Shown here: piece by piece, positions 1 to 64,000 of the stretch | How the letters are laid out: every line of letters begins with the position of its first letter | Position numbering within the stretch: position 1 is the first letter of the stretch | Assembly (NCBI RefSeq): GCF_002197845.1 | Contig: NZ_NIDE01000001.1 | Span: 558,001 to 622,000, forward strand | Reading direction: 5' to 3' | Length of the DNA: 64,000 bases | Origin: Fimbriiglobus ruber | GTDB lineage: Bacteria; Planctomycetota; Planctomycetia; Gemmatales; Gemmataceae | Notes under the pieces: model-generated | Database searches by the model: none | Seen by the model: only the letters and a program-made list of their open reading frames with translations | What the model was told of the DNA's origin: nothing | Made by a program: the position numbers and the translations under genes

Positions 1-3000
1 ACGGTTTCCAGCACCGGAATGAGTTCATCGAGATACTTCCGGCTTTCGCCGTGTCGGTACGAGACGAAGAGTGTCCGCCGCGGAAACGCCGGCCGGAGAA
101 GGTCGACCGGCGATGGTTCCTTGGCTGGGATCGGTGTAGCCGGCAGAGTGGGCCGCACGGTGCGGTCGAAGAAATCGGACGGATCGAGTCGCGGAGCCTG
201 GCCTAACGGCAACTGAGTCACGATTTCCACGAGCGTTTGGAGCAAGTCCCTGGCCCGGGGACCGCGGGCATTCAGGACAATAGCCCCTGCCCCGCTCGTG
301 GTGTCGGTCGACGACTCGGCCCGAATCAGCACTTCGCTGTCGGTCTTCTTGTCATAAAACCAGCAGCCGAACTTCCAGTAATCGCCGAATTCGCCAACCT
401 TGTCGCCGAGCTTCGACAGAAAGCTGCGGATCACGCCATCGTGGAGGAAATCGTAGCGGAGCGAAACGGTCGCGTCGGGCTTTTTCAACATCTCGCGAAA
501 GCGGATCGCCCGGTGTTCGTCCCAGGGCGGAAGCAACTCTGGGGCGACGTATTCGTGTTCTTGGCTCTGGCCCGACACCTGACGCACTTGGAAGCAGATG
601 CCACACTGTTCCATCAATCCCAGAAACGTCCGCTGCTCTTCGATCGTGTAAGGCGGAAGGTTTTTCGCCCGCCGGTCGGGTGCCCAAACGTAGTGATCCA
701 ATTTTTCGCGGGTGAACCGGCCCCGAGCTGAACCGATCGCGTCTTGCAACTCGGCCCGCCGGTGGAAGACGGTGTAAACCGCGTCCAATGCCCAGGTCTG
801 GTCGATAATGACCCGGTCCCCGAACACACCGCCGCGGAAAAAGACGACGCCACTTCGGTGGAGAAATTTGAGGAACTCGGCCGTATTGCTGATTCCGCCC
901 GTCTCCTCGCATAACGTGTCGAATTCGGCCCGGGTGATCGTTCGCTTTCGCGTCGCTTCGGGCTCCGCTTGCATGGCCCGAATCTGCTCACGCACCTTTG
1001 CGCGGCCCTTGCCAATCAGCGGTTGTTTTCGGCGGGCGTACAATTCGCCGACCGCCTCCGTCAGCGCATCCTGAAGACCGCCCGCGCCGCGATTCGTCCG
1101 CGCGCTGTACTTTAGGCTGTAGACATTCGGAAAATCATCCGGAGCCGGTTCGACCGGTAGCGGTCGCTCGTCGACCTTGGATTCGCACTGGCTCTGGACC
1201 AGTATTACCGGGCTTTCGACCCGCCGCCGACCGTCTCGCTCGATACCGGCCAGACCGCGGAGGTAGTCGAACCAGTAAGCGAGCGGGCGGTCGCGGATGG
1301 TGAAGCCGCCCTCCTCGAATTCCCGACCCTGTTCGTGATCGTGCGTCCAGAGCAAGAAAAAGACTGCCTGCCCTTGAAGAAAAAGAGCATGCGAACCGAG
1401 ATAAATGTCCTGTCCGCCAAAATCCCAGAGATTCAGACGGATCGGGTGTGGAAGTCCGTCGATCTCCAGCGGAAACGTGCCGAGCCTGACCCCGTGGGTC
1501 GAAGGTTCATCGTCCGAACCGTAATCGAGGCCCATCAACCGACGAGCGAGTTTCGTTTTCCCCACACGGCCGTTGCCAAGCAAAAACACTTTTAGTTCCG
1601 CATCACCTTTGGGATCGGCACCGAGGTCATCAAAGTAAGCTCGCACAGCACTGAGGACATTCTCATAACTTTCTTCCCCACAAATGGCGGCAGGTAAATC
1701 TGTGCAATCGGCCTGGTACAACTTGAGATCATTGAGTCTCGGCAACAATTTCTGTATTCGACCGAAATAGAGATTACTACACCTGGACAGGTCCAGGGTG
1801 GTGAGGGTGGTCAGTTCGGACAGCGGGCCGATGTCCGACACGCCTGTGCACCCGGAAAGGTCCAGGGTGGTGAGGGCGGTCAGTGCGGACAGCGGGCCGA
1901 CGTCCGACACGCCCTCGCACCTGGACAGGTTGAGGGTGGTGAGGGCGGTCAGTTCGGACAGCGGGCCGACGTCCGACACGCCCGTGCACCCGGACAGGTT
2001 GAGGGTGGTGAGGGCGGTCAGTTCGGACAGCGGGCCGACGTCCGACACGCCCTCGCACCTGGACAGGTTGAGGGTGGTGAGGGCGGACAGTTCGGACAGC
2101 GGGCCGACGTCCGACACGCCCGTGCACCAAGACAGGTCCAAGGTGGTGAGGGCGGACAGTTCGGACAGCGGGCCGACGTCCGACACGCCCGTGCACCAAG
2201 ACAGGTCCAAGGTGATGAGGGCGGTCAGGTCGGACAGCGGGCCGACGTCCGACACGTCCGTGCACCCGGACAGGATGAGGGTGGTGAGGGCGGTCAGTTC
2301 GGACAGCGGGCCGACGTCCGACACGCCCTCGCACCTGGACAGGTTGAGGGTGGTGAGGGCGGACAGTTCGGACAGCGGGCCGATGTCCGACACGCCTGTG
2401 CACCCGGAAAGGTCCAGGGTGGTGAGGGCGGTCAGTGCGGACAGCGGGCCGACGTCCGACACGCCCGTGCACCCGGACAGGTTGAGGGTGGTGAGGGCGG
2501 ACAGTTCGGACAGCGGGCCGACGTCCGACACGCCCGTGCACCTGGACAGGTCGAGGGTGGTGAGGGCGGTCAGTTCGGACAGCGGGCCGACGTCCGACAC
2601 GCCCGTGCACCCGGACAGGTCGAGGGTGGTGAGGGCGGACAGTTCGGACAGCGGGCCGACGTCCGACACGCCCGTTTCTGACAGGTCGAGGGTGGTGAGT
2701 GCGGACAGTTCGGACAGCGGGCCGACGTCCGACACGCCCGTGCACCCGGACAAGTTCAGGGTGGTGAGTGCGGACAGTTCGGACAGCGGGCCGACGTCCG
2801 ACACGCCCGTGCACCAAGACAGGTTGAGGGTGGTGAGGGCGGTCAGTTCGGCCAGCGGGCCGACGTCCGACACGCCCGTGCACCCGGACAAGTTCAGGGT
2901 GGTGAGGGCGGACAGTTCGGCCAGCGGGCCGACGTCCGACACGCCCGTATATGACAGGTCGAGGGTGGTGAGGGCGGTCAGTTCGGCCAGCGGGCCGACG

Positions 3001-3470
3001 TCCGACACGCCCCTGCACTCGTACAAGTTCAGGGTGGTGAGGGCGGACAGTTCGGACAGCGGGCCGACGTCCGACACGCCCGTTTCTGACAGGTCGAGGG
3101 TGGTGAGGGCGGTCAGTTCGGACAACGGGCTGAGGTCGATGACTTTGGAGTAGGGCAAACTAAGAGTCGTTACCTTGAATAGAGAGCCGATCGCTCCGAT
3201 ATCCTTAACCCGATCCGGTCGCTCTTGTATAAATTCCCAATTAATTTGCCCGTCACGACTAACGGGCTTGTGGGTTCCAAGGGCCAGAATTGTCAGCTGA
3301 TTTCTGAGAAGCCCGATCTCTTCTGGCACCACTTCAATCGGCAAGTCGCCGAGATCGAGAAGGTCATCGCCCATTTTCAACGCAACTTGAATCCGGCGAA
3401 GCGCTTCGGCTTGAGCTTCTTCGGGCGTCATGGGCGGCTCAGGGAGATCGGCGGTGTGTTCTCCAATCAT
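1..3470 (-). CDS. LRR-Roc-COR-TIR protein (Roco family GTPase), 3' end cut by window edge
   Basis: The reading frame is open from ATG at 3470 down to base 1 and continues off the window; about 1156 residues are visible. Domain order: a short helical N-terminus (residues 1-105); about 20 leucine-rich repeats of 22-23 residues with core TTLDLSxTGVSDVGPLSEL (about 107-565); a Roc GTPase with P-loop GNGRVGKT (from residue 632), switch II LWDFGGQD and G5-like SAR, but a G4 reading QSQCE instead of NKxD; a COR-like region; then near residue 1128 LFVSYRHGESRKYLDEL, which matches the start of a TIR domain. In Roco proteins the LRR senses and Roc-COR is a nucleotide-dependent dimerisation switch; TIR domains act as NADases or adaptors. 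An immune or stress-signalling role is inference. The TIR call rests on only about 28 residues. Other open frames over the repeats are shadows. Confidence 0.85.
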   Translation of the reverse strand, partial: MIGEHTADLPEPPMTPEEAQAEALRRIQVALKMGDDLLDLGDLPIEVVPEEIGLLRNQLTILALGTHKPVSRDGQINWEFIQERPDRVKDIGAIGSLFKVTTLSLPYSKVIDLSPLSELTALTTLDLSETGVSDVGPLSELSALTTLNLYECRGVSDVGPLAELTALTTLDLSYTGVSDVGPLAELSALTTLNLSGCTGVSDVGPLAELTALTTLNLSWCTGVSDVGPLSELSALTTLNLSGCTGVSDVGPLSELSALTTLDLSETGVSDVGPLSELSALTTLDLSGCTGVSDVGPLSELTALTTLDLSRCTGVSDVGPLSELSALTTLNLSGCTGVSDVGPLSALTALTTLDLSGCTGVSDIGPLSELSALTTLNLSRCEGVSDVGPLSELTALTTLILSGCTDVSDVGPLSDLTALITLDLSWCTGVSDVGPLSELSALTTLDLSWCTGVSDVGPLSELSALTTLNLSRCEGVSDVGPLSELTALTTLNLSGCTGVSDVGPLSELTALTTLNLSRCEGVSDVGPLSALTALTTLDLSGCTGVSDIGPLSELTTLTTLDLSRCSNLYFGRIQKLLPRLNDLKLYQADCTDLPAAICGEESYENVLSAVRAYFDDLGADPKGDAELKVFLLGNGRVGKTKLARRLMGLDYGSDDEPSTHGVRLGTFPLEIDGLPHPIRLNLWDFGGQDIYLGSHALFLQGQAVFFLLWTHDHEQGREFEEGGFTIRDRPLAYWFDYLRGLAGIERDGRRRVESPVILVQSQCESKVDERPLPVEPAPDDFPNVYSLKYSARTNRGAGGLQDALTEAVGELYARRKQPLIGKGRAKVREQIRAMQAEPEATRKRTITRAEFDTLCEETGGISNTAEFLKFLHRSGVVFFRGGVFGDRVIIDQTWALDAVYTVFHRRAELQDAIGSARGRFTREKLDHYVWAPDRRAKNLPPYTIEEQRTFLGLMEQCGICFQVRQVSGQSQEHEYVAPELLPPWDEHRAIRFREMLKKPDATVSLRYDFLHDGVIRSFLSKLGDKVGEFGDYWKFGCWFYDKKTDSEVLIRAESSTDTTSGAGAIVLNARGPRARDLLQTLVEIVTQLPLGQAPRLDPSDFFDRTVRPTLPATPIPAKEPSPVDLLRPAFPRRTLFVSYRHGESRKYLDELIPVLET
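1780..3165 (-). repeat. Array of 20 near-identical 66/69-bp units encoding the LRRs
   Basis: The word GTGGTGAG (one unit GTGATGAG) recurs at 1798, 1867, 1936, 2005, 2074, 2143, 2212, 2281, 2350, 2419, 2488, 2557, 2626, 2692, 2761, 2830, 2899, 2965, 3034 and 3100. The spacing is always 69 or 66 bp, so the frame is kept. Units differ at only a few bases, mostly at the segment reading GTGCACCCGGACAGG or its variants, which encodes the variable LRR position. Similarity at the DNA level, including third codon positions, points to recent expansion or gene conversion rather than protein-level selection alone. Confidence 0.95.
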
Positions 3471-3700
3471 GCTAACAGCACGCACTTCCGATCGTCAACG
3501 ACGCACGCCGCGAATGCCGATCGCTGGAATCGCCGCACTGCCCTACATTGCCCGGCGGAAGATCCTTTCTCGACCCAGCTGATCCGCGTTCCACGGCGCT
3601 CATCCGCGGCAAGCGTTCCCGTCTTGACAACCCGCCCCCCGAATTGGGCACAATAGCCGCGAAGGATCAGTCCGCTCACGATACGGCAGGAGGCCGGCCG

Positions 3701-5053
3701 ATGCCCGTTCCGTTTTGGTTGAAGAAGCTGCTGGTCCGCACGGGCACCGCACAGTTCCTGCCCGCCGCGAAACGCCTCGCCGACGGCGATACCGACTCCC
3801 TCCGGTATTACTCCGACCGCGTCCTCGGCGCCCCAATCGCGGGCCTGCTCGACCCGGCCACCTTCCCGGCCGCCGGCGCGGGCGTCATCAACCTCGATCA
3901 GGCGGCCCCGTCGTTCGATTCGCCCGTCTCCGGCGGCCGACTCGCGGCCGACCGACAAGGGAACCCGCACCCCTGGGGACAGCCCGCACTCCGCACCGCC
4001 GTCGCCGACCTCTACCGCCGCCGCGACGGCCGCACCCTCGACCCCACCCGCGACGTGCTCATCACGCACGGGGCGACCGGGGCTTACGCGGCCGTCCTCG
4101 ACGCGTTCGTGAACCCGGGCAACAAGGTCGTCCTCTTCGACCCCTGCTCGCCGCTGTTCGCCCTCGGAGCCAAATCCCGGCGAGCGGCCGTCCGCTGGGT
4201 GCCGACGCGGACCGAAGACGGGAAGCTGAAGTTCGAGGCGGACGTCTTCGCCCGGGCCATGCGCGGTGCGAAGTTACTGGTCGTATCCGACCCCGGCAAC
4301 CCGACCGGGGCGACACTCGGCGAAGAAGAATTGGGCCAGATCGCCTGGGCCGCGAACCGATCGGACGCCCTGATTTACCTCGACGAATCGTTCTCCCGGG
4401 TTCGGTACGAAGGCGACCCCTGCCCGCTCGCGACCCTGCCAGGCGCCGACCGCCGCACCCTCTCGGCCGGCTCACTCACGCAAGGCTACGGCCTCGGCTC
4501 GGCCCGCGTCGGCTGGTTGACCGGCCCGCACCGGCTGATTCGCGCGTGTACGCTGACCGCGAACCTGTCCGCCCCTTACGTCCCGACGATTTGCCAGCAG
4601 ATCGCGTTGCGGGCTGTACAGGCCGAGGAAGAGTTGTTCGGCCCCGTCCTCGAAGAATTCCGAGCCCGCCGCAAGTACGCCTTCGAGCGTCTGAAGACGC
4701 TCGGGTTCACCCCGACGTGGCCGGCCGGCGGCTTCTTCTTCTGGGTATCCGTGGCCGAACTCGGATTCGACGGCCGGACGTTCGCCGAGCGGTTGCAGAA
4801 AGAGCAAGGCGTCCTCGTCGGCCCCGGCTGCGCGTTCGGTCCGAGCGGAGGCAGTTTTGTACGCATCAGCTTCGCAGCCGAGGACGGCCGCCTGCGCGAA
4901 GGGCTGGGCCGGTTGGCGACCTTCATTGAGGGGTTGAAGGAGAAAACCGCGGTTGAGCCGAGGACCAAGCCCGCTCCGACCGACGGTGCCGCGGTTGAGA
5001 CCGAAGTGGGGGAAGAAAAGGAAAAAGCTCCGCCGGCCTTCAGCCGCGTCTGA
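3701..5053 (+). CDS. Fold-type I aminotransferase-like protein lacking the PLP lysine
   Basis: 450 aa. AGGAGG at 3688-3693 fixes the ATG at 3701 over the upstream in-frame ATG at 3548. Class I/II aminotransferase landmarks are present: HGATGAY (PLP phosphate region), SDPGNPTGATL, YLDESFSRVRYEG (Asp for the pyridine nitrogen) and a C-terminal FVRISF (Arg for the substrate carboxylate). In the segment normally reading S-x-[ST]-K-x-[YF]-G-L-x-G-x-R-x-G, this protein reads SLTQGYGLGSARVGW, so the Schiff-base lysine is glutamine. Without it, ordinary transamination is not expected; the protein may be a non-catalytic binder or use another lysine. The C-terminus ends in a charged, proline-rich tail. 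It is divergent from the Roco gene and 230 bp away. Confidence 0.85.
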   Translation: MPVPFWLKKLLVRTGTAQFLPAAKRLADGDTDSLRYYSDRVLGAPIAGLLDPATFPAAGAGVINLDQAAPSFDSPVSGGRLAADRQGNPHPWGQPALRTAVADLYRRRDGRTLDPTRDVLITHGATGAYAAVLDAFVNPGNKVVLFDPCSPLFALGAKSRRAAVRWVPTRTEDGKLKFEADVFARAMRGAKLLVVSDPGNPTGATLGEEELGQIAWAANRSDALIYLDESFSRVRYEGDPCPLATLPGADRRTLSAGSLTQGYGLGSARVGWLTGPHRLIRACTLTANLSAPYVPTICQQIALRAVQAEEELFGPVLEEFRARRKYAFERLKTLGFTPTWPAGGFFFWVSVAELGFDGRTFAERLQKEQGVLVGPGCAFGPSGGSFVRISFAAEDGRLREGLGRLATFIEGLKEKTAVEPRTKPAPTDGAAVETEVGEEKEKAPPAFSRV

Positions 5054-5559
5054 ACCTCACGTGCAAGAGGCTTCGAGTGTTTCGCGAGAGCCCGGTTGCG
5101 CGGTAATCCTCGCCTCTCGCCCGACGACAGGGACGGTGACGTCTCTGAAGCTTATCTGCTCCCTTATTTCCCCCAGAACGCGGGACATCTTTCCACGGGA
5201 TCGGAACGTGATTCGAGATGAAGCAGAAATCATTTCTGGTCGGTGATAGGTTTTCGTGAACGCAGGCGAACGGTTCTTACAGCAACCCCGTGGGGAGTGA
5301 TCCTGTTTCAACCCGCGGTCCTCGCCGTCCCGATCGGCTGGCGAGCGGCCGACCTTAACGGCCTCGATTGGATCGATCCATTCCCATCGCGGTATGGGGC
5401 GTGCAAAACCGCGGTGGGGATCTGGGCCGGATTTCGCGATGTAATTTTTTTGACATTTTTGGTATGAATTGCGGCCCGGCGGGAACTTACCTCTATATCC
5501 GAGGAGCCGCTGGGGTGATCGCCCCGGTCACTCTCGACCCAGCCAAGGAGATCGTTCCG
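5054..5559. other. 506-bp gap without a convincing gene
   Basis: Short open frames exist on both strands, but none has a good ribosome-binding site with a recognisable product. A TTGACA at 5450-5455 could be a -35 box for the small downstream gene, but no good -10 box sits at the right distance. Confidence 0.5.
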
Positions 5560-5850
5560 ATGACGCTGATCCGACTCAAACTCCTCGTGGCTGCCGTCCT
5601 CGTCGCCGGATTGACCACCGGCACCACCGCCGCGATCGTCGCCGGGTTAGACGCTGGCGCCGCCGATACCCAGCAATCGCTGATTCCGCCCGCCGATCCG
5701 GAATCGGATACCGACGCCATACCGCCCGCTCTACCCCTGCGTCCGGAGCCGATCCGGTGGATCGTGCTGCGTGCTCCGGCCGCGCCGCCCACCCGCCCCG
5801 GCTCGGACGTTCACGTCGTAACACCTGATCAGCCGGCCAGTCCGCAGTAG
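5560..5850 (+). CDS. Small exported or membrane-anchored protein, proline-rich
   Basis: 96 aa. AAGGAG at 5545-5550 precedes ATG 5560, which is preferred to an upstream in-frame ATG at 5368. The N-terminus MTLIRLKLLVAAVLVAGLTT is a basic start followed by a hydrophobic stretch, a signal peptide or single membrane anchor. The rest is low-complexity, rich in Pro, Ala and Asp, with no domain I recognise. It stands alone between the aminotransferase-like gene and the ABC-F gene. Function unknown. Confidence 0.55.
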   Translation: MTLIRLKLLVAAVLVAGLTTGTTAAIVAGLDAGAADTQQSLIPPADPESDTDAIPPALPLRPEPIRWIVLRAPAAPPTRPGSDVHVVTPDQPASPQ

Positions 5851-5928
5851 ACCGGTCGGAAGTAGCCCTCTAAATTCTAATAGAATCTATTTCATATCCG
5901 GCTCGGCAGTCGGCCACTAATCGAAAAC

Positions 5929-5951
5929 GGCCCGGGAACTTCCTCCCGGCC
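5929..5951 (+). terminator. Possible rho-independent terminator
   Basis: GGCCCGGGA and TCCCGGCC form a stem with one bulged base and a short loop. It is followed by GCGTCTGTTTTGTTTG, which is T-rich but not a clean T run. It lies 78 bp after the small secreted gene. Confidence 0.35.
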
Positions 5952-6396
5952 GCGTCTGTTTTGTTTGAGCAGCGCCCCGGTTTCGTCTTGCGATGCGCAT
6001 CCAGAAAGCCGGGCATTTCTGATGTGACGGGGATCGAAAGCGGGGCTATGTGATGGCTCGCGGGTGCGGGTCCGCCGTGACCACGCCGCCGCACGCTGCC
6101 GCCCCGTCGCCGGGATTGACCGTCCACAAAGATGGGACTACCTGTTCTCGGTCTACAGGGTTGTGGTCGTCGAAGTGGCGGATGTCAGTGAAGACGAACT
6201 CGCGGCCGCGGCGTCCATCGGCGGGGTTTACGCGGTCGTCGTCGGAACGCTGGCAAACTCCTGGCTACGGGGTTGTGGCGTTCGACCCGCGGCGGAATGA
6301 GGCCCGCGGATCATCGCCGCGGGCGGCGGTTGCTATCATTTCCTCTGGGGCGTCGGCCCCGCTCGCAATCGTTCGTACCGCGCCGAGTCTTGCCCC
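5952..6396. other. Non-coding gap before the ABC-F gene
   Basis: Overlapping open frames (for example 6050-6406 and 6064-6300) have planctomycete-like GC but no ribosome-binding site or recognisable domain. I do not call a gene here. Confidence 0.45.
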
Positions 6397-8334
6397 ATGC
6401 TGTTGATGAGTTGTACCAACCTGTCTCGCGGGTACGATGCGAATCCCTTATTCGAGGACGTGGCGTTCGAGCTGCACGCCGGGGACCGGGTCGGGTTCGT
6501 CGGGCCGAACGGTGCCGGCAAGACGACTCTAATGAAGATCCTGTCCGGCGTGGACACGCCAGACACGGGAGCGGTCCGCGTCCACGCCGGCGCACGGCTC
6601 GGCATGCTCCTTCAGGTGGCCGAATTTCCCCCGGGCCGCACTCTCTTTCAGGAAGCCAAGTCCGCGTTCGACGAGCAACTCGCCACGCAGAACGAGTTGG
6701 TCGAAGTGGCCGAGCAGCTTTCAACCTGCACGGACGAGACACAGCGCAAGCAACTCGCTGCCCGCTTCGACCGGCTGAACGAAATCCTCCACGCGCAAGA
6801 CGCCTACCAGCTCGACCACAAGGTCGCCGACGTTCTTTCCGGCCTCGGCTTTCTCGAAGCCGATTACGACCGCGAAGTGCTGACCTTCAGCGGCGGTCAG
6901 CAGCGCCGCCTGTTACTGGCCAAGTTGCTCCTCTCGGCCCCGGACGTCATGCTCCTGGACGAACCGAGCAACCACCTCGACATTGCCACGACCGAATGGC
7001 TCGAAGACTACCTGGCCCACCAGCCCCAGGGCATGATTGTCATCAGCCACGACCGGTACTTTCTCGACAAAGTCTCCACCCGGATCTTTGAACTCCATAA
7101 CCAGAAAATCACCGCGTACCCCGGGAATTACCACCAATACGTCCGCCTGCGCGACGAGCGCTACGAGCGGCAGTTGAAGGAGTGGGAGTCGCAGCGCGAG
7201 TTCATCGAGAAGCAGGAAGAGTACATCCGCCGCGCTCACTACGGGCAATTGGCGAAACAGGCCCAGTCGCGCATGAAGGTGCTGGACAAGCTCGAAACGG
7301 TCGACCGCCCGACCCGCGTGGAAGGGCCGAACATCCATTTCAGCGAGGTGTCGCGGTCCGGTGACGTGGTATTTCACGTCGAAGACCTCGGCAAGCGGTT
7401 CGGCGACAAGGTGTTGTTCAAGGATCTGAATTTCGACGTGCAGCGCGGCAAGCGGCTCGGGATCATGGGCCCGAACGGCTGCGGCAAGACGACCTTGCTC
7501 AAGATTCTTCTGGGCGACGAGGAGCCGACAGCCGGCGAGGTCCAGCGCGGGCACCTCGTTTTCCCGGGCTACCTCGACCAGCACCTCAAGCTACTCCCCG
7601 AAGACCAACAAGTGATCCGGGCCGTCTGGCCGGAGCCCGACCCTTCGATCACCGAGCAGAAAATGCGCGACCTGCTCGGCGCCTTCGGCCTCCAGGGCGA
7701 AATCGTCGAGCAGAAAGTCGGTCTCCTGTCCGGCGGCGAGCGGAGCCGGGCCGCGCTGGCGAAGCTCACCGTTGCCGGCGCGAACGTGTTGATCCTGGAC
7801 GAACCGACCAACCACCTCGACTTATGGGCATGCGACTCGCTCGAAGATGCGATCCGGGCCTTCGAGGGGACCGTGATCGTGGTCAGCCACGACCGCTATT
7901 TCCTCAACAGGGTGGCCGATTTGCTCGTGGTCTTCGACGGCGGCCGGGTCGAGGTCGTGTACGGGAATTACGACACGTATCAATTGCTGGTCAACGCCCG
8001 CGCCGAAGCGGCCAAGGCCGCCGGCACCAAGGCAGGCAACCAGTCGCGCAAGGGTGACGTTGCTCCGTCAACTTCCGCTGCTAACGCGGACACTGGTGCC
8101 TTGGGCAAGACCAAGCGAAAGCGCAAATACCCGTACCGGAAGGTCGCGGAACTGGAAGTGGATGTGGCGAAAACGGAGGCACAAATCACCGCCCTCGAAG
8201 CATCGCTCGTTTCCCCGGAAATCTACAAGGACGGCTCGAAGGTCACGAAGACCATGAACGACCTGGAAGCGGCGAAAACGAAGCTGGCCCAGCTTTACGA
8301 ACACTGGGAAGAGGCGGTCGAATTGAACGGCTGA
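6397..8334 (+). CDS. ABC-F family ATPase (Uup-like)
   Basis: 645 aa with two ABC cassettes and no membrane segment, so a soluble ABC-F protein. Cassette 1: Walker A GPNGAGKTT (about residue 36), signature FSGGQQRR, Walker B VMLLDEPSNHLD. Cassette 2: Walker A GPNGCGKTT, signature LSGGERSRAAL, Walker B NVLILDEPTNHLD. The cassettes are joined by the charged helical linker typical of ABC-F proteins. After cassette 2 comes a basic, Ala/Lys-rich segment and a C-terminal helical stretch resembling the Uup C-terminal domain. ABC-F proteins bind the ribosome or nucleic acid and resolve stalled translation or give antibiotic protection; the subfamily is not certain. A second in-frame ATG at 6406 is an alternative start. 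Confidence 0.93.
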   Translation: MLLMSCTNLSRGYDANPLFEDVAFELHAGDRVGFVGPNGAGKTTLMKILSGVDTPDTGAVRVHAGARLGMLLQVAEFPPGRTLFQEAKSAFDEQLATQNELVEVAEQLSTCTDETQRKQLAARFDRLNEILHAQDAYQLDHKVADVLSGLGFLEADYDREVLTFSGGQQRRLLLAKLLLSAPDVMLLDEPSNHLDIATTEWLEDYLAHQPQGMIVISHDRYFLDKVSTRIFELHNQKITAYPGNYHQYVRLRDERYERQLKEWESQREFIEKQEEYIRRAHYGQLAKQAQSRMKVLDKLETVDRPTRVEGPNIHFSEVSRSGDVVFHVEDLGKRFGDKVLFKDLNFDVQRGKRLGIMGPNGCGKTTLLKILLGDEEPTAGEVQRGHLVFPGYLDQHLKLLPEDQQVIRAVWPEPDPSITEQKMRDLLGAFGLQGEIVEQKVGLLSGGERSRAALAKLTVAGANVLILDEPTNHLDLWACDSLEDAIRAFEGTVIVVSHDRYFLNRVADLLVVFDGGRVEVVYGNYDTYQLLVNARAEAAKAAGTKAGNQSRKGDVAPSTSAANADTGALGKTKRKRKYPYRKVAELEVDVAKTEAQITALEASLVSPEIYKDGSKVTKTMNDLEAAKTKLAQLYEHWEEAVELNG

Positions 8335-8363
8335 GGTTTCGCGGGGGCGAACGTCACGGGCTC

Positions 8364-8843
8364 TTATTTTTTAAAGTCGTAGACTGTCACGCGCACGCCG
8401 CGATCGCATAGGTTTTTGACAAGAAGCGGCTCGATCTCTTCCCACTTCCCGCCCGCCAGTCCGCAGCCGATCCGAGGCAGGTGGACCGACGCACCGAGCA
8501 TCTTTGCCGCATCGCCGACCGCCGCCAGAGCCGTATCGATTGCGGGATAACGCACCGGCGGGCCTTTGGACCCGGTGTGGATGCCGCGCTGGCCGATCAT
8601 GTTCGCGACCCAGATGTACGACTCGACCTGGACGAGTTGCACGGCCCCGAGCGCGAAGTCGTTTTCCGACCGGCCCGCGTGCCACTTCCGGTATTCGACC
8701 TCCGGTCCCGACCAGCGTGCCGAAATCGCCAGGACGAACCCGGCGCCCCAGGCTCCGATGTCGTTGCAGACGTGCGCGACGATTTTGTTGCCGGCCGCCT
8801 GCGGGCAGGTCGCGTCGCCCTGGAGGTATCGGATCTCGGTCAC
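8364..8843 (-). CDS. Macrodomain protein (ADP-ribose binding/hydrolase type)
   Basis: 159 aa, a stand-alone macrodomain. MTEIRYLQGDAT is the beta-strand and Asp that contact adenine; IVAHVCNDIGAWGAGF is the loop that holds ADP-ribose in the ALC1/TARG1-like branch; PRIGCGLAGGKWEEIEPLL is the phosphate-binding loop. That branch removes ADP-ribose from protein or DNA, or hydrolyses O-acetyl-ADP-ribose. It is transcribed away from the DUF1549 gene and convergent with the ABC-F gene (29 bp apart). No partner ADP-ribosyltransferase is seen nearby. Confidence 0.88.
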   Translation of the reverse strand: MTEIRYLQGDATCPQAAGNKIVAHVCNDIGAWGAGFVLAISARWSGPEVEYRKWHAGRSENDFALGAVQLVQVESYIWVANMIGQRGIHTGSKGPPVRYPAIDTALAAVGDAAKMLGASVHLPRIGCGLAGGKWEEIEPLLVKNLCDRGVRVTVYDFKK

Positions 8844-9135
8844 GGCGGGATACTTCCTGTATGGACTCTGGACAGCCGACCGAATCCGCTGCCGTTTAAA
8901 ATTACGGCAATGCCCATCGATGTGTGATTCGATCGGTGACTCTCGGACCGGAAAAGCGCCCGAGTGGTTCGCGGGAAATGCCCCAATCGCGAAGGGAAAC
9001 TATTTGACCGGCGTCCCCGTATTGTTTAAAAGGGAAGTGTAGAGTTAATCCGCTGAACCTGCCTCGCCTCGCTTTCTGTTCCCGCCCGTGCGTTCTCCCT
9101 CGCGCCGCAGTTGCTGTCCCGGTTCGGAGCCCGCG

Positions 9136-11550
9136 ATGATCCGCGCCTCGATTGTCTTGGCTGCGTTCGCGGCAGTCATCACCCCGGCGATTTCGCGGGC
9201 AGCCCCGATTGTTACACCCGCGGTTGTCCGCCTCGATAGCCCCGAATCGACACAACAAATTCTCGTGACGGGAACCGGTGTCGGTGGTCGACCAATCGAC
9301 CTGACACGCACCGTTACTTACGAAGTCGCCAATCCCGCCATCGCCACGATCGACCCGACCGGCCTGCTCGCGCCGCGTGCGGACGGGCGCACCGAGCTTG
9401 TGGTGATCGCCGGAGCCGATCGCGTCCGCGTCCCGATCGAAGTCTCCGGCTTCGCAACCCTGCGGCCGGTGTCGTTCGAGAACGATGTGATTCCCCTTTT
9501 GACCAAAGCGACGTGCAATGCGGGCGGGTGTCACGGGAAGGCCGAGGGGCAGAACGGCTTTAAGCTCTCGGTCTTCGGCTTTGACCCGGTGGCAGATCAC
9601 GCGGCCGTCGTGATGGAGGCCCGCGGGCGGCGAGTGTTCGTAGCCGCGCCCGAATCGAGCCTGCTTTTGCTTAAGGGGGCAGGGCGGGTACCGCACGGCG
9701 GCGGCAAGAAACTCGACGAGGGAACGCCTCGTTACCGTCGGCTCGCGCGGTGGGTCGCCGAAGGCGCCGCCTATGGTCGGGGCGACGCACCCCCGGTCGT
9801 GTCGCTCGAAGTCGAACCAGCGCAGCGGTTACTGGCCCTCAGCGGAACGCAACAAATCCGCGTCACGGCGGTCGATGCCGCGGGCGGGCGGCGGTGTGTG
9901 TCGGCGGAAGCCGAGTACGACTCGAACGCGCCGTCCATTGCGGTCGTCGACCGCCGCGGGTGGGTGCGGGCGAGCGACATCCCCGGCGAGAGCGCGATCC
10001 TGGTGCGGTATCACGGCCACGTCGCCGTCAGTCGGCTCACCCTCCCGCGCCCGGGCGTCACCTTCCCGCGTCCCGCGGAAGCAAACTTCGTCGACCGCCG
10101 CGTGTGGGACAAACTCGAACAACTCGGCATCCCGCCCAGCGGCCTGGCGGACGACGCCGAGTTTCTCCGCCGCGTTTACCTGGACACGATCGGCACGATG
10201 CCGACGCCGGACGAGGCGCGCACATTCTTTGCAGCCGCCGACCCGAACAAACGGGCGAAGCTGATCGACCAGTTGCTCGACCGACCCGAGTACGCCGACT
10301 ACTGGGCGATGAAGTGGGCTGACTTGCTCCGCGTCGATCGGGACGCGGTGAACCCGAAGGCGGCCATCGCGATGACGCGGTGGGTCCGCAAGCAGTTCGC
10401 CGAGAACCGGCCGTTCGACCAGTTCGCCCGCGACATCCTGACCGCCCGCGGCAATACCGCCAAAGAGGGGCCGGCCGCGGTGTACGTGGTCATGTCGACG
10501 CCCGAGGAATTGGGCAGGTCGATGGCCCAGCTTTTCTGCGGCGTGCGACTCGCCTGTGCCCAGTGTCACCACCACCCGTCGGACCGCTGGGGCCAGGACG
10601 ATTACTTTGCCCTCGCCGGCTTCTTTTCGGGCGTGACCCGCAAGACCATTCCCGGCGGCGGTACCGCCGTCACGAACGGGTCCGGCGGTGATTTGAAAAA
10701 CCCGCGAACCAACACGGTCGTGCCCACCCGTGCGCTCGGGGCTGCTGCGGTCGCCAAGTTTGACGGGGTGGTCGATCGCCGGAACACGCTCGCCGATTGG
10801 CTGTCCGCACCCGATAACCCGTACTTCGCCCCGGCGGTCGCGAACCGGATCTGGGCTCACTACTTCGGCCGCGGATTGGTCGAACCCGTTGACGACATCC
10901 GACCCACCAACCCGGCGACTAACGAACCGCTACTGGCCGACCTCGCGGCTCATCTCCGTGATGGGAAGTACAACCTGAAGGCATTCACTCGCACGCTCCT
11001 GAACTCCCGCACCTACCAACTCACCTCGCGCCCGCTCCCCGGGAACGCGGACGACGCCCAGAACTTTTCCCACGCGGCGGCCAAGGCGTTACCGGCCGAG
11101 GTTCTACTCGACGCGATCAGTCGAGCGACCGGTGTGCCCGAGAAGTTCAACGGCTGGCCGGAAGGCTACCGGGCGATCGAACTCTGGGACAACCGGGTGC
11201 CGTCGTACTTCTTCCGCATCTTCGGCCGCCCGTTGCGTGCCAGCGTCTGCGAATGCGAACGGAGCAACGAGCCGAGCATCACTCAGGCGCTACACTTGAT
11301 GAATTCGCCCGAGATCGCCGAGAAGATCCGGGCCAAAACGGGCACCGCCCGAAAGCTCGCCGACTCGGCGAAGCCGCCGGCCGAGATCGTGAACGAACTC
11401 TACCTCACCGCGCTCGCCCGCCTGCCGACGGACCAAGAGCGACTACAGATGCTCAAAGTCTTCGCGGAAGCCGGGCCGGACCGCCGGGCCGCGACTGAAG
11501 ACGTACTGTGGGCGTTGCTCAACACGAAAGAGTTTCTTTACAACCACTAA
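9136..11550 (+). CDS. DUF1549/DUF1553 protein with haem-type motifs and Ig-like N-terminus
   Basis: 804 aa. The start at 9136 begins a clear signal peptide (MIRASIVLAAFAAVITPAIS); an in-frame ATG 16 codons upstream would place polar sequence before it. Residues about 25-110 look like a BIG2/Ig-like domain (YEVANPAIATIDPTGLL). TCNAGGCHGK follows, a CX4CH version of the cytochrome-like motif of this family, and a second Ig-like segment near 255-300. DUF1549 and DUF1553 follow, with CAQCHHHPSDRW (CxxCH) and ANRIWAHYFGRGLVEP. These secreted proteins are very abundant in planctomycetes and pair with DUF1501 proteins, as here; their biochemical role is not established. The product is probably periplasmic. 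Confidence 0.92.
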   Translation: MIRASIVLAAFAAVITPAISRAAPIVTPAVVRLDSPESTQQILVTGTGVGGRPIDLTRTVTYEVANPAIATIDPTGLLAPRADGRTELVVIAGADRVRVPIEVSGFATLRPVSFENDVIPLLTKATCNAGGCHGKAEGQNGFKLSVFGFDPVADHAAVVMEARGRRVFVAAPESSLLLLKGAGRVPHGGGKKLDEGTPRYRRLARWVAEGAAYGRGDAPPVVSLEVEPAQRLLALSGTQQIRVTAVDAAGGRRCVSAEAEYDSNAPSIAVVDRRGWVRASDIPGESAILVRYHGHVAVSRLTLPRPGVTFPRPAEANFVDRRVWDKLEQLGIPPSGLADDAEFLRRVYLDTIGTMPTPDEARTFFAAADPNKRAKLIDQLLDRPEYADYWAMKWADLLRVDRDAVNPKAAIAMTRWVRKQFAENRPFDQFARDILTARGNTAKEGPAAVYVVMSTPEELGRSMAQLFCGVRLACAQCHHHPSDRWGQDDYFALAGFFSGVTRKTIPGGGTAVTNGSGGDLKNPRTNTVVPTRALGAAAVAKFDGVVDRRNTLADWLSAPDNPYFAPAVANRIWAHYFGRGLVEPVDDIRPTNPATNEPLLADLAAHLRDGKYNLKAFTRTLLNSRTYQLTSRPLPGNADDAQNFSHAAAKALPAEVLLDAISRATGVPEKFNGWPEGYRAIELWDNRVPSYFFRIFGRPLRASVCECERSNEPSITQALHLMNSPEIAEKIRAKTGTARKLADSAKPPAEIVNELYLTALARLPTDQERLQMLKVFAEAGPDRRAATEDVLWALLNTKEFLYNH

Positions 11551-11569
11551 TGATTCTCAAGACCAGAAG

Positions 11570-11695
11570 ACAGGAATGGCCATAAAGAGGCACAAAAGAC
11601 ACAAAAATAAGAAAAAATATAGAGCAGAATATCTTTAATGTCTTTCTGGGTTTTAATTTTCGTGTCTTTTTGTGCCTCTTTGTGGCCATTCCTGT
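11570..11695. repeat. Imperfect inverted repeat of the GGCACAAAAAGACAC type
   Basis: The left arm (11570-11608) and right arm (11656-11695) are reverse complements with a few mismatches, around an A/T-rich loop. It fills most of the gap between the DUF1549 and DUF1501 genes. A related single arm lies at 24304-24345. It could act as a terminator or RNA hairpin, and its sequence type recurs as a dispersed element. Confidence 0.8.
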
Positions 11696-11708
11696 TTTGG
11701 AGAGTGCC

Positions 11709-13001
11709 GTGAACCCAACCCGCCGCCGGATGTTGAAGATCGGGGCGACCGGCCTGATCGGCGGATTGAGTCTGCCGCGCCTGCTGCAACTTCAAGCCGG
11801 CGCGCCGACGCCCGCGCCGGCGGCGGCCCAGGCTTGCATCTTCCTGTTCCTGGAAGGCGGCCCGTCGCACATCGACATGTTCGACATGAAGCCGGACGCC
11901 CCGCAGGAAATTCGCGGGCCTTATAAGCCCGTGGCGACCAGCGTGCCCGGCACCCGGATCTGCGAACACCTGCCGCGGATCGCGAAACTGGCCCACAAGT
12001 ACACGATCCTCCGCAGCCACAGTCACAACGACAACGGCCACAACACCGGCTACCACTACGTCATGACCGGCTACAAGGCCGACTTCCCGGACGGCAACTC
12101 GAAGGCTCCGAACAACCACCTCTTCCCTTCGATCGGGTCGATTATCTCCCGGGAACTCGGGCCGAAGTCGCCGGTCCCGCCGTACATCAACGTGCCGGAC
12201 GTGATGGCCGGCGGCGGGCCGGGGTTTTACGGGTCGAAGTACGCCCCGTTTGTGATCGACGCGAATCCGTCGCAGCCGGACTTCGAGGTTCGCGACCTGA
12301 AACCGATCGAAGGCATCGACGCGGAACGTCGCGAGCGGCGGCGGAAGCTGTTGGCGGCGGCCGAGGCTCCGACCGCGAAGGGCCGCCAGGAGTCGATGGA
12401 AACGTATTACCGCAAAGCCCAGGAACTGATTACTTCGCCCGCCGCCCGCAAGGCGTTCGACATCGCTTCGGAACCGGCTGCCCTGCGCGAGAAGTACGGG
12501 TACACGTCGCTCGGCCAGTGTGCGCTCCTCGCCCGCCGACTGGTCGAGGGCGGCTGCCGGTTCGTTGGCGTGGACCACAGCGGCTGGGACCACCACTTCA
12601 CCATCTTCCCCAGCCTGGAAAAGGACATGCTGCCGCACGTCGACCGGGCGTTCAGTGCCCTAGTCGAAGACCTCGACCAGCGGGGCTTGCTCGACACAAC
12701 CCTGGTCGTGTTGATGGGCGAGATGGGCCGGACGCCGCGGGTAAATAAAGACGCCGGCCGCGATCACTGGTCGATGGCCCAAAGCGTCGTGTTCGCGGGC
12801 GGCGGAACCAAGCCCGGCCAGGTGATCGGTGCGACTGACAAACAAGCCGGCGCGCCAACGACCGACCCGGTTGGTGTGCCGGACTTGCTGCGCACGATCT
12901 TCCATCAAATGGGGGTCGACACGACGAAAGTGTACAACACGCCACAGGGCCGGCCGGTGCCGATCGTGGACGGCGGGAAACTCATCAAGGATCTGGTCTA
13001 A
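11709..13001 (+). CDS. DUF1501 protein, Tat-exported
   Basis: 430 aa. GTG at 11709 is preferred: GGAGAG lies just upstream and the product then begins MNPTRRRMLKIGATGLIGGL, a twin-arginine signal. An in-frame ATG at 11670 falls inside the preceding inverted repeat. The body has the DUF1501 hallmarks of a sulfatase/alkaline-phosphatase-like fold: FLEGGPSHIDMFDMKP, SHNDNGHNTGYHYVMTG, GVDHSGWDHH and LMGEMGRTPRVN. It sits downstream of DUF1549/DUF1553, the usual planctomycete pair. The substrate is unknown. Confidence 0.9.
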   Translation: MNPTRRRMLKIGATGLIGGLSLPRLLQLQAGAPTPAPAAAQACIFLFLEGGPSHIDMFDMKPDAPQEIRGPYKPVATSVPGTRICEHLPRIAKLAHKYTILRSHSHNDNGHNTGYHYVMTGYKADFPDGNSKAPNNHLFPSIGSIISRELGPKSPVPPYINVPDVMAGGGPGFYGSKYAPFVIDANPSQPDFEVRDLKPIEGIDAERRERRRKLLAAAEAPTAKGRQESMETYYRKAQELITSPAARKAFDIASEPAALREKYGYTSLGQCALLARRLVEGGCRFVGVDHSGWDHHFTIFPSLEKDMLPHVDRAFSALVEDLDQRGLLDTTLVVLMGEMGRTPRVNKDAGRDHWSMAQSVVFAGGGTKPGQVIGATDKQAGAPTTDPVGVPDLLRTIFHQMGVDTTKVYNTPQGRPVPIVDGGKLIKDLV

Positions 13002-13239
13002 TAGTTATTAGCTTGTTAATAGAGTAGAGATCACTTTGCCAATGGACCTGCGAAATGCCAGTCGACAAAATTGAGGCTACCGTTCGTTCGATGTGCCGAT
13101 AGACTAACGACGGCGTCGTATTTGACTGGCAGTCGCCTGAAACAGCCTGGTGCCTACTACTGCGACAGCCCACCCTTCACGTTGTAACTCTCGCCATTCG
13201 AGGAGTTTCCGATCTGGCGCGGGCCGAGGTGAATAAGAC

Positions 13240-13839
13240 ATGACCGAAGAGACCCCATCGCCGGAACATAATCTGGGCGAGTCTATCCAAGTTTTTAAGC
13301 CCATGATGGGAAATATTTTCGCGGGATTCATTATCAGCCTTCTGCTCCTCGCTGGGAGCGCGGCCTTGGTTGGTTTTCCGCTTCGGTCTGCATATCGTCA
13401 GGACTGGAATCTTCCGTTGAGTCATGAGAAAGACTTTTCTTGGTTGCTTGTTGGTTTGTATTGCATGTTGAGTTTTGTTGTTGGTGTACTGGGTGTATTA
13501 TTGGCATGGTATTGTCGAAAATTATTATTCTTCCGGGTTGAAGTTTACAAGAATGGCTTCCGGTGTGTATCGCGGGGATCTACCGACGATGTTCGGTGGG
13601 CCGATGTGACTGGCATTCAGGAAACGATTTTGTACGAGTCACCTCCCATCCTCAAGGGGGCTGCCAAACACCTACTCCCAAAAGTCGCGAGTTCGAGTTA
13701 CTTGGTAATGACCGCATCGGGAGAAAAGTTTGGATTTGATGGCAACTCGGTCAAATCGATCAGGCGATTTGGAAAACTTTTGCGGGAACAAGCCGATCGA
13801 CTTTCCTTGCCCTGGGAAGTTGTCGAAGAATACGCTTAA
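13240..13839 (+). CDS. Two-TM membrane protein with possible PH-like domain
   Basis: 199 aa. Hydrophobic segments at about residues 25-47 (GNIFAGFIISLLLLAGSAAL) and 66-92 (LLVGLYCMLSFVVGVLGVLL) are followed by a soluble C-terminal half (FRVEVYKNGFRCVSRG...VRWADVTGIQETI...YLVMTASGEKFGFDG) with the strand pattern of a bacterial PH-like domain. The gene is clearly lower in GC than its neighbours, with TTG- and ATT-rich stretches near 13440-13530, and it interrupts the DUF1501 to PPC-domain gene order. This suggests later insertion. Function unknown; the PH-like call is weak. Confidence 0.7.
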   Translation: MTEETPSPEHNLGESIQVFKPMMGNIFAGFIISLLLLAGSAALVGFPLRSAYRQDWNLPLSHEKDFSWLLVGLYCMLSFVVGVLGVLLAWYCRKLLFFRVEVYKNGFRCVSRGSTDDVRWADVTGIQETILYESPPILKGAAKHLLPKVASSSYLVMTASGEKFGFDGNSVKSIRRFGKLLREQADRLSLPWEVVEEYA

Positions 13840-13851
13840 TGCGGACGTTGC

Positions 13852-16257
13852 GTGGAGACATCAATGATTTGCCGTCTTGGCCTCTTTTCTCTCCTGGGTG
13901 TCCTCGCTCTCACTACGCCGTCCCCAGCCCAACTCGCGCCCGAAATCGGCTCCGTCTTCCCCCCGGGCGGCAAAGCGGGCACGACGGTCGCCGTCCAACT
14001 CGGCGGGGCCGAGTGGACGCCGGACATGCAGTTCTTCGTTCACGACAAGCGGGTGAAGCTCGAAATCCTCGGGCCGCCGGGCGAGTTGCTGATCCCGCCT
14101 CCTCCTTATTGGTTCGGGGCCAAGGGTCGGCTCACGGGACCGCCACTACTCCGCGAACGACCCGCCCGTTTCATTCTCCCGGCTGACCTTCCGCCCGGCC
14201 CCATCCGTTGGCAAGCCGCCAACGCCAACGGGATCACCTCGGCTGGGGTGTTCGTCGTCGGAGTGGGCCTCGAATTAATCGAGGATGAAAAGCGGACAGC
14301 TGCACAACCGCTGCCCTCCTTGCCCGTCACCGTTTCCGGTCGTCTGCTCAAGAACGAGGAAGTTGATCGGTATCGGTTCGTCGCGACGAAAGCCGGGCCG
14401 GTCACGTGCGAATTGACCGCCCGTCGGCTCGGGTCGAACTTCAACGGCGTCATTGAGGTGTTCGACGCCCGGAATCGCCGGCTCGCGGAAGCCGTGGACA
14501 CGGAAGGGCTCGATCCGGTGCTCACGTTCTCAGCCGTCGTGGGAACCGAATACACAGTCGCCGTAAGGGACATCGACCACGCGGGCGACCGATCGTACAC
14601 GTATCGCCTTGCGCTGACTCCGGGGCCGCGGGTGTTGGCTGTCTTGCCCGCTGTTGGCAAGCGGGGTGAAACCCGCGAGGTGGAATTCGTCGGCGTCGGC
14701 CTCGCGACTGGTGGGCCGGGCGTGGAGTCGTTGCGGCGACCCGTCACGTTCCCCGCCGGGCCAGCCACGTCGTTCGTCTACCAACTGGAAACGCCGTGGG
14801 GATCGGTGCCGTACACTTTCCCACTCGACGACCTGACCGAGACGGTTCGTTCGGTCGGCAACGCTCAGCCCATGCCTCTGGTTGTACCCGGTGCCGTGAC
14901 GGGCACGCTCGATTCCCCGACGGCCGAGGCCCGGTACATGCTCGCGGGCAAGAAGGGCGATCGCTGGTCGATCGCAGCCGAGGCCCGGCGGTTCGGATCG
15001 CCGCTCGATGTCACCCTTCGACTGCTCGGCCCGGATGGTAAAGACCTTGCCCACAACGACGACCTGCCCGCCACCACCGACGCCGGACTGGAATTCACTG
15101 TGCCGGCAGATGGGGCGTATCAACTCGTCGTCGGCGACACGACCGGGTCGGGCGGCTCGCGGGCTGCCGTCTACCGGGTCGCGGTCCGTCATCCGATCGA
15201 CGGCTACAGACTCCACGTCTCGGCTCAGAAGTTGAGCCTGCCGCTCGGCCAGAAGACGCCGTTGACGGTGCAGGCCACGCGGACGGGTCAATTCAAAGGG
15301 CCGATCACGTTAACCATCGCGGGTCTGCCGGCCGGCGTGACCGCGCCGCCATCGCCTGTGATTCCCGCGGACAAAAACGAACTGGTCGTGTCGCTCGAAT
15401 CTGCCGCGGACGCTGCGGTGACTGCCTCACTCTTTACGATCACCGGCACCGCCGAGGTCGGCGGCAAGTCCACCTCCCGCCCGGCCCTGGCGACCGCGGC
15501 CGGCAACCTCGCCCCGCGTCACCACACCGAGACCGACACACCGGACCTACTCGTGGCCCTGACTATGAAGCCGCGGGTCAAGGGTGAGCCGGTTGACAAG
15601 GATACCGGGCGGAAGGTGCCCCGCGGGTCGACGCACCCGGCCGAAGTGACCGTCCAACGGCTCGAAGGGTATGCCGGCGAAATCACACTCCGTCAGGCCG
15701 CCCGGCAGTCGTATCAGGTCCAGGGAATCACCGGGCGCGACGTGACGATTCCGGCCGGTGTCACCCGCTTCTTTTACCCCTGTTTCATGCCGGAATGGCT
15801 GGAGACGAGCCGGACGTCGCGGATGGGGATCGTGGCCGAAGTGAAGGTGCCCGACCCGAAGGGCAACGTCCGCCACCTCGTCGTCCCGATCGAAGGGTTC
15901 GTGACGATGACGATGGAAGGGGCGCTCCTGAAGTTGTCGAGCCCGGACGTGGAACGACAGGTTCGCGCGGGCGAAGCGTTCACTGTGAAAGTCAAGTTAG
16001 CCCGGTCGCCTCATTTGAGCGGCCCGGTCCGGTTGGAATTACGCCTACCTGACGACTTGACGGGGATGGCGACGGCCGACCCTGTCGCTGTCCCGCCAGA
16101 CCGTCTGGAGGCCGATTTTCGCATCCTCCCGACTGCCGCGGCTGGCCGATTAACCGGCGAGCAGGTGTTCACGATTCGGGGGACGGCCGTTCAACCCGGC
16201 AATCTCCCGGTCGTGTCCGAAACGGTCGTCCGGATCGTGCCCGCGACTGTGAAATGA
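13852..16257 (+). CDS. Secreted protein with pre-peptidase C-terminal (PPC) domains
   Basis: 801 aa from ATG 13852; ATG 13864 (MICRLGLFSLLGVLALTTPS) gives the same signal peptide and is equally likely. After an N-terminal IPT/TIG-like segment (IGSVFPPGGKAGTTVAVQLGG) come PPC-type beta domains: one at about 150-250 with VDRYRFVATKAGPVTCEL, a second near 345-440 with ARYMLAGKKGDRWSIAAEARRFGSPLDV. The C-terminal third has further beta-rich segments. Proteins of this layout sit beside DUF1549/DUF1501 genes in many planctomycetes. No catalytic motif is seen, so a cell-surface or periplasmic binding role is the best guess. Confidence 0.85.
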   Translation: METSMICRLGLFSLLGVLALTTPSPAQLAPEIGSVFPPGGKAGTTVAVQLGGAEWTPDMQFFVHDKRVKLEILGPPGELLIPPPPYWFGAKGRLTGPPLLRERPARFILPADLPPGPIRWQAANANGITSAGVFVVGVGLELIEDEKRTAAQPLPSLPVTVSGRLLKNEEVDRYRFVATKAGPVTCELTARRLGSNFNGVIEVFDARNRRLAEAVDTEGLDPVLTFSAVVGTEYTVAVRDIDHAGDRSYTYRLALTPGPRVLAVLPAVGKRGETREVEFVGVGLATGGPGVESLRRPVTFPAGPATSFVYQLETPWGSVPYTFPLDDLTETVRSVGNAQPMPLVVPGAVTGTLDSPTAEARYMLAGKKGDRWSIAAEARRFGSPLDVTLRLLGPDGKDLAHNDDLPATTDAGLEFTVPADGAYQLVVGDTTGSGGSRAAVYRVAVRHPIDGYRLHVSAQKLSLPLGQKTPLTVQATRTGQFKGPITLTIAGLPAGVTAPPSPVIPADKNELVVSLESAADAAVTASLFTITGTAEVGGKSTSRPALATAAGNLAPRHHTETDTPDLLVALTMKPRVKGEPVDKDTGRKVPRGSTHPAEVTVQRLEGYAGEITLRQAARQSYQVQGITGRDVTIPAGVTRFFYPCFMPEWLETSRTSRMGIVAEVKVPDPKGNVRHLVVPIEGFVTMTMEGALLKLSSPDVERQVRAGEAFTVKVKLARSPHLSGPVRLELRLPDDLTGMATADPVAVPPDRLEADFRILPTAAAGRLTGEQVFTIRGTAVQPGNLPVVSETVVRIVPATVK

Positions 16258-16275
16258 TAGCTTGCGGTTGGTTCG

Positions 16276-18189
16276 CTAACGCACTCGTTCGTGGATGTCG
16301 GCGGTGACGAAGGTGTGGCCGGTGTGACAGCCGTTGCAGTAGTGGTAGCCGTTGGGGCGGACGTGGCTGTAGTGGTCGCCGGCGTAGGCGAAGAAGGTGC
16401 GCGGGGAATTCCCCTTTCCGTTCCAGGCCGCCACCTTGCCCTCGGCATCCAGGCCCGCGAGGACCGTGGTCATGAGCGGAGACGTCGGCACCCAGGTCAC
16501 GAGTTTGCCGTCTGGCCCCGGTTCCAGCTGGCTCGTCGTGAGTTTTTCCCAGTTCCCCGGCACGCGCGGGCGGTCGGGATCGTCGAACCGGTCGCGGTAC
16601 GCCGCGTAGAAGACGATCGATTTCACGTTCGGCGGCGGCGGGACCAGCGGGTTCTTGCGCGGGTCCCGCATGCTGTAGGGCGCGTCCGACCAGGGGATCG
16701 GGTTACGGATCGCCTGCTTTACGGCGAGGTTCTCCAGGAAGCCGGAGTCGCCTGTGAAAAGAGCGCCGCTCGCCAGGGTAAACTGGCTGGGGCGGGTGTT
16801 CGCCGTCGCGGGGGGCGCGTCGAAGCGGCCGGGCGCCTGCGAGACTTCCCGCGCGTAGACGGCTACCGGTTCGGAGTCGACGTAAGCCGGGTCGTCGAAC
16901 AGTAATTCGGGTACGGGCGCGGCGGACGTCCAGTCGTCCGAGGTCGAGTAGAGCGCGAACTCCTTCGGACGCGCTCCGAGCGGCGACGCGGAGAAGAGGA
17001 CGCGGCCGCCGGGGCAGGGGGCGGGCGTACCGGCCGAGATCGGTACGCCCTCGGCGTTGGTGCCGGGACCGTAGACCTGCTTTGCCGGGCCGCGTGCGTT
17101 CAGACCGCCCACGCTCATGTCGGCCAAAAGCGAACTCGGGGCCGATTGGATGTATCCCCAGTCCGCCTGGGCGAGGCGAAGGACGCCGGGCGAAGACGGG
17201 TCGTGGGTCGTGTACGCCAGACGGCCGTTGAAGAGCGGGCGCGGACGCCAGGCCGGTCCGTCGCTCTTGACGGCGTAGCCGAAGTCGACGCCGTTCGGTC
17301 TCACGTGGGCCGCCATCCAGTGATCGGTGGGAGCGGTCGCGTACCGGCCGCCCATCGACACCGGTTGCACTTCGGAGCGGTCCGCCGTGACCGCCTCGCG
17401 GTTGCGGCTCCAGAGGCTGAAGATGAGTTGGTCGGAAGCGGCGCTTAACACCGGCCAGCGGTCGTTGTTGCGGTTCGCGGTGATGGGGTGCGACGCGGCG
17501 TCGCCGGTCTTCCAGACCCAGATTTGCGTGGCCCGGCGCGAGTGGTCGCGCCCCAGGTCGGGGAGCCGGCTCGACGCGAACGCGAAGCCGTCCGGACCCA
17601 GGTCGGTCGGGTCGACATCGTCGTAATCGAGTTGCTTGCGCGCCGAGTCAGAAAGGCGTGTTCCGTCCGCGGCGAATCGCATCGGCGGCAGCGCGGTACA
17701 CCCCGGGTCGCTCGGGCCGCCCGTGAGCCGGGCGATCTCGCCGGTTTCCAGTTCGACCTGGAAAATGCGCCAGCGCCCCGCGTCCGGCGGCGCCTTGCGC
17801 CCCGCGAAGAACACCCGCTTGCCGTCCACGCTGACGGACGGGCTCATCACGTCCACGAGCGTGCCCCCTTCGGGGAGTTCGCGGTTCCAGGTCAGTTCCA
17901 CGACGCCGCGATCGGACATGAGCAGCCGGAGACGCCCCTCGCGAGCCTTCCAGGGGATCGTGCCGGGGTAGGTGAACCCCTCTCCTTCGACCGCGGCCGG
18001 TTCCAGACTCGCGGGTTCGCTCCGAGAGGTGAAAACGATCGGGACCGGCGGCAACGCGTGGACGAACGGCAGCAGTTCAGCAGCCGCGGTCCGCGACGGT
18101 TTTGGCGCGGTTAGGAAAAAGTAAGCGCCGCCCGCCGCGAGCACGGTCGGAATAGCGAGCAGCACGTAGCGTAGACAGTGGAGACGCAT
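16276..18189 (-). CDS. HzsA-like secreted cytochrome with C-terminal CxxCH
   Basis: 637 aa from ATG 18189 (MRLHCLRYVLLAIPTVLAAGGAYFF, a signal anchor); the frame stays open to 18276, so a longer N-terminus is possible. The middle of the protein has beta-propeller-like repeats with SPSVSVDGKRVFFAGRK and DLGPDGFAFASSRLPD, as in the hydrazine-synthase alpha-subunit family. The C-terminus carries one c-type haem motif, YCNGCHTGHT. Homologues occur widely in planctomycetes that do not make hydrazine, so the name describes fold only. It is probably periplasmic and redox-active. It is convergent with the PPC gene 18 bp away. Confidence 0.75.
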   Translation of the reverse strand: MRLHCLRYVLLAIPTVLAAGGAYFFLTAPKPSRTAAAELLPFVHALPPVPIVFTSRSEPASLEPAAVEGEGFTYPGTIPWKAREGRLRLLMSDRGVVELTWNRELPEGGTLVDVMSPSVSVDGKRVFFAGRKAPPDAGRWRIFQVELETGEIARLTGGPSDPGCTALPPMRFAADGTRLSDSARKQLDYDDVDPTDLGPDGFAFASSRLPDLGRDHSRRATQIWVWKTGDAASHPITANRNNDRWPVLSAASDQLIFSLWSRNREAVTADRSEVQPVSMGGRYATAPTDHWMAAHVRPNGVDFGYAVKSDGPAWRPRPLFNGRLAYTTHDPSSPGVLRLAQADWGYIQSAPSSLLADMSVGGLNARGPAKQVYGPGTNAEGVPISAGTPAPCPGGRVLFSASPLGARPKEFALYSTSDDWTSAAPVPELLFDDPAYVDSEPVAVYAREVSQAPGRFDAPPATANTRPSQFTLASGALFTGDSGFLENLAVKQAIRNPIPWSDAPYSMRDPRKNPLVPPPPNVKSIVFYAAYRDRFDDPDRPRVPGNWEKLTTSQLEPGPDGKLVTWVPTSPLMTTVLAGLDAEGKVAAWNGKGNSPRTFFAYAGDHYSHVRPNGYHYCNGCHTGHTFVTADIHERVR

Positions 18190-18311
18190 GATTGAAGTGC
18201 TCTGAGAAGTCGGGGCGATTGATGTGTTCCCAGGGTCGCGCTTTGCGACCTGGGGTGTGGATGACGTATTAAACATCCGAGCCGCGACCGTCAGGGAGTG
18301 GTTCCCAAAAA

Positions 18312-18378
18312 GATTTCACCACAGAGCATGTTCTGAATTCTGAGCTTTCGGATTTCTCTGTGACTCTGTGGTGAAATC
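18312..18378. repeat. Inverted repeat GATTTCACCACAGAG / CTCTGTGGTGAAATC
   Basis: Perfect 15-bp arms at 18312-18326 and 18364-18378 separate two minus-strand genes. The CACAGAG core resembles the ACCACAGAGACACAGAG repeats scattered in many bacterial genomes. The hairpin could also end transcription of the DUF1559 gene. Confidence 0.8.
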
Positions 18379-18391
18379 CACGGTGAAGCGT

Positions 18392-19435
18392 TTAGTAATT
18401 TCCGATGACTTCGCCGCCGGCGCGGGTGCCGAGGTAGGAGTAGGTGGTGGCGCTGATCGACTGGGCAATGAAGCGGACCGAGCCGTCGCCCAGGAGGAAG
18501 TTCGCGCCGCCGGTGTGCATACTGCCGAAGCTGACGATGTACGCTTCCAGCGCGGCGCCGGACGTGGCGGTCACGACCGGCGAGTTCATCGGCACCCCGG
18601 TCGAACCCAGCGCCTCGTTGTAGCCGTAGTTGCAGTCGATGCTGTCCGACCCGAACTGCCAGACCGCCTTGCGGCGCCCCTGTCCTTCCACATCCAGCGC
18701 CGTAATGGTAGCTTGGATGGTATAGTTTTCCTCGCCGACGAAGATCGTGTTCGACAGGCCGTCGGTCATGTTCGCCACGGTCAGATAGTTGCCGGTGGTA
18801 TAGCTGGTGGGGTTGACCATCTGGAACGCGCCGTCCAGCTGATTCGCGTCGGAACCGCTGTAGAGCTGCGTTTTGACGCCGGAGCCGCAGACGGCGTAGC
18901 TGGTCGGCACGCGCTTTTGCACGATCCAGTTTTCGTAGCTCGGCCCATTGACGTGTTCGGGCAGGTTCGCGGAGGGACAGCGGAAGCCGGGAACGAGGGT
19001 TTCACAGGCCGCGACGTTGCGTTGGGTGCTGTCGCCGCTGCCGCCGCCGGTGCCGGGACCGCGGCCGGGCGCGGTGATCGAGGCGTTCGACCAGCCGGGA
19101 GCGGGAGAGGCCCAGTCGCCGTTGTCAATGCTTTCGTCCTGAACGTCTATCGCGTTCCAGAGCGCCGTTTGTTCCAGGTACGGTGTCAGCCACGCCGACC
19201 ACATCCCGCCGTTGGAATTCGCTCCCGGCGGGAACTTTCCGTAGGTGCTGTTGTAGTTGTGGAACGCCAGCCCGATCTGTTTCAGGTTGTTCGTACACTT
19301 GGCCCGAGCGGCGGCTTCCCGCACCTTCTGCACGGCCGGGAGCAACAGCCCGATCAGGATGGCGATAATCGCGATAACGACCAGCAGCTCAATCAGCGTA
19401 AACCCTTGGCGGCCTTCCCGGTGCGAAATCTTCAT
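18392..19435 (-). CDS. DUF1559 protein with type IV pilin-like N-terminus (copy 1)
   Basis: 347 aa. ATG 19435 has a strong CAGGAGA upstream and yields [20 protein letters not shown]; a longer frame to 19507 adds an unlikely leader. The N-terminus is a prepilin cleavage and methylation signal ([15 protein letters not shown]), followed by [17 protein letters not shown] and [13 protein letters not shown], typical of the family. The C-terminal [21 protein letters not shown] is its His/Gly signature. DUF1559 proteins are a large paralogous family in planctomycetes, thought to be pseudopilin-like surface components; a specific role is unknown. It follows the lipoprotein gene by 76 bp on the same strand, a pairing repeated at 55192-56628. 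Confidence 0.95.
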
Positions 19436-19511
19436 GATGTCTCCTGAGAATAAGTGAAACAAAGGAGTCATAATCCCAAAAACCAGGACAACGACGAACG
19501 CGTTCAAGTGG

Positions 19512-19979
19512 TCATTTTTTCTTGGCCGCCGTCACTTCCAGAGTGAGCGGCGCGCCCTTGGCGACGGTGACGGAAAAGGGCGTGGTTTCCTTGGAGAGAA
19601 ACTTCTCGTCCACGGATTCGCTGGCTTTCGCTTCGTATTGGGCTTCGGATTTCTTGGGCGGCGCGCCGCCGGTCGGCTTCCCGTTCTTGTCGACCATACG
19701 GGAGACCGTCACCTTGTATTTGCCGGGAAACAGGCCCGTATCGGCCTCGTCGCTCCCCAGCGTGAACTTCCCGGAAGGGTCGGCCGTGATCCGATCGCCT
19801 GCCTGATTGGATGAAGCGTTCTCATCCGGCCAGAACGTGATCACCGCCAGCGATGCTGGCGCCCCGTCGACCGTGACGGTGCCGGAGACGGGGACTTTCC
19901 CGGAACGCGACGAGCAACCGGCGGCCGACATGGCCAAAAGCAGAGCCACAAGCGCCGAACGGATGAATCGAATCGGCAT
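19512..19979 (-). CDS. Lipoprotein with carboxypeptidase-regulatory-like beta domain (copy 1)
   Basis: 155 aa from ATG 19979, with GAGGTG upstream. [24 protein letters not shown] is a lipoprotein signal with Cys as the first mature residue. The mature part reads [24 protein letters not shown], the pattern of planctomycete proteins with a carboxypeptidase-regulatory-like (transthyretin-type) domain, and ends in a lysine-rich tail. It is upstream of DUF1559 and probably co-transcribed. It is likely anchored in a membrane facing the periplasm; the ligand is unknown. Confidence 0.85.
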
Positions 19980-20395
19980 ACTGCACCTCGTCAAATTGAC
20001 CTCCGGCCGAACCCCAACCCTTACGACTTTTGCCATCAAACCAAGCGGCGTGCGCAGATTGTGAGCACGACAAGCCGATGACCCTGATCAAACCGTCAAC
20101 CGCCTGGCAACGACTTCTCAACAAAGGCCGTTGTGAACAATGAATAAAGGCGTCCGTATCATCAATGCGGCCCTTCGTTTCGGTCGACCCAAGCGAGGCG
20201 GGTGTTTGGACTATGACAGATTGATACAGACTGCGCTTCTACACCCTTACTTTAATGACATGCAAGTAGCGTGCAAATACAAAGGACGATGAAGATATCA
20301 AGAAAATGAGTGCTGCTATAATCTGTTATGCTACTGACGGAAGGCAGAAATGAGTGCTGCTATACCGACGTGAAGATGGTAATAAGGCTTTGACT
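19980..20395. promoter_or_regulatory. Upstream region of the lipoprotein/DUF1559 pair with a 17-bp direct repeat
   Basis: No gene seen. AAATGAGTGCTGCTATA occurs twice in direct orientation, near 20305 and 20349, 44 bp apart. It could be an operator or a dispersed-repeat fragment. No convincing promoter boxes were found. Confidence 0.4.
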
Positions 20396-20662
20396 TATGA
20401 GGCGGCAGAGGTGCTTCGGCACGACCGCAGGTCTTCCATTCCGGCACTCGCCGCCCGCGCTCGGCGCGGGTCTCCGACCCCGCCGCTCTTCGCGACCGCA
20501 GGTCTCCCATGCCAGCCGGAGTAGGTGGCGGTGTCCGAGGGGGCGGGCGTCGGGAGACCTGCGGTCGCGAAGAGCGGCGGGGTCGGAGACCCGCGCCGAG
20601 CGCCCAGGCAGGGGGCGATTGCGACGGGATGGTTGTTCCCTTCCACCTCTGCCGTCGCATGA
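20396..20662. repeat. Nested inverted-repeat element, family A copy 1
   Basis: Inner arms are perfect over 51 bp: 20458-20508 and 20552-20602, starting CGCTCGGCGCGGGTCTCC. Outer arms ATGAGGCGGCAGAGGTG and its near reverse complement lie at the two ends (about 20396-20412 and 20642-20662). A diverged copy is at 48672-48931. Small open frames across it are caused by the repeat. No transposase is present, so it is REP/MITE-like. Confidence 0.88.
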
Positions 20663-20811
20663 GCCAAGGCTTTCAAAATCGCGACTGATGTGGGACAGCA
20701 CGCGCGAGGGCAGGGCTAACGACAGCAAATGCCGGACGCCGGGAATTGCCGGTCGCAGGCGCTAGAGTGAACGCGACCGGCTACTCCTTCCGATTCGATA
20801 CGCACCGGGTA
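20663..20811. other. Spacer between repeat element and phosphodiesterase gene
   Basis: Contains TGCCGGACGCCGGGAATTGCCGG-like and CGCGACCGGC segments that may be part of the dispersed repeat. No gene seen. Confidence 0.4.
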
Positions 20812-21720
20812 TTACTTTAAACCTGTCGTTCGCAAGCCGATGGCTTTGCCGTCTAACTTCCAGTCCGGTTGGACGGGTACGCCCAGGTGTGCCAGCGCCG
20901 TCGCGGCGACATCGACGATTCCGGGGGCCGGCTTGATTTCACCGGGCGCGACCGCCGGGCCGTTGGCGATGACGAAGATCGTGCGGTGTTCCGGGATGTT
21001 TTTGCCGTGGCTCTTGCCGCTCCCGCCGTGGTCGGTCGTGACCAGGACGAGCCAGTTTTCTCGGGCGAAGGCGGGCCGCCCGCGCATGGCAGTGACCGCC
21101 CGGCCGACCTGTGCGTCGGCGGTCTCGATGGCCGTCATGTATTGGGGCACTTTCGTGGAAAAACCGTGGGCGTGGCCGGCGTGGTCCACGTCGTCCAGAT
21201 CGAGGAACACCGCGTCCGGGTCGGCGGTCTGGAGTTCTTTAACGGCCGCGTCCGCCGCGTCCGCGTCTTTCTTGAATGTTGTTTTTACGTCGGCCTTGGC
21301 GATGATGTTTTGGTGAATCGGCGCCCAGGTGGCGAACGACGCGGTCCGCGCGTCCGGGTGCGCCGCCTTGAACCGGTCCAGGAAACTCGGGTACTCGGTC
21401 AGATTCTTTCCGGTAAAGGTGTTGTCGCGCACGCCGTGCTTCTCCCGCCAGACGCCGGTGAGCATGCTCGACCACCCGGGGCCGCTGACCGTGATGTCGC
21501 CGGTCTGGGCGATTTCGCTGTAGGCGCCTCCGTCGCGGAGGGCGTGCAGAGCCGGAGCGTTGGCCGCATGCATCGCGTCCGCCCGGCACCCGTCGATGCC
21601 AATGAACAGCACTTTGTTTTTGGCCGCGGGCGGGTCTGCCGCTTGCGTGGTCGCCGCTGCCGAGAGGCTGAGGAGTAGGAGTAGACTGACAGTCAGGACT
21701 CGGTGTTTTGTGGAGTTCAT
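20812..21720 (-). CDS. Secreted alkaline-phosphatase-superfamily phosphodiesterase
   Basis: 302 aa. ATG 21720 begins MNSTKHRVLTVSLLLLLSLS, a signal peptide; an ATG 12 codons upstream is less likely. Motifs of the type I phosphodiesterase/nucleotide pyrophosphatase family: LFIGIDGCRADAM (metal Asp), SGPGWSSMLTG (nucleophile Ser), LDDVDHAGHAHG (metal Asp and His) and TTDHGGSGKSHG (metal Asp-His). It is shorter than ENPP-type enzymes and lacks their extra domains. It probably acts in the periplasm on a phosphate or sulfate ester. No genetic partner is obvious; the repeat element is downstream. Confidence 0.85.
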   Translation of the reverse strand: MNSTKHRVLTVSLLLLLSLSAAATTQAADPPAAKNKVLFIGIDGCRADAMHAANAPALHALRDGGAYSEIAQTGDITVSGPGWSSMLTGVWREKHGVRDNTFTGKNLTEYPSFLDRFKAAHPDARTASFATWAPIHQNIIAKADVKTTFKKDADAADAAVKELQTADPDAVFLDLDDVDHAGHAHGFSTKVPQYMTAIETADAQVGRAVTAMRGRPAFARENWLVLVTTDHGGSGKSHGKNIPEHRTIFVIANGPAVAPGEIKPAPGIVDVAATALAHLGVPVQPDWKLDGKAIGLRTTGLK

Positions 21721-21978
21721 AACAGTATCCGGGGTACGAAAAGTAGCACAGACCAAGATTTGTTATATCACAGAATCGCTGTCTGTCTGCCGCTTCGTCC
21801 CAAATTTCCGAAGGATGATATCCACTTTTGTGCGGTTCTCCTTGCGGGCAGAGTGCTTAAAATCTCCGAATTGTGTCTAGACTTGCGTTCGAGTGCTGAA
21901 TAATCTGTTCTAGAGCAGTAACGGTAATGACCTGTTTAGATGCCGAAGTCGGTGCTGCGGCAACCCGGTGGGCGGACC

Positions 21979-23127
21979 ATGAACGAAGCCGCGCCGAAGT
22001 ACGTCGAGATCTCGCGGCGAATCGAAGAACACATCCAGCAGGGGCGGTGGACCGGCCGGATGCCGGGTGTCCGCGCGCTGGCCAGGGATTATCAGACGTC
22101 AGTCGTCACAACATCCCGCGCGCTCCAGGAACTGGCCGAGCGGGGATTGATTCAAACCGTGGAGCGGTCTGGGTGTTTTGTCCGGTCGAACACGACGGCA
22201 ACACGCACGGCCGCGGCTACCTCGGTGACAGCCGCGGAGACGTGGGGGATTTGTCTGCGGCTCACCCCCGGCCCGTGGAGACAGGCGACGGAGGCCACGA
22301 TTCGGGAAGGGTTCACGGCCGCCGCCCGACGCGACGGGTGCCAGGTCCGATTCGACCTCTTCCCGACCGACGCCCCCGAGCCCGAACTGACCCGGATGGT
22401 CCGCGGGGCAGGGGTTAACGGGTTGTTCTTCCTGCCGTCGCGGGTCAGCGAGGCTGCCGGATCGCGCGACGAAGTCCTTCTGAATGCGTGCAAGGCCGCC
22501 GGGTTGCCGTTCGTACTGGTCGAGCGTAATCTCCGTGGGGATCGCCCGCTAGCCGCGGACGTGGTCGGGTACGATGACCTGGAGGCGGGCCGCACGGTCA
22601 CCCGTCACCTGGTCGACCTCGGCCGGCGGCCGGTCTTCGTGACGGGATCACCCACCAGCAGCCACCAGACCCGCCGGGCCGGATACCTGCTCGCGCTCGC
22701 GGGGACCGGCGCCACTCCGGTGACGATCGAGCAACCGCCCGACGTGTCGCCCAAAGACGCTTACGCCGCGGTGGCTGACCGCATCCTCGCCACGAAGGCG
22801 GACGCGGTTCTCTGTTACCAGGACTACACGGCCCTGGGCGTCATTCTGGAACTGTTGCACCGCGGCAAGCGGGTGCCGGCGGACGTTGCCGTCGCGGGCG
22901 TCGAAGATCTACCGATCGGGAATACGTTCGCCCTTGGCGTGACGACGTATGCGTTTTCGTCCGAGGAACTCGCCCTGCGCGGGTTCCACCTCATGCGCGA
23001 GCGCGTGCGCCGGCCCGACGCGCCGCTGGTCCGGGTAGCCGTTTCGGGCCGGCTTGTGGTGCGGGAAAGTACGACCGGGCGGAAGCGCGCCCGGCCAGGC
23101 TCCGACGGGGACGACAATGGAACGTGA
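21979..23127 (+). CDS. GntR-family regulator with LacI-type sensor domain
   Basis: 382 aa from ATG 21979 (MNEAAPKYVEISRRIEEHI). Residues about 1-75 are a GntR winged helix (PGVRALARDYQTSVVTTSRA, then LQELAERGLIQTVERSG). Residues about 100-370 match the periplasmic-binding-protein fold used by LacI/GalR regulators (VVGYDDLEAGRTVTRHLVDL, KADAVLCYQDYTALGVILELL, ADVAVAGVEDLPIGN), as in the AraR-type hybrid. Its last 11 bp overlap the FAD oxidoreductase start, so the two are probably co-transcribed. The ligand, likely a small sugar or related compound, is unknown. Confidence 0.88.
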   Translation: MNEAAPKYVEISRRIEEHIQQGRWTGRMPGVRALARDYQTSVVTTSRALQELAERGLIQTVERSGCFVRSNTTATRTAAATSVTAAETWGICLRLTPGPWRQATEATIREGFTAAARRDGCQVRFDLFPTDAPEPELTRMVRGAGVNGLFFLPSRVSEAAGSRDEVLLNACKAAGLPFVLVERNLRGDRPLAADVVGYDDLEAGRTVTRHLVDLGRRPVFVTGSPTSSHQTRRAGYLLALAGTGATPVTIEQPPDVSPKDAYAAVADRILATKADAVLCYQDYTALGVILELLHRGKRVPADVAVAGVEDLPIGNTFALGVTTYAFSSEELALRGFHLMRERVRRPDAPLVRVAVSGRLVVRESTTGRKRARPGSDGDDNGT

Positions 23128-24298
23128 GGTCGACGTAGTCGTAGTGGGCGGCGGGATCGTCGGGCTGGCGAACGCGTGGGCCGCGGCCCGGCGGGGGCGG
23201 TCGGTCGTCCTCATCGAGCGAGACGCCGCGGCCCAGGGCGCGTCGGTCCGCAATTTCGGCATGGTCTGGCCGATCGGCCAACCGATCGGGGAGTTGTACC
23301 ACCGGGCGCTGCGGAGCCGCCGTCGCTGGCTCGAATTAGGCGAGCGTGCCGGTGTGTGGGTCAACTCGTGTGGCTCACTTCACCTCGCCCGGCGGCCGGA
23401 CGAACTTGCCGTGTTGGAAGAGTTTGCTGCCAGGGCTCCGGCCGCCGGCATCGAGTGCGAAATGTTGACCGCGTCGGCTGCCGTCTCCCGGTCGCCGGCC
23501 GTACGCTCGGCCGGATTACTTGGGGCGCTCTGGAGCTCCGCCGAGCTTTGTGTCGACCCGCGCGAGGCCGTCGCCAAGCTGCCACGATTTCTTGCCGAAG
23601 CACACGGCGTCGAGTTTCGATTCGGCGAGACGGTGACCCGCGTGGCCAACGGCCGGGTGCGAACCGCGGGCGGCACGACGTGGCGGGCCGAGCGCGTCGT
23701 CGTCTGTTCGGGGAGCGACTTCCAGACTCTGTTCCCGGAAGTCTACGCCTCGTCCGGCATCCGCCGGTGCAAGCTCCAGATGATGCGGACCGGCCCGCAA
23801 CCCGCCGCGTGGCGACTCGGGCCGCACGTCGCTGGCGGTCTGACTCTCTGTCACTACACGTCGTTCCGCGATTGCCCTTCGCTACCCACCCTGCGCGGGC
23901 GGATCGAACGGGAGCAACCGGACATCGTGCGGTACGGCATCCACGTCATGGCGTCTCAAAACGGGCTCGGAGAAGTCGTCATCGGCGACTCACACGAGTA
24001 CGACGGTGACATCTCACCGTTCGACAAGACCGAAATCGATCGGCTGATCCTCGAGTATTTCCACGAGATGCTCGAACTGCCCAACGCGACCATCGCCGGG
24101 CGGTGGCACGGCGTTTATGCCAAACACCCGACGCTGCCGATCTTCGTGGCGGAACCGCAACCGAGTGTCCACATTGTCTCTGCACCAGGCGGAGCGGGCA
24201 TGACCATGTCGTTCGGCTGGGCCGACGACCTGTGGGACGCCTGGGAAGCCGGCCAGGAGGGCGTGCAACGGGTCGCCGCGTCGCCGAGCTTCGCCTGA
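23117..24298 (+). CDS. FAD-dependent amine/amino-acid oxidoreductase (TIGR03364-like)
   Basis: 393 aa from ATG 23117, which overlaps the end of the GntR gene. The N-terminus VDVVVVGGGIVGLANAWAAA is the GxGxxG dinucleotide site of the DAO family. SVRNFGMVWPIGQPIGE is characteristic of TIGR03364, a family often found near phosphonate-catabolism genes and acting on N-methylated or plain aminoalkyl substrates. The C-terminus (HIVSAPGGAGMTMSFGWADD) closes the FAD site. No phosphonate genes are visible here, so the substrate is open. The overlap with a GntR/LacI hybrid suggests that regulator controls it. Confidence 0.82.
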   Translation: MEREVDVVVVGGGIVGLANAWAAARRGRSVVLIERDAAAQGASVRNFGMVWPIGQPIGELYHRALRSRRRWLELGERAGVWVNSCGSLHLARRPDELAVLEEFAARAPAAGIECEMLTASAAVSRSPAVRSAGLLGALWSSAELCVDPREAVAKLPRFLAEAHGVEFRFGETVTRVANGRVRTAGGTTWRAERVVVCSGSDFQTLFPEVYASSGIRRCKLQMMRTGPQPAAWRLGPHVAGGLTLCHYTSFRDCPSLPTLRGRIEREQPDIVRYGIHVMASQNGLGEVVIGDSHEYDGDISPFDKTEIDRLILEYFHEMLELPNATIAGRWHGVYAKHPTLPIFVAEPQPSVHIVSAPGGAGMTMSFGWADDLWDAWEAGQEGVQRVAASPSFA

Positions 24299-24303
24299 TT
24301 CGG

Positions 24304-24345
24304 AAAAGGCCGCAAAGAGGCGCAAAAAGCGCAAAAAAAATAAAG
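24304..24345. repeat. Single arm of a GCAAAGAGGCGCAAAAAGCGC-type repeat
   Basis: GGCCGCAAAGAGGCGCAAAA then an A-rich run, related to the left arm of the hairpin at 11570-11608. No opposing arm is nearby. It lies between convergent genes. Confidence 0.55.
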
Positions 24346-24362
24346 CAAGACGAGATTGCGAA

Positions 24363-25037
24363 TCAGGTCGACGGGGCACGACCTGATTCGGGTGCGGCGA
24401 TCCAAAGGCGGGAACACAGGAAGCCCGCGAGCCAGGTCGCTTCGCCCGTCGCTACCCACCCGCGGGCGGTGAGTAGCGGCGACGGGTTGACCAACGAGCT
24501 GGCCGAGATTCCTGTCACGATTCGGAAGAAAGCGTACATGCCCGCGAGCGTAATCAGCCCGGCTGGCCGCCACCTGCCAGCCGGAACGCCAAAGTCTCCG
24601 ACGACCCAACGTGCGGACGGCGTTGCAACGGCGGTTAGCCTGTCGATGACTCCGGCCAATTCAGCCGGAGTGAAGCAGTCGAGAACGAAGTTGGTGACGA
24701 GCAGGTCGTAGCCGGTGCCAGGAAGTGGATCGGAGCGGACATCGGCGATCGTAAAGCGAACCCGGCTATCGGCGTCCGGGAGCGCCGCGATTCGCCGTCT
24801 GGCAAGGGCGATCATTCCCGGGCTCACGTCCACACTGTCGACTTCCACATGCGCATTTTGACGCAGTAGCGCGTCCAGAAATCGACCGTCTCCGTCTCCG
24901 ACGATTAGCGCCCGGCGACATTCCGTCACATACGGCAGCATGGCCGTTCGGCACCTCTGGAGGAGGCCGCCGTAAGTGATCCGTTCCAGCCACCAGTAGT
25001 GGGGGGCGAGGCTATCGAACGTCGGTCGCTTCGTCAC
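24363..25037 (-). CDS. Class I SAM-dependent methyltransferase
   Basis: 224 aa. GTG 25037 is chosen because it overlaps the stop of the upstream gene as GTGA, the same coupling seen one gene further up; the open frame runs on to 25292 but that stretch overlaps the membrane-protein gene. Motifs: RALIVGDGDGRFLDALL (SAM glycine-rich loop), VDSVDVSPGMIALARRR (acidic residue for the ribose), YDLLVTNFVLDCF (motif IV). A hydrophobic segment near the C-terminus (PAGLITLAGMYAFF) hints at membrane association, as in quinone or lipid methyltransferases. Last gene of a four-gene operon; substrate unknown. Confidence 0.82.
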   Translation of the reverse strand: MTKRPTFDSLAPHYWWLERITYGGLLQRCRTAMLPYVTECRRALIVGDGDGRFLDALLRQNAHVEVDSVDVSPGMIALARRRIAALPDADSRVRFTIADVRSDPLPGTGYDLLVTNFVLDCFTPAELAGVIDRLTAVATPSARWVVGDFGVPAGRWRPAGLITLAGMYAFFRIVTGISASSLVNPSPLLTARGWVATGEATWLAGFLCSRLWIAAPESGRAPST

Positions 25038-25852
25038 GACCACCCCCAGGCGAGAGGGGTGAGTAAGGCCGCGTCGGCCGCCACGCGGAGAACCCGGGGA
25101 CCGAGCCGATGACGACAGAGGTGAAAGCCAAGGAGTAAGCCCACGGCTGCGAACACGGCCGCGGTGACGCGCCCGGGGCCGACGACCGCGAGTGTTATGG
25201 CCAGGACGCATGCGACTACCGGCCCGTAAATCGATTGCGAGCTGCCCGCCTCGGCCTCCCATAACGCGATCAGCCCGCAATTCATCCAACACAGGGCCGC
25301 GAACGCCCCGACCTCCGGCACCCAGTTCGCGATCTGGTCGCTCGCTCCGGCCGCGAGCGGGATACTGACCCCGGCCGCGAAGAGTACGCCGACGAGCACT
25401 TCCTTCCTACCGCCCCCGATCACCCGGGCAGTTTTCAACAAGTGAACGATCGCGAAGTATGCACCGACGGCAGCAGCGACCGCGGCCCCGTCCGCCAGGT
25501 AAACGGCCGACAAAGCCGACCCGGCCGTGACGGCGGCCGCGACCCAGACCACAACGGCCGCGACCCCAAAGTGCGTGCGAAATTTCCGGGCGTACTGGTG
25601 CCGGTCGCCGACTTCGGCCGGGCGGTCCGGGGCGGCATCGAGGAACCGATCGGTCAGGTAAACGGCCCACACGACCAGAGCCAAAACCACGGACGCGGCC
25701 GGCGGTACGACAACACCGTAAGCGGCCCCGAGGAACCGTTGCCAGACCACCGCGACCACCGGCGCGTCGAGGGAAAAGACGTTCGGCCACAGCCACCACG
25801 GGGGTCGTCGGTCGCGCGCCGGGTCGCCGGGTTGTTGGGGGAGGGTGGTCAC
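25034..25852 (-). CDS. Polytopic membrane protein (7-9 TM), UbiA-like pattern
   Basis: 272 aa from GTG 25852, which overlaps the glucosidase stop as GTGA; the frame itself extends to 25915. Almost the whole length is hydrophobic helices, with short polar loops such as YLTDRFLDAAPDRPAEVGDR after the second helix. An Asp-rich loop in that place resembles the first DxxxD motif of UbiA prenyltransferases, but the match is loose and the second motif is not clear. The overlap with a methyltransferase gene would fit lipid or quinone modification. I call it membrane protein of unknown function. Confidence 0.65.
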   Translation of the reverse strand: MTTLPQQPGDPARDRRPPWWLWPNVFSLDAPVVAVVWQRFLGAAYGVVVPPAASVVLALVVWAVYLTDRFLDAAPDRPAEVGDRHQYARKFRTHFGVAAVVVWVAAAVTAGSALSAVYLADGAAVAAAVGAYFAIVHLLKTARVIGGGRKEVLVGVLFAAGVSIPLAAGASDQIANWVPEVGAFAALCWMNCGLIALWEAEAGSSQSIYGPVVACVLAITLAVVGPGRVTAAVFAAVGLLLGFHLCRHRLGPRVLRVAADAALLTPLAWGWS

Positions 25853-28530
25853 TTGCTCGCCGTCGGCGGGGTCGGCCTTCCGTTCTCGATCATCCGGGCG
25901 ACGAGCGCCGTCCACCCGGTTTGGTGGTTGGCCCCGAGGCCGCGGCCGGTGTCGCCGTCGAAATATTCGTAAAAGGTGACGAAGTCGCGCCAGTGCGGGT
26001 CGGTCGCGAGCCGCGGGTCGTTGCCGTGGCAGGGGCGGCGGCCGTCCGGGCCGGGCACGAACAGCCCGATCAGGCGCTTCGACAATTCGCGGGCGGCGTC
26101 CCGGAGCGTGAGCCGCCGGCCGGACCCGGTCGGGACTTCGATCAGGAGATCGTCGCCGTAAAAGTGGTGATATTTCTCAAGAGCTTCGATCAGGAGATAG
26201 TTGACCGGGAACCAGACCGGCCCCCGCCAGTTCGAGTTCCCGCCGAACATTCCGGTGGGGGATTCGGCCGGTTCGTACCTGACGCTCACCTGCTGCCCGC
26301 CGGCCGCGAAAACGTAAGGATGGTCTCGGTGAAACCGGGACATCGACCTGACGCCGAACGGCGAAAAGAATTCGGCTTCGTCGAACAGATACCGGACGAC
26401 GCGGGCGAGCCGCTCGCGGGACGGGAGCGCCAGGAGCCGTCGGCCGTGCCCTCCGCGATCCAGGTACGCGATCCGTTGGGCGAGATCCGGGCGGTGGTCG
26501 AGCAGCCACCGCATGCGCTTTTTGAAACTGGGTAGGCGGTCGATGACGGCGTCTTCCAGCACCTCGGCCGCGATGAGCGGGATCAGCCCGACCATCGACC
26601 GCACCTTGGTTCGCACGTCGTGCCCGTCGGCTTCCAGGCGGTCGTAGTAGAACCCGTCCGTCTCGTCCCAGAGGCCCGTCCCGCCCAGGGTGTTCATCGC
26701 GTCGGCAATGGCGATGAAGTGTTCGAAGAACTTGCTCGCGACCCCTTCATAGGCCGGGTTGGTGGCGGCTAACTCGATCGCGATGGCCAACATCGTCAGG
26801 CAGAAAAATGCCATCCACGCCGTTCCGTCCGCCTGCTGCAATCGACATCCGCCCGGCAGCGGTTTCGACCGGTCGAACGGCCCGATGTTGTCCAGGCCGA
26901 GGAACCCGCCCGCGAACAGATTCCGCCCGCCTGGATCCTTCCGGTTCACCCACCAGGTAAAGGAGAGCAAGAGTTTGTGGAAGCACTGCTCCAGAAACGC
27001 TCGATCTCGGCCGCCCCGCGGGCCGGTGATCTTGTAGACCCGCCAACAGGCCCAGGCGTGGACCGGCGGGTTCGTGTCGTTGAAGTTCCACTCGTAAGCC
27101 GGGAGTTGGCCGCTCGGGTGCATGTACCATTCGCGGAGGAAGAGCAAGAGTTGCCCCTTGGCCATCTCCGGGTCGACTTCCGCGATGGCGACGCAGTGAA
27201 ACGCCAGATCCCAGGCGGCGTACCACGGATACTCCCACTTGTCCGGCATCAGCACCACGTCCCGGTTGAACAGCTGTCGCCAGTCTGCGTTCCGTCGGGT
27301 CTTGTGTTCGGGTGGCGGCGCGGGTTGTGAGGGATCGCCGTCCAGCCATTCCGAGACGATGAAGTGATAGAACTGTTGGGACCAGAGCAGTCCCGCGTAA
27401 GCCTGTCTGACCACCTTCTGCTCTTCGGTCGCCAGCTTGTGGTGGTGGCGGGCGGCGTAGAAGGCGTCGGCCTCGCGGACCCGATCGGCGAAGATACCGT
27501 CGAATTCCGGGCCGAACGGCTCGCCCTTGATCTCGGCCGGGCGCAGTCGGAGGTCCACGACTGCCGTGCCGCTGGCCGGCAGGTCCAGGCGGTAGACCGC
27601 GGCCGCCTTGGTCCCGGCGTTCGTCGGGTTCACCGCACCAGTCTGTCCGCGAATCAGATATTCGTGAAATGCGTCTTTGATGTAAGGCGTCTTATTCGGC
27701 ACGCCGAAAACCCGTTCCGTGTCCGTCTCGTTGTCAGTGAAGAGCCAGTCGGGGCTCAGACGGCCGGGGCCGTTGGCCGTCAGGGAGAACCGGCCGAGCG
27801 TCTGGTGCTCGGCCAGGACGCTGCCGGTCGGGGTGCGCGACAGATGTGGCTTGGCCCACTTGCCCTCGTCTGAGGGCGAGCCCCAACACCAGGTGTTGCG
27901 GAACCAGAGGGTTGGCAGCAGGTGGAGGGTCGCCGGGGCCGGTCCACGGTTGATCACCGTCAGGCGAATCAAGATGTCGTTGGGCGACGCCTTGGCATAT
28001 TCGGCGGTGACATCCCAATACTTGTCGCCGTCGAACGCCCCGGTGTCGGCCAACTCGAATTCCTGCTCCGTCCGCCCGCGGCGGTGATTTTCCTCGATCA
28101 GCCGGGTGTAAGGGAACGCGCCCTGGGGGTACTTGTAGAGTCCTTTCAAGTAACTGTGCGTCGGCGTCGCGTCGAGGTAGTAGTAGAGTTCCTTGACATC
28201 CTCTCCGTGATTGCCTTCTTCGTTCGCCAGTCCGAAAAGCCGTTCCTTGAGGATCGGGTCGATGCCGTTCCAGAGGGCGAGGGCGAAGCAGAGTCGGCAC
28301 TCGCGGTCGGTGATGCCGAGGAGCCCGTCTTCGGCCCAGCGGTAAGCCCGACTGCGGGCGTGGTCGTGTGGGAAGTAGGCCCAGGCGTCGCCGTTCGCCG
28401 AATAGTCTTCGCGAACCGTCCCCCACTGTCGCTCGGACAGGTACGGCCCCCACCGTTTCCAATTCTTTTCCCGCCGGGCGTCTTCGGCCAGGCGAACAGC
28501 TTCGGGATCGGACGGGGCGGTGGGGGGCAT
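25849..28530 (-). CDS. Glucosidase-like glycoside hydrolase (MGH1/GH63 type)
   Basis: 893 aa from ATG 28530 (MPPTAPSDPEAVRLAEDARR). It matches the large bacterial 'glucosidase' family with an (alpha/alpha)6 barrel related to GH63 and mannosylglycerate hydrolase: QWGTVREDYSANGDAWAYFP and RLCFALALWNGIDPILKERL at the N-terminus, KWEYPWYAAWDLAFHCVAIA and LPAYEWNFNDTNPPVHAWA in the barrel, NWRGPVWFPVNYLLIEAL and YFDGDTGRGLGANHQTGWTA at the end (catalytic acidic residues expected in the WD and GD segments). No signal peptide, so probably cytoplasmic, acting on a glucoside or glucosylglycerate. Upstream is an SDR; downstream overlaps the membrane protein. Confidence 0.88.
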   Translation of the reverse strand: MPPTAPSDPEAVRLAEDARREKNWKRWGPYLSERQWGTVREDYSANGDAWAYFPHDHARSRAYRWAEDGLLGITDRECRLCFALALWNGIDPILKERLFGLANEEGNHGEDVKELYYYLDATPTHSYLKGLYKYPQGAFPYTRLIEENHRRGRTEQEFELADTGAFDGDKYWDVTAEYAKASPNDILIRLTVINRGPAPATLHLLPTLWFRNTWCWGSPSDEGKWAKPHLSRTPTGSVLAEHQTLGRFSLTANGPGRLSPDWLFTDNETDTERVFGVPNKTPYIKDAFHEYLIRGQTGAVNPTNAGTKAAAVYRLDLPASGTAVVDLRLRPAEIKGEPFGPEFDGIFADRVREADAFYAARHHHKLATEEQKVVRQAYAGLLWSQQFYHFIVSEWLDGDPSQPAPPPEHKTRRNADWRQLFNRDVVLMPDKWEYPWYAAWDLAFHCVAIAEVDPEMAKGQLLLFLREWYMHPSGQLPAYEWNFNDTNPPVHAWACWRVYKITGPRGGRDRAFLEQCFHKLLLSFTWWVNRKDPGGRNLFAGGFLGLDNIGPFDRSKPLPGGCRLQQADGTAWMAFFCLTMLAIAIELAATNPAYEGVASKFFEHFIAIADAMNTLGGTGLWDETDGFYYDRLEADGHDVRTKVRSMVGLIPLIAAEVLEDAVIDRLPSFKKRMRWLLDHRPDLAQRIAYLDRGGHGRRLLALPSRERLARVVRYLFDEAEFFSPFGVRSMSRFHRDHPYVFAAGGQQVSVRYEPAESPTGMFGGNSNWRGPVWFPVNYLLIEALEKYHHFYGDDLLIEVPTGSGRRLTLRDAARELSKRLIGLFVPGPDGRRPCHGNDPRLATDPHWRDFVTFYEYFDGDTGRGLGANHQTGWTALVARMIENGRPTPPTASK

Positions 28531-28570
28531 GGTGCCTGACAACAAGTGGGTGGACGGAGAAGGCTCACGG

Positions 28571-29338
28571 TCATTGTTCGTGGTAGGACACGGTCAGCCC
28601 GCCGTCGATGTAGTAAGTCGACCCGTTCACGTAATCGGCGTCCGCGGACGCCAGGTACAGGGCGAGCCCGGCCACGTCCTTGGGCTTGCCCAACCGGCCG
28701 AGCGGGATGTGATCGATCAGCGTTTTGAGCAAGTTCGGGTTGTTCAACAGGACGGTGTTGATCGGGGTCTCGATCGCGCCGGGGGCGATGGCGTTGACCG
28801 TGATCCCGAGCGGGCCGAGTTCGACGGCCAGGTTGCGGGTCAACATGCGGACGCCGCCCTTGCTGGCGCAATAGCTGGCGAAGCCGGGGAAGGGGAGGTC
28901 TTCGTGGATCGAACTGATGTTGATGACTTTGCCCGGTCGGCTGGTGTCTCGGAGGTGACGGACGAACGCCTGGGTGGTGAAGAAGAGACCTTTTAAGTTG
29001 ACATCCAGAACCCGGTCGTAGTCGTCCTCCGTCACGTCCCAGAAATCGGCTTTGTGTTCGACTCCGGCGTTGTTGACGAGGATGTCGAGGCGGCCGAAGG
29101 TGCGGACGGCGGACGCGACCATCTCGCGGAGGGCGGCGAGGTCGCGGAGGTCCGCCCGAACACCCAGCGCCCGCCGGCCCGTGGCCGCGATCGCGGCCTT
29201 CGTCGCGTCCGCCCCGGCCTCGTCGTGGCCGTAGTTGAACGCCACGTCGGCGCCTTCCCGGGCGAACTTTTCCGCGATCTCTCGCCCGATCCCGTGGCTG
29301 CCGCCGGTGACGAACGCCGTTTTCCCTTCAAGGCGCAT
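28571..29338 (-). CDS. SDR-family oxidoreductase, glucose 1-dehydrogenase-like
   Basis: 255 aa, typical classical SDR length. TGGSHGIG is the cofactor site, NNAG the structural motif, and the catalytic tetrad is Asn, Ser (ISSIHEDLPFPGFAS), Tyr and Lys (YCASK). The sequence around IHEDLPFPGFASYCASKGG resembles bacterial glucose 1-dehydrogenases. The sequence after beta-2 (NYGHDEAGAD) suggests NAD(P) use. First gene of the minus-strand operon with the glucosidase 40 bp downstream, so glucose released by that enzyme is a plausible substrate; this is inference. Confidence 0.9.
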   Translation of the reverse strand: MRLEGKTAFVTGGSHGIGREIAEKFAREGADVAFNYGHDEAGADATKAAIAATGRRALGVRADLRDLAALREMVASAVRTFGRLDILVNNAGVEHKADFWDVTEDDYDRVLDVNLKGLFFTTQAFVRHLRDTSRPGKVINISSIHEDLPFPGFASYCASKGGVRMLTRNLAVELGPLGITVNAIAPGAIETPINTVLLNNPNLLKTLIDHIPLGRLGKPKDVAGLALYLASADADYVNGSTYYIDGGLTVSYHEQ

Positions 29339-29495
29339 TTTCGATCTCCCCAGTCACTGTCAAGTTTCTCCGGTTGCCTCGGCTGGGCACAACAAGAAGC
29401 ATAACGGAATGTGAGCCGCGAGTGGTCTGGGGCGAAGGGTATTTCCGCGGTGATCAGGGGCTAAATACCTGGCCGAGATTGTGTGTTACCGATGA
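29339..29495. other. Spacer upstream of the SDR operon
   Basis: Holds the expected promoter region of the minus-strand operon, but no clear boxes are seen. Confidence 0.4.
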
Positions 29496-29559
29496 TCTGG
29501 TGGGACCGGCGTCCCGCCGGTCGAAGCGCCGAGACCGGCGGGACGCCGGTCCCACCAGA
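29496..29559. repeat. Perfect 27-bp inverted repeat (GGTGGGACCGGCGTCC type)
   Basis: Arms 29496-29522 and 29533-29559 are exact reverse complements with a 10-base loop. The arms contain a secondary CCGGCG/CGCCGG symmetry. It looks like a dispersed palindromic element, not a terminator: no T run follows. Confidence 0.92.
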
Positions 29560-29596
29560 CCAAACCAAAGCACACTCAACCCCGGCAGGGGCTTAG

Positions 29597-29718
29597 TACT
29601 ACAGCGCAGGCTTGTCGTAAGTCCTGATTCTTCACACTGCGTGCCAACGAAGAATCAGGACTTACGACCGAGATCGGAGCCGTGAAACAAGGACTTACGA
29701 CAAGCCTGCGCTGTAGTA
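29597..29718. repeat. Nested inverted repeat with three copies of GTCGTAAGTCCT
   Basis: Outer arms 29597-29624 and 29691-29718 match perfectly over 28 bp. The left arm can alternatively pair with an inner copy (29613-29631 with 29650-29668, 19 bp), giving two mutually exclusive hairpins. Confidence 0.9.
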
Positions 29719-30025
29719 TTAGGGGAAATCTATTCCCCGGCACGCCCGCGACAACTTACCCAAGCGATTCATGTGCCCGGGTTTGTCGAAAGGAAAACGG
29801 TTCATTGATGCACCCACGAGCGTGCAAAATGGGAGCATCGAATTGCGGTTGTTCTCTTTTTCGGCTTTGCTTAGGATGCCCGCGCTTTGGCACCGGTTTA
29901 TGAGAAATGATGGGTTCTCGCCTCACGCGCCCGGTCGGTGCCTCGCCCGGCGATAGTCCTTGCGGGAATGGCACATGCGTCATGATGCGGCCCACCCGCG
30001 AAACAGGAAGTGAACCGGGAATTCG
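29719..30025. other. 307-bp gap before the glycosyltransferase
   Basis: Short frames on both strands but no ribosome-binding site with a plausible product. I see nothing further. Confidence 0.45.
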
Positions 30026-31159
30026 ATGCTTTACGCGCTTATCGGTGCTGCCCTACTCGGGCCCGCCACACTCGTCTGCCTCTACTACCTCGTCTTGACC
30101 GGAATCGGTTGGCGACCTCGTTCCGTATCACGCGGATCGATCCCAAATCTGAGACTGGCGATTCTCATTCCCGCACACGACGAAGAGGACGGGCTGCCAG
30201 TCACGCTGCGGTCCATTTCCGAATCCGATTACCCGCCGGATTTGATCCGCGTTGTCGTCGTGGCGGATAATTGTTCCGACCGGACTGCCGCCGTCGCCCG
30301 GAGTTTCGGAGCCGAGGTGATCGAGCGCGTCGACCCGCTTCTCAAGGGGAAGGGATACGCGCTGGCGAAGGGGCTACCGGTCGCCCTGGATGGCCCAACC
30401 GACGCAGTCGTGATCGTCGACGCCGACGCGGAACTGGCCGCCGATTGTCTCCGGAAGCTTGCCGTCGAATTGGCAGACGGGGCGGCCGTTGCCCAGGCGG
30501 CCGTCGCCATTCGCGGGCGGCACGGGTGTTCGGTCGGACTCATCGGTGCGGTCGGGTCCGAAATCGAAAATGGCGTGTCGGCCGGCCGCGACCGGCTCGG
30601 GCTGTCAGTCCCGCTCCGGGGTTCTGGGATGGCGTTCCGGCGCGAGGTGCTGGACAGCATTCCGTGGAAGGCGTTCGGAATCACGGAAGACGCGGAGTAC
30701 GACGCGGCCCTCCGGCGGGCTCGCGTGCGGGTTCGCTTCGTTACTGAAGCACGGCTCCGGACGGGCGCGCCGCCGACCCCGGAAGCCATGCTGACCCAGC
30801 GCCGGCGGTGGCGGGCGGCCCTCCACACCGGCCGACCAGACGGGATTCTCGCGAGCAAGCCGATCGTGCTGGCACACCTCGTGGCCACGGCCGCGATCAC
30901 ACTCACGACAGCGGCCGTTCTCCCCGTCGATTGGGCGGTCGGGGCGATCGCGTGGGTCGCCGGGTTGATCGCGTTGACGGGTCTCGTGTACGTTCGCGCC
31001 TTTCGGCGAGTGGGTCAAAGCGCGAGCGTCTACTCAACCGCGGTCATTGCCTATCGTCTGGTCGGTGTCGGCGTAGCCGCGGCTGTCTCCCGGAACCGGC
31101 ACTGGGAGCGAACGCCGCGGACCGCCGATGCGACCTTCGTCGCGGCGGACGGCCAGTAA
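30026..31159 (+). CDS. Membrane glycosyltransferase family 2
   Basis: 377 aa. An N-terminal TM segment (MLYALIGAALLGPATLVCLYY), then a GT-A domain: LAILIPAHDEEDGL, VVVADNCSDRTA, VDADAE (the DxD metal site), ITEDAEY (acid/base region) and QRRRWRAAL (the QxxRW signature of processive or polyprenyl-type GT2 enzymes). Two or three TM helices follow near residues 285-335 (LAHLVATAAITLTTAAVLPV, GAIAWVAGLIALTGLVYV). It probably makes an exported polysaccharide or glycolipid at the inner membrane. No partner polysaccharide genes are adjacent; it is convergent with the phosphatase gene. Confidence 0.9.
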   Translation: MLYALIGAALLGPATLVCLYYLVLTGIGWRPRSVSRGSIPNLRLAILIPAHDEEDGLPVTLRSISESDYPPDLIRVVVVADNCSDRTAAVARSFGAEVIERVDPLLKGKGYALAKGLPVALDGPTDAVVIVDADAELAADCLRKLAVELADGAAVAQAAVAIRGRHGCSVGLIGAVGSEIENGVSAGRDRLGLSVPLRGSGMAFRREVLDSIPWKAFGITEDAEYDAALRRARVRVRFVTEARLRTGAPPTPEAMLTQRRRWRAALHTGRPDGILASKPIVLAHLVATAAITLTTAAVLPVDWAVGAIAWVAGLIALTGLVYVRAFRRVGQSASVYSTAVIAYRLVGVGVAAAVSRNRHWERTPRTADATFVAADGQ

Positions 31160-31180
31160 TTTGCGAGCGAAGGCAGCTTT

Positions 31181-32512
31181 TCACCCGCCGCTCGCCCGTA
31201 CCAAGCCGATGTTCCGCTGGGTGGTACGGCAGACGTCCATGACCCGTCCGTCTTCGCCCATCGCCAGGTGGAATCGCTCCTGACCTTCGACCCGGTGCAG
31301 GGTCAGGTGGTAATCCTGGTTGACGGCCGCCATGACGGTCAATTTCTCCGGCGGTTGTGGGGCACGGAGGCGGCCCCACGAGCCGTCGCCGAGATATAGC
31401 ACGCCGTTCTTGTCGGCCGAGCCACCGATTAATGGCTTGGTCCGCTTAAACACGTGGTCGTGGTGTTCGAGAACGACGGGTACCCGATACTTCTCGAACA
31501 GCGGAACCCAGTGCTTGCGGTTCGGCTCCCCCGTCCCCGCTTTCCCACCGGTCGATTCCATTTTCCGGGCCGACGGGTACGCCGGGACGTGGTTCACGGC
31601 CAAAACGTGCGGGTGGTCCTTGCGGGCCCGCAGCGTTTTGTCCAACCAGTCCGTTTGATCGCCGGCAATCGCCGACGTGTGCCCCGTGTCGAGCAGAACG
31701 AGCGACAAATAATCGCCGAAATCCAGGGTGGCGTACCCGGTGTCCGGGTACAAGCCATCGAACAGCGAGTAGAAGAACGGGGCCTTGGTCCGGTCGGTGC
31801 CGTACCCGCCGGCGACTTCGTGGTTCCCCAGGCACGCGACCATCGGGATGAGCCGGCCGTCCTTGCCGACCATGTGCCGCGAGTAGTTCTTCAGGAACGA
31901 CAGGTGCGTGGCGACCGACTTGCCGTTCTCGTAGGCCAGGTCGCCGCCGATGAGGGCGAACATCGGGTCCTGGCGGGCCGCCTGGATGTTGTTCAGAATC
32001 GCGTGCTGGTTGACGCCGCAGTCGCCGCCGGAGACGAAGTGGATCGTGTCGGTCGCCCGCGCCGGCATGGTGCGGAAGCGGTAGATCGGCGACTCCTTGC
32101 CGATCTTGAACTGGTAGTCCGTCCCCGGCTTCAGCCCAGACAACTCGGCCCGGAACACCTTGAAATCCGACAGCGGGTACGGCTTGGCGACCGTGGCCTG
32201 CGGCACCCACGGCAGGTTGGCCGCGAGGGCGTTCCCGGCGGCGGCCGCGATCGGCACCGCCAGACCGGCGACCGCGGGTCGATAGAAGACGGTGGTGTCC
32301 GTGGTCTCGCCCCGCGTCCCGACCCATTGAACCGTCATCGTCGTCGTCGGGTCGCGGTGCCAGGTCAGGAACAGCGTGGACGGCTGAAACGAGGCGTCGT
32401 CGGGCAGCGTCTTCGGCAGCGGTGGCACCGGGTCGGCAGCCAGCAACTGTGACCCGGCGGCAATGCCGGCGAGCGACGCTCCGAAGAACGCCCGACGGGA
32501 AGGGAAGAACAT
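31181..32512 (-). CDS. Purple-acid-phosphatase-like metallophosphoesterase, Tat-exported
   Basis: 443 aa. N-terminal SRRAFFGASLAGIAAG is a twin-arginine signal. Residues about 40-155 form a fibronectin-like N-terminal domain (TMTVQWVGTRGETTDTTV) as in purple acid phosphatases. The catalytic domain carries the metallophosphoesterase motifs VSGGDCG, IGGDLAYE, CLGNHE, VNHVPAYP and LEHHDHVF. It should hydrolyse phosphate esters in the periplasm with a dinuclear metal site. Full length for the family. Confidence 0.9.
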   Translation of the reverse strand: MFFPSRRAFFGASLAGIAAGSQLLAADPVPPLPKTLPDDASFQPSTLFLTWHRDPTTTMTVQWVGTRGETTDTTVFYRPAVAGLAVPIAAAAGNALAANLPWVPQATVAKPYPLSDFKVFRAELSGLKPGTDYQFKIGKESPIYRFRTMPARATDTIHFVSGGDCGVNQHAILNNIQAARQDPMFALIGGDLAYENGKSVATHLSFLKNYSRHMVGKDGRLIPMVACLGNHEVAGGYGTDRTKAPFFYSLFDGLYPDTGYATLDFGDYLSLVLLDTGHTSAIAGDQTDWLDKTLRARKDHPHVLAVNHVPAYPSARKMESTGGKAGTGEPNRKHWVPLFEKYRVPVVLEHHDHVFKRTKPLIGGSADKNGVLYLGDGSWGRLRAPQPPEKLTVMAAVNQDYHLTLHRVEGQERFHLAMGEDGRVMDVCRTTQRNIGLVRASGG

Positions 32513-32752
32513 GGCCCAAGTCTCTGGGGTTGGTGTGGTGCCGGTGGGGCTAACCGAGGCGGAGTGAGAATGCGGATGAGGAATAGGTTACTCGCGGGCA
32601 AAGAGGAATGACACGGGCAGCAGATCGATTCGCGCAAATTTCATGGATTCGGACCGCTCAAATCGGCTAACGAAAAGAGAGCCGTGGCGTTACTGGATTT
32701 GCAGTACTGAAGCACCGGTGAGCATAATTGTGTAACCAGACGGAGTCCGCCG

Positions 32753-35362
32753 ATGTCTGCTCGCCTCTTTCTTAATCTCGTGCGGTTATGGTTATTCACA
32801 ATCCTGGCGAGAGCTGGAGGCTTGGAATCCTTTCTGGCCGCAGCGGAACCTCAAACCCTCGCCTCGTCCGTGAACCGGGCAGTAATGGCTGACCTTTATG
32901 GTGACACATTGCCGGAAGGGGCTGTCGCCCGGTTCGGGTGCGTTCGGTTCCGACACGGCGAGGAGGTCGAGGCAGTCGCATACGCTCCGGACGGAACGAC
33001 GATCGCGTCCGGCGGGGCCGACCGGATCGCGCTGTGGGAAGCGGCGACGGGGAAACCGAAGACGTCCTTTTCGTTGCGGCCTTACCTCCCCCCGTTGCCC
33101 GAGTGGGCTGCCGATCCGCTGGCGAATCGCGGGTACATCCAGGGACTCGCGTTCACTCCGGACGGGAGGCAATTGATTTCACTCGTGGAACCGTCCGGCG
33201 AGAACCCTGTTGCAGGACGCTTGATACTGTGGGATCTCACCGGTTCGCGGTTACCCAAGGTGATCGAATGTGATCGGGTAGGAGGCGTATACTGTCCTAT
33301 GTCGATGGCTGTGTCGCCTAGTGGGAGGATCGTCGCTGTCGGGACAAGGGGATATGTGCGAATCGTCGACACGGAAAAGCAGCAGTTGGTTTGGGTAGAA
33401 GAGATCAAAGATGTGCGGGCTCTTTCGTTCGCGCCGGACGGCAAAGCACTTGCGGTCGCAACCCCCGAGCGGGTGATCCTCGTGGACACCACGACCGGGA
33501 AGACAGTCGCACAGATCCCCGCGGACCACGCGGACCAAATCGCGTTCGATCCGAGCGGGACATCCATTTGGCTCGGCCGCGAAGGCGAAGAACAGTGGAA
33601 CCCGAGCGCCAAACCGGGCACGCTCCGCCGGTGGGACTTGCGGACTGGTTCCGTCGCGCGGACGTACGATACCGTTCCCGGCGGGACATACTCCTTGGTT
33701 GCCTCACCGGACGGAAAGACGCTGGCGTTCTCCGGCGCTGGGCGTCGCGCAATCATTTGGGACACGGCCGCCGGAAAGGCGGTCGCCCGCATCAAGTCGA
33801 ATTCGCAATCGATTCGACTGGCGTATGCCCCAGACGGGAAGATGCTCGCCCTTACCGAGGGTATGCGGGTGCGTGTGTGGGACGTGGCCGCCCGGCGGGA
33901 GGTCCACCACAACGAAACGTACGTCGAGGAAGTTTCGATTGTCGCCACGTCCTTGGACTCCAAGTTGATCGCTACGGCCGACTGGGGCGGGACGGTTCAA
34001 GTGTGGGATCCGGACTCCGGGCTCGAAATCAACTCGTGGATGGCTAACCACAATTTCCGCGGCATAAATGCAATGACGTTCACGCCAGACGGTCATTCCA
34101 TACTCACGTTCGGTTCGGGAACGGCACGCAGATGGGATGTGTCCCGCGGCGAAGAAACTGTCTTTTTCAAGAAGCCCAAAAAAACAATGGACGACTCGTT
34201 AGCGATTTCATCGGCGGACTGCCGGCTGTTCGCTGCCCATTGGGGCAACCATAAAACGATTACCCTTTACGAAACTACCACCGGACGCTCTCTGCGGGAA
34301 TTGAACGGTCACGCCCAAGCTATTACGCAGATGGCATTCTCTTCCGACGCCCGACGACTGATTAGCGTCGAGGCCGTTGGAAGTGTATCCATCAACAGTC
34401 TGACTGCGACGGATGATCAGCGCTGGCAGAGTCTCGGCACCAGTAGCGTGCGGGTGTGGGATGTGACGACGGGTCAGACCCTTCATACTTTCGCCGTGGA
34501 CAAACCATTCGGGCGCATGACGGTGAGCCCGGATTGCCGTGTGGTCGCCGTGGAATCCTATCAGAAGGAGGAGAAGGTAACGTTCTTGGGCTTTTGGGAT
34601 TTGATGACTGGCAAAGAAATGGTCGGCCGCAGAATCAAGGGGGCCGGCGGGGCCGTCTTCAGCCCGGACGGCCGTTACCTGGCGGCCAAGGCCGGGAATA
34701 CCATTCGTCTGTACGAAGTGGCGTCCGGGCAGGTGGTACGAGTGTTCGAAGGTGCAGTCGGGTCGGTGACCGGATTGACGATCACACCAAACGGTCGACG
34801 GCTAATCTCGCTTCATCACGACGGAACTTCCCTGGTCTGGGATCTGACCCGTCCGCACGAGGCCGGCGTGGAGACGAGTAAATCATGGGAGGAACTGGCG
34901 TCGAAGGACCCGGCGACGGCATTTCGAGCAGCGGGCACGTTGGCGGCGAATCCGGCCGGGGCGATGGTCGTGTTGGGAGAAAAGCTCAGACCCGCGCCCA
35001 AATCTCGGACGACGGCGGCCCTGGTTGCCGACATGGACGACCCGGTGTTTTCGGTGCGGGACGTGGCGACCCGGGAGCTTTTCTGGCGAGCGGATCGCGA
35101 GTCCGCCGAACTGAAGAGGATACTGGCGAATACGCGGTCGGCCGAAGTACGATTGCGGTTAGACGGGATCCTCCAGACCGCCCCGAGCCCGTGGCCGAAG
35201 CTGACGGCCGAGGAACTGCGCCAGGCCCGGGCCGTGGGCGCGCTGGAAGCGATCGGAACGCCGGACGCCCGGCGGCTTCTGAAAGCGCTTGCGGGCGGCG
35301 ACCCTTACGCTTTATTAACGCGAGAGGCCCGGGTCGCGTTGCGGCGGCTCGGGGAAGAGTGA
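32753..35362 (+). CDS. Secreted WD40-repeat protein with planctomycete C-terminal tail (paralogue 1)
   Basis: 869 aa, ATG with CGGAG upstream. After an export-type N-terminus the mature part starts VMADLYGDTLPEGAVARFGC and VRFRHGEEVEAVAYAPDGTT, then many WD-like units (IASGGADRIALWEAATGK, LISLHHDGTSLVWDLTRP). The last about 160 residues are a helical HEAT-like tail ending SAEVRLRLDGILQTAPSPW and TPDARRLLKALAGGDPYALL, a planctomycete signature. WD40 propellers give protein-binding surfaces. The neighbour 78 bp downstream is a paralogue with the same layout. Specific function unknown. Confidence 0.88.
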   Translation: MSARLFLNLVRLWLFTILARAGGLESFLAAAEPQTLASSVNRAVMADLYGDTLPEGAVARFGCVRFRHGEEVEAVAYAPDGTTIASGGADRIALWEAATGKPKTSFSLRPYLPPLPEWAADPLANRGYIQGLAFTPDGRQLISLVEPSGENPVAGRLILWDLTGSRLPKVIECDRVGGVYCPMSMAVSPSGRIVAVGTRGYVRIVDTEKQQLVWVEEIKDVRALSFAPDGKALAVATPERVILVDTTTGKTVAQIPADHADQIAFDPSGTSIWLGREGEEQWNPSAKPGTLRRWDLRTGSVARTYDTVPGGTYSLVASPDGKTLAFSGAGRRAIIWDTAAGKAVARIKSNSQSIRLAYAPDGKMLALTEGMRVRVWDVAARREVHHNETYVEEVSIVATSLDSKLIATADWGGTVQVWDPDSGLEINSWMANHNFRGINAMTFTPDGHSILTFGSGTARRWDVSRGEETVFFKKPKKTMDDSLAISSADCRLFAAHWGNHKTITLYETTTGRSLRELNGHAQAITQMAFSSDARRLISVEAVGSVSINSLTATDDQRWQSLGTSSVRVWDVTTGQTLHTFAVDKPFGRMTVSPDCRVVAVESYQKEEKVTFLGFWDLMTGKEMVGRRIKGAGGAVFSPDGRYLAAKAGNTIRLYEVASGQVVRVFEGAVGSVTGLTITPNGRRLISLHHDGTSLVWDLTRPHEAGVETSKSWEELASKDPATAFRAAGTLAANPAGAMVVLGEKLRPAPKSRTTAALVADMDDPVFSVRDVATRELFWRADRESAELKRILANTRSAEVRLRLDGILQTAPSPWPKLTAEELRQARAVGALEAIGTPDARRLLKALAGGDPYALLTREARVALRRLGEE

Positions 35363-35439
35363 CCGGCAAAGGTAGATGAAAGTCTGTCCCACACGAGTCC
35401 GTTCGGGCATAATGGGAGCCATCTCTCCGGAGTGAGCCT

Positions 35440-38073
35440 GTGCCTGTTAACCTGTTCCACCGGGTGCGTCCGGCCTTGCCGGTCGATGTCGCACGAAATC
35501 GGATCTGGGTTCGTCTCGTGTTCGTCGTCATCAGCTACGGCACGAGTATCTTTCCCCTCGCTGCCGCCGAACCGTCCGTTCAGTTAAAGCCCGCCGTCGA
35601 TCTATATGGTGATCCACTGCCGGAGGGAGCGGTCGCCCGATTCGGGAGCGTCCGCTTCCGGCACGGCGACAAGATCCAGGCCGTCGCCTACTCCCCGGAT
35701 GGGAAGACGATTGCTTCCGGCGGGCGGGACCGAGTCATTTTGTGGGAAGCGGCGACGGGGAAAGCGCTTGCCTCGATGGTCTGGGAAACCCTGATCTCTT
35801 CGTCCACTCGGGCTGGCTCCAAGCGACAAGTAGAAGTCGGTTCCACGCGGGGACTCGCGTTTACAGCAGACGGTCAGCGGTTGATTGCGATTGTCTCGCG
35901 GCCGATCTCTCAGTCCAGCCTCCCGCGGTTGGCCTCTCAGTCCAGTCTGACATACGCAGTGCTATGGGATCTCAAAGGCCGAACGCCGCCCAGCTACCAT
36001 GAGATGTTTCAAGGGATCAGTAGCAAGGGTTGGCTATCCCTGGCATTCTCGCCCGACGGCAATCGCCTTGCCGTCGGAACCAGTACGGGTGATTCCCAGG
36101 TCCTTGATCTGGAAGAGAGCCAGGTCGTTACGACGGTGGGAGCCATGGGCGTGTTGGGATTGTTGTTTTCTCCAGACGGCAAATTGCTCACGGCGGTAAC
36201 GCCGAAGAGCATCGACGACGCGGACCTGACGACCGGACGGAAGATGCAACGGCTGACGATCGATCGAGCCGAACGGGCCGTCTTCGGCCGGACTGGTGAG
36301 TCCGTCTGGGTCGGGCGCGTAAGCGAGGAGTTGTGGAACGGCCAGGTGCTATCAGGCGACCTCAAACGGTGGGATCTCCGGACGGGATCGGTCGTTCAGA
36401 CGATCAAGACCGTCCCCGACAGATTGCTTTCACTCGCCGTTTCCCCAGACGAACAAACACTGGCAATCTGCACCCCCACAAACGGCCTGATCTTTTATGA
36501 CACGGCAACCGGACGGGCGGGTGACGCCATTTCGTCGGGATCGAAAGTCCGTTCTGGCGTGAACGGCTTGGCGTTCGCCCCGGACGGCAAGTCGCTCGCG
36601 ACCGCCGGCGGCAACCGGGTCCGAACATTCGACGTGCCTACCCGACGGGAGCGGCATCAGCTCGAAGAACACGTGGAGGCGGTCTGTACTCTCGCTCTGG
36701 CCAAGGATGGAAAACATGTGGCGACGGCGGGACGAGATGGGATGATTCGTACATGGGATGTGTCCACCGGGCGGGCCCTCAAGTTCTGGGCGACCGACCC
36801 GACCACTTGCGTCGATGCATTGGCGTATACGCCCGACGGTCGTCATGTCGTTGCGTCCGAACCGGGGTTGGTCAGGATGTGGGATGCGTCGACCGGGAAC
36901 GAGGTCCGCCGCTTCGAGAAAAAGAGCCGCCGGACCGTGGAGTACATCAACACCTTATCGCCGGACGGCACTCTCTTCGCCGCTTGCTGGGAAGGGAAGA
37001 ATTCCATCAGCTTGTACGATGTCGCGACCGGCCGGCTGCTGCGAGAGTTCTCCAGTCGGGCCACTCCGATCTCTCAAATGACGTTTGCCCCCGACGGACG
37101 ATGGCTGTTCAGTGTGGCCGAGAAGCGCCCAGCGGGGTACCGAATGCCGGCTTTAAACGAGGTCCAAGTTTGGGACACGGCGTTTGGTGGCCAGTTCTGC
37201 ACTTTTGACATCGAGAAATCATTCCATCGGAACGCGATGAGCCCGGACGGTAAGTTGTTGATCTCGGTGGCCGAAGCGGATGGGGACGAGCCGGCCTGCA
37301 TGAAATTTCGAAGTACCCAGACCGGAACGGAATTCCGCGAAAGGAGAATCCCGAAAGCGACTATTGCCACCTTTAGCCCGAACGGTCACTACGTCGCGAT
37401 CGGGGTGGAGAATAAAATCCGGCTCATCGAGTTGGTAACCGGACAGCTTGTTCAAGAGTTGGCGGGCGGCGTCGGTTCGGTAACAGACCTGGTATACACT
37501 CCCGGTGGCCGGCGATTGCTCTCGGCTCACCGCGACGGGACGACCTTGGTGTGGGATTTGTCGCTGCTTGCCGAGAGCATCGGGGACCGGAATACTTTGT
37601 GGGATGGGCTGGCATCGAAGGACGCGGCCGTCGCGTACCGAACAGCCGGGATGATGGTCGCGAACCCGTCCGTCGCACTCGCCGCATTGGGTGAGAAGCT
37701 CAGGCCAGCTCCGAAAGCGCGGACGACTGCCGAACTCGTCGCTGCTTTGGACGACCCGGCATTCACGACACGCGACGTAGCCAGTCGCGAACTGCGGCGA
37801 CGGGTGGAAATCGCGCCCGAAGAACTGAAGGCGGCGCTGGGTTTAGCGACATCGGCCGAAGTGCGATTGCGTTTGAACGAGATCTTGAACGCTGCCCCGA
37901 GTCCGTGGCCGAAGCTGACGGACGAAGAACTGCGACAGGTTCGAGCCGTGGGCGTGCTGGAGATGATCAGCACGCCGGACGCCCGGCGGCAATTGAAGGC
38001 GCTAGCGGGCGGCGACCTTTACGCTCTGTTGACCCGCGAAGCCCGGGCCGCGTTGCGGCGGCTCGGGGAGTGA
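35440..38073 (+). CDS. Secreted WD40-repeat protein with planctomycete C-terminal tail (paralogue 2)
   Basis: 877 aa, GTG start with GGAG upstream. Same architecture as the preceding gene: export signal, DLYGDPLPEGAVARFGS, FRHGDKIQAVAYSPDGK, WD units across the body (IASGGRDRVILWEAATGK, VATAGRDGMIRTWDVSTGR, LLSAHRDGTTLVWDLSLL), and the helical tail (LNEILNAAPSPWPKLTDEEL, TPDARRQLKALAGGDLYALL). The start and tail are closely alike, the central propeller more diverged, which fits tandem duplication with changed binding surface. Confidence 0.88.
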   Translation: MPVNLFHRVRPALPVDVARNRIWVRLVFVVISYGTSIFPLAAAEPSVQLKPAVDLYGDPLPEGAVARFGSVRFRHGDKIQAVAYSPDGKTIASGGRDRVILWEAATGKALASMVWETLISSSTRAGSKRQVEVGSTRGLAFTADGQRLIAIVSRPISQSSLPRLASQSSLTYAVLWDLKGRTPPSYHEMFQGISSKGWLSLAFSPDGNRLAVGTSTGDSQVLDLEESQVVTTVGAMGVLGLLFSPDGKLLTAVTPKSIDDADLTTGRKMQRLTIDRAERAVFGRTGESVWVGRVSEELWNGQVLSGDLKRWDLRTGSVVQTIKTVPDRLLSLAVSPDEQTLAICTPTNGLIFYDTATGRAGDAISSGSKVRSGVNGLAFAPDGKSLATAGGNRVRTFDVPTRRERHQLEEHVEAVCTLALAKDGKHVATAGRDGMIRTWDVSTGRALKFWATDPTTCVDALAYTPDGRHVVASEPGLVRMWDASTGNEVRRFEKKSRRTVEYINTLSPDGTLFAACWEGKNSISLYDVATGRLLREFSSRATPISQMTFAPDGRWLFSVAEKRPAGYRMPALNEVQVWDTAFGGQFCTFDIEKSFHRNAMSPDGKLLISVAEADGDEPACMKFRSTQTGTEFRERRIPKATIATFSPNGHYVAIGVENKIRLIELVTGQLVQELAGGVGSVTDLVYTPGGRRLLSAHRDGTTLVWDLSLLAESIGDRNTLWDGLASKDAAVAYRTAGMMVANPSVALAALGEKLRPAPKARTTAELVAALDDPAFTTRDVASRELRRRVEIAPEELKAALGLATSAEVRLRLNEILNAAPSPWPKLTDEELRQVRAVGVLEMISTPDARRQLKALAGGDLYALLTREARAALRRLGE

Positions 38074-38092
38074 AACACGACACTGTTCGCCG

Positions 38093-39679
38093 TCACAGTT
38101 CCCACGTCCCTGCGTTCGGTTTCTTCTTCTTCCGCGGCTTTTCGAGGCGGGGCGTAGACTCCGTGCCGGATACTTCCGACGGGGCCTTTTTCGCGGGAGC
38201 CGCGGTTTCGGGGGTGGGAGCCGGTTCGTCGACTTTAATGGGGTCGAGCGCGTCGATCGGGGCTTCGGACGCCAGTACCGGGATGATCGTTGTGTCGGTA
38301 TCCGGGGACGGCTCGGGCATCTGGTCGAAGTCCACGGCCCCAAAGCCGGACGACAGGCCGGCGGACTCGCCCTTGGCGCGGAGGATCAGTTTCACCGCGA
38401 CTTCGCCGAACGGGAAGCTGTCCCGAATGGTTTTGGTCAGGTAGCGGATGTACGTGTCGTCGAACAGTTCCGGGCCGTTGGTAATGAGTACGATGGTCGG
38501 CGGGTGGACGTCGACTTGCGTGGCATAGTAGACCTTGGCGACCCGGTTGGACCGGACCGGCGGGTTGCTCGCCAGCATCGCTTCCTGAATCACCCGGTTC
38601 AGCTCGCCCGTCTTCGCCCGCTTGCCGGCTTGCTTGTGCAACTGCTGCGTCAGGTTGAGCAGGCGGTAAACGTTTTTCCCATTCTTCGCCGTAATGAACG
38701 CGATCGGCACGTAGTCCAACATCGAGAAGACGGTGCGCAGGTAGTCGGACCACTTCTCCGTCGGTGTGGTATCCTTCGCCAGGTCCCACTTGTTGACGAC
38801 GAAGATCGCCGGCTTCTTGTGCTCGACGATGTACTCGGCGAGCTGCTTGTCGACCCGGCTGATCCGTAGTCGTGGGTCGAAGAAGTGGAGGACGACGTCG
38901 GCCCGGCGGATCGACCGCTCGGCCCGGTGGGAGCTGTAAAACTCGACGCTGCCCGCGAGACTCTTTTTCTTCCGCACGCCGGCCGTGTCGATCGCCAGGA
39001 ACACCTTGCCGTCCCGCTCGAAGCGGACGTCGATGCTGTCCCGCGTCGTCCCCGCGATCTCGGACACGATCACCCGGTCGGCCTGGGCGAGGCTGTTGAT
39101 GAACGTGCTCTTCCCGACGTTCCGGCGACCGACGATCGCAATCTTGAGTTCGATGCTTTTGGGGGCCTTGTTATCCCCGTCCGCGGGCAGGCGGGCCAGA
39201 ACTTCCGTGAGCAGTTCTTCTTTCCCGCGTTTTTGCTCGGCGCTGACGCAGAGCGGCGGGCCGTACCCGAGCCGGTAAAAGTCGGCCCCGGAGACGTCGA
39301 ATTTCGGGTCGTCGGACTTGTTCGCGACGAAGATGATCGGCTTGCCGATCTTCCGCAGCCGCTCGGCGACTTCCTGGTCGAGCGGGACCACGCCGTCGCG
39401 TACGTCGACCAGGAACAAGACGACTGCGGCCTCTTCGATGGCCACGCGGATCTGCCGCTCGACATCGGCCGTGAGGTTGTCGACGTCTTGGATGCCCATC
39501 CCGCCGGTGTCGACGAGGTCGAAGTACCGGTCCCCGGCGTACAGGGTCGTGGCGATGCGGTCGCGGGTGACGCCCGCGGTCGGGTCGACGATGCTGATCC
39601 GGCGGCCCGCGAGCCAGTTGAACAGCGACGATTTACCAACGTTCGGGCGGCCGACGATGGCGACGATCGGGAGAGACAT
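38093..39679 (-). CDS. der: GTPase Der (EngA), ribosome assembly
   Basis: 528 aa from ATG 39679. Two tandem GTPase domains: domain 1 with GRPNVGKSS, DTGG and NKSD; domain 2 (from about residue 173) with GRRNVGKST, DTAGV and NKWD, followed by the KH-like domain. Der is essential for 50S subunit maturation. The C-terminus carries an extra tail of about 90 residues, acidic then Ala/Pro/Lys-rich, ending in a KPRKKKKP patch, longer than in typical Der. It is convergent with the WD40 gene. Confidence 0.95.
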   Translation of the reverse strand: MSLPIVAIVGRPNVGKSSLFNWLAGRRISIVDPTAGVTRDRIATTLYAGDRYFDLVDTGGMGIQDVDNLTADVERQIRVAIEEAAVVLFLVDVRDGVVPLDQEVAERLRKIGKPIIFVANKSDDPKFDVSGADFYRLGYGPPLCVSAEQKRGKEELLTEVLARLPADGDNKAPKSIELKIAIVGRRNVGKSTFINSLAQADRVIVSEIAGTTRDSIDVRFERDGKVFLAIDTAGVRKKKSLAGSVEFYSSHRAERSIRRADVVLHFFDPRLRISRVDKQLAEYIVEHKKPAIFVVNKWDLAKDTTPTEKWSDYLRTVFSMLDYVPIAFITAKNGKNVYRLLNLTQQLHKQAGKRAKTGELNRVIQEAMLASNPPVRSNRVAKVYYATQVDVHPPTIVLITNGPELFDDTYIRYLTKTIRDSFPFGEVAVKLILRAKGESAGLSSGFGAVDFDQMPEPSPDTDTTIIPVLASEAPIDALDPIKVDEPAPTPETAAPAKKAPSEVSGTESTPRLEKPRKKKKPNAGTWEL

Positions 39680-39818
39680 CAAAATCCTCAGGTCAAAGTC
39701 ACACTTTCAAGTGACTCAACCGCGAGTGAGGCACCAGAACGAGTTCACCCGTCTATTCTAATAGGTGCCGTCGAAATTGGATAAGAATCCCAGGAACAAA
39801 CAGTCCGGGGGCGGGGGC

Positions 39819-40172
39819 ATGGCACGGTGCGACGAGGGTTACCAGTGCGACGTCTGCGGCCGGGACGTGGAATCGATCACCGATTCCGACCTCTACTTAC
39901 GCTACGTTTTGGGCGACGTACCCCTCGACCTGATCCACAAGTTGCCCGAGCGACATATTCGCTGTAACCCGTTTCTGGCGCAGTACATAGCGGACGAGCG
40001 GTTCCCGTCGCTCGCGTGCGACGGCCCGTTCGCCGCGGCGAATCTCGACGCCGATTTCGTCGCGGAAGAAACAGCGCGAGTCACCCGCGGTTGGCGTCGG
40101 TTGCAGGCGCTACCGATGCTGGGGCTGACGCTGGCAGAATATCCGCTCGCGGTTACGCCAGATGAGGGATAG
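39819..40172 (+). CDS. Small cysteine-containing hypothetical protein
   Basis: 117 aa. ATG 39819 follows a G-rich leader; a GTG 18 codons upstream is possible. C-x(5)-C-x(2)-C near the N-terminus (ARCDEGYQCDVCGRDVE) could bind zinc. The rest (SDLYLRYVLGDVPLDLIHKL, HIRCNPFLAQYIADERFP) has further Cys and no domain I can name. It is short, probably cytoplasmic, and located upstream of the LRR pseudogene. Confidence 0.7.
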   Translation: MARCDEGYQCDVCGRDVESITDSDLYLRYVLGDVPLDLIHKLPERHIRCNPFLAQYIADERFPSLACDGPFAAANLDADFVAEETARVTRGWRRLQALPMLGLTLAEYPLAVTPDEG

Positions 40173-40256
40173 TGTGCCCGATCTGTGAAACCAACGAGAT
40201 GACGGAGCCGTTAAGCTTTCGGATGCCGCTGTTCGAGTATCTGCCGAGAGGTGCAA

Positions 40257-42251
40257 ATGACGGACCGCGAAGCCCTGTACCAGGCCGTCCTCGCGGCGCC
40301 GGACGACGACTTGCCTCGGCTCGTTCTGGCTGACTGGTTCGAGGAGAACGGCGACCCCGAGCGGGCCGCCTTCGTCCGTCTCCAGATCGAACTCGCCCGG
40401 TTGGCCGAAGGCGACGCCCGCCGGGCCGAGCTGGAGGGCCTTGCTGCCGATTTGTTGCGGATTCATTGGACCACATGGTTGGGAGTGCGGGTCGAGGTGG
40501 CGCCGGCCAGTAGATGGGTGTTCCGCCGCGGGTTCCCGATGGAACTTGATTGGCGAGGCAGTCCAAGCGGGGACGAGCTAGCAAAATTCGTGGGCTCACC
40601 TTTTCTCGCTCAAATAACAAGGTTGAAACTATCCGTTGATATTATTGCGGATGCGTTCGCACACACACTCGCGACATCCGAGTACACATCCAATCTCACC
40701 GAGTTAGACCTCTCATTTAATGCCATTGGTCCTGCCGGGGTGGCGGATCTGGCAGCCTCCAAATATCTGAATCGGCTTTCTCAACTTGATTTAGGTAGTA
40801 ACCAGATCGGTGACGCAGGCGCGGATATACTCGCCGCCTCTCCTTGCACGGAGCGTTTGATCAAACTTGGCCTTCGAAGCACTGGAATCGGCCCCGCCGG
40901 CGTGAGGGCGCTGGCCGCCTCCCCGCGTTTGGCCAGCTTGAACACGTTAGATCTTTCGTCCAATGCACTTGGTCCTGCCGGGGCGGCGGAGCTGGCCGCC
41001 TCCAAATACCTGAATCGGCTTTCTCAACTTGATTTAAGGAGTACCCGGGTCGGCGATGAGGGCGTGACGATACTCGCCGCATCTCCTATCGCGGCGCATT
41101 TGATCAAACTTGACCTCGATAACAATGGAATCGGCCCCACTGGTGCGGAGGCGCTGGCCGCCACCCCGCGTCTAGCCTGCTTGAACACCTTGTCTCTTGC
41201 GCTTAACCCGATCGGGACGCGTGGCGCGACGGCCCTCGCCAGTTCACTGTATCTGTCCCGGCTCGACTCTTTGAACCTTGGGTGGTGCAGTATCGGCGAC
41301 GCCGGCGCGGCGGCCCTTGCGGCCTCGCCCCACTTGACCAGACTCACCACCTTGCATCTGAGTTAAAATGAAATCGGCGAAGATGGCGCGGCGTCCTTGG
41401 CTGCATCCCGACATTTGACGAACCTCAATTGGCTGGGGCTCGGGGGGAGTCTCGGGGGCAATCGGATCGGTGTATCGGGGGCAGTCTCACTGGCCGCCTC
41501 CCGCTCTTTGTCAGGGCTTGCTAGATTGAGCTTGCCCGAGGAACAGATCCTGGACGCCGGTGCAATTGCGATCGCATCCTCTACACATTTGTCCAAAATC
41601 GTAAATCTTACTCTCTGGAAAAACGGGATTGGCCCGTCGGGCGCGGCCGCAATATTCGCTTCTCCCCACCTGACAAACCTCGCCTCACTGGATATATCCC
41701 AGAACATTCTCCGCGGTCTGGCCGAGGCCCTTTCCGGGTCACGACACACGGTCCGGCTCCGCAGGCTGGATCTCGGGAGAACGCGGCTCGGAACCGCCGC
41801 GGTCGCATGTCTGTCGGGCTTGCCCAGTCTGGCCGACCTTTCGGTGTTGCGTATTGATGAGGGCGAGCTCGATTCGGCTGCAGCGACCGTTCTCGCGACC
41901 TCTCCAATCTTGAAAAAATTGGTCAGGTTATCCTTGAACTTCAACAGAATCGGTAACGAGGGGGCTTCAGCCTTGGCTTCCTGCGCCAACTTTGCCCGGC
42001 TGGACTCGCTCAATCTTGGAAATAACGAAATCGGTGACGCCGGCGCTGTCGCCCTGGCGTCTTCTTCGCTTCTGGGCCGTCTAACAGACCTCGTTCTTGC
42101 GGGTAACGACATCAGCGACAGGGGCGCATTCGCCCTGGTGGCGTCGCCATTCTCGACCCAATTTAAAGTCCTCAGTCTCCGAGGTAATCCGATCGGGCCT
42201 GCGGGCCGAAAGGCCTTGATCGACCGGTTTGGGACTACAGTGACAATGTGA
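40257..42251 (+). pseudogene. TIGR02996-LRR protein gene interrupted by an in-frame TAA
   Basis: The N-terminus MTDREALYQAVLAAPDDDLP and the following LVLADWFEENGD match the TIGR02996 repeat-companion domain; a series of RNI-type LRRs follows (LDLSSNALGPAGAAELAAS). At 41364-41366 the frame reads AGT TAA AAT GAA: TAA lies exactly where LRR units have a residue between LS and N. After it the same frame continues without shift as NEIGEDGAASLAAS and further LRRs to 42251. A TAC or TAT (Tyr) mutated to TAA would explain this. Uninterrupted it would be 664 aa; a truncated 369-aa product and a restart at TTG 41397 are possible. Confidence 0.8.
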
Positions 42252-42317
42252 TGAAATATCTCCTCTGCCCACGGTCGCTTCGATGGCAACCGCCGATTCC
42301 GCTGGGAGCTCAAAGAG

Positions 42318-42995
42318 ATGAAGGAGAGCGAGTGGTTGTCGTGCGCGGACGTGTTCGACCTATGGGATTCCTCGCCGCTTGGGAATTCTGCGACAGACCG
42401 CCAGTATCGACTATTTGCTGCCGCTTGCTGCCGACGCATCTGGCAGTGGATGCCCGATGATCGTGCCCGTCGTGCTGTGGAAACCTTGGAACGATTTGCC
42501 GACGGGCTGTGTGGCGCGGAGGAACGACAGGTCACACTCGACGCGCTCGTGGGTGAAGACGAAGACGATGCCGTTCAAGACGGGCCGCACACGCGAGCTA
42601 TGACCGCTGCCATTCTTTGTGCCGGAGACAACGGGTGTGATTCACTCCGTCTCGCAGACGAGGTGGCGGAGTCCTGTGCGGGTGCTGCGGCTGTGGCCTC
42701 GGGGATTTTCGACAGATCGATCTTTGTGGCCGAGCAAAAGCACCAGTGCGATCTCACCCGCGATATGTTCTGCAACCCGTTCCGCCCGGTCCAATTTCTC
42801 CCTGATTGGCGAACCAGTAGCGTGTCAGCCATTGCGAGCCGGATTTACGATTCGAGAGAGTTCGCCGTGATGCCCATACTCGCGGACGCGCTCGAAGACG
42901 CTGGGTGTGACAACATCGATCTCCTCGCCCATTGCCGTGGTACGGGCCCGCACGTTCGAGGTTGCTGGGCGATCGACTTAATCCTCGACAAGTAG
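42318..42995 (+). CDS. Gemmataceae-type hypothetical with Cys-rich N-terminal segment
   Basis: 225 aa. LFAAACCRRIWQWMPDDRAR and the C-terminal NPFRPVQFLPDWR, LADALEDAGCDNIDLLAHCR and GPHVRGCWAIDLILDK are segments I recall from many TIGR02996-associated planctomycete proteins, where they occur as a C-terminal module. Here they stand without TIGR02996, just after the LRR pseudogene that has it, so this may be the separated partner half. No catalytic motif; function unknown. Confidence 0.75.
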   Translation: MKESEWLSCADVFDLWDSSPLGNSATDRQYRLFAAACCRRIWQWMPDDRARRAVETLERFADGLCGAEERQVTLDALVGEDEDDAVQDGPHTRAMTAAILCAGDNGCDSLRLADEVAESCAGAAAVASGIFDRSIFVAEQKHQCDLTRDMFCNPFRPVQFLPDWRTSSVSAIASRIYDSREFAVMPILADALEDAGCDNIDLLAHCRGTGPHVRGCWAIDLILDK

Positions 42996-43140
42996 TAGCC
43001 CGAAAGAACTGGGTGAGGAATGGAAGGCAAAACCCAGCTTCTTGCATCTCGTGTGCTCCGAGACGCTTCATACGCCGATGGGAATCGACATCTCGGGCGA
43101 TTCCTTCGCCACGGGATTAGGTAAGCGTTTTAATTTTGCC

Positions 43141-43380
43141 TCACCTCATCATCGCGGCCACTTCGAGTTCCAACCGTTCACCCCGCTCGGAGTAGATCTG
43201 CGTGACATCTGCCTGGGCGTGGCCGTGTAGCACTTGTGCCGCCTCCAGCCCGAAGCGCTTCCGCATCTCGGTCTCGAACGTGTGCCAGAGCTGGTTCGGG
43301 TACCAACGCTGAAGGCCGACTTTTTTGCATGCGCGGACGTGTGCTTGGCAGGTCGCTTTGTGGTGGGAGTAAGCGGGAAA
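43141..43380 (-). pseudogene. C-terminal remnant of a tyrosine recombinase (integrase)
   Basis: Minus-strand reading of about 80 residues to the TGA at 43141-43143: YPNQLWHTFETEMRKRFGLE, AAQVLHGHAQADVTQIYSER, GERLELEVAAMMR. This is the end of a phage-type integrase, including the nucleophilic Tyr (TQIYSER) and the GH of box C. The conserved LRHT is LWHT, so the catalytic Arg is lost, and no N-terminal half is found upstream. It ends about 130 bp from tRNA-Arg, a usual integration target. Confidence 0.75.
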
Positions 43381-43513
43381 GGATTTCCGACATCGTGGAA
43401 TGGGATACCCCAGCGATTTGGCGTAGCACTATGCCATTCCCCGATGTCTTTGGCCGCTCTCTCGAATACCGACAGGTAAGCCTAAAGGCTATGGCGAAGC
43501 GGGTTTCTGTCAG

Positions 43514-43587
43514 TACCCCCGGCGAGGCTCGAACTCGCAACCTCATGCTTAGAAGGCACGTGCTCTATCCAGTTGAGCTACAGGGGC
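43514..43587 (-). tRNA. tRNA-Arg (anticodon TCT)
   Basis: On the minus strand the sequence folds as a full cloverleaf: acceptor GCCCCTG/CGGGGGT with two G-T wobbles, D arm GCTC/GAGC, anticodon stem CGTGC/GCATG with loop CTTCTAA (anticodon TCT, reads AGA), T arm GCGAG-TTCGAGC-CTCGC, discriminator A. CCA is not encoded. Confidence 0.96.
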
Positions 43588-43713
43588 AATTCTCTTTTAA
43601 TCCTACGGAATGACACCCGCGGTATCCACGAGGTTCGGCCGAGCCTGCTGGCAAGTTTTGCCACGGGATGACGGATAGAATACTGGTATCCGTCACCCGC
43701 GGAGCAACTTCTG

Positions 43714-44565
43714 ATGGCCGATTCGCCGCGTATTTTGATGTGTCCTCCGGACCATTACGGTATTGAGTACGAGATTAATCCGTGGATGAACCGGTCGCTC
43801 GGGGCGGTCCGCGAGCTGGCGTTTCAACAGTGGCAGACCCTCCGGTCCGCTCTCGTTGCGACCGGTGTCGCGATCGAAGAACTCGCCCCACAGCCGGGGT
43901 TGCCAGACCTTGTTTTCACCGCCAACGCCGGGCTGGTGTTCCGCGACACTTTTCTGAGCAGTCGGTTCAAACACGAAGTACGCGCCAAGGAATCGCCGTT
44001 TTTCGACGCCTGGTTTGCCGCCCACGGATTCCAGGTCGACCACATGCCGGAAGGTCTGTTCCACGAAGGCGCGGGCGACGCCCTGTTCTGCGGTGACACC
44101 CTCTTTGCCGGCTATCGCACCCGGTCGGACGCGTCCGCTCACCAGTGGGTGGCCCATCGTCTCGGGGTCCGATGCCTGCCGTTGGAACTGGTGAATCCGC
44201 GGTTTTATCACCTGGATACCTGTTTTTGCCCGATCGCTCCCGGGGTCGCCTTGTATTTTCCCGACGCCTTCGATGCGTACGGCCGCCGCGTCCTGGCCGC
44301 CCACGTGCCGACTTTAATTCCGGTCGTTGAAACCGAAGCCCAGCGGTTCGGCTGCAATGCGGTCGTCGTCGGCACGACGGTTGTGCATAACAGCCGGTGC
44401 CCCGGTCTCGCCGCGGACTTGTCAAAACACGGTTTTCGGTCCGTGGAAGTCGAACTCGACGAATTTCTGAAGGCTGGCGGTAGCGCGAAATGCCTCACAC
44501 TCCGCCTGGACGGTGAAGACGCGGCGGGGTGGAAACGGACGACTGATGGCGGGGCCGGCTCGTAA
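43714..44565 (+). CDS. Amidinotransferase-fold hydrolase (dimethylargininase/arginine-type)
   Basis: 283 aa. Guanidino-group-modifying (pentein) motifs are all present: FTANAGLVF (Asn-type substrate contact), HEGAGDALF (Glu/Asp), FYHLDTCF (catalytic His) and AKCLTLRL (nucleophilic Cys near the C-terminus). The size and KCLTL end match the dimethylargininase/arginine-hydrolase group rather than arginine deiminase. It should act on arginine or a methylated arginine in the cytoplasm. It follows tRNA-Arg by chance as far as I can tell. A strong promoter-like sequence downstream belongs to the kinase gene. Confidence 0.88.
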   Translation: MADSPRILMCPPDHYGIEYEINPWMNRSLGAVRELAFQQWQTLRSALVATGVAIEELAPQPGLPDLVFTANAGLVFRDTFLSSRFKHEVRAKESPFFDAWFAAHGFQVDHMPEGLFHEGAGDALFCGDTLFAGYRTRSDASAHQWVAHRLGVRCLPLELVNPRFYHLDTCFCPIAPGVALYFPDAFDAYGRRVLAAHVPTLIPVVETEAQRFGCNAVVVGTTVVHNSRCPGLAADLSKHGFRSVEVELDEFLKAGGSAKCLTLRLDGEDAAGWKRTTDGGAGS

Positions 44566-44650
44566 CATGCGGCAAATCCGCGCGAGTTTCGCCCGGCAGC
44601 CTATACCGCCCACGCTCTGCGATTTCGGCACTTTGTCCCGTCGCGGTGAA

Positions 44651-44680
44651 TTGACACCGCGAATAAGTTTGCTCTATAGT
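44651..44680 (+). promoter_or_regulatory. Sigma-70-type promoter for the kinase/beta-helix gene
   Basis: TTGACA at 44651-44656 and TATAGT at 44675-44680 are separated by 18 bp. Both boxes are at or near consensus, about 60 bp upstream of the TTG start at 44742. No terminator-like structure lies between. Confidence 0.6.
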
Positions 44681-44741
44681 TACGTGACGCGATAAAGTTT
44701 CCTTTCATGTTCTCACGATTCGTGGTGGCAAACAGAGACGT

Positions 44742-47700
44742 TTGCCGGTCGATCGCACGGAGGTGTCGGATTCTCTTTCTGGTGGCGGGGAACCTCTCGA
44801 ACGCCGACTCACTCCCCGCAACGGTGCGGGCGGCACTTTTATTTCTCAGTTCGTCGCGGAGCCTCCCCGCCGCGGCCGTGGTGCGATCGGAATGCGCACA
44901 CCGCTGACGCCCGACCCGATCAACCGGCCATCGTCCGCGCGGCAGCCAGCCGCGGCGGCCCGGGGTGGGAATCCGTCGGAACCGCTCGTTGGCGGGCCGC
45001 CGCAATCCCCCGCAGCGGCCGGGTCGTCCCTCGTCTCCCTCCAACGCGCGACCGACTTGCAGCCGCGCCCGGGAGCCAACACCGACGACTCCCCGACCAT
45101 CATTACCCCCACCCGAATCGCCCCGCCGTCCGACCCGGATCTGGCTCTTTTCGCGGGGGGCAAACTCGGGCAGTACGAACTGATCGACACGGTCGGGACC
45201 GGCGGCATGGCCGCGGTTCTACGCGCCCGGGACACCGAACTCGGGCGCTTCGTCGCGCTGAAGATTCTCCCGTCCCAGATGGCCCGCGATCCGGAAAACG
45301 TCACCCGCTTCAAGCAAGAAGCCCGGGCGGCGGCCAAACTCGACCACGACAACATCGCCCGCGTCTTCTCGTGCGGCGAAGACCGCGGGCTCAATTTCAT
45401 CGCGTTCGAGTTGGTCGACGGGGATAACCTGCGCACCCTGATCGAGCGCCGCGGGACGCTTCCGCCCGAGGATTGTGTCCGGTACATGCTCCAGGTGGCC
45501 GCCGGACTCGGCCACGCGGCCGACCGCGGTGTCGTCCACCGGGACATCAAGCCGTCGAACATCGTCGTCACGCCGGACGGGCGGGCCAAGATCGTTGACA
45601 TGGGCTTGGCCCGGTCGCTCGGCTCCGCCGGCGGCTCGGTCAACGGCGGCGTCACGCAGTCCGGGGTCACGCTCGGCACGTTCGATTACATCTCCCCCGA
45701 ACAGGCGATCGACCCCCGCCGGGCGGACGTCCGGAGCGACATCTACAGCCTCGGGTGCGCGTTCTACCACGCCCTCACCGGGCGGCCGCCGGTCCCGGAC
45801 GGGACCGCGGCCATGAAGTTGAACGCCCACCAACATAAACCCGTACTCGACCCCCGCGTCCTGAACCCGGCCGTCCCCGACGCCCTCGCCGCGATCCTTT
45901 CGCGAATGATGGCCAAAGACCCGGCCCGCCGGTATCAGACGCCGGCCGAGTTGATCGCCGCTCTCACGGTCATAGCCCGCGGCATGCATTTGGCCGCGGA
46001 CGGATTGCCGGTCGACCCGACCCGTCAGTCGGCCGACCACGCGGCTCTGTCGATCCTGCCAGCGCCGCCGCGGATTCCCGTCGGGCTCGTGGCCGGGGTG
46101 GCCGCGATCGCGCTCGCCATCGTCATCGTGGTCGCGATGTCCGGGCCGAGCCGGGAACCCGTCGCCCCAATCCTTTCCGATCTGGGGACGACCGGCGCGG
46201 GCGGCAAGGCGTCGCCCTTCGGTGACTTGGGCCAGTCTGGTCAGCCGCCATCCAACACGATTCCCCCGCCGGTTGCCGGGGATGGGACCGCCACGTCGGT
46301 CGATGATTTCCTGCGACTTTTGCAAGAAGGTGCGGCGGAAATCAAGTTGATTAACGGAAAGACTTACGACCTGGCGGCCTCGGGACAGGCTGCGATTTAC
46401 GCGGGGGGTCCGGGGAAAACGGTAACGATCACGGGGCCGAAGGCTGGCGAGCCGCCGATCATCCGCGTGGCCGCGGTTCCCGTCGACCCGTCGAACCCCG
46501 GCGGACCGCGCGCCGGATCGCTGACGTTCGCGGGGGCCAAGGGGGTGACGCTCCGCGGGGTACGGGTCGACATCGCGGACGCCGCGGGCGTGGAACCGGC
46601 CGACCACCCGGCGGGGGTGGTCGTGGCGGACGTCGGACTACTCGAACTCGACGAGTGCCGGTTCGAGCGGGACACGGATTTCAAAGCCGCCGAAGCGGTG
46701 GGCCTGATCGTCACCGCCCGCGAGGGGCCGTGCGAACTGGTCGCGAAGAATTGCTTCTTCGGCGTCCGCCGCGGGACCGAGATTCGGCTCTCCGGGCGGG
46801 TGTGGCGGGCGGACGTCACGGAGTGCATGTTCGCGCCACACCTGGCCGCCTTCAAACTGGTCGCGGGCGAGCCCGGACCGTCCGCGGACGTCCCGCCGAC
46901 CGATCTCAAATTGACGAGTTGCTCGTTCATGCTCGATCACGGCGCGGTGATCGATGCCACCGACGGAGCCCGGGCGGACGTGTCCGCCGGGTACTGTCTT
47001 TTTGCCGCGGTTCCGGCCGACCCGGCGGCGATGGCGACGATGACCGACCCCGGCGACAATCACCCGGTCGTCCTGCGCTGCGGTGGTGACAAGGCGGCCG
47101 CCATACGGTTCCACGGCCGCCCGGGTATGGCGAACGTCTACTACCACACGGACCCGCTCGCGCTCGGCCGCCGAACATTCACGTTCACCGAGTGCAAGCA
47201 ACAATTCGCCGCCGCGTCCCCGGTCGTTGACGACGAAGCGGTTCTTGCCCCCCAGTCGCCGTGGGCGGCCGCCGATCCCGTCCACGACCTCACGGGGGAC
47301 AAGCCGTGGAAAGCGTTCCAGCTGAAAACAACACTCCCGGCGGTTCGCGTCCGTGACAAAGAAGTGCTCGTCGTCGGAGCCCGGTGGCGGAAACGTGCGG
47401 ACCTGCTCCGCGTGTACGAGCCGTGGCCGCCACAGACCCAGGAGGCCGTCGCGCTGCCGGCGGATAAAGTCTGGTGTCCGAACCCGCCGCCGGGGGTCCA
47501 GGGGAACCCGAACTATTACGACACGCTTCCCGCCGCCATCGCGGCGCTGAAACCCGGCGACACTCTCCTCATCCGGCACGACGGCCCGCTCCCGGTTCCG
47601 GAAACGGGTCTTTCCGGATCGAAGTTGAACCTCACAATACGGGCTTTCCCGGGGACGACTCCGATCCTGATTCCCGGACCGGAGATGAATCGGTACGACG

Positions 47701-48644
47701 CCGGGTTATTCCGGCTGAGTGAAGGGAAGTTGACCCTGGAAGGTCTGGAGTTTCGGTTGAAGGCGCGGGTGAAGCCGGGGGCCGTGCGGTCGCTGGCGGT
47801 GGTCGCCGTGGTCGCCGGGAGCCAGTGTATCCTTCGCCACTGTGCCGTCACGATGGTCGAGGAGTCGTCGGACGCGGAGCGGCTCGCCGCGGTCGTTCTC
47901 ACGGACCCGGAATCGGAGATGAGAACTGGCCCCGGCCGCGGACCGGAGGTCAAGCTGGAGAACTGTCTCATCCGCGGCCGCGGCCGCGCCGTCTGGGTGC
48001 AAAAATCACGGCCGTTTGACCTGGATGTGGCGAACACGGTTACGGCCACTTTCGGTCCGGTTATCGAGATCGACCCCCCGGACAAAGCCCCCGCCGCCGG
48101 GTCCACCTGCCAGATCCGGCTCGACCGGGTGACGTCCGTCCTCGCCGGCCCACTTTTCGACCTGCAACCGGGCCGGGCCGACGACGGGACGAAGTCCCCC
48201 GGCTGGGTGCCGGTGGAGGTCGAGACCAAGCGGTGCGTGTTCGTGGCGACCGAGAAAGCGGCGTCGCCCGTCGCTGCGATCGAGGGGGCCGACCCGACGG
48301 CTCTCAAGTCCGTGTTTACCTGGCGGCACGCCGGGCGCGCGAACTGGTACGCGAATTTTCCGCCCGCGGCCCCATTCTTGACGGCAACACCTCTTGAGGA
48401 TGCCGGCCTTCCGAAAACACTCGACGCGGACGGGTGGTTTGCTCTGACCGGCGAGAAGGCGGACGAGTCCGTGGGGAAGGTGACGTTCGCCGCCCAGATC
48501 GGCACCCGAAAGACTGTGGCGATCACTCCAGACAACGTCGCCGCGGTCGCGGTGGACATCCCCGGCGCGTCGGTCGAGGACGCCGGGGCGGAGGTGGCCA
48601 AGGTGGCCAAGCCGACGACCGAGGAACCGAGCGGGGAAAAGTAG
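44742..48644 (+). CDS. Ser/Thr protein kinase fused to a TM segment and a beta-helix-like extracytoplasmic region
   Basis: 1300 aa; TTG 44742 gives the longest frame and lies just after a promoter-like sequence; ATG 44892 is an alternative. Residues 1-135 are low-complexity. Kinase domain about 141-410: GTGGMAAV (P-loop), VALKIL (Lys), HRDIKPSN (catalytic loop), DMGLA in place of DFG, GTFDYISPEQ. One TM helix at about 445-470 (VGLVAGVAAIALAIVIVV). Residues about 530-1260 are beta-rich with repeated parallel-beta-helix-like units (PGKTVTITGPKAGEPPIIRV; KLTLEGLEFRLKARVKPGAV). It would place a kinase inside and a large sensor outside the membrane. Ligand unknown. Confidence 0.85.
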   Translation: MPVDRTEVSDSLSGGGEPLERRLTPRNGAGGTFISQFVAEPPRRGRGAIGMRTPLTPDPINRPSSARQPAAAARGGNPSEPLVGGPPQSPAAAGSSLVSLQRATDLQPRPGANTDDSPTIITPTRIAPPSDPDLALFAGGKLGQYELIDTVGTGGMAAVLRARDTELGRFVALKILPSQMARDPENVTRFKQEARAAAKLDHDNIARVFSCGEDRGLNFIAFELVDGDNLRTLIERRGTLPPEDCVRYMLQVAAGLGHAADRGVVHRDIKPSNIVVTPDGRAKIVDMGLARSLGSAGGSVNGGVTQSGVTLGTFDYISPEQAIDPRRADVRSDIYSLGCAFYHALTGRPPVPDGTAAMKLNAHQHKPVLDPRVLNPAVPDALAAILSRMMAKDPARRYQTPAELIAALTVIARGMHLAADGLPVDPTRQSADHAALSILPAPPRIPVGLVAGVAAIALAIVIVVAMSGPSREPVAPILSDLGTTGAGGKASPFGDLGQSGQPPSNTIPPPVAGDGTATSVDDFLRLLQEGAAEIKLINGKTYDLAASGQAAIYAGGPGKTVTITGPKAGEPPIIRVAAVPVDPSNPGGPRAGSLTFAGAKGVTLRGVRVDIADAAGVEPADHPAGVVVADVGLLELDECRFERDTDFKAAEAVGLIVTAREGPCELVAKNCFFGVRRGTEIRLSGRVWRADVTECMFAPHLAAFKLVAGEPGPSADVPPTDLKLTSCSFMLDHGAVIDATDGARADVSAGYCLFAAVPADPAAMATMTDPGDNHPVVLRCGGDKAAAIRFHGRPGMANVYYHTDPLALGRRTFTFTECKQQFAAASPVVDDEAVLAPQSPWAAADPVHDLTGDKPWKAFQLKTTLPAVRVRDKEVLVVGARWRKRADLLRVYEPWPPQTQEAVALPADKVWCPNPPPGVQGNPNYYDTLPAAIAALKPGDTLLIRHDGPLPVPETGLSGSKLNLTIRAFPGTTPILIPGPEMNRYDAGLFRLSEGKLTLEGLEFRLKARVKPGAVRSLAVVAVVAGSQCILRHCAVTMVEESSDAERLAAVVLTDPESEMRTGPGRGPEVKLENCLIRGRGRAVWVQKSRPFDLDVANTVTATFGPVIEIDPPDKAPAAGSTCQIRLDRVTSVLAGPLFDLQPGRADDGTKSPGWVPVEVETKRCVFVATEKAASPVAAIEGADPTALKSVFTWRHAGRANWYANFPPAAPFLTATPLEDAGLPKTLDADGWFALTGEKADESVGKVTFAAQIGTRKTVAITPDNVAAVAVDIPGASVEDAGAEVAKVAKPTTEEPSGEK

Positions 48645-48671
48645 CCGCGGCCGCGAAAGGCGTTTCGCCTT

Positions 48672-48931
48672 ACGAGACGGTAGAGGTGCTTCGGCCTGAC
48701 CGCAGGTCTCTAGTCCGACCGCGCCGCCGATGCTCGGCGCGGGTCTCCGACCCCGCCGTTCGGCCCGACCGCAGGTCTCCAACGCCAGCCTGGCGCGGGC
48801 GGCGGTGTCCGAGGGGGCGAGCGTCGGGAGACCTGCGGTCCGAAGAGCGGCGGGGTCGGAGACCCGCGCCGAGCGCCCGTGGGGGCGATTGCGACGGGAG
48901 GGTTATGCCCTTCCACCTCAGCCGCCTCATG
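48672..48931. repeat. Nested inverted-repeat element, family A copy 2
   Basis: Same layout as 20396-20662 in the same orientation: left part with AGAGGTGCTTCGG and ACCGCAGGTCTC, a centre with GGCGGTGTCCGAGGGGGCG, and right part GGGAGACCTGCGGTC through GGCGATTGCGACGGGA. The arms are less perfect here (for example CTCTTCGCGACC is CCGTTCGGCCCGACC on one side), so this copy is older or was altered. Small frames within it are artefacts. Confidence 0.85.
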
Positions 48932-49132
48932 GGCCAGACATTTTCAGGTGTGCCACGACGCAGGCATGCAGTCGCATGTGCGCCGCCCGCGTCCGGCAAT
49001 TCAAGTACGCGTTACCAAGTCAAAGCGGTTGTCGCGCGCACTCCCCTTTAGCAAAAACAACGTCGCGAACCCACAGTGGTCGATTTCCTCTCGCTTGAGG
49101 CTTCGTGGCCGGGTGCGCCGAAATACGTTCCG

Positions 49133-49141
49133 GCCGTGCGA
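49133..49141. repeat. 9-bp direct repeat GCCGTGCGA (left target-site duplication)
   Basis: Identical 9-mer at 52199-52207. The two copies flank the whole tandem IS block. Confidence 0.7.
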
Positions 49142-49174
49142 GGGTGAGCGTCACGTAAGGGGGCAGAAGTTGGT

Positions 49175-50332
49175 CTAATTCTTGGACCAAAACGCCGCCC
49201 ACTGGTTATCCGAGCTACAAAACAGCGCCCGCAAGTGACTCATGGCATCGGCCCCATCTTCGCCCCAGCGCATTCCCCCGCCCTTCATCCGCTCCCCGAT
49301 CACCGTCTTGCACGCGCTCTCGACAGGACCACTGCCAATCTGCCAGCCCTTGGCCAAGTCGTGCGGGTAATCCATCCGATGCGCCTGATTCGTGAAGTAC
49401 GTCATGACCTCCGCGCGAACACTCTCCGCTCCCCCGCGACCGGTGACGTCCAACGACCGGAGCGTGTCGAGTACGACCCGGCCGCTCGACGTCTTGAGTT
49501 CCTCGCACGTCGCCTCCCGCCAATGCGTGTCCGCATCCGCGTCCCCCGGATGCAGGACCCGGGACAGTTTGGCGACGTATTCGGCCACGTGGTAGAAGTC
49601 CAGGATGACGGCTTCGACGCGGGGGAAATTCCCCCGCAGGAAGTCCTCCAACCCGGTCCCCCCGTCCGACAACGCAACCCACCGGTCGGCCCCGTCCAGA
49701 TCCACGTGGGACGCGTGCCGCCGCAACGGCTCGGCTAACTCCGCGAGCGATCGCACCTGGGACACGTACCGGGCCTTCCAGTCCGGCCGCTTGGCCGCCG
49801 TCGGATTCGCCCACCGCGGGCGTTCCTCGGGGACCGGGTTGTCAATCATCCCGATGTACGCCATTCGCCCTTCGGCTTTGGCCCCGCGGGGACCTTGTTG
49901 CCCGACGCCCGTGGCGTCGACCGACACGTAACCGACCGTTTTCCCGTCGGCATCCTTGTGCCACGCCCACGGGGTCGACGGGCCGAACGTCTGGCCCGCA
50001 TGTTGGGCTTCGGCCAACCGCTCGCCGGCGGCCTCGGTCGCCCGCTGAACCGTCGACTCACTCACCCGCAGACCGGCCAACCGCCGAAGTAGCGTTTCGG
50101 CCCCGGTGGCGAAACTGTCCTCCAGACCGGACAGGCAAACCACGTCGTCGGCGGCCGGGGTCAGATCGTGAGCCCGTAATCCCAGTATCCCGTCCAGGGG
50201 CGACGTGCCGTGGTGACAGTGCCGGCACAAGTCGTAGTGCCGGGCGTACTCGAGCGGACCGAACAGGCTGACCAATTGACGGGACTGGAATCCCTTGCAC
50301 CGGGCCGATTCGTGGCAGTGCGGGCACGTCAT
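49175..50332 (-). CDS. ISKra4-family transposase, copy 1
   Basis: 385 aa. N-terminal zinc-binding cysteines (MTCPHCHESARCKGF, LCRHCHHG). RNase-H-like DDE core with VSVDATG, ILDFYHVAEYVA and GSGPVESACK, the ISKra4/IS256-related pattern. Start ATG overlaps the stop of the small upstream ORF (ATGA), which implies translational coupling. Roughly 37 residues differ from copy 2 by eye, about 90 percent identity, so it looks intact but is not a recent duplicate. Confidence 0.9.
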   Translation of the reverse strand: MTCPHCHESARCKGFQSRQLVSLFGPLEYARHYDLCRHCHHGTSPLDGILGLRAHDLTPAADDVVCLSGLEDSFATGAETLLRRLAGLRVSESTVQRATEAAGERLAEAQHAGQTFGPSTPWAWHKDADGKTVGYVSVDATGVGQQGPRGAKAEGRMAYIGMIDNPVPEERPRWANPTAAKRPDWKARYVSQVRSLAELAEPLRRHASHVDLDGADRWVALSDGGTGLEDFLRGNFPRVEAVILDFYHVAEYVAKLSRVLHPGDADADTHWREATCEELKTSSGRVVLDTLRSLDVTGRGGAESVRAEVMTYFTNQAHRMDYPHDLAKGWQIGSGPVESACKTVIGERMKGGGMRWGEDGADAMSHLRALFCSSDNQWAAFWSKN

Positions 50333-50571
50333 GGTTGACCCCTGGTACCCCCTTTTTTCCGCTCGTCGAGAGCGGTCTGCAGACTCCGGGCGGCCAGTTC
50401 GTGAACCCGATCCCGGAGTTCAAACTCCGTCTGGCCGAGAAGTTGGTCGTCGGACTTACTGGCGAACAGACGGGCGACCCGCTTCGCCTCATCACGGAAG
50501 AGTTCCTGGAACCGCTGGTAGAGTTCGTCGGCTCGTTGCTCTTGTTCCGGGGTCAGAGTGAGTGTGTCCAT
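50329..50571 (-). CDS. ISKra4-associated small ORF, copy 1
   Basis: 80 aa, MDTLTLTPEQEQRADELYQR followed by a charged helical stretch. It has no known domain and sits directly upstream of the transposase, overlapping by ATGA. It is almost identical to the copy-2 ORF. Probably a regulatory or accessory IS protein. Confidence 0.75.
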   Translation of the reverse strand: MDTLTLTPEQEQRADELYQRFQELFRDEAKRVARLFASKSDDQLLGQTEFELRDRVHELAARSLQTALDERKKGGTRGQP

Positions 50572-50705
50572 GACGAAGCTCAGGGTCGGAAGGGGATTTT
50601 CAGTCTCACCAAAATGCCACCGTTAGAGTATCAAAAAATCCGCCCCCTTTTGAGCTGCCCACCCAGCACCATGGGTGAGCGTCACGTAAGGGGGCAGAAG
50701 CTGGT

Positions 50706-51863
50706 CTAATTCTTAGACCAAAACGCCGCCCACTGGTTATCCGAGCTACAAAACAGCGCGCGCAAGTGGCTCATCGCATCGGCGCCGTCCTCGCCCCAAC
50801 GCATTCCCCCGCCCTTCATGCGTTCCCCGATGACCGTCTTGCAGGCACTCTCCACCGGACCACTGCCGATCTGCCAGCCCTGGGCCAAGTAGTGCGGGTA
50901 ATCCATCCGATGGGTCTGATTCGTGAAGTACGTCACGACCTCCGCACGAACACTCGCCGCCCCGGCCCGGTCGGCGAGATCCAACGACCGGACCTTCTCT
51001 AGCACGGCGGATCCGCCGGAGGTCTTGAGTTCCTCGCACGTCGTCTCCCGCCATCGCCGGTCCGCGTCCGCGTCCCCCGGATGCAGGACGCGGGACAGTT
51101 TGGCGACGTATTCGGCCACGTGGTAGAAGTCCAAGATGACGGCTTCCACACGGGGGAAATTCGCCCGCAGGAAGTCCTCCAACCCAATGCCCCCGTCGGA
51201 CAACGCGACCCATCGATCGGCACCGCCCAGATTCACCTGGGAGGCTTGTCGCCGCAACGGCTCGGCCAACTCCGCGAGCGACCGCACCTGGGACACGTAC
51301 CGGGCCTTCCACTCCGGTCGCTTGGCCGCCGTCGGATTCGCCCACCGTGGGCGTTCCTCGGGGACCGGGTTGTCAATCATCCCGATGTACGCCATCCGCC
51401 CCTCGGCCTTGGCACCGCGGGAACCTTGTTGCCCGACGCCGGTGGCGTCGACCGACACGTAACCGACCGTTTTCCCGTCGGCATCCTTGTGCCACGCCCA
51501 CGGGGTCGACGGGCCGAACGTCTGGCCCGCATGTTGGGCTTCGGCCAACCGCTCGCCGGCGGCCTCGGTCGCCCGCTGGACCGTCGACTCACTCACTCGC
51601 AGACCGGCCAACCGCGGCAACACCGTGTCGGCGGCCGTGGCGAAACTATCCTCCAACCCGGACAGGCAGACGACCTCGTCGGCGGCCGGGGTCAGGTCGT
51701 GAGCCCGTAACCCGAGCACCCCGTCCAGGGGCGATATCCCGTGGTGGCAGTGCCGGCACAAGTAGTAGTGCCGGGAGTACTCGAGCGGACCGAACAGGCT
51801 GACCAATTGACGGGACTTGAATCCCTTGCACCGGGCCGATTCCCGGCAGTGCGGGCACGTCAT
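50706..51863 (-). CDS. ISKra4-family transposase, copy 2
   Basis: 385 aa, same motifs as copy 1 (zinc cysteines MTCPHCRESARCKGF; VSVDATG; ILDFYHVAEYVA; GSGPVESACK). Differences cluster in GAETLLR versus AADTVLP near residues 77-83 and in the segment around residue 290. The DDE residues are kept, so it is likely functional. Confidence 0.9.
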   Translation of the reverse strand: MTCPHCRESARCKGFKSRQLVSLFGPLEYSRHYYLCRHCHHGISPLDGVLGLRAHDLTPAADEVVCLSGLEDSFATAADTVLPRLAGLRVSESTVQRATEAAGERLAEAQHAGQTFGPSTPWAWHKDADGKTVGYVSVDATGVGQQGSRGAKAEGRMAYIGMIDNPVPEERPRWANPTAAKRPEWKARYVSQVRSLAELAEPLRRQASQVNLGGADRWVALSDGGIGLEDFLRANFPRVEAVILDFYHVAEYVAKLSRVLHPGDADADRRWRETTCEELKTSGGSAVLEKVRSLDLADRAGAASVRAEVVTYFTNQTHRMDYPHYLAQGWQIGSGPVESACKTVIGERMKGGGMRWGEDGADAMSHLRALFCSSDNQWAAFWSKN

Positions 51864-52102
51864 GGTCGACCCCTGGTACCCCCTTTTTTCCGCTCGTCGA
51901 GAGCGGTCTGAAGACTCCGGGCGGCCAGTTCGTGGACCCGATCCCGGAGTTCGAACTCGGTCTTCCCGAGGAGTTGATCGTCGGACTTACTGGCGAACAG
52001 GCGGGCGACCCGCTTGGCTTCCTCGCAGAACAGATCCTGGAACCGCTGGTAGAGTTCGTCGGCCCGTTGCTCTTGTTCCGGGGTCAGAGTGAGTGTGTCC
52101 AT
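51860..52102 (-). CDS. ISKra4-associated small ORF, copy 2
   Basis: 80 aa, overlapping the transposase by ATGA as in copy 1. It differs at a few residues (for example DLFCEEAKRV versus ELFRDEAKRV). Accessory IS protein of unknown role. Confidence 0.75.
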   Translation of the reverse strand: MDTLTLTPEQEQRADELYQRFQDLFCEEAKRVARLFASKSDDQLLGKTEFELRDRVHELAARSLQTALDERKKGGTRGRP

Positions 52103-52198
52103 GACGGGGCTCGGGGGGTTCGGACGGGGATTTTTAACCTCACCAAAATGCCACCATTAGAGTATCAAAAAATCCGCCCCCTTTTGAGCTGCCTACCC

Positions 52199-52207
52199 GC
52201 CGTGCGA
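52199..52207. repeat. 9-bp direct repeat GCCGTGCGA (right target-site duplication)
   Basis: Matches 49133-49141 exactly; extending either side breaks the match. Confidence 0.7.
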
Positions 52208-52362
52208 CGTGTCCGGCTTTGTTCTGGCTCGCGACACCCTGCCGGGCTACAATCCGTGCGCAAATGTCACGCCGAGCAGCCGGCTTTTACTCGCCCGGTC
52301 GAGAGGTCGTGGTTGTCACGACCGCCGACCGGAAGGGCCGAATTCTCGGAGCGGGGCGGTCG

Positions 52363-52929
52363 ATGCACACCACATCCGCGAGCCTGCTCGAACGACTACG
52401 GGAAGGTCGGGACGCCGAGGCGTGGGCGCAGTTCATCCGGATCTACTCCCCGATCCTCTACGCCTGGGCCCGCAAGGTCGGGCTCCGACACGACGACGCG
52501 GTCGACCTCACCCAGGACGTGTTCGCCGTCCTCGTCCAAAAACTCCCCGAGTTCCGGTACGACACGCAACAGCGATTCCGCGGCTGGCTCTGGACGGTCA
52601 CGAAACACAAGTGGCTGGAACGGCGTCGGCGGCCGGACCTCCCGCTCGACGCCGAGTCGCGCGTCGAGGACGCCCGCGCGCCGGCGGCTACCCCGCCGGA
52701 GTTCGAGGAGGCCGAGTTCCGGGACCACCTGATCCGGTCCGTCGTCCCGTCGCTCCGGGGGAATTTCCACGACACGACCTGGCAGGCGTTCTGGCGACAG
52801 GTGGTCGACGGCCGGCCCGCAAACGAAGTGGCGGTCGAACTCGGTCTCTCGCTGGCCACCGTGTACAAGGCCAAACTCCGGGTTCTGGCCCACCTACACG
52901 CGGAACTCGGCGACCTGTTCGCCGACTGA
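52363..52929 (+). CDS. ECF-type RNA polymerase sigma factor
   Basis: 188 aa from ATG 52363 (MHTTSASLLERLREGRDAEA); an ATG at 52219 would start almost at the IS end and add a low-complexity leader. Region 2 (HDDAVDLTQDVFAVLVQKL, then RFRGWLWTVTKHKWLE) and region 4 helix-turn-helix (VAVELGLSLATVYKAKLRVL) are clear; region 3 is absent, as in ECF factors. It directs transcription of a small regulon and is probably controlled by the kinase protein 34 bp downstream, whose N-terminus resembles an anti-sigma zinc domain. The IS block ends about 165 bp upstream and may have altered its promoter. Confidence 0.88.
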   Translation: MHTTSASLLERLREGRDAEAWAQFIRIYSPILYAWARKVGLRHDDAVDLTQDVFAVLVQKLPEFRYDTQQRFRGWLWTVTKHKWLERRRRPDLPLDAESRVEDARAPAATPPEFEEAEFRDHLIRSVVPSLRGNFHDTTWQAFWRQVVDGRPANEVAVELGLSLATVYKAKLRVLAHLHAELGDLFAD

Positions 52930-52963
52930 CTTATTCGCCGACCGATCTCGGAGCCGTCCGACG

Positions 52964-55054
52964 ATGCCGCACCGCCAGCTCTGCCCGGACGCGACCGAAT
53001 TTGAATCCCTGTTACTCAACCGGGTGACCGAAGACCGGGCCGCGGCTCTGGAAGCCCACGTCGGCCTGTGCCCGATTTGCCAGCGGGTGGTGGACGGGTT
53101 GACCGCGAACTTGCGGCTGTCTACGGCCATCCGCGGCATGCCCCGAACGCCCGTCCCCCCTCCGCCCGCGGTACTCGGCGAGTTGGCGGCCCGGTTAGGC
53201 GATTTGACATCGCAGTTCACCCGCGTCGAGTGGACACACGCCGGCCCGGACGGCGGCGCGGACCACGACGACGAACTCCCCGGGTTCGCCCCGCCCGCGG
53301 CCAACGACGAGGTCGGCCGGCTCGGCCCGTACCGCGTCCTGCGGCTGCTCGGAGCTGGCGGGATGGGCCTGGTCTACTTGGCCGAAGACACGGCGCTCCG
53401 GCGGCCGGTCGCGATCAAGATCCTCCGCCCGCGGCTCGCCCGCCGCCGCCGCGCCCGCGACGGGTTTCTGAGCGAAGCGCGGGCCATGGCCGCCCTCAAA
53501 CATGACAACATCGTCACCGTGTTCCAGATCGGAGAGACGCCGGGGGGCGGTGGCGAATCGGTGCCTTACCTCGCGATGGAATTGCTCGACGGAGAGAGCC
53601 TCGCGGACTGGGTGCGGCGGGAGGGACGGATGCCCGTCGAGTGGGCCGCCCGGCTCGGGCGGCAGGCGGCCGAAGGGTTGGCCGTGGCCCACGCCCGGGG
53701 CGTCATCCACCGCGACATCAAACCCGGGAACCTGTGGCTCGAAGCCCCGCCCGGGTGGGCCGACACGCCCGGGGACCGGCGACCACCGCTCCCGGCCGTC
53801 GCCAGGCTGAAGATTCTCGACTTCGGCCTGGCCCAACCGGTCGGGGAAGCCGAGGGCGGGGACGGTCCGGGGTTCGGCACACCGGCGTACATGCCGCCGG
53901 AACAGATGCGGGGCGAGCGGACGTCTCCCGCTGCCGACTTGTTTAGTCTTGGGGTCGTCCTTTACGAGTTGACGACGGGCGGTCTCCCTTTCCCAATTCG
54001 CCGGCAGTCTGTGGTGCCCGAGTTCCGGACACCGCCGGACCTCCGGGATTTCGTCCCGACCGCACCCGCCGCGTTCGCCGCATTAGTCCACCAGTTGCTC
54101 GCCCTCGCGCCGGCGGACCGGCCCGCGTCGGCGAACGGCGTGGCGACCGAGTTGTTTGCCGCGACAGCGCCGGTGGCCGACACGCTGGTCGACCGCCCGG
54201 ATCGGACCGTGGAACTTCACCCCGGCCGCGTTCGCCACCGCCGACTGGTAAGGGTGGGGAGCGGGGCAGCGATCGGGATCGCGATTGCCGTGCTGGCAGC
54301 CGGCGGGACGTGGCTCGCGGCGCGGTCCGGTGATCCGACCGGTCCCGGACCGGCGGCCGGCGCGATCCTCCCGGGGCCGCCGGACGACGACTGGTGCCAG
54401 GCTGTTGCCACCCTGCCCGCCGAACGACAGGCCGCCACCGTGATCGATAAGCTCCGGGAGTTGAACCCGGGGTACGACGGTGAGGCGTCCCTGCGATACC
54501 GGAGCGGGCAGGTGAGCGAACTGATCATTTCGACGGACACAGTGAGGGATATTCGCCCGATCCGCGCCCTCAAGGGGCTCCGGCATCTTGAGTGTAATGG
54601 GAGTGGGTTGGGGCGAGGGCTGTTGATCGATTTGTCCCCGATCAAGGGCTTGAACCTGGAGGTTCTGAACGCCTGGTGGAATCCTAAATTGACGGACTTC
54701 AACCCGGTCCGCGGAATGAAACTCCGATCGTGCCAGATCGGTGAAACGCCGGTCGAAGACCTCTCCCCATTCCAGGGAATGCCACTCACATTCCTTTCGA
54801 TCAACGGGTGCCGGGTGCGCGACATCGCGGTCGTGCGGACGCTGCCGAAGTTGGAATTCCTGCGTTGCGACGGGTGCCCCATCGAATCGCTGAATCCACT
54901 GGCGGAATCGACCGTCAAACGGCTCGTGTTCGATTTTCGCCGCGAGCGAGGCGATGCGGACATCCTATCGCGGATACCCTGGCTGACCCACCTCAACTAC
55001 CGACCCGCCAATGAATTCAGGCGATCGAACGGGTTGTCACTCACGACTTCGTGA
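52964..55054 (+). CDS. Zinc-finger/Ser-Thr kinase/TM/LRR-like receptor protein
   Basis: 696 aa. Residues 1-45 have CPDATEFESLLLNRVTEDRA with H-V-G-L-CPICQ, an HxxxCxxC zinc motif typical of anti-sigma factors. Kinase at about 118-400: GAGGMGLV, VAIKIL, HRDIKPGN, DFGLA, GTPAYMPPEQ, all catalytic residues present. TM helix about 430-447 (IGIAIAVLAAGGTWL). The C-terminus (about 500-690) has LRR-like units (LDGCPIESLNPL-type; LKGLRHLECNGSGL; MPLTFLSINGCRVRDIAVV). Adjacent to the ECF gene, it may bind or phosphorylate the sigma factor and sense an external signal. Confidence 0.88.
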   Translation: MPHRQLCPDATEFESLLLNRVTEDRAAALEAHVGLCPICQRVVDGLTANLRLSTAIRGMPRTPVPPPPAVLGELAARLGDLTSQFTRVEWTHAGPDGGADHDDELPGFAPPAANDEVGRLGPYRVLRLLGAGGMGLVYLAEDTALRRPVAIKILRPRLARRRRARDGFLSEARAMAALKHDNIVTVFQIGETPGGGGESVPYLAMELLDGESLADWVRREGRMPVEWAARLGRQAAEGLAVAHARGVIHRDIKPGNLWLEAPPGWADTPGDRRPPLPAVARLKILDFGLAQPVGEAEGGDGPGFGTPAYMPPEQMRGERTSPAADLFSLGVVLYELTTGGLPFPIRRQSVVPEFRTPPDLRDFVPTAPAAFAALVHQLLALAPADRPASANGVATELFAATAPVADTLVDRPDRTVELHPGRVRHRRLVRVGSGAAIGIAIAVLAAGGTWLAARSGDPTGPGPAAGAILPGPPDDDWCQAVATLPAERQAATVIDKLRELNPGYDGEASLRYRSGQVSELIISTDTVRDIRPIRALKGLRHLECNGSGLGRGLLIDLSPIKGLNLEVLNAWWNPKLTDFNPVRGMKLRSCQIGETPVEDLSPFQGMPLTFLSINGCRVRDIAVVRTLPKLEFLRCDGCPIESLNPLAESTVKRLVFDFRRERGDADILSRIPWLTHLNYRPANEFRRSNGLSLTTS

Positions 55055-55191
55055 CTACCGTCCTCGTTTTTTTCACTTTTTTCGCGGACCCCTGTCTAAT
55101 CTCGGCATTTCGGCGCATAGGCCTTTTCTGGACCTTCTGGACTTCATTGATCGCGCTTTTTTTAATCCGACACAGACAAGCGAGGGTAGGC

Positions 55192-56094
55192 ATGGTGACG
55201 GCACATTCGCGCATTCGACAAGGCTTTACGCTGATCGAGTTGCTGGTGGTCATCGCGATCATCGCGATCCTGATCGGTCTCCTCCTTCCCGCCGTTCAGA
55301 AAGTCCGGGAAGCCGCGGCCCGGATGAAGTGCAGCAACAATTTGAAACAGATCGGCCTCTGCATGCACAATTTCCACGACCGGAACGGTCGCCTGCCCGC
55401 GGGCGACATCACCGCCCAGTGGGGCTGGATCCCACGGATCTTCCCCGACATCGAGCAAACGGCCGTGTTCAACCAGCTGAACTTTACGGTCCCATCGTGG
55501 TCAGGAAATAACTTCGCTCTCGTCAAGCAAGTTTACACGATGTTCGTCTGCCCGTCCGATCCGCTCGCCAACACGCTCCAGGAAGAGGAAGGGTACGCCG
55601 CACCGACCTGGTCGCTGTCTCAAGCGGACTACGCGACCTGCCAGGGAGATTACATCAATTCGACCGGCGTGGGGCAAACGCCCGCCTATGGAAACGTGGG
55701 CGGTACGGGGCCCAATTCGCCCCAAGTGCGGGGGATGATCAGTCGGTACGGTTGGGGCGCCAGGTTCGCGGACGTGACCGACGGGCTGTCGAACACGTTT
55801 CTGGTCGGCGAGTGCGTCGGCGCGTTCTGCATCACCCAAAACGTTGCCGCCGAGAGCTTCGCGACGACCTCCCACCCAGTCAACTACTTGAACGCGTCGT
55901 TAATGGCTTCCCTCCCGACCCAGGCGAACCCGCGGTGGGACGAGTCGGTCGGGTTCCGCAGCTTCCACACCGGCGGGGCGAACTTCCTGTTGGGAGATGG
56001 CTCGGTGCGCTTTATCAGTGAGAGCGTCGACGGCACGACTTACCGCGCCTACGCGTCCCGGTCCGGGGGTGAGGCGCTTACCCTCAACAATTGA
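55192..56094 (+). CDS. DUF1559 protein with type IV pilin-like N-terminus (copy 2)
   Basis: 300 aa from ATG 55192, with GAGGGTAGG upstream; a longer frame from 55051 lacks such a site. N-terminal [15 protein letters not shown] prepilin signal, [32 protein letters not shown], and the C-terminal [18 protein letters not shown] signature. Same family as 18392-19435. Placed after the kinase gene and before a lipoprotein, so possibly an output of the sigma/kinase pair. Surface pseudopilin-like role by analogy. Confidence 0.94.
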   Translation: MVTAHSRIRQGFTLIELLVVIAIIAILIGLLLPAVQKVREAAARMKCSNNLKQIGLCMHNFHDRNGRLPAGDITAQWGWIPRIFPDIEQTAVFNQLNFTVPSWSGNNFALVKQVYTMFVCPSDPLANTLQEEEGYAAPTWSLSQADYATCQGDYINSTGVGQTPAYGNVGGTGPNSPQVRGMISRYGWGARFADVTDGLSNTFLVGECVGAFCITQNVAAESFATTSHPVNYLNASLMASLPTQANPRWDESVGFRSFHTGGANFLLGDGSVRFISESVDGTTYRAYASRSGGEALTLNN

Positions 56095-56178
56095 CCCAGC
56101 GGACCGATGTTCGGGCCGGCGGGAATCCCGCCGGCCCTTTCCCCGTCACGTCTCCCCATCACCCATCACGACTTCATT

Positions 56179-56628
56179 ATGACCCCGCGTCGCATGTATT
56201 CGCTCGCCTTGGTACTGATGCTCGCCGTTTCGTTCGCCGGCTGTTCGGGCCGCCCGGCGGTGGGCAAGGTGAAGGGGACCGTAACCCTGGACGGCAAACC
56301 GCTCCCGCGAGGGTCCATCACGTTCGAAACGACCGGGCAACGCCCGGCGATGGGGACCATCGAGAACGGCGAAATCATCGCCGTCACCCTGTACGACCCG
56401 GGCGACGGTGCGGTGGTCGGCCCGAACAAAGTCGGGATCGTTTCGACCGATGAGGTTTACGGCCCGTCGGGGATTCCGAACCCGGGCGAGAAAGAGCCGC
56501 CGAAAGCCAAGATGATCGTCTATTCGTCCGCGGTCCCGAAGCAGTACAACGACCCGGGCACGTCGCAACTGACCGTTGATATCAAGAAAGGTGAGAATGT
56601 GGTCGAGTTCAAGCTCGTGTCAAAGTAA
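56179..56628 (+). CDS. Lipoprotein with carboxypeptidase-regulatory-like domain (copy 2)
   Basis: 149 aa from ATG 56179 (MTPRRMYSLALVLMLAVSFA then GCSGRPA), a lipoprotein signal. Mature part VKGTVTLDGKPLPRGSITF is the beta-domain pattern also seen in the copy at 19512-19979. It is 84 bp after DUF1559 and probably in its operon, mirroring the other pair in reverse gene order. The IS4-type transposase starts 90 bp further on. Confidence 0.85.
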   Translation: MTPRRMYSLALVLMLAVSFAGCSGRPAVGKVKGTVTLDGKPLPRGSITFETTGQRPAMGTIENGEIIAVTLYDPGDGAVVGPNKVGIVSTDEVYGPSGIPNPGEKEPPKAKMIVYSSAVPKQYNDPGTSQLTVDIKKGENVVEFKLVSK

Positions 56629-56717
56629 CCAGTTGCTCTCTCTTGTAGCATAAGGTGGCGGTGGCAGGTCTTCCAACACATGCGGTTTCTGCCGAATAGT
56701 CTATCGGGGAAGGATTT

Positions 56718-58106
56718 GTGGGCTTAGAGGAGGTGGCAGGGATGCTTCTGAATCGTGTGATCGACCGGTTCCTCGCTCGTACTCCGATGGCCGTGGCGAT
56801 TCGGGGCACGTTGGAGTACGCCTTCGCCCCGGAACCGCTCGATGCGATCTTCGAGGCGATCGTCGGCGACCGCGACGACCGGCAACTGCTGTTCTCGACG
56901 TGTGTGGACTTGATGGGCACGGTGGTCACCCGGGTGAACCGTTCGATGAGTGCCGCGTACCGGGCCGCCGAGGACATGCCGGTGTCCCTGTCCGCCGTGT
57001 ACCAACGCCTGCCGCGGATGCCGCTCGCGGCGGGCCGCGAGTTGGTCCGACACACGGCCGAACGGCTCGAACCGGTGGTTCGGGCCATGAACGGGGCGGC
57101 GGCCGATCCGTTACCCGGGTACCGGACCAAGGTTCTCGACGGGAACCATCTGGCCCACACCCCGCGACGGCTCAAGGTCCTGCGGGATGTCGCGGCCGGC
57201 CCCCTTCCCGGTCAATCCCTGGTGATCCGGGACCCCGCTCGGGGATTGGCCCGGGATGTGATTCCGTGCGCCGACGGTCATGCCCAAGAGCGGTCCCTGC
57301 TGGAGGCCGTCATCGAAACGATTCGAACGAAGGATCTGGTGATCGCGGACCGGAACTTCTGCACCACCCGGTTCGTGTTCGGGATCGCGGCTCGGGGCGG
57401 GTCGTTCGTCATCCGTCGGCATGCCGCCACCTTGTCGTGGGAGAAGGAATCCGCCTGGGAATCCCGGGGTCGAACCGACACCGGGGGCGTGGAGGAACAG
57501 ACGATTGAGTTGATCGGCCCGGGTGACACCACATTGACCGTCCGTCGCATTCGGCTGACCCTGGATCAGCCGACACGAGATGGTGACCAGGTGATCGAAT
57601 GGCTAACGAATCGGCCGGCCCGTGCCGCAACCGCGGCCGTGGTGGCCAAACTCTACCAGGGTCGATGGACGGTGGAGGCCCTGTTCCACCGTCTGACGAT
57701 GGTCCTGGGATGCGAGGTCGATACGCTGGGCTACCCGCCGGCCGCATTGTTCGGGTTCTGTGTGGCGTTGGCGGCGAGCAATGCGTATGCGACGATTCGG
57801 GCCGCCGTGCGGGGTGAGCACGGGCATGAGACCGCCGAGACGTTGTCGGACTTCTACGTGGCGGCCGAGTTGGAGCGGACCGTCGAGGGGATGAACGTGG
57901 CGGTGCCCGACGAGGCGTGGGAGCCGATCGCCGGGTGGACGGCGGAGGAAATGGGGGCGTGGCTGCGGTCGATCATGCGACAGGCCCGCTTGGAACGATA
58001 CGAGAAAGCGAAACGGGGGCCGAAGAAACCCAAGCCGCGACGCACCCGGTTCGCGGCCAAAAAACACGTCGCCACCTCACGTTTGATCAGTGGTGAACAA
58101 ACATAA
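56718..58106 (+). CDS. IS4-family transposase
   Basis: 462 aa, GTG start. DDE motifs: KVLDGNHLAHT, LVIADRNFCTTRF and YQGRWTVEALFHRLT (the Y-x2-R-x3-E-x6-[KR] region of IS4). The C-terminus is rich in Lys/Arg and Pro. Possible element ends are a CAGTT near 56630 and the reverse complement near 58110, but the match is only partial and I find no target duplication, so borders are unsure. It probably inserted between the lipoprotein gene and the secreted-protein pair. Confidence 0.88.
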   Translation: MGLEEVAGMLLNRVIDRFLARTPMAVAIRGTLEYAFAPEPLDAIFEAIVGDRDDRQLLFSTCVDLMGTVVTRVNRSMSAAYRAAEDMPVSLSAVYQRLPRMPLAAGRELVRHTAERLEPVVRAMNGAAADPLPGYRTKVLDGNHLAHTPRRLKVLRDVAAGPLPGQSLVIRDPARGLARDVIPCADGHAQERSLLEAVIETIRTKDLVIADRNFCTTRFVFGIAARGGSFVIRRHAATLSWEKESAWESRGRTDTGGVEEQTIELIGPGDTTLTVRRIRLTLDQPTRDGDQVIEWLTNRPARAATAAVVAKLYQGRWTVEALFHRLTMVLGCEVDTLGYPPAALFGFCVALAASNAYATIRAAVRGEHGHETAETLSDFYVAAELERTVEGMNVAVPDEAWEPIAGWTAEEMGAWLRSIMRQARLERYEKAKRGPKKPKPRRTRFAAKKHVATSRLISGEQT

Positions 58107-58130
58107 ACTGTTGAAAGGGCTGGGTGCGTT

Positions 58131-60044
58131 ATGGCAACGACGATCCGAATTGCGCTGGGACTTGTCGCTGTACTGATCGCTCACGGACGAATTGCCGCCC
58201 AGGTGCCGGAAGCGCCGATGCCTCACCCGCCGCTCGACGAGCTTGTGAAGGAGTACCGACGGCATGGTCTTCCGTTTCCACCGTCCGACGCCGAACTCGT
58301 CATTCTCGGCCGGCCGACGTGGGATGAAGATCGAGTCCTCACGATGTCTTACTTTTTGGCATTCCGGGAGCCCCCGGCGAAGGCTGGCGGCGTGTCGAAA
58401 TGCTGGATTGGTTTTCGGACTTGGGACGGAGAAGATATCGAGGAATGGCGGATCGTGCCGGCCAAACCCGTCGTAGCGACGCTTCTTTCGAATCCGGCAG
58501 TCGATGAGTTTGATTCGCTTGTTCTTGCGATCCATTGCAACGCTCGCGGTTGGGACGCGTTGGCGGAGGCTCTCTATGTCCGACTGAGAAAGAGGCCGGG
58601 CGACACCGCTTCAATGTTCGACAGGCTTCATAACTGTGCCGTAGACTACTGGTACCCGCGGATTTTGGAACGCGGAACTGATCGGAAAGAGGCATTGCGC
58701 AGGCTCAAAGAACTCGAAGCAAAGAAAAAGCCTCCTCCGAATGACGTGCGGGTCGGACAACTCGCAAAACATAACAAGCTTGAACAGCGAGAACGTCTGC
58801 GTCGTCTGGAATTGACAGTGGCCCCGCGGGTCGCGAAACCGGGTACCCCAGAAGCGTTGATCGACCAGTTAACAGACCTCTGGAGACCTTATGAGGCACC
58901 GGCGTATCGCGAAACATTGATCGAATCGGACAAGGCCTGTGAAAAGCTGACCGCGCTCGGGATTGATGCCGTTCCGGCTTTAATCGAGCATATCAACGAC
59001 GAGCGGCTCACGCGCGCGTACTATACGTCGACTGACGATTTGGGTATTCATCTGGTCGACGTGGGACAGACCGTTAGCGTGTTGTTAGACACTCTTAGTG
59101 ATTTTCAAATCGGTATTTCGTCGAGGGAAGGAGACCGCGCGGATGCGAAGAAGGTGAAAAAATGGCTGAATGAGGTCAGAATGACCGGTGAAGAAAAATG
59201 GTTGACGGAGCACGCGTTGCCGTCGGAAAGCTATACTCGACGAGACGAACTGGGAAGTTTCATTTCTGATGACGAAAAACTCCTGAAGGCCAATCGAATC
59301 ATCGTTCGTGTCATTGGCGCGAAGTACTCCTGGCGGTTGCCGGAATTATACCGCACCGTTCTTACAACGTATCCCGAGACGGACAGTAAATGCTACGTCG
59401 ACGAAATTCTGGCCAGTGACTTGTCTCGCAAGAGGAAACTCCAACTTCTAGAGGAGGGATGTTCCCACGAGTTTTTCAAGCACCGCCTCTATGCGCTGAA
59501 CGGTCTGGCACAGATGGACCCGGCCGCGTACCGAGAGCGCGTGATCCCACTGCTGAAACCGCTTCTTACAGGTACCGAAACGGACGACCGAATATTCCTT
59601 CTGATCGGATGGACCGATGACCCGGTCTACTGGGATGCTTTTGCCGCAATGGTTAGGAAGTCGTCATTCAGTGTACGGGCGTTCTGGCTGGGTAAACTTG
59701 CCGAAGAGATCAATCAGAATCCATTCCGCGGTAGTGCGCTTCATGATTCTTACCATTGGTATACGAATCTATCACTTGCTAACCTAAGTAAAGCGTCCCG
59801 GTACGAGCGGTTGCGATTCCTCGCGGCATTTCTCGACGACGAATCCGTTGACGCCGAAGACGAGTCAAAGACCGAGATCCGCGATTACCTCTCCGCCAGG
59901 CTGTGGTGGCGGCTCCCGATTTTGGCCGACAACGGGTATCCCGTTTACATTTCGCCGACCCAAGACGGCTTCTTTTCGCGGCTCGCGATCAGGACGATTG
60001 TTCACCGGGTCGTGGCGGAGAAATTGGCGAGCGATAGGAAGTGA
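58131..60044 (+). CDS. Secreted HEAT-like hypothetical protein (paralogue 1)
   Basis: 637 aa. N-terminal MATTIRIALGLVAVLIAHGR is a signal peptide; VPEAPMPHPPLDELVKEYRR follows and recurs in the next gene. The centre has ALGIDAVPALIEHINDERLT, a HEAT/armadillo-like helix pair, and the C-terminus reads YPVYISPTQDGFFSRLAIRT. No catalytic motif. It starts 25 bp after the transposase stop. Likely a planctomycete-specific family; function unknown. Confidence 0.8.
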   Translation: MATTIRIALGLVAVLIAHGRIAAQVPEAPMPHPPLDELVKEYRRHGLPFPPSDAELVILGRPTWDEDRVLTMSYFLAFREPPAKAGGVSKCWIGFRTWDGEDIEEWRIVPAKPVVATLLSNPAVDEFDSLVLAIHCNARGWDALAEALYVRLRKRPGDTASMFDRLHNCAVDYWYPRILERGTDRKEALRRLKELEAKKKPPPNDVRVGQLAKHNKLEQRERLRRLELTVAPRVAKPGTPEALIDQLTDLWRPYEAPAYRETLIESDKACEKLTALGIDAVPALIEHINDERLTRAYYTSTDDLGIHLVDVGQTVSVLLDTLSDFQIGISSREGDRADAKKVKKWLNEVRMTGEEKWLTEHALPSESYTRRDELGSFISDDEKLLKANRIIVRVIGAKYSWRLPELYRTVLTTYPETDSKCYVDEILASDLSRKRKLQLLEEGCSHEFFKHRLYALNGLAQMDPAAYRERVIPLLKPLLTGTETDDRIFLLIGWTDDPVYWDAFAAMVRKSSFSVRAFWLGKLAEEINQNPFRGSALHDSYHWYTNLSLANLSKASRYERLRFLAAFLDDESVDAEDESKTEIRDYLSARLWWRLPILADNGYPVYISPTQDGFFSRLAIRTIVHRVVAEKLASDRK

Positions 60045-60116
60045 TCATTTTTCAGGGGTCTCGGTCCCATGCGCTGTAGTCGGCATGCGTATGAGTTTCG
60101 CGAAATGAGGTGCGAA

Positions 60117-62003
60117 ATGATCGTGCTCCGGTCCCTCGTGGTTCTCGTCGTCTTGCTGGCCGTTACGACCCGTGCGAGGAGTCAGGTACCGGAAGCACCG
60201 ATGCCTCATCCGCCGCTGGACGAGGTTGTGAAGGAATACAAACGTCTCGGCCTACCTCTGCCCCCGGCCGGCATGGAACTCATCATTATTGGGCAACCTG
60301 TGCGCCGAGATGATGAAGACTATCTTTATTATTTTTTAGCCTTCCGATCTCCGCCAATGAAAGCGAATGGTGAATCAAAATATTGGGCGGAAAGTTCATT
60401 TTTCACTCCGGGCCGTGTAGACGAATGTCATTTCGTTCCTGCCAGACCCGTTGTCGAGACTATTCGTTTTCCGGGACTCGTTGACGATTCACTTTCGCTC
60501 GATTTGGCAGTTCAGTGTAAGGTGTACGGCTGGGACGCACTTGCGGAACAGATTTATGCCAAAGGCAGAAAGCAACTTGAGGACGGGCAATCGGTATTCG
60601 ACAAACTTCATTCCGATGCCGCCGGCTATTGGAGCGGCCGCAAGACCGAACGCGGCACCGATCGAAAGGAGATATTACGGCGGCTGAAAGAGCTAGACGC
60701 ACAAAAAAAACTCTACCCGAATGAAGGTCAGCCGTCGCTGATCGGCCCGCGAAAGGGGCGTGAGTTCAAAGAAATCCTTCGTCGTCTCGAAAAGACTGTG
60801 GCCCCGCGGACCTCGAAACCGGGCACAGTCGACGCCCTCATTGACGATATGAGTGAATATTGCCAGTATCTTAGTCTGTATGAGCGGGAAGCCTTGGTTG
60901 AATCGGACAAGGCTTGTGCGGAACTGGCCGCTCTCGGTTTCGATGCCGTTCCGGCATTGATCGCTCACCTCAACGACGACCGCCTCACGCGGGCTTACTT
61001 TATAATGTCCGGGCTTTTCGGCTCTTATCAACTCGACGTCGGACAAGTTGTTGGTCTGTTTCTGGACAACCTGTCCGATTACGAGTTCGGGATCTCGTTA
61101 GAAGCGGGAGATTATGTCGATGCGAACAGAGTCAGGAAGTGGCTGATAGACGTTCAAAAAGATGGCGAGCAAAAATGGCTGACCGCCCGCGCTCTGCCGT
61201 CGAAGAGCTTTATGCGAAACCCCGAATTGGTGAAACAAGCCACTTTTGACGACAAAGTACCGAGAACGAATCGGACCATACTTCGGGCGGTCCGCGCCAA
61301 GTACCCGGAGCGTCTGCCGGAGTTGTACCGAAGCGTTCTTCAGACGTACCCAGAAACGGACAGCAAATACTACGTCGAAGAAATCTTGGCCAGCAAGTTG
61401 TCGCGGGAAAAGAAACTCACACTTTTGGAAGAGGGCATTTCACACGCCTCGTTTGCCCACCGACTCAACGCGCTAAATGCGCTGGCTCGCCTCGACATGG
61501 CCTCGTGCCGTAAGCGTGTCATTCCCCTCCTGAAGCCGCTTCTCGCCGGCACGGAAACGAACGACGAGATTTTTCCGCTGATCGAGTGGGCGAACGACCG
61601 GAATTACTGGGATGCTTTTACTTCGTTGGTCAAAAAGGCGCCAGCTGACGTAAGGGGGAGATGGATTTTTGAATTCACCGACGATCTTGACCGAAATCCT
61701 TTCCGCTTCGGGACGAGTTCGCGGGCTGCCGGTCTGAGCGAGGTCCAACGCTACGAACGCTTGCGGTTCCTCGCGGGATTCTTCGACGACCAGTCCATTC
61801 AGTCCCTCGCCCCCGAGGATCGGTTGCTGGTCGAGACCCGCGATTATCTAGCCCGGCGACTGGTGTGGCGACTTCCACTTTTAAACTGCGAGGGATATCC
61901 CGTTTACATCCCGCCGACTCAGGACGGCCCCTTCTCGCGTCTGGCATTGCGGACGATTGTCCGGAGCGCGTTAACCAGAGAACTGGAACGCATAAGGAAG
62001 TGA
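60117..62003 (+). CDS. Secreted HEAT-like hypothetical protein (paralogue 2)
   Basis: 628 aa from ATG 60117, with GAGG upstream; the in-frame ATG at 60069 gives a poor leader. Same layout as the preceding gene: signal (MIVLRSLVVLVVLLAVTTRA), QVPEAPMPHPPLDEVVKEYK, ALGFDAVPALIAHLNDDRLT, YPVYIPPTQDGPFSRLALRT. Length and ends match paralogue 1, with middle parts diverged. Tandem duplication; function unknown. Confidence 0.8.
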   Translation: MIVLRSLVVLVVLLAVTTRARSQVPEAPMPHPPLDEVVKEYKRLGLPLPPAGMELIIIGQPVRRDDEDYLYYFLAFRSPPMKANGESKYWAESSFFTPGRVDECHFVPARPVVETIRFPGLVDDSLSLDLAVQCKVYGWDALAEQIYAKGRKQLEDGQSVFDKLHSDAAGYWSGRKTERGTDRKEILRRLKELDAQKKLYPNEGQPSLIGPRKGREFKEILRRLEKTVAPRTSKPGTVDALIDDMSEYCQYLSLYEREALVESDKACAELAALGFDAVPALIAHLNDDRLTRAYFIMSGLFGSYQLDVGQVVGLFLDNLSDYEFGISLEAGDYVDANRVRKWLIDVQKDGEQKWLTARALPSKSFMRNPELVKQATFDDKVPRTNRTILRAVRAKYPERLPELYRSVLQTYPETDSKYYVEEILASKLSREKKLTLLEEGISHASFAHRLNALNALARLDMASCRKRVIPLLKPLLAGTETNDEIFPLIEWANDRNYWDAFTSLVKKAPADVRGRWIFEFTDDLDRNPFRFGTSSRAAGLSEVQRYERLRFLAGFFDDQSIQSLAPEDRLLVETRDYLARRLVWRLPLLNCEGYPVYIPPTQDGPFSRLALRTIVRSALTRELERIRK

Positions 62004-62106
62004 TCGGTCCGCGTCCCGCCAACTTCGCGACGCCTCTATAAGTTGAAACGAACGCTGACACCCGGACGGTCGGGTGTGGGAAGTGCGTTTGCCGAGGGTG
62101 TCGCCT

Positions 62107-63102
62107 GTGAAAGCCGTCGTATTCGACCAGCCCGGTCCGCCGGAGGACGTTTTGCACGTGCGGGACGTGCCTCAACCCGCACCGGGCAGGGGCGAGGTGC
62201 TGGTGCGGATGATCGCCAGCCCGATCAACCCGTCCGACCTGATGTACGTTCACGGCAACTACGGGCTCAAGCCCAAGTGCCCGGCGACACCCGGGTTCGA
62301 GGGGGTGGGCGTGGTCGAGGCGTCCGGCGGCGGGCTGCTCGGGCGGTTCCTGCGCGGCCGTCGCGTCGTGGTGATGAACGACCGGCGCGGCAACTGGAGC
62401 GAATACACGGTCGCCGCGGCCCGCCAGTGCATCCCGGTGCCGGCCGACCTGTCCGACGAGCAGGCGGCCTCGTTTTTCGTCAACCCGGCCACCGCCGTCG
62501 CGCTGACCCGCCACGTACTCGCGGTGCCGCCGGGCGGGTGGTTGCTCCAAACCGCAGCCGGTAGCGCGCTCGGCAAGATGGTCATCCGGCTCGGCCGGCG
62601 CGATGGCTTCCACACCTTCAACGTCGTCCGCCGTCGCGAACAGGTCGCGGAACTGAAAGCCCTCGGCGCGGACGAAGTCGTTTGCGAAGACGATCCCATC
62701 GAAGACCGGCTCCACGCCGTCACGGGTGGCCTCGGGGCGGCCCACGTCATCGATCCGGTCGGCGGGGCGACTGGGACGCGAGCCATTCGCTGTCTGGCGC
62801 CGGGCGGCCGGGCCGTGTTGTTCGGCCTACTCTCGGGGGAATCGGTCACGCTGGACCCGCGGTTTCTGATCACAGGCAGCAAGTCCGTCCAGGGGTTCTG
62901 GCTCGCGGACTGGGCGAAAAAGCAGGGGATCCTCAAGAAACTCAAGCTCATCCGCCAGATCCGCGGCTTGCTTCGCGAGGGCGTCCTGACCTCCGACATC
63001 GCGGCCACCCACTCACTCGACGAGGTCCGTACCGCCGTCCGCGAAGCAGCGGTCCCGGGGAAGAAGGGAAAGATCCTGCTCCGGATCGCTGCCGGACGGT
63101 AG
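62107..63102 (+). CDS. Medium-chain dehydrogenase/reductase, 2-enoyl reductase-like
   Basis: 331 aa from GTG 62107 (an in-frame GTG at 62074 is the longer choice). Fold: SPINPSDLMYVHGNYG and ATPGFEGVGVVEASG in the catalytic domain, AAGSALGKMVIRLGRRDG as the nucleotide-binding glycine loop, LGAAHVIDPVGGATGTRAIR in the cofactor domain. The lack of catalytic-zinc Cys/His and the INPSD-GNYG pattern point to the enoyl thioester reductase/quinone reductase branch rather than alcohol dehydrogenase. NADPH-dependent reduction of an enoyl or quinone substrate in the cytoplasm is likely. Confidence 0.85.
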   Translation: MKAVVFDQPGPPEDVLHVRDVPQPAPGRGEVLVRMIASPINPSDLMYVHGNYGLKPKCPATPGFEGVGVVEASGGGLLGRFLRGRRVVVMNDRRGNWSEYTVAAARQCIPVPADLSDEQAASFFVNPATAVALTRHVLAVPPGGWLLQTAAGSALGKMVIRLGRRDGFHTFNVVRRREQVAELKALGADEVVCEDDPIEDRLHAVTGGLGAAHVIDPVGGATGTRAIRCLAPGGRAVLFGLLSGESVTLDPRFLITGSKSVQGFWLADWAKKQGILKKLKLIRQIRGLLREGVLTSDIAATHSLDEVRTAVREAAVPGKKGKILLRIAAGR

Positions 63103-63268
63103 AGCACTCACCGGGTCGTTGTCCGTTTTGAGTCCCGGCCGTCAGTGCGTACTCTCCTACTGCACTTGTGCCCTTGTCCGTGTTCTCATAAAAAACGCGG
63201 TATTCGGCGCAATAAGCGCAAAAAATCCGAGCCTTCTCGTTGGATACGGCATCCCGGTATGGGCGGCT
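63103..63268. other. Spacer after the MDR gene
   Basis: No gene seen. ATAAAAAACGCGG and similar A-rich runs precede the palindrome. Confidence 0.4.
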
Positions 63269-63394
63269 ATTTGGAGTGCGGCGCTGTATCGCCGCTTTTG
63301 TTTTTTGGCATTCGGCCCCGAGTCGGCCGTCGTTCCAGACATCAGTGCCTGACCAGAAGAAACAAAAGCGGCGATACAGCGCCGCACTCCAAAT
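63269..63394. repeat. Perfect 35-bp inverted repeat (TGCGGCGCTGTATCGCCGC type)
   Basis: Arms 63269-63303 and 63360-63394 are exact reverse complements with a 56-base loop. The arms contain the core GGCGCTGTATCGCCGC. No transposase is encoded within. MITE/REP-like. Confidence 0.92.
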
Positions 63395-63767
63395 GACGAC
63401 CGGCCGCGGGGAGAACAACGCCTGGAGAAGGAGCCGTGAATACCCGTTTCGCCGCGAATTCTCGTGCCATCAGCTGACATATCGACCACACCTTTGCGGC
63501 GTGAAAATATCGACCAGCATGCGGAAAATCCGGGCTGCGTTCTTCCCGATTCTCGTTGTCCCTAATGCCAACGAGACGATTCGCGCACATTTTCACGACC
63601 CGACCCGGCAAACAACCCGCCTCTCTCTGCGGGCGGCGCCTGTCTTCCCCGGGGCCGTGCCACTATGATTTTCCGTATCGGGTTCGCGCTGCTCCCGCCG
63701 CGGAACCGTCCAACGCCGAAACCGGCCGCCGCCGGACTCCCGCCTCCTTAGTTCTCCGAGACATCCC
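63395..63767. other. 373-bp gap before citrate synthase
   Basis: Short open frames only. Presumably holds the citrate synthase promoter; no clear boxes identified. Confidence 0.4.
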
Positions 63768-64000
63768 ATGAGCAGTGAACCCGAATACCGCCCCGGCCTC
63801 GAAGACGTTCCGGCCGCCAAGTCGGCGGTGAGTTTCATCGACGGCAAGCGGGCGCGGCTGGAGTACCGGGGCATCCCGGTCGAAGTTCTGGCCCGGGAAA
63901 GCTGCTTCGAAGAAACGTCCTGGCTGCTCCTCAAGGGCGAACTCCCGACCCAGCGGCAACTCGCCGAATTCGACCACGGCCTGCGGACCCGCCGGCGGCT
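63768..64000 (+). CDS. gltA: Citrate synthase, N-terminal part (cut by window edge)
   Basis: 77 complete codons from ATG 63768, open to the right edge. GLEDVPAAKSAVSFIDGKRA, LEYRGIPVEVLARESCFEET and SWLLLKGELPTQRQLAEF are the conserved start of citrate synthase (compare xLEYRGxxIexLaexssFeE and LLxGELPt). Only the N-terminal helical part is visible; the catalytic His and Asp lie off the window. A 2-methylcitrate synthase cannot be ruled out. Confidence 0.85.
   Translation, partial: MSSEPEYRPGLEDVPAAKSAVSFIDGKRARLEYRGIPVEVLARESCFEETSWLLLKGELPTQRQLAEFDHGLRTRRR

Follow-up and report, generated by a model that had tools for sequence, protein, structure and literature searches.

What does a protein do that keeps a complete aminotransferase fold without the lysine that should form the Schiff base with PLP? 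The window analysed here, a stretch of 64,000 nucleotides from Fimbriiglobus ruber, raises this question through a gene at 3701–5053 on the forward strand (ATG at 3701, TGA at 5051–5053), which encodes 450 amino acids and is preceded, 7 bases 5' of the ATG, by a Shine-Dalgarno-like AGGAGG read by eye (3688–3693, +). The product passes the tests for the class I/II aminotransferase fold both by profile score and by three-dimensional model. A profile search matched Pfam PF00155 to residues 89–403 with 126.2 bits, against a curated cut-off of 19.7, and HMMER aligned the protein with solved class I aminotransferases over approximately residues 45–412. The AlphaFold2 model shows the full fold with confidence (mean pLDDT 88.5, pTM 0.87), with pLDDT below 50 at residues 419–450. 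Class I aminotransferases were the best of the 50 structural matches listed (Z 43–48), and the first, tied with others, was 5wml, a lysine-to-alanine mutant of plant prephenate aminotransferase. The Pyrococcus aspartate/aromatic aminotransferase 1gd9/1dju and the Mycobacterium tuberculosis protein 2o0r (E 9e-36 by sequence, Z 47.9 and 48.0 by structure) share with the window protein the whole fold and most pocket residues; the window protein differs from them in the replaced lysine, in extra N-terminal helices and in a C-terminal linker ending in an F-S-R peptide. The N-terminal helical extension (residues 1–43; 3701–3829, +), placed ahead of the usual aminotransferase start, is common to the lysine-less and most lysine-bearing members of the family. 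The closest NCBIfam models were those of GntC and of capreomycidine synthase VioD (NF041364 and TIGR03947), from which the window protein differs by the missing catalytic lysine. The best of them, NF041364 (GntC), gave 201.5 bits, far below its membership cut-off of 415, and was also the top NCBIfam match of 7/7 relatives tested, lysine-bearing or not.

The preliminary description had proposed that glutamine replaces the Schiff-base lysine while nearby PLP-binding residues are retained, and both points were borne out. Sequence, HMMER alignment and family rows place Gln261 (CAA, 4481–4483, +) at the lysine site, within the motif S258-L-T-Q261-G-Y-G-L-G-S-A-R269-V-G-W and opposite the lysine of solved aminotransferases, e.g. 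'FSKTFAMTGWRLGF'. There is no other lysine within the motif, and none is aligned at the site. The NPTG motif is present, as are the other features of a functional PLP aminotransferase: Asp228 (4382–4384, +), matching the Asp paired with the ring nitrogen of PLP, and Ser258 (4472–4474, +), counterpart of the PLP-phosphate Ser, both invariant in 53/53 rows; Arg269 (4505–4507, +), counterpart of the PLP-phosphate Arg; and Arg388 (4862–4864, +), counterpart of the Arg that holds the substrate carboxylate. Asn200 (4298–4300, +), which we take to correspond to Asn194 of AspAT, is present too.

PF00155 was found at 17 places in the genome; with the window gene itself discounted and a gene that is split in two counted only once, these amount to 15 other genes. 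The alignment covered the site in eight of these, all with lysine; two further genes (L179 and L184) have a lysine, identified by eye, in a different but recognisable motif, and the remaining five lie outside the alignment over the site. In other bacteria and in archaea, lysine is present in 54/54 distant homologues (L121–L174). A PF00155 gene that keeps its lysine, located approximately 14 kb ahead of the window, is apparently split over two frames (G000:C1:542707-543701).

Within Gemmataceae, a family of soil and water bacteria, relatives of the window protein (30–64% identity) were detected in 50 of 95 genomes at E<=1e-50; the relatives found by contig scan are the best 80 of 308. The site holds lysine in only 10 of the 50 family members, and the other 40 carry Q (22), I (6), P (3), A (2), Y (2), W (2), H (1), G (1) or V (1). 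Two more distant lysine-bearing relatives (L091 and L092) are also from Gemmataceae, and the lysine-bearing relative L014 belongs to another family of the class. Used as a query at E<=1e-60, a strict threshold that missed the Ile/Val and Trp members, L014 matched 40 of 397 genomes of the class, 39 of them Gemmataceae, and across the phylum 1 of 294 genomes, the window genome itself. The window genome is a draft in 20 contigs, which would allow for a sequencing or assembly error at the codon, but this explanation is ruled out for all practical purposes by the glutamine in 22 separate clade genomes and the absence of lysine from 40. Homologues with lysine, which had been named as a possible sign of such an error, do exist; they form other branches and so mark the ancestral state, not a misread base.

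The window protein falls in a clade of 30 lysine-less proteins with support 93/99.6 in a 49-row tree, for which the site columns and the tail were masked and four rows left out: L018, L015 and L079, which are long or uncertain, and L094, truncated at the end of a contig. In a 70-row tree, 32 lysine-less rows (Q, P, Y, A, H, G, W) group together with support 85/94, and the remaining ones are a 7-row Ile/Val clade and one long-branched Tyr row. Parsimony counts three losses on the 70-row tree and two on the masked 49-row tree, but the data do not reject a single loss for all (p-AU 0.155 when 40 rows were constrained to group, 0.406 for 37). Within this one bacterial family the lysine has probably been lost two or three times, and once at the minimum; the Ile/Val clade probably lost it independently. 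Glutamine did not prove fixed in the clade: of the 30 proteins, 22 have Q, three have P, two have A, and Y, H and G occur once each, so glutamine is only the commonest replacement, although it reaches 16 of 17 members in genus g17.

This variability bears on whether the protein could be an enzyme of changed chemistry that holds PMP or PLP non-covalently, without a Schiff-base lysine, in the manner of ColD or E1. Asp228, Ser258 and Arg388 are invariant in the clade and Arg269 nearly so (R in 28/30), and, in the available part of PMC8987622, the ColD and E1 3-dehydratases use histidine in place of lysine. Those enzymes, however, retain their catalytic histidine, and no fixed substitute was met here: the residue varies within the clade and is I, V or W elsewhere, and eight changes at the site were counted on the tree among the lysine-less rows other than Ile/Val. 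Nor has a lysine appeared anew in the clade; among positions with at least 80% Lys, only K9 and K191 were found, and the lysine-bearing relatives also have mainly K or R at both. Another lysine in the aligned position, the other way in which the first reading might have failed, was therefore neither aligned nor newly fixed. Given that glutamine itself is not conserved, new chemistry at this residue, which had been suggested initially, is quite unlikely, and we rate a lysine-free enzyme of the ColD/E1 kind as unlikely too.

If the site no longer serves catalysis, the question becomes which parts of the pocket were released with it. We compared variability in 29 clade proteins (leaving out the frameshifted L047) with that in 12 full-length lysine-bearing proteins. 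The lysine site, invariant in the lysine-bearing set, stands at the 58th percentile of variability in the clade; Asn200 moved from the 9th to the 52nd percentile (N in 23/30 clade proteins), and Gly93 from zero to the 73rd. Gly124, Asp228, Ser258 and Arg388 kept zero entropy after the loss, and 58 of 352 core positions are invariant across the 29 proteins. Loop residues 73–93 are variable in the lysine-less clade and of low confidence in the AlphaFold model. With the site, Asn200 and Gly93 drifting while other contacts stay constant, the anchoring residue is free to vary and the loop near 73–93 is relaxed, whereas most of the contacts to phosphate, ring nitrogen and carboxylate persist in the clade. 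Erosion has gone further in the Ile/Val proteins, where Arg269 is Asn in 6/7 and Asn200 is Ile in 5/7, with Arg388 present in 7/7 (30/30 in the larger clade); the loss of Arg269, and mostly of Asn200, speaks against PLP in these proteins.

A pocket that erodes in part might also belong to a decaying gene, relaxed or non-functional and heading for loss. At E<=1e-50, 45 of the 95 Gemmataceae genomes gave no match, the branches are long, one copy (L047, the same gene as L108) is frameshifted, and pairs that include the window gene reach a dN/dS of 0.45. Against this, dN/dS (NG86 throughout) ranged from 0.03 to 0.45 in 16 lysine-less pairs, with all 16 below 0.5 and 12 below 0.2, compared with 0.13–0.26 in three lysine-bearing pairs, and no pair in either set was near 1. 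The two pairs of the window gene (0.32 and 0.45) are among the highest, and their divergence makes the estimate weak. Given values below 0.5 in every lysine-less pair, we regard the gene as functional; the full-length open frames, the invariant core positions and a newly conserved C-terminal tail likewise make decay very unlikely.

Every mechanism of this PLP class set out in the available part of PMC9309667 runs through the lysine. Since, in addition, no substitute residue is conserved, the window protein has very likely lost its transaminase activity and, as the gene is not decaying, we read it as a repurposed pseudoenzyme. More fully, we consider it somewhat better than an even bet that this is an ordinary Gemmataceae PLP transaminase whose lysine was lost in the clade ancestor and which took on another job. 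The sequence-based support consists of the clade-wide loss of the lysine, the residue drift, purifying selection, the intact predicted fold and a C-terminal peptide confined to this branch. The original suggestion of a fold repurposed without its catalytic lysine is thus supported, with 40 of 50 members lysine-less and close pairs under purifying selection; a fixed glutamine and a changed chemistry are not, and ligand sensing or a role as structural partner, also suggested there, may apply.

A variable linker (residues 419–444; 4955–5032, +), predicted to be disordered from its pLDDT and the linker comparison, leads to the peptide P-A-F-S-R-V (5033–5050, +), recognised from the clade C-termini. 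An ending F-S-R-[V/A/S/T], mostly after P-x and behind a variable linker of ~12–37 residues, was found in 29/30 clade rows; in the 30th, the frameshifted L047, the F-S-R peptide lies in another frame. The ending was absent from all 12 full-length lysine-bearing proteins, from all seven Ile/Val proteins and from L018 and L079, and the Trp protein L015 ends in F-S-L-S. The tail and the loss of the lysine share a single branch, and one co-occurrence is all that links them. Among relatives such as L016, L068 and L091 the C-termini are of another kind: -AA closes 8/12 full-length lysine-bearing rows, and the Ile/Val proteins have a final A in 7/7 and -LAA in 6/7. We also considered P[AV]FSR[VA] as a genome-wide tag, and this was rejected: of three pattern hits, one is the window gene, one (L175) lies outside any listed coding frame ending there, and one (L177) is the C-terminus of an apparently spurious frame overlapping an integrase-like one. 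This leaves the window gene as the sole hit in its genome that plausibly codes for the motif.

A conserved free C-terminus on a flexible linker has the look of a docking peptide, and the window protein is probably a binding or regulatory protein. With transaminase activity lost, the old pocket would use Ser258, Arg269 and Arg388 to bind a small ligand non-covalently, be it PLP, PMP, an adduct of PLP with an amino acid or some other acidic molecule, and the free F-S-R-x end would dock to a putative partner that is regulated or scaffolded. The 30-protein clade could plausibly bind B6 without a covalent bond, the Ile/Val proteins less plausibly. Against this reading, the pocket is partly eroded in the clade, with Asn200 and Gly93 relaxed, and the invariant Asp228, Ser258 and glycines may have a structural rather than a ligand role. 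A more specific proposal, which we find doubtful, is a vitamin-B6 or amino-acid sensor in which non-covalently bound PLP, PMP or a PLP-amino acid adduct would gate exposure of F-S-R-x to the partner; in a bolder form, Arg388 would capture the carboxylate at the end of the same chain, which would then act as a self-inhibiting or gating ligand. AlphaFold gave no confident placement of the tail docked on the monomer. If the sensor proposal were true, it would be the loss of the lysine that made a sensor out of an enzyme.

In class I aminotransferases, which are dimers, each active site takes some residues from the other subunit, and the lysine-less protein could accordingly be an inactive subunit that shapes the site of a lysine-bearing paralogue. 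In favour of such a heteromer, eight lysine-bearing PF00155 paralogues were aligned in the same genome, and SPTLC1 is described in the available part of PMC11016064 as the lysine-less PLP-fold subunit of the serine palmitoyltransferase heterodimer. However, no lysine-bearing paralogue is close or co-located, the nearest in the genome being 29% identical and on another contig, and the loop 73–93, which would contribute to the partner's site, varies across the lysine-less clade and is predicted with low confidence. We therefore rate a heteromer as unlikely, although a distant partner may exist. What had seemed a tandem lysine-bearing partner in the sister genome G002 (ORF L086, -2935..-1687) proved to be a chance open frame with no real similarity.

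No conserved operon was found among the window and 40 context loci (L055–L094), and the window gene stands alone. A small convergent cupin gene lies downstream in 13 of the 40 loci, including lysine-bearing, Gln and Ile/Val ones; a secretin-N-like protein lies downstream in 15 of the 40, several of which end early; and SMC lies upstream in nine, covering both the Ile/Val clade and L091/L092. All three neighbours are absent from the window. These shared neighbours support the orthology of the lysine-bearing and Ile/Val relatives; they suggest no function. The secretin-N-like protein has ~440 amino acids and no Pfam match and, judged by eye, looks secreted, its C-terminal part resembling secretin-N.

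Other systems also contain PLP-fold proteins that lack the lysine. GcvPA, the lysine-less PLP-fold subunit of bacterial glycine decarboxylase, belongs to another PLP family and, unlike the window gene, is encoded beside its lysine-bearing partner. In human and mouse, SPTLC1, AZIN1/2 and PDXDC1 have a PLP fold without the catalytic lysine and are likewise kept by evolution; as far as the available text of PMC11016064 goes, they differ in being eukaryotic and of other PLP families, and SPTLC1 has a known lysine-bearing partner, whereas none is known for the window family. ColD and E1 come closer as aminotransferase-fold bacterial proteins without the lysine, but in the portion of PMC8987622 at hand they are active with a fixed catalytic histidine, while the site residue of the window family drifts. 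What sets the window family apart from the described cases, judged from its sequences, is that it belongs to the class I aminotransferases of bacteria and has neither a fixed substitute nor an evident partner. A search of open-licence papers returned no report on a lysine-less aminotransferase of Gemmataceae, and the lysine-less cases in the available parts of the cited papers are single proteins from other PLP families. Here, by contrast, members of one bacterial class I aminotransferase family differ between closely related genomes in whether they have the lysine, so that the path from enzyme to pseudoenzyme, the order in which the pocket eroded and the tail was gained, and the function acquired can be tested directly. 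The family is also a warning for annotation, since its lysine-less proteins score far above the PF00155 cut-off, as the window protein does, and would be named aminotransferases.

Two further features lie near the gene. A 69-bp tandem repeat at 1780–3137 (19.8 copies, 89% matches) is open on both strands, over 451 and 413 codons. At 8364–8843 on the reverse strand, a gene read by eye as encoding a macro-domain (ADP-ribose binding) protein adjoins an ABC-F-like gene (6397–8334, +).
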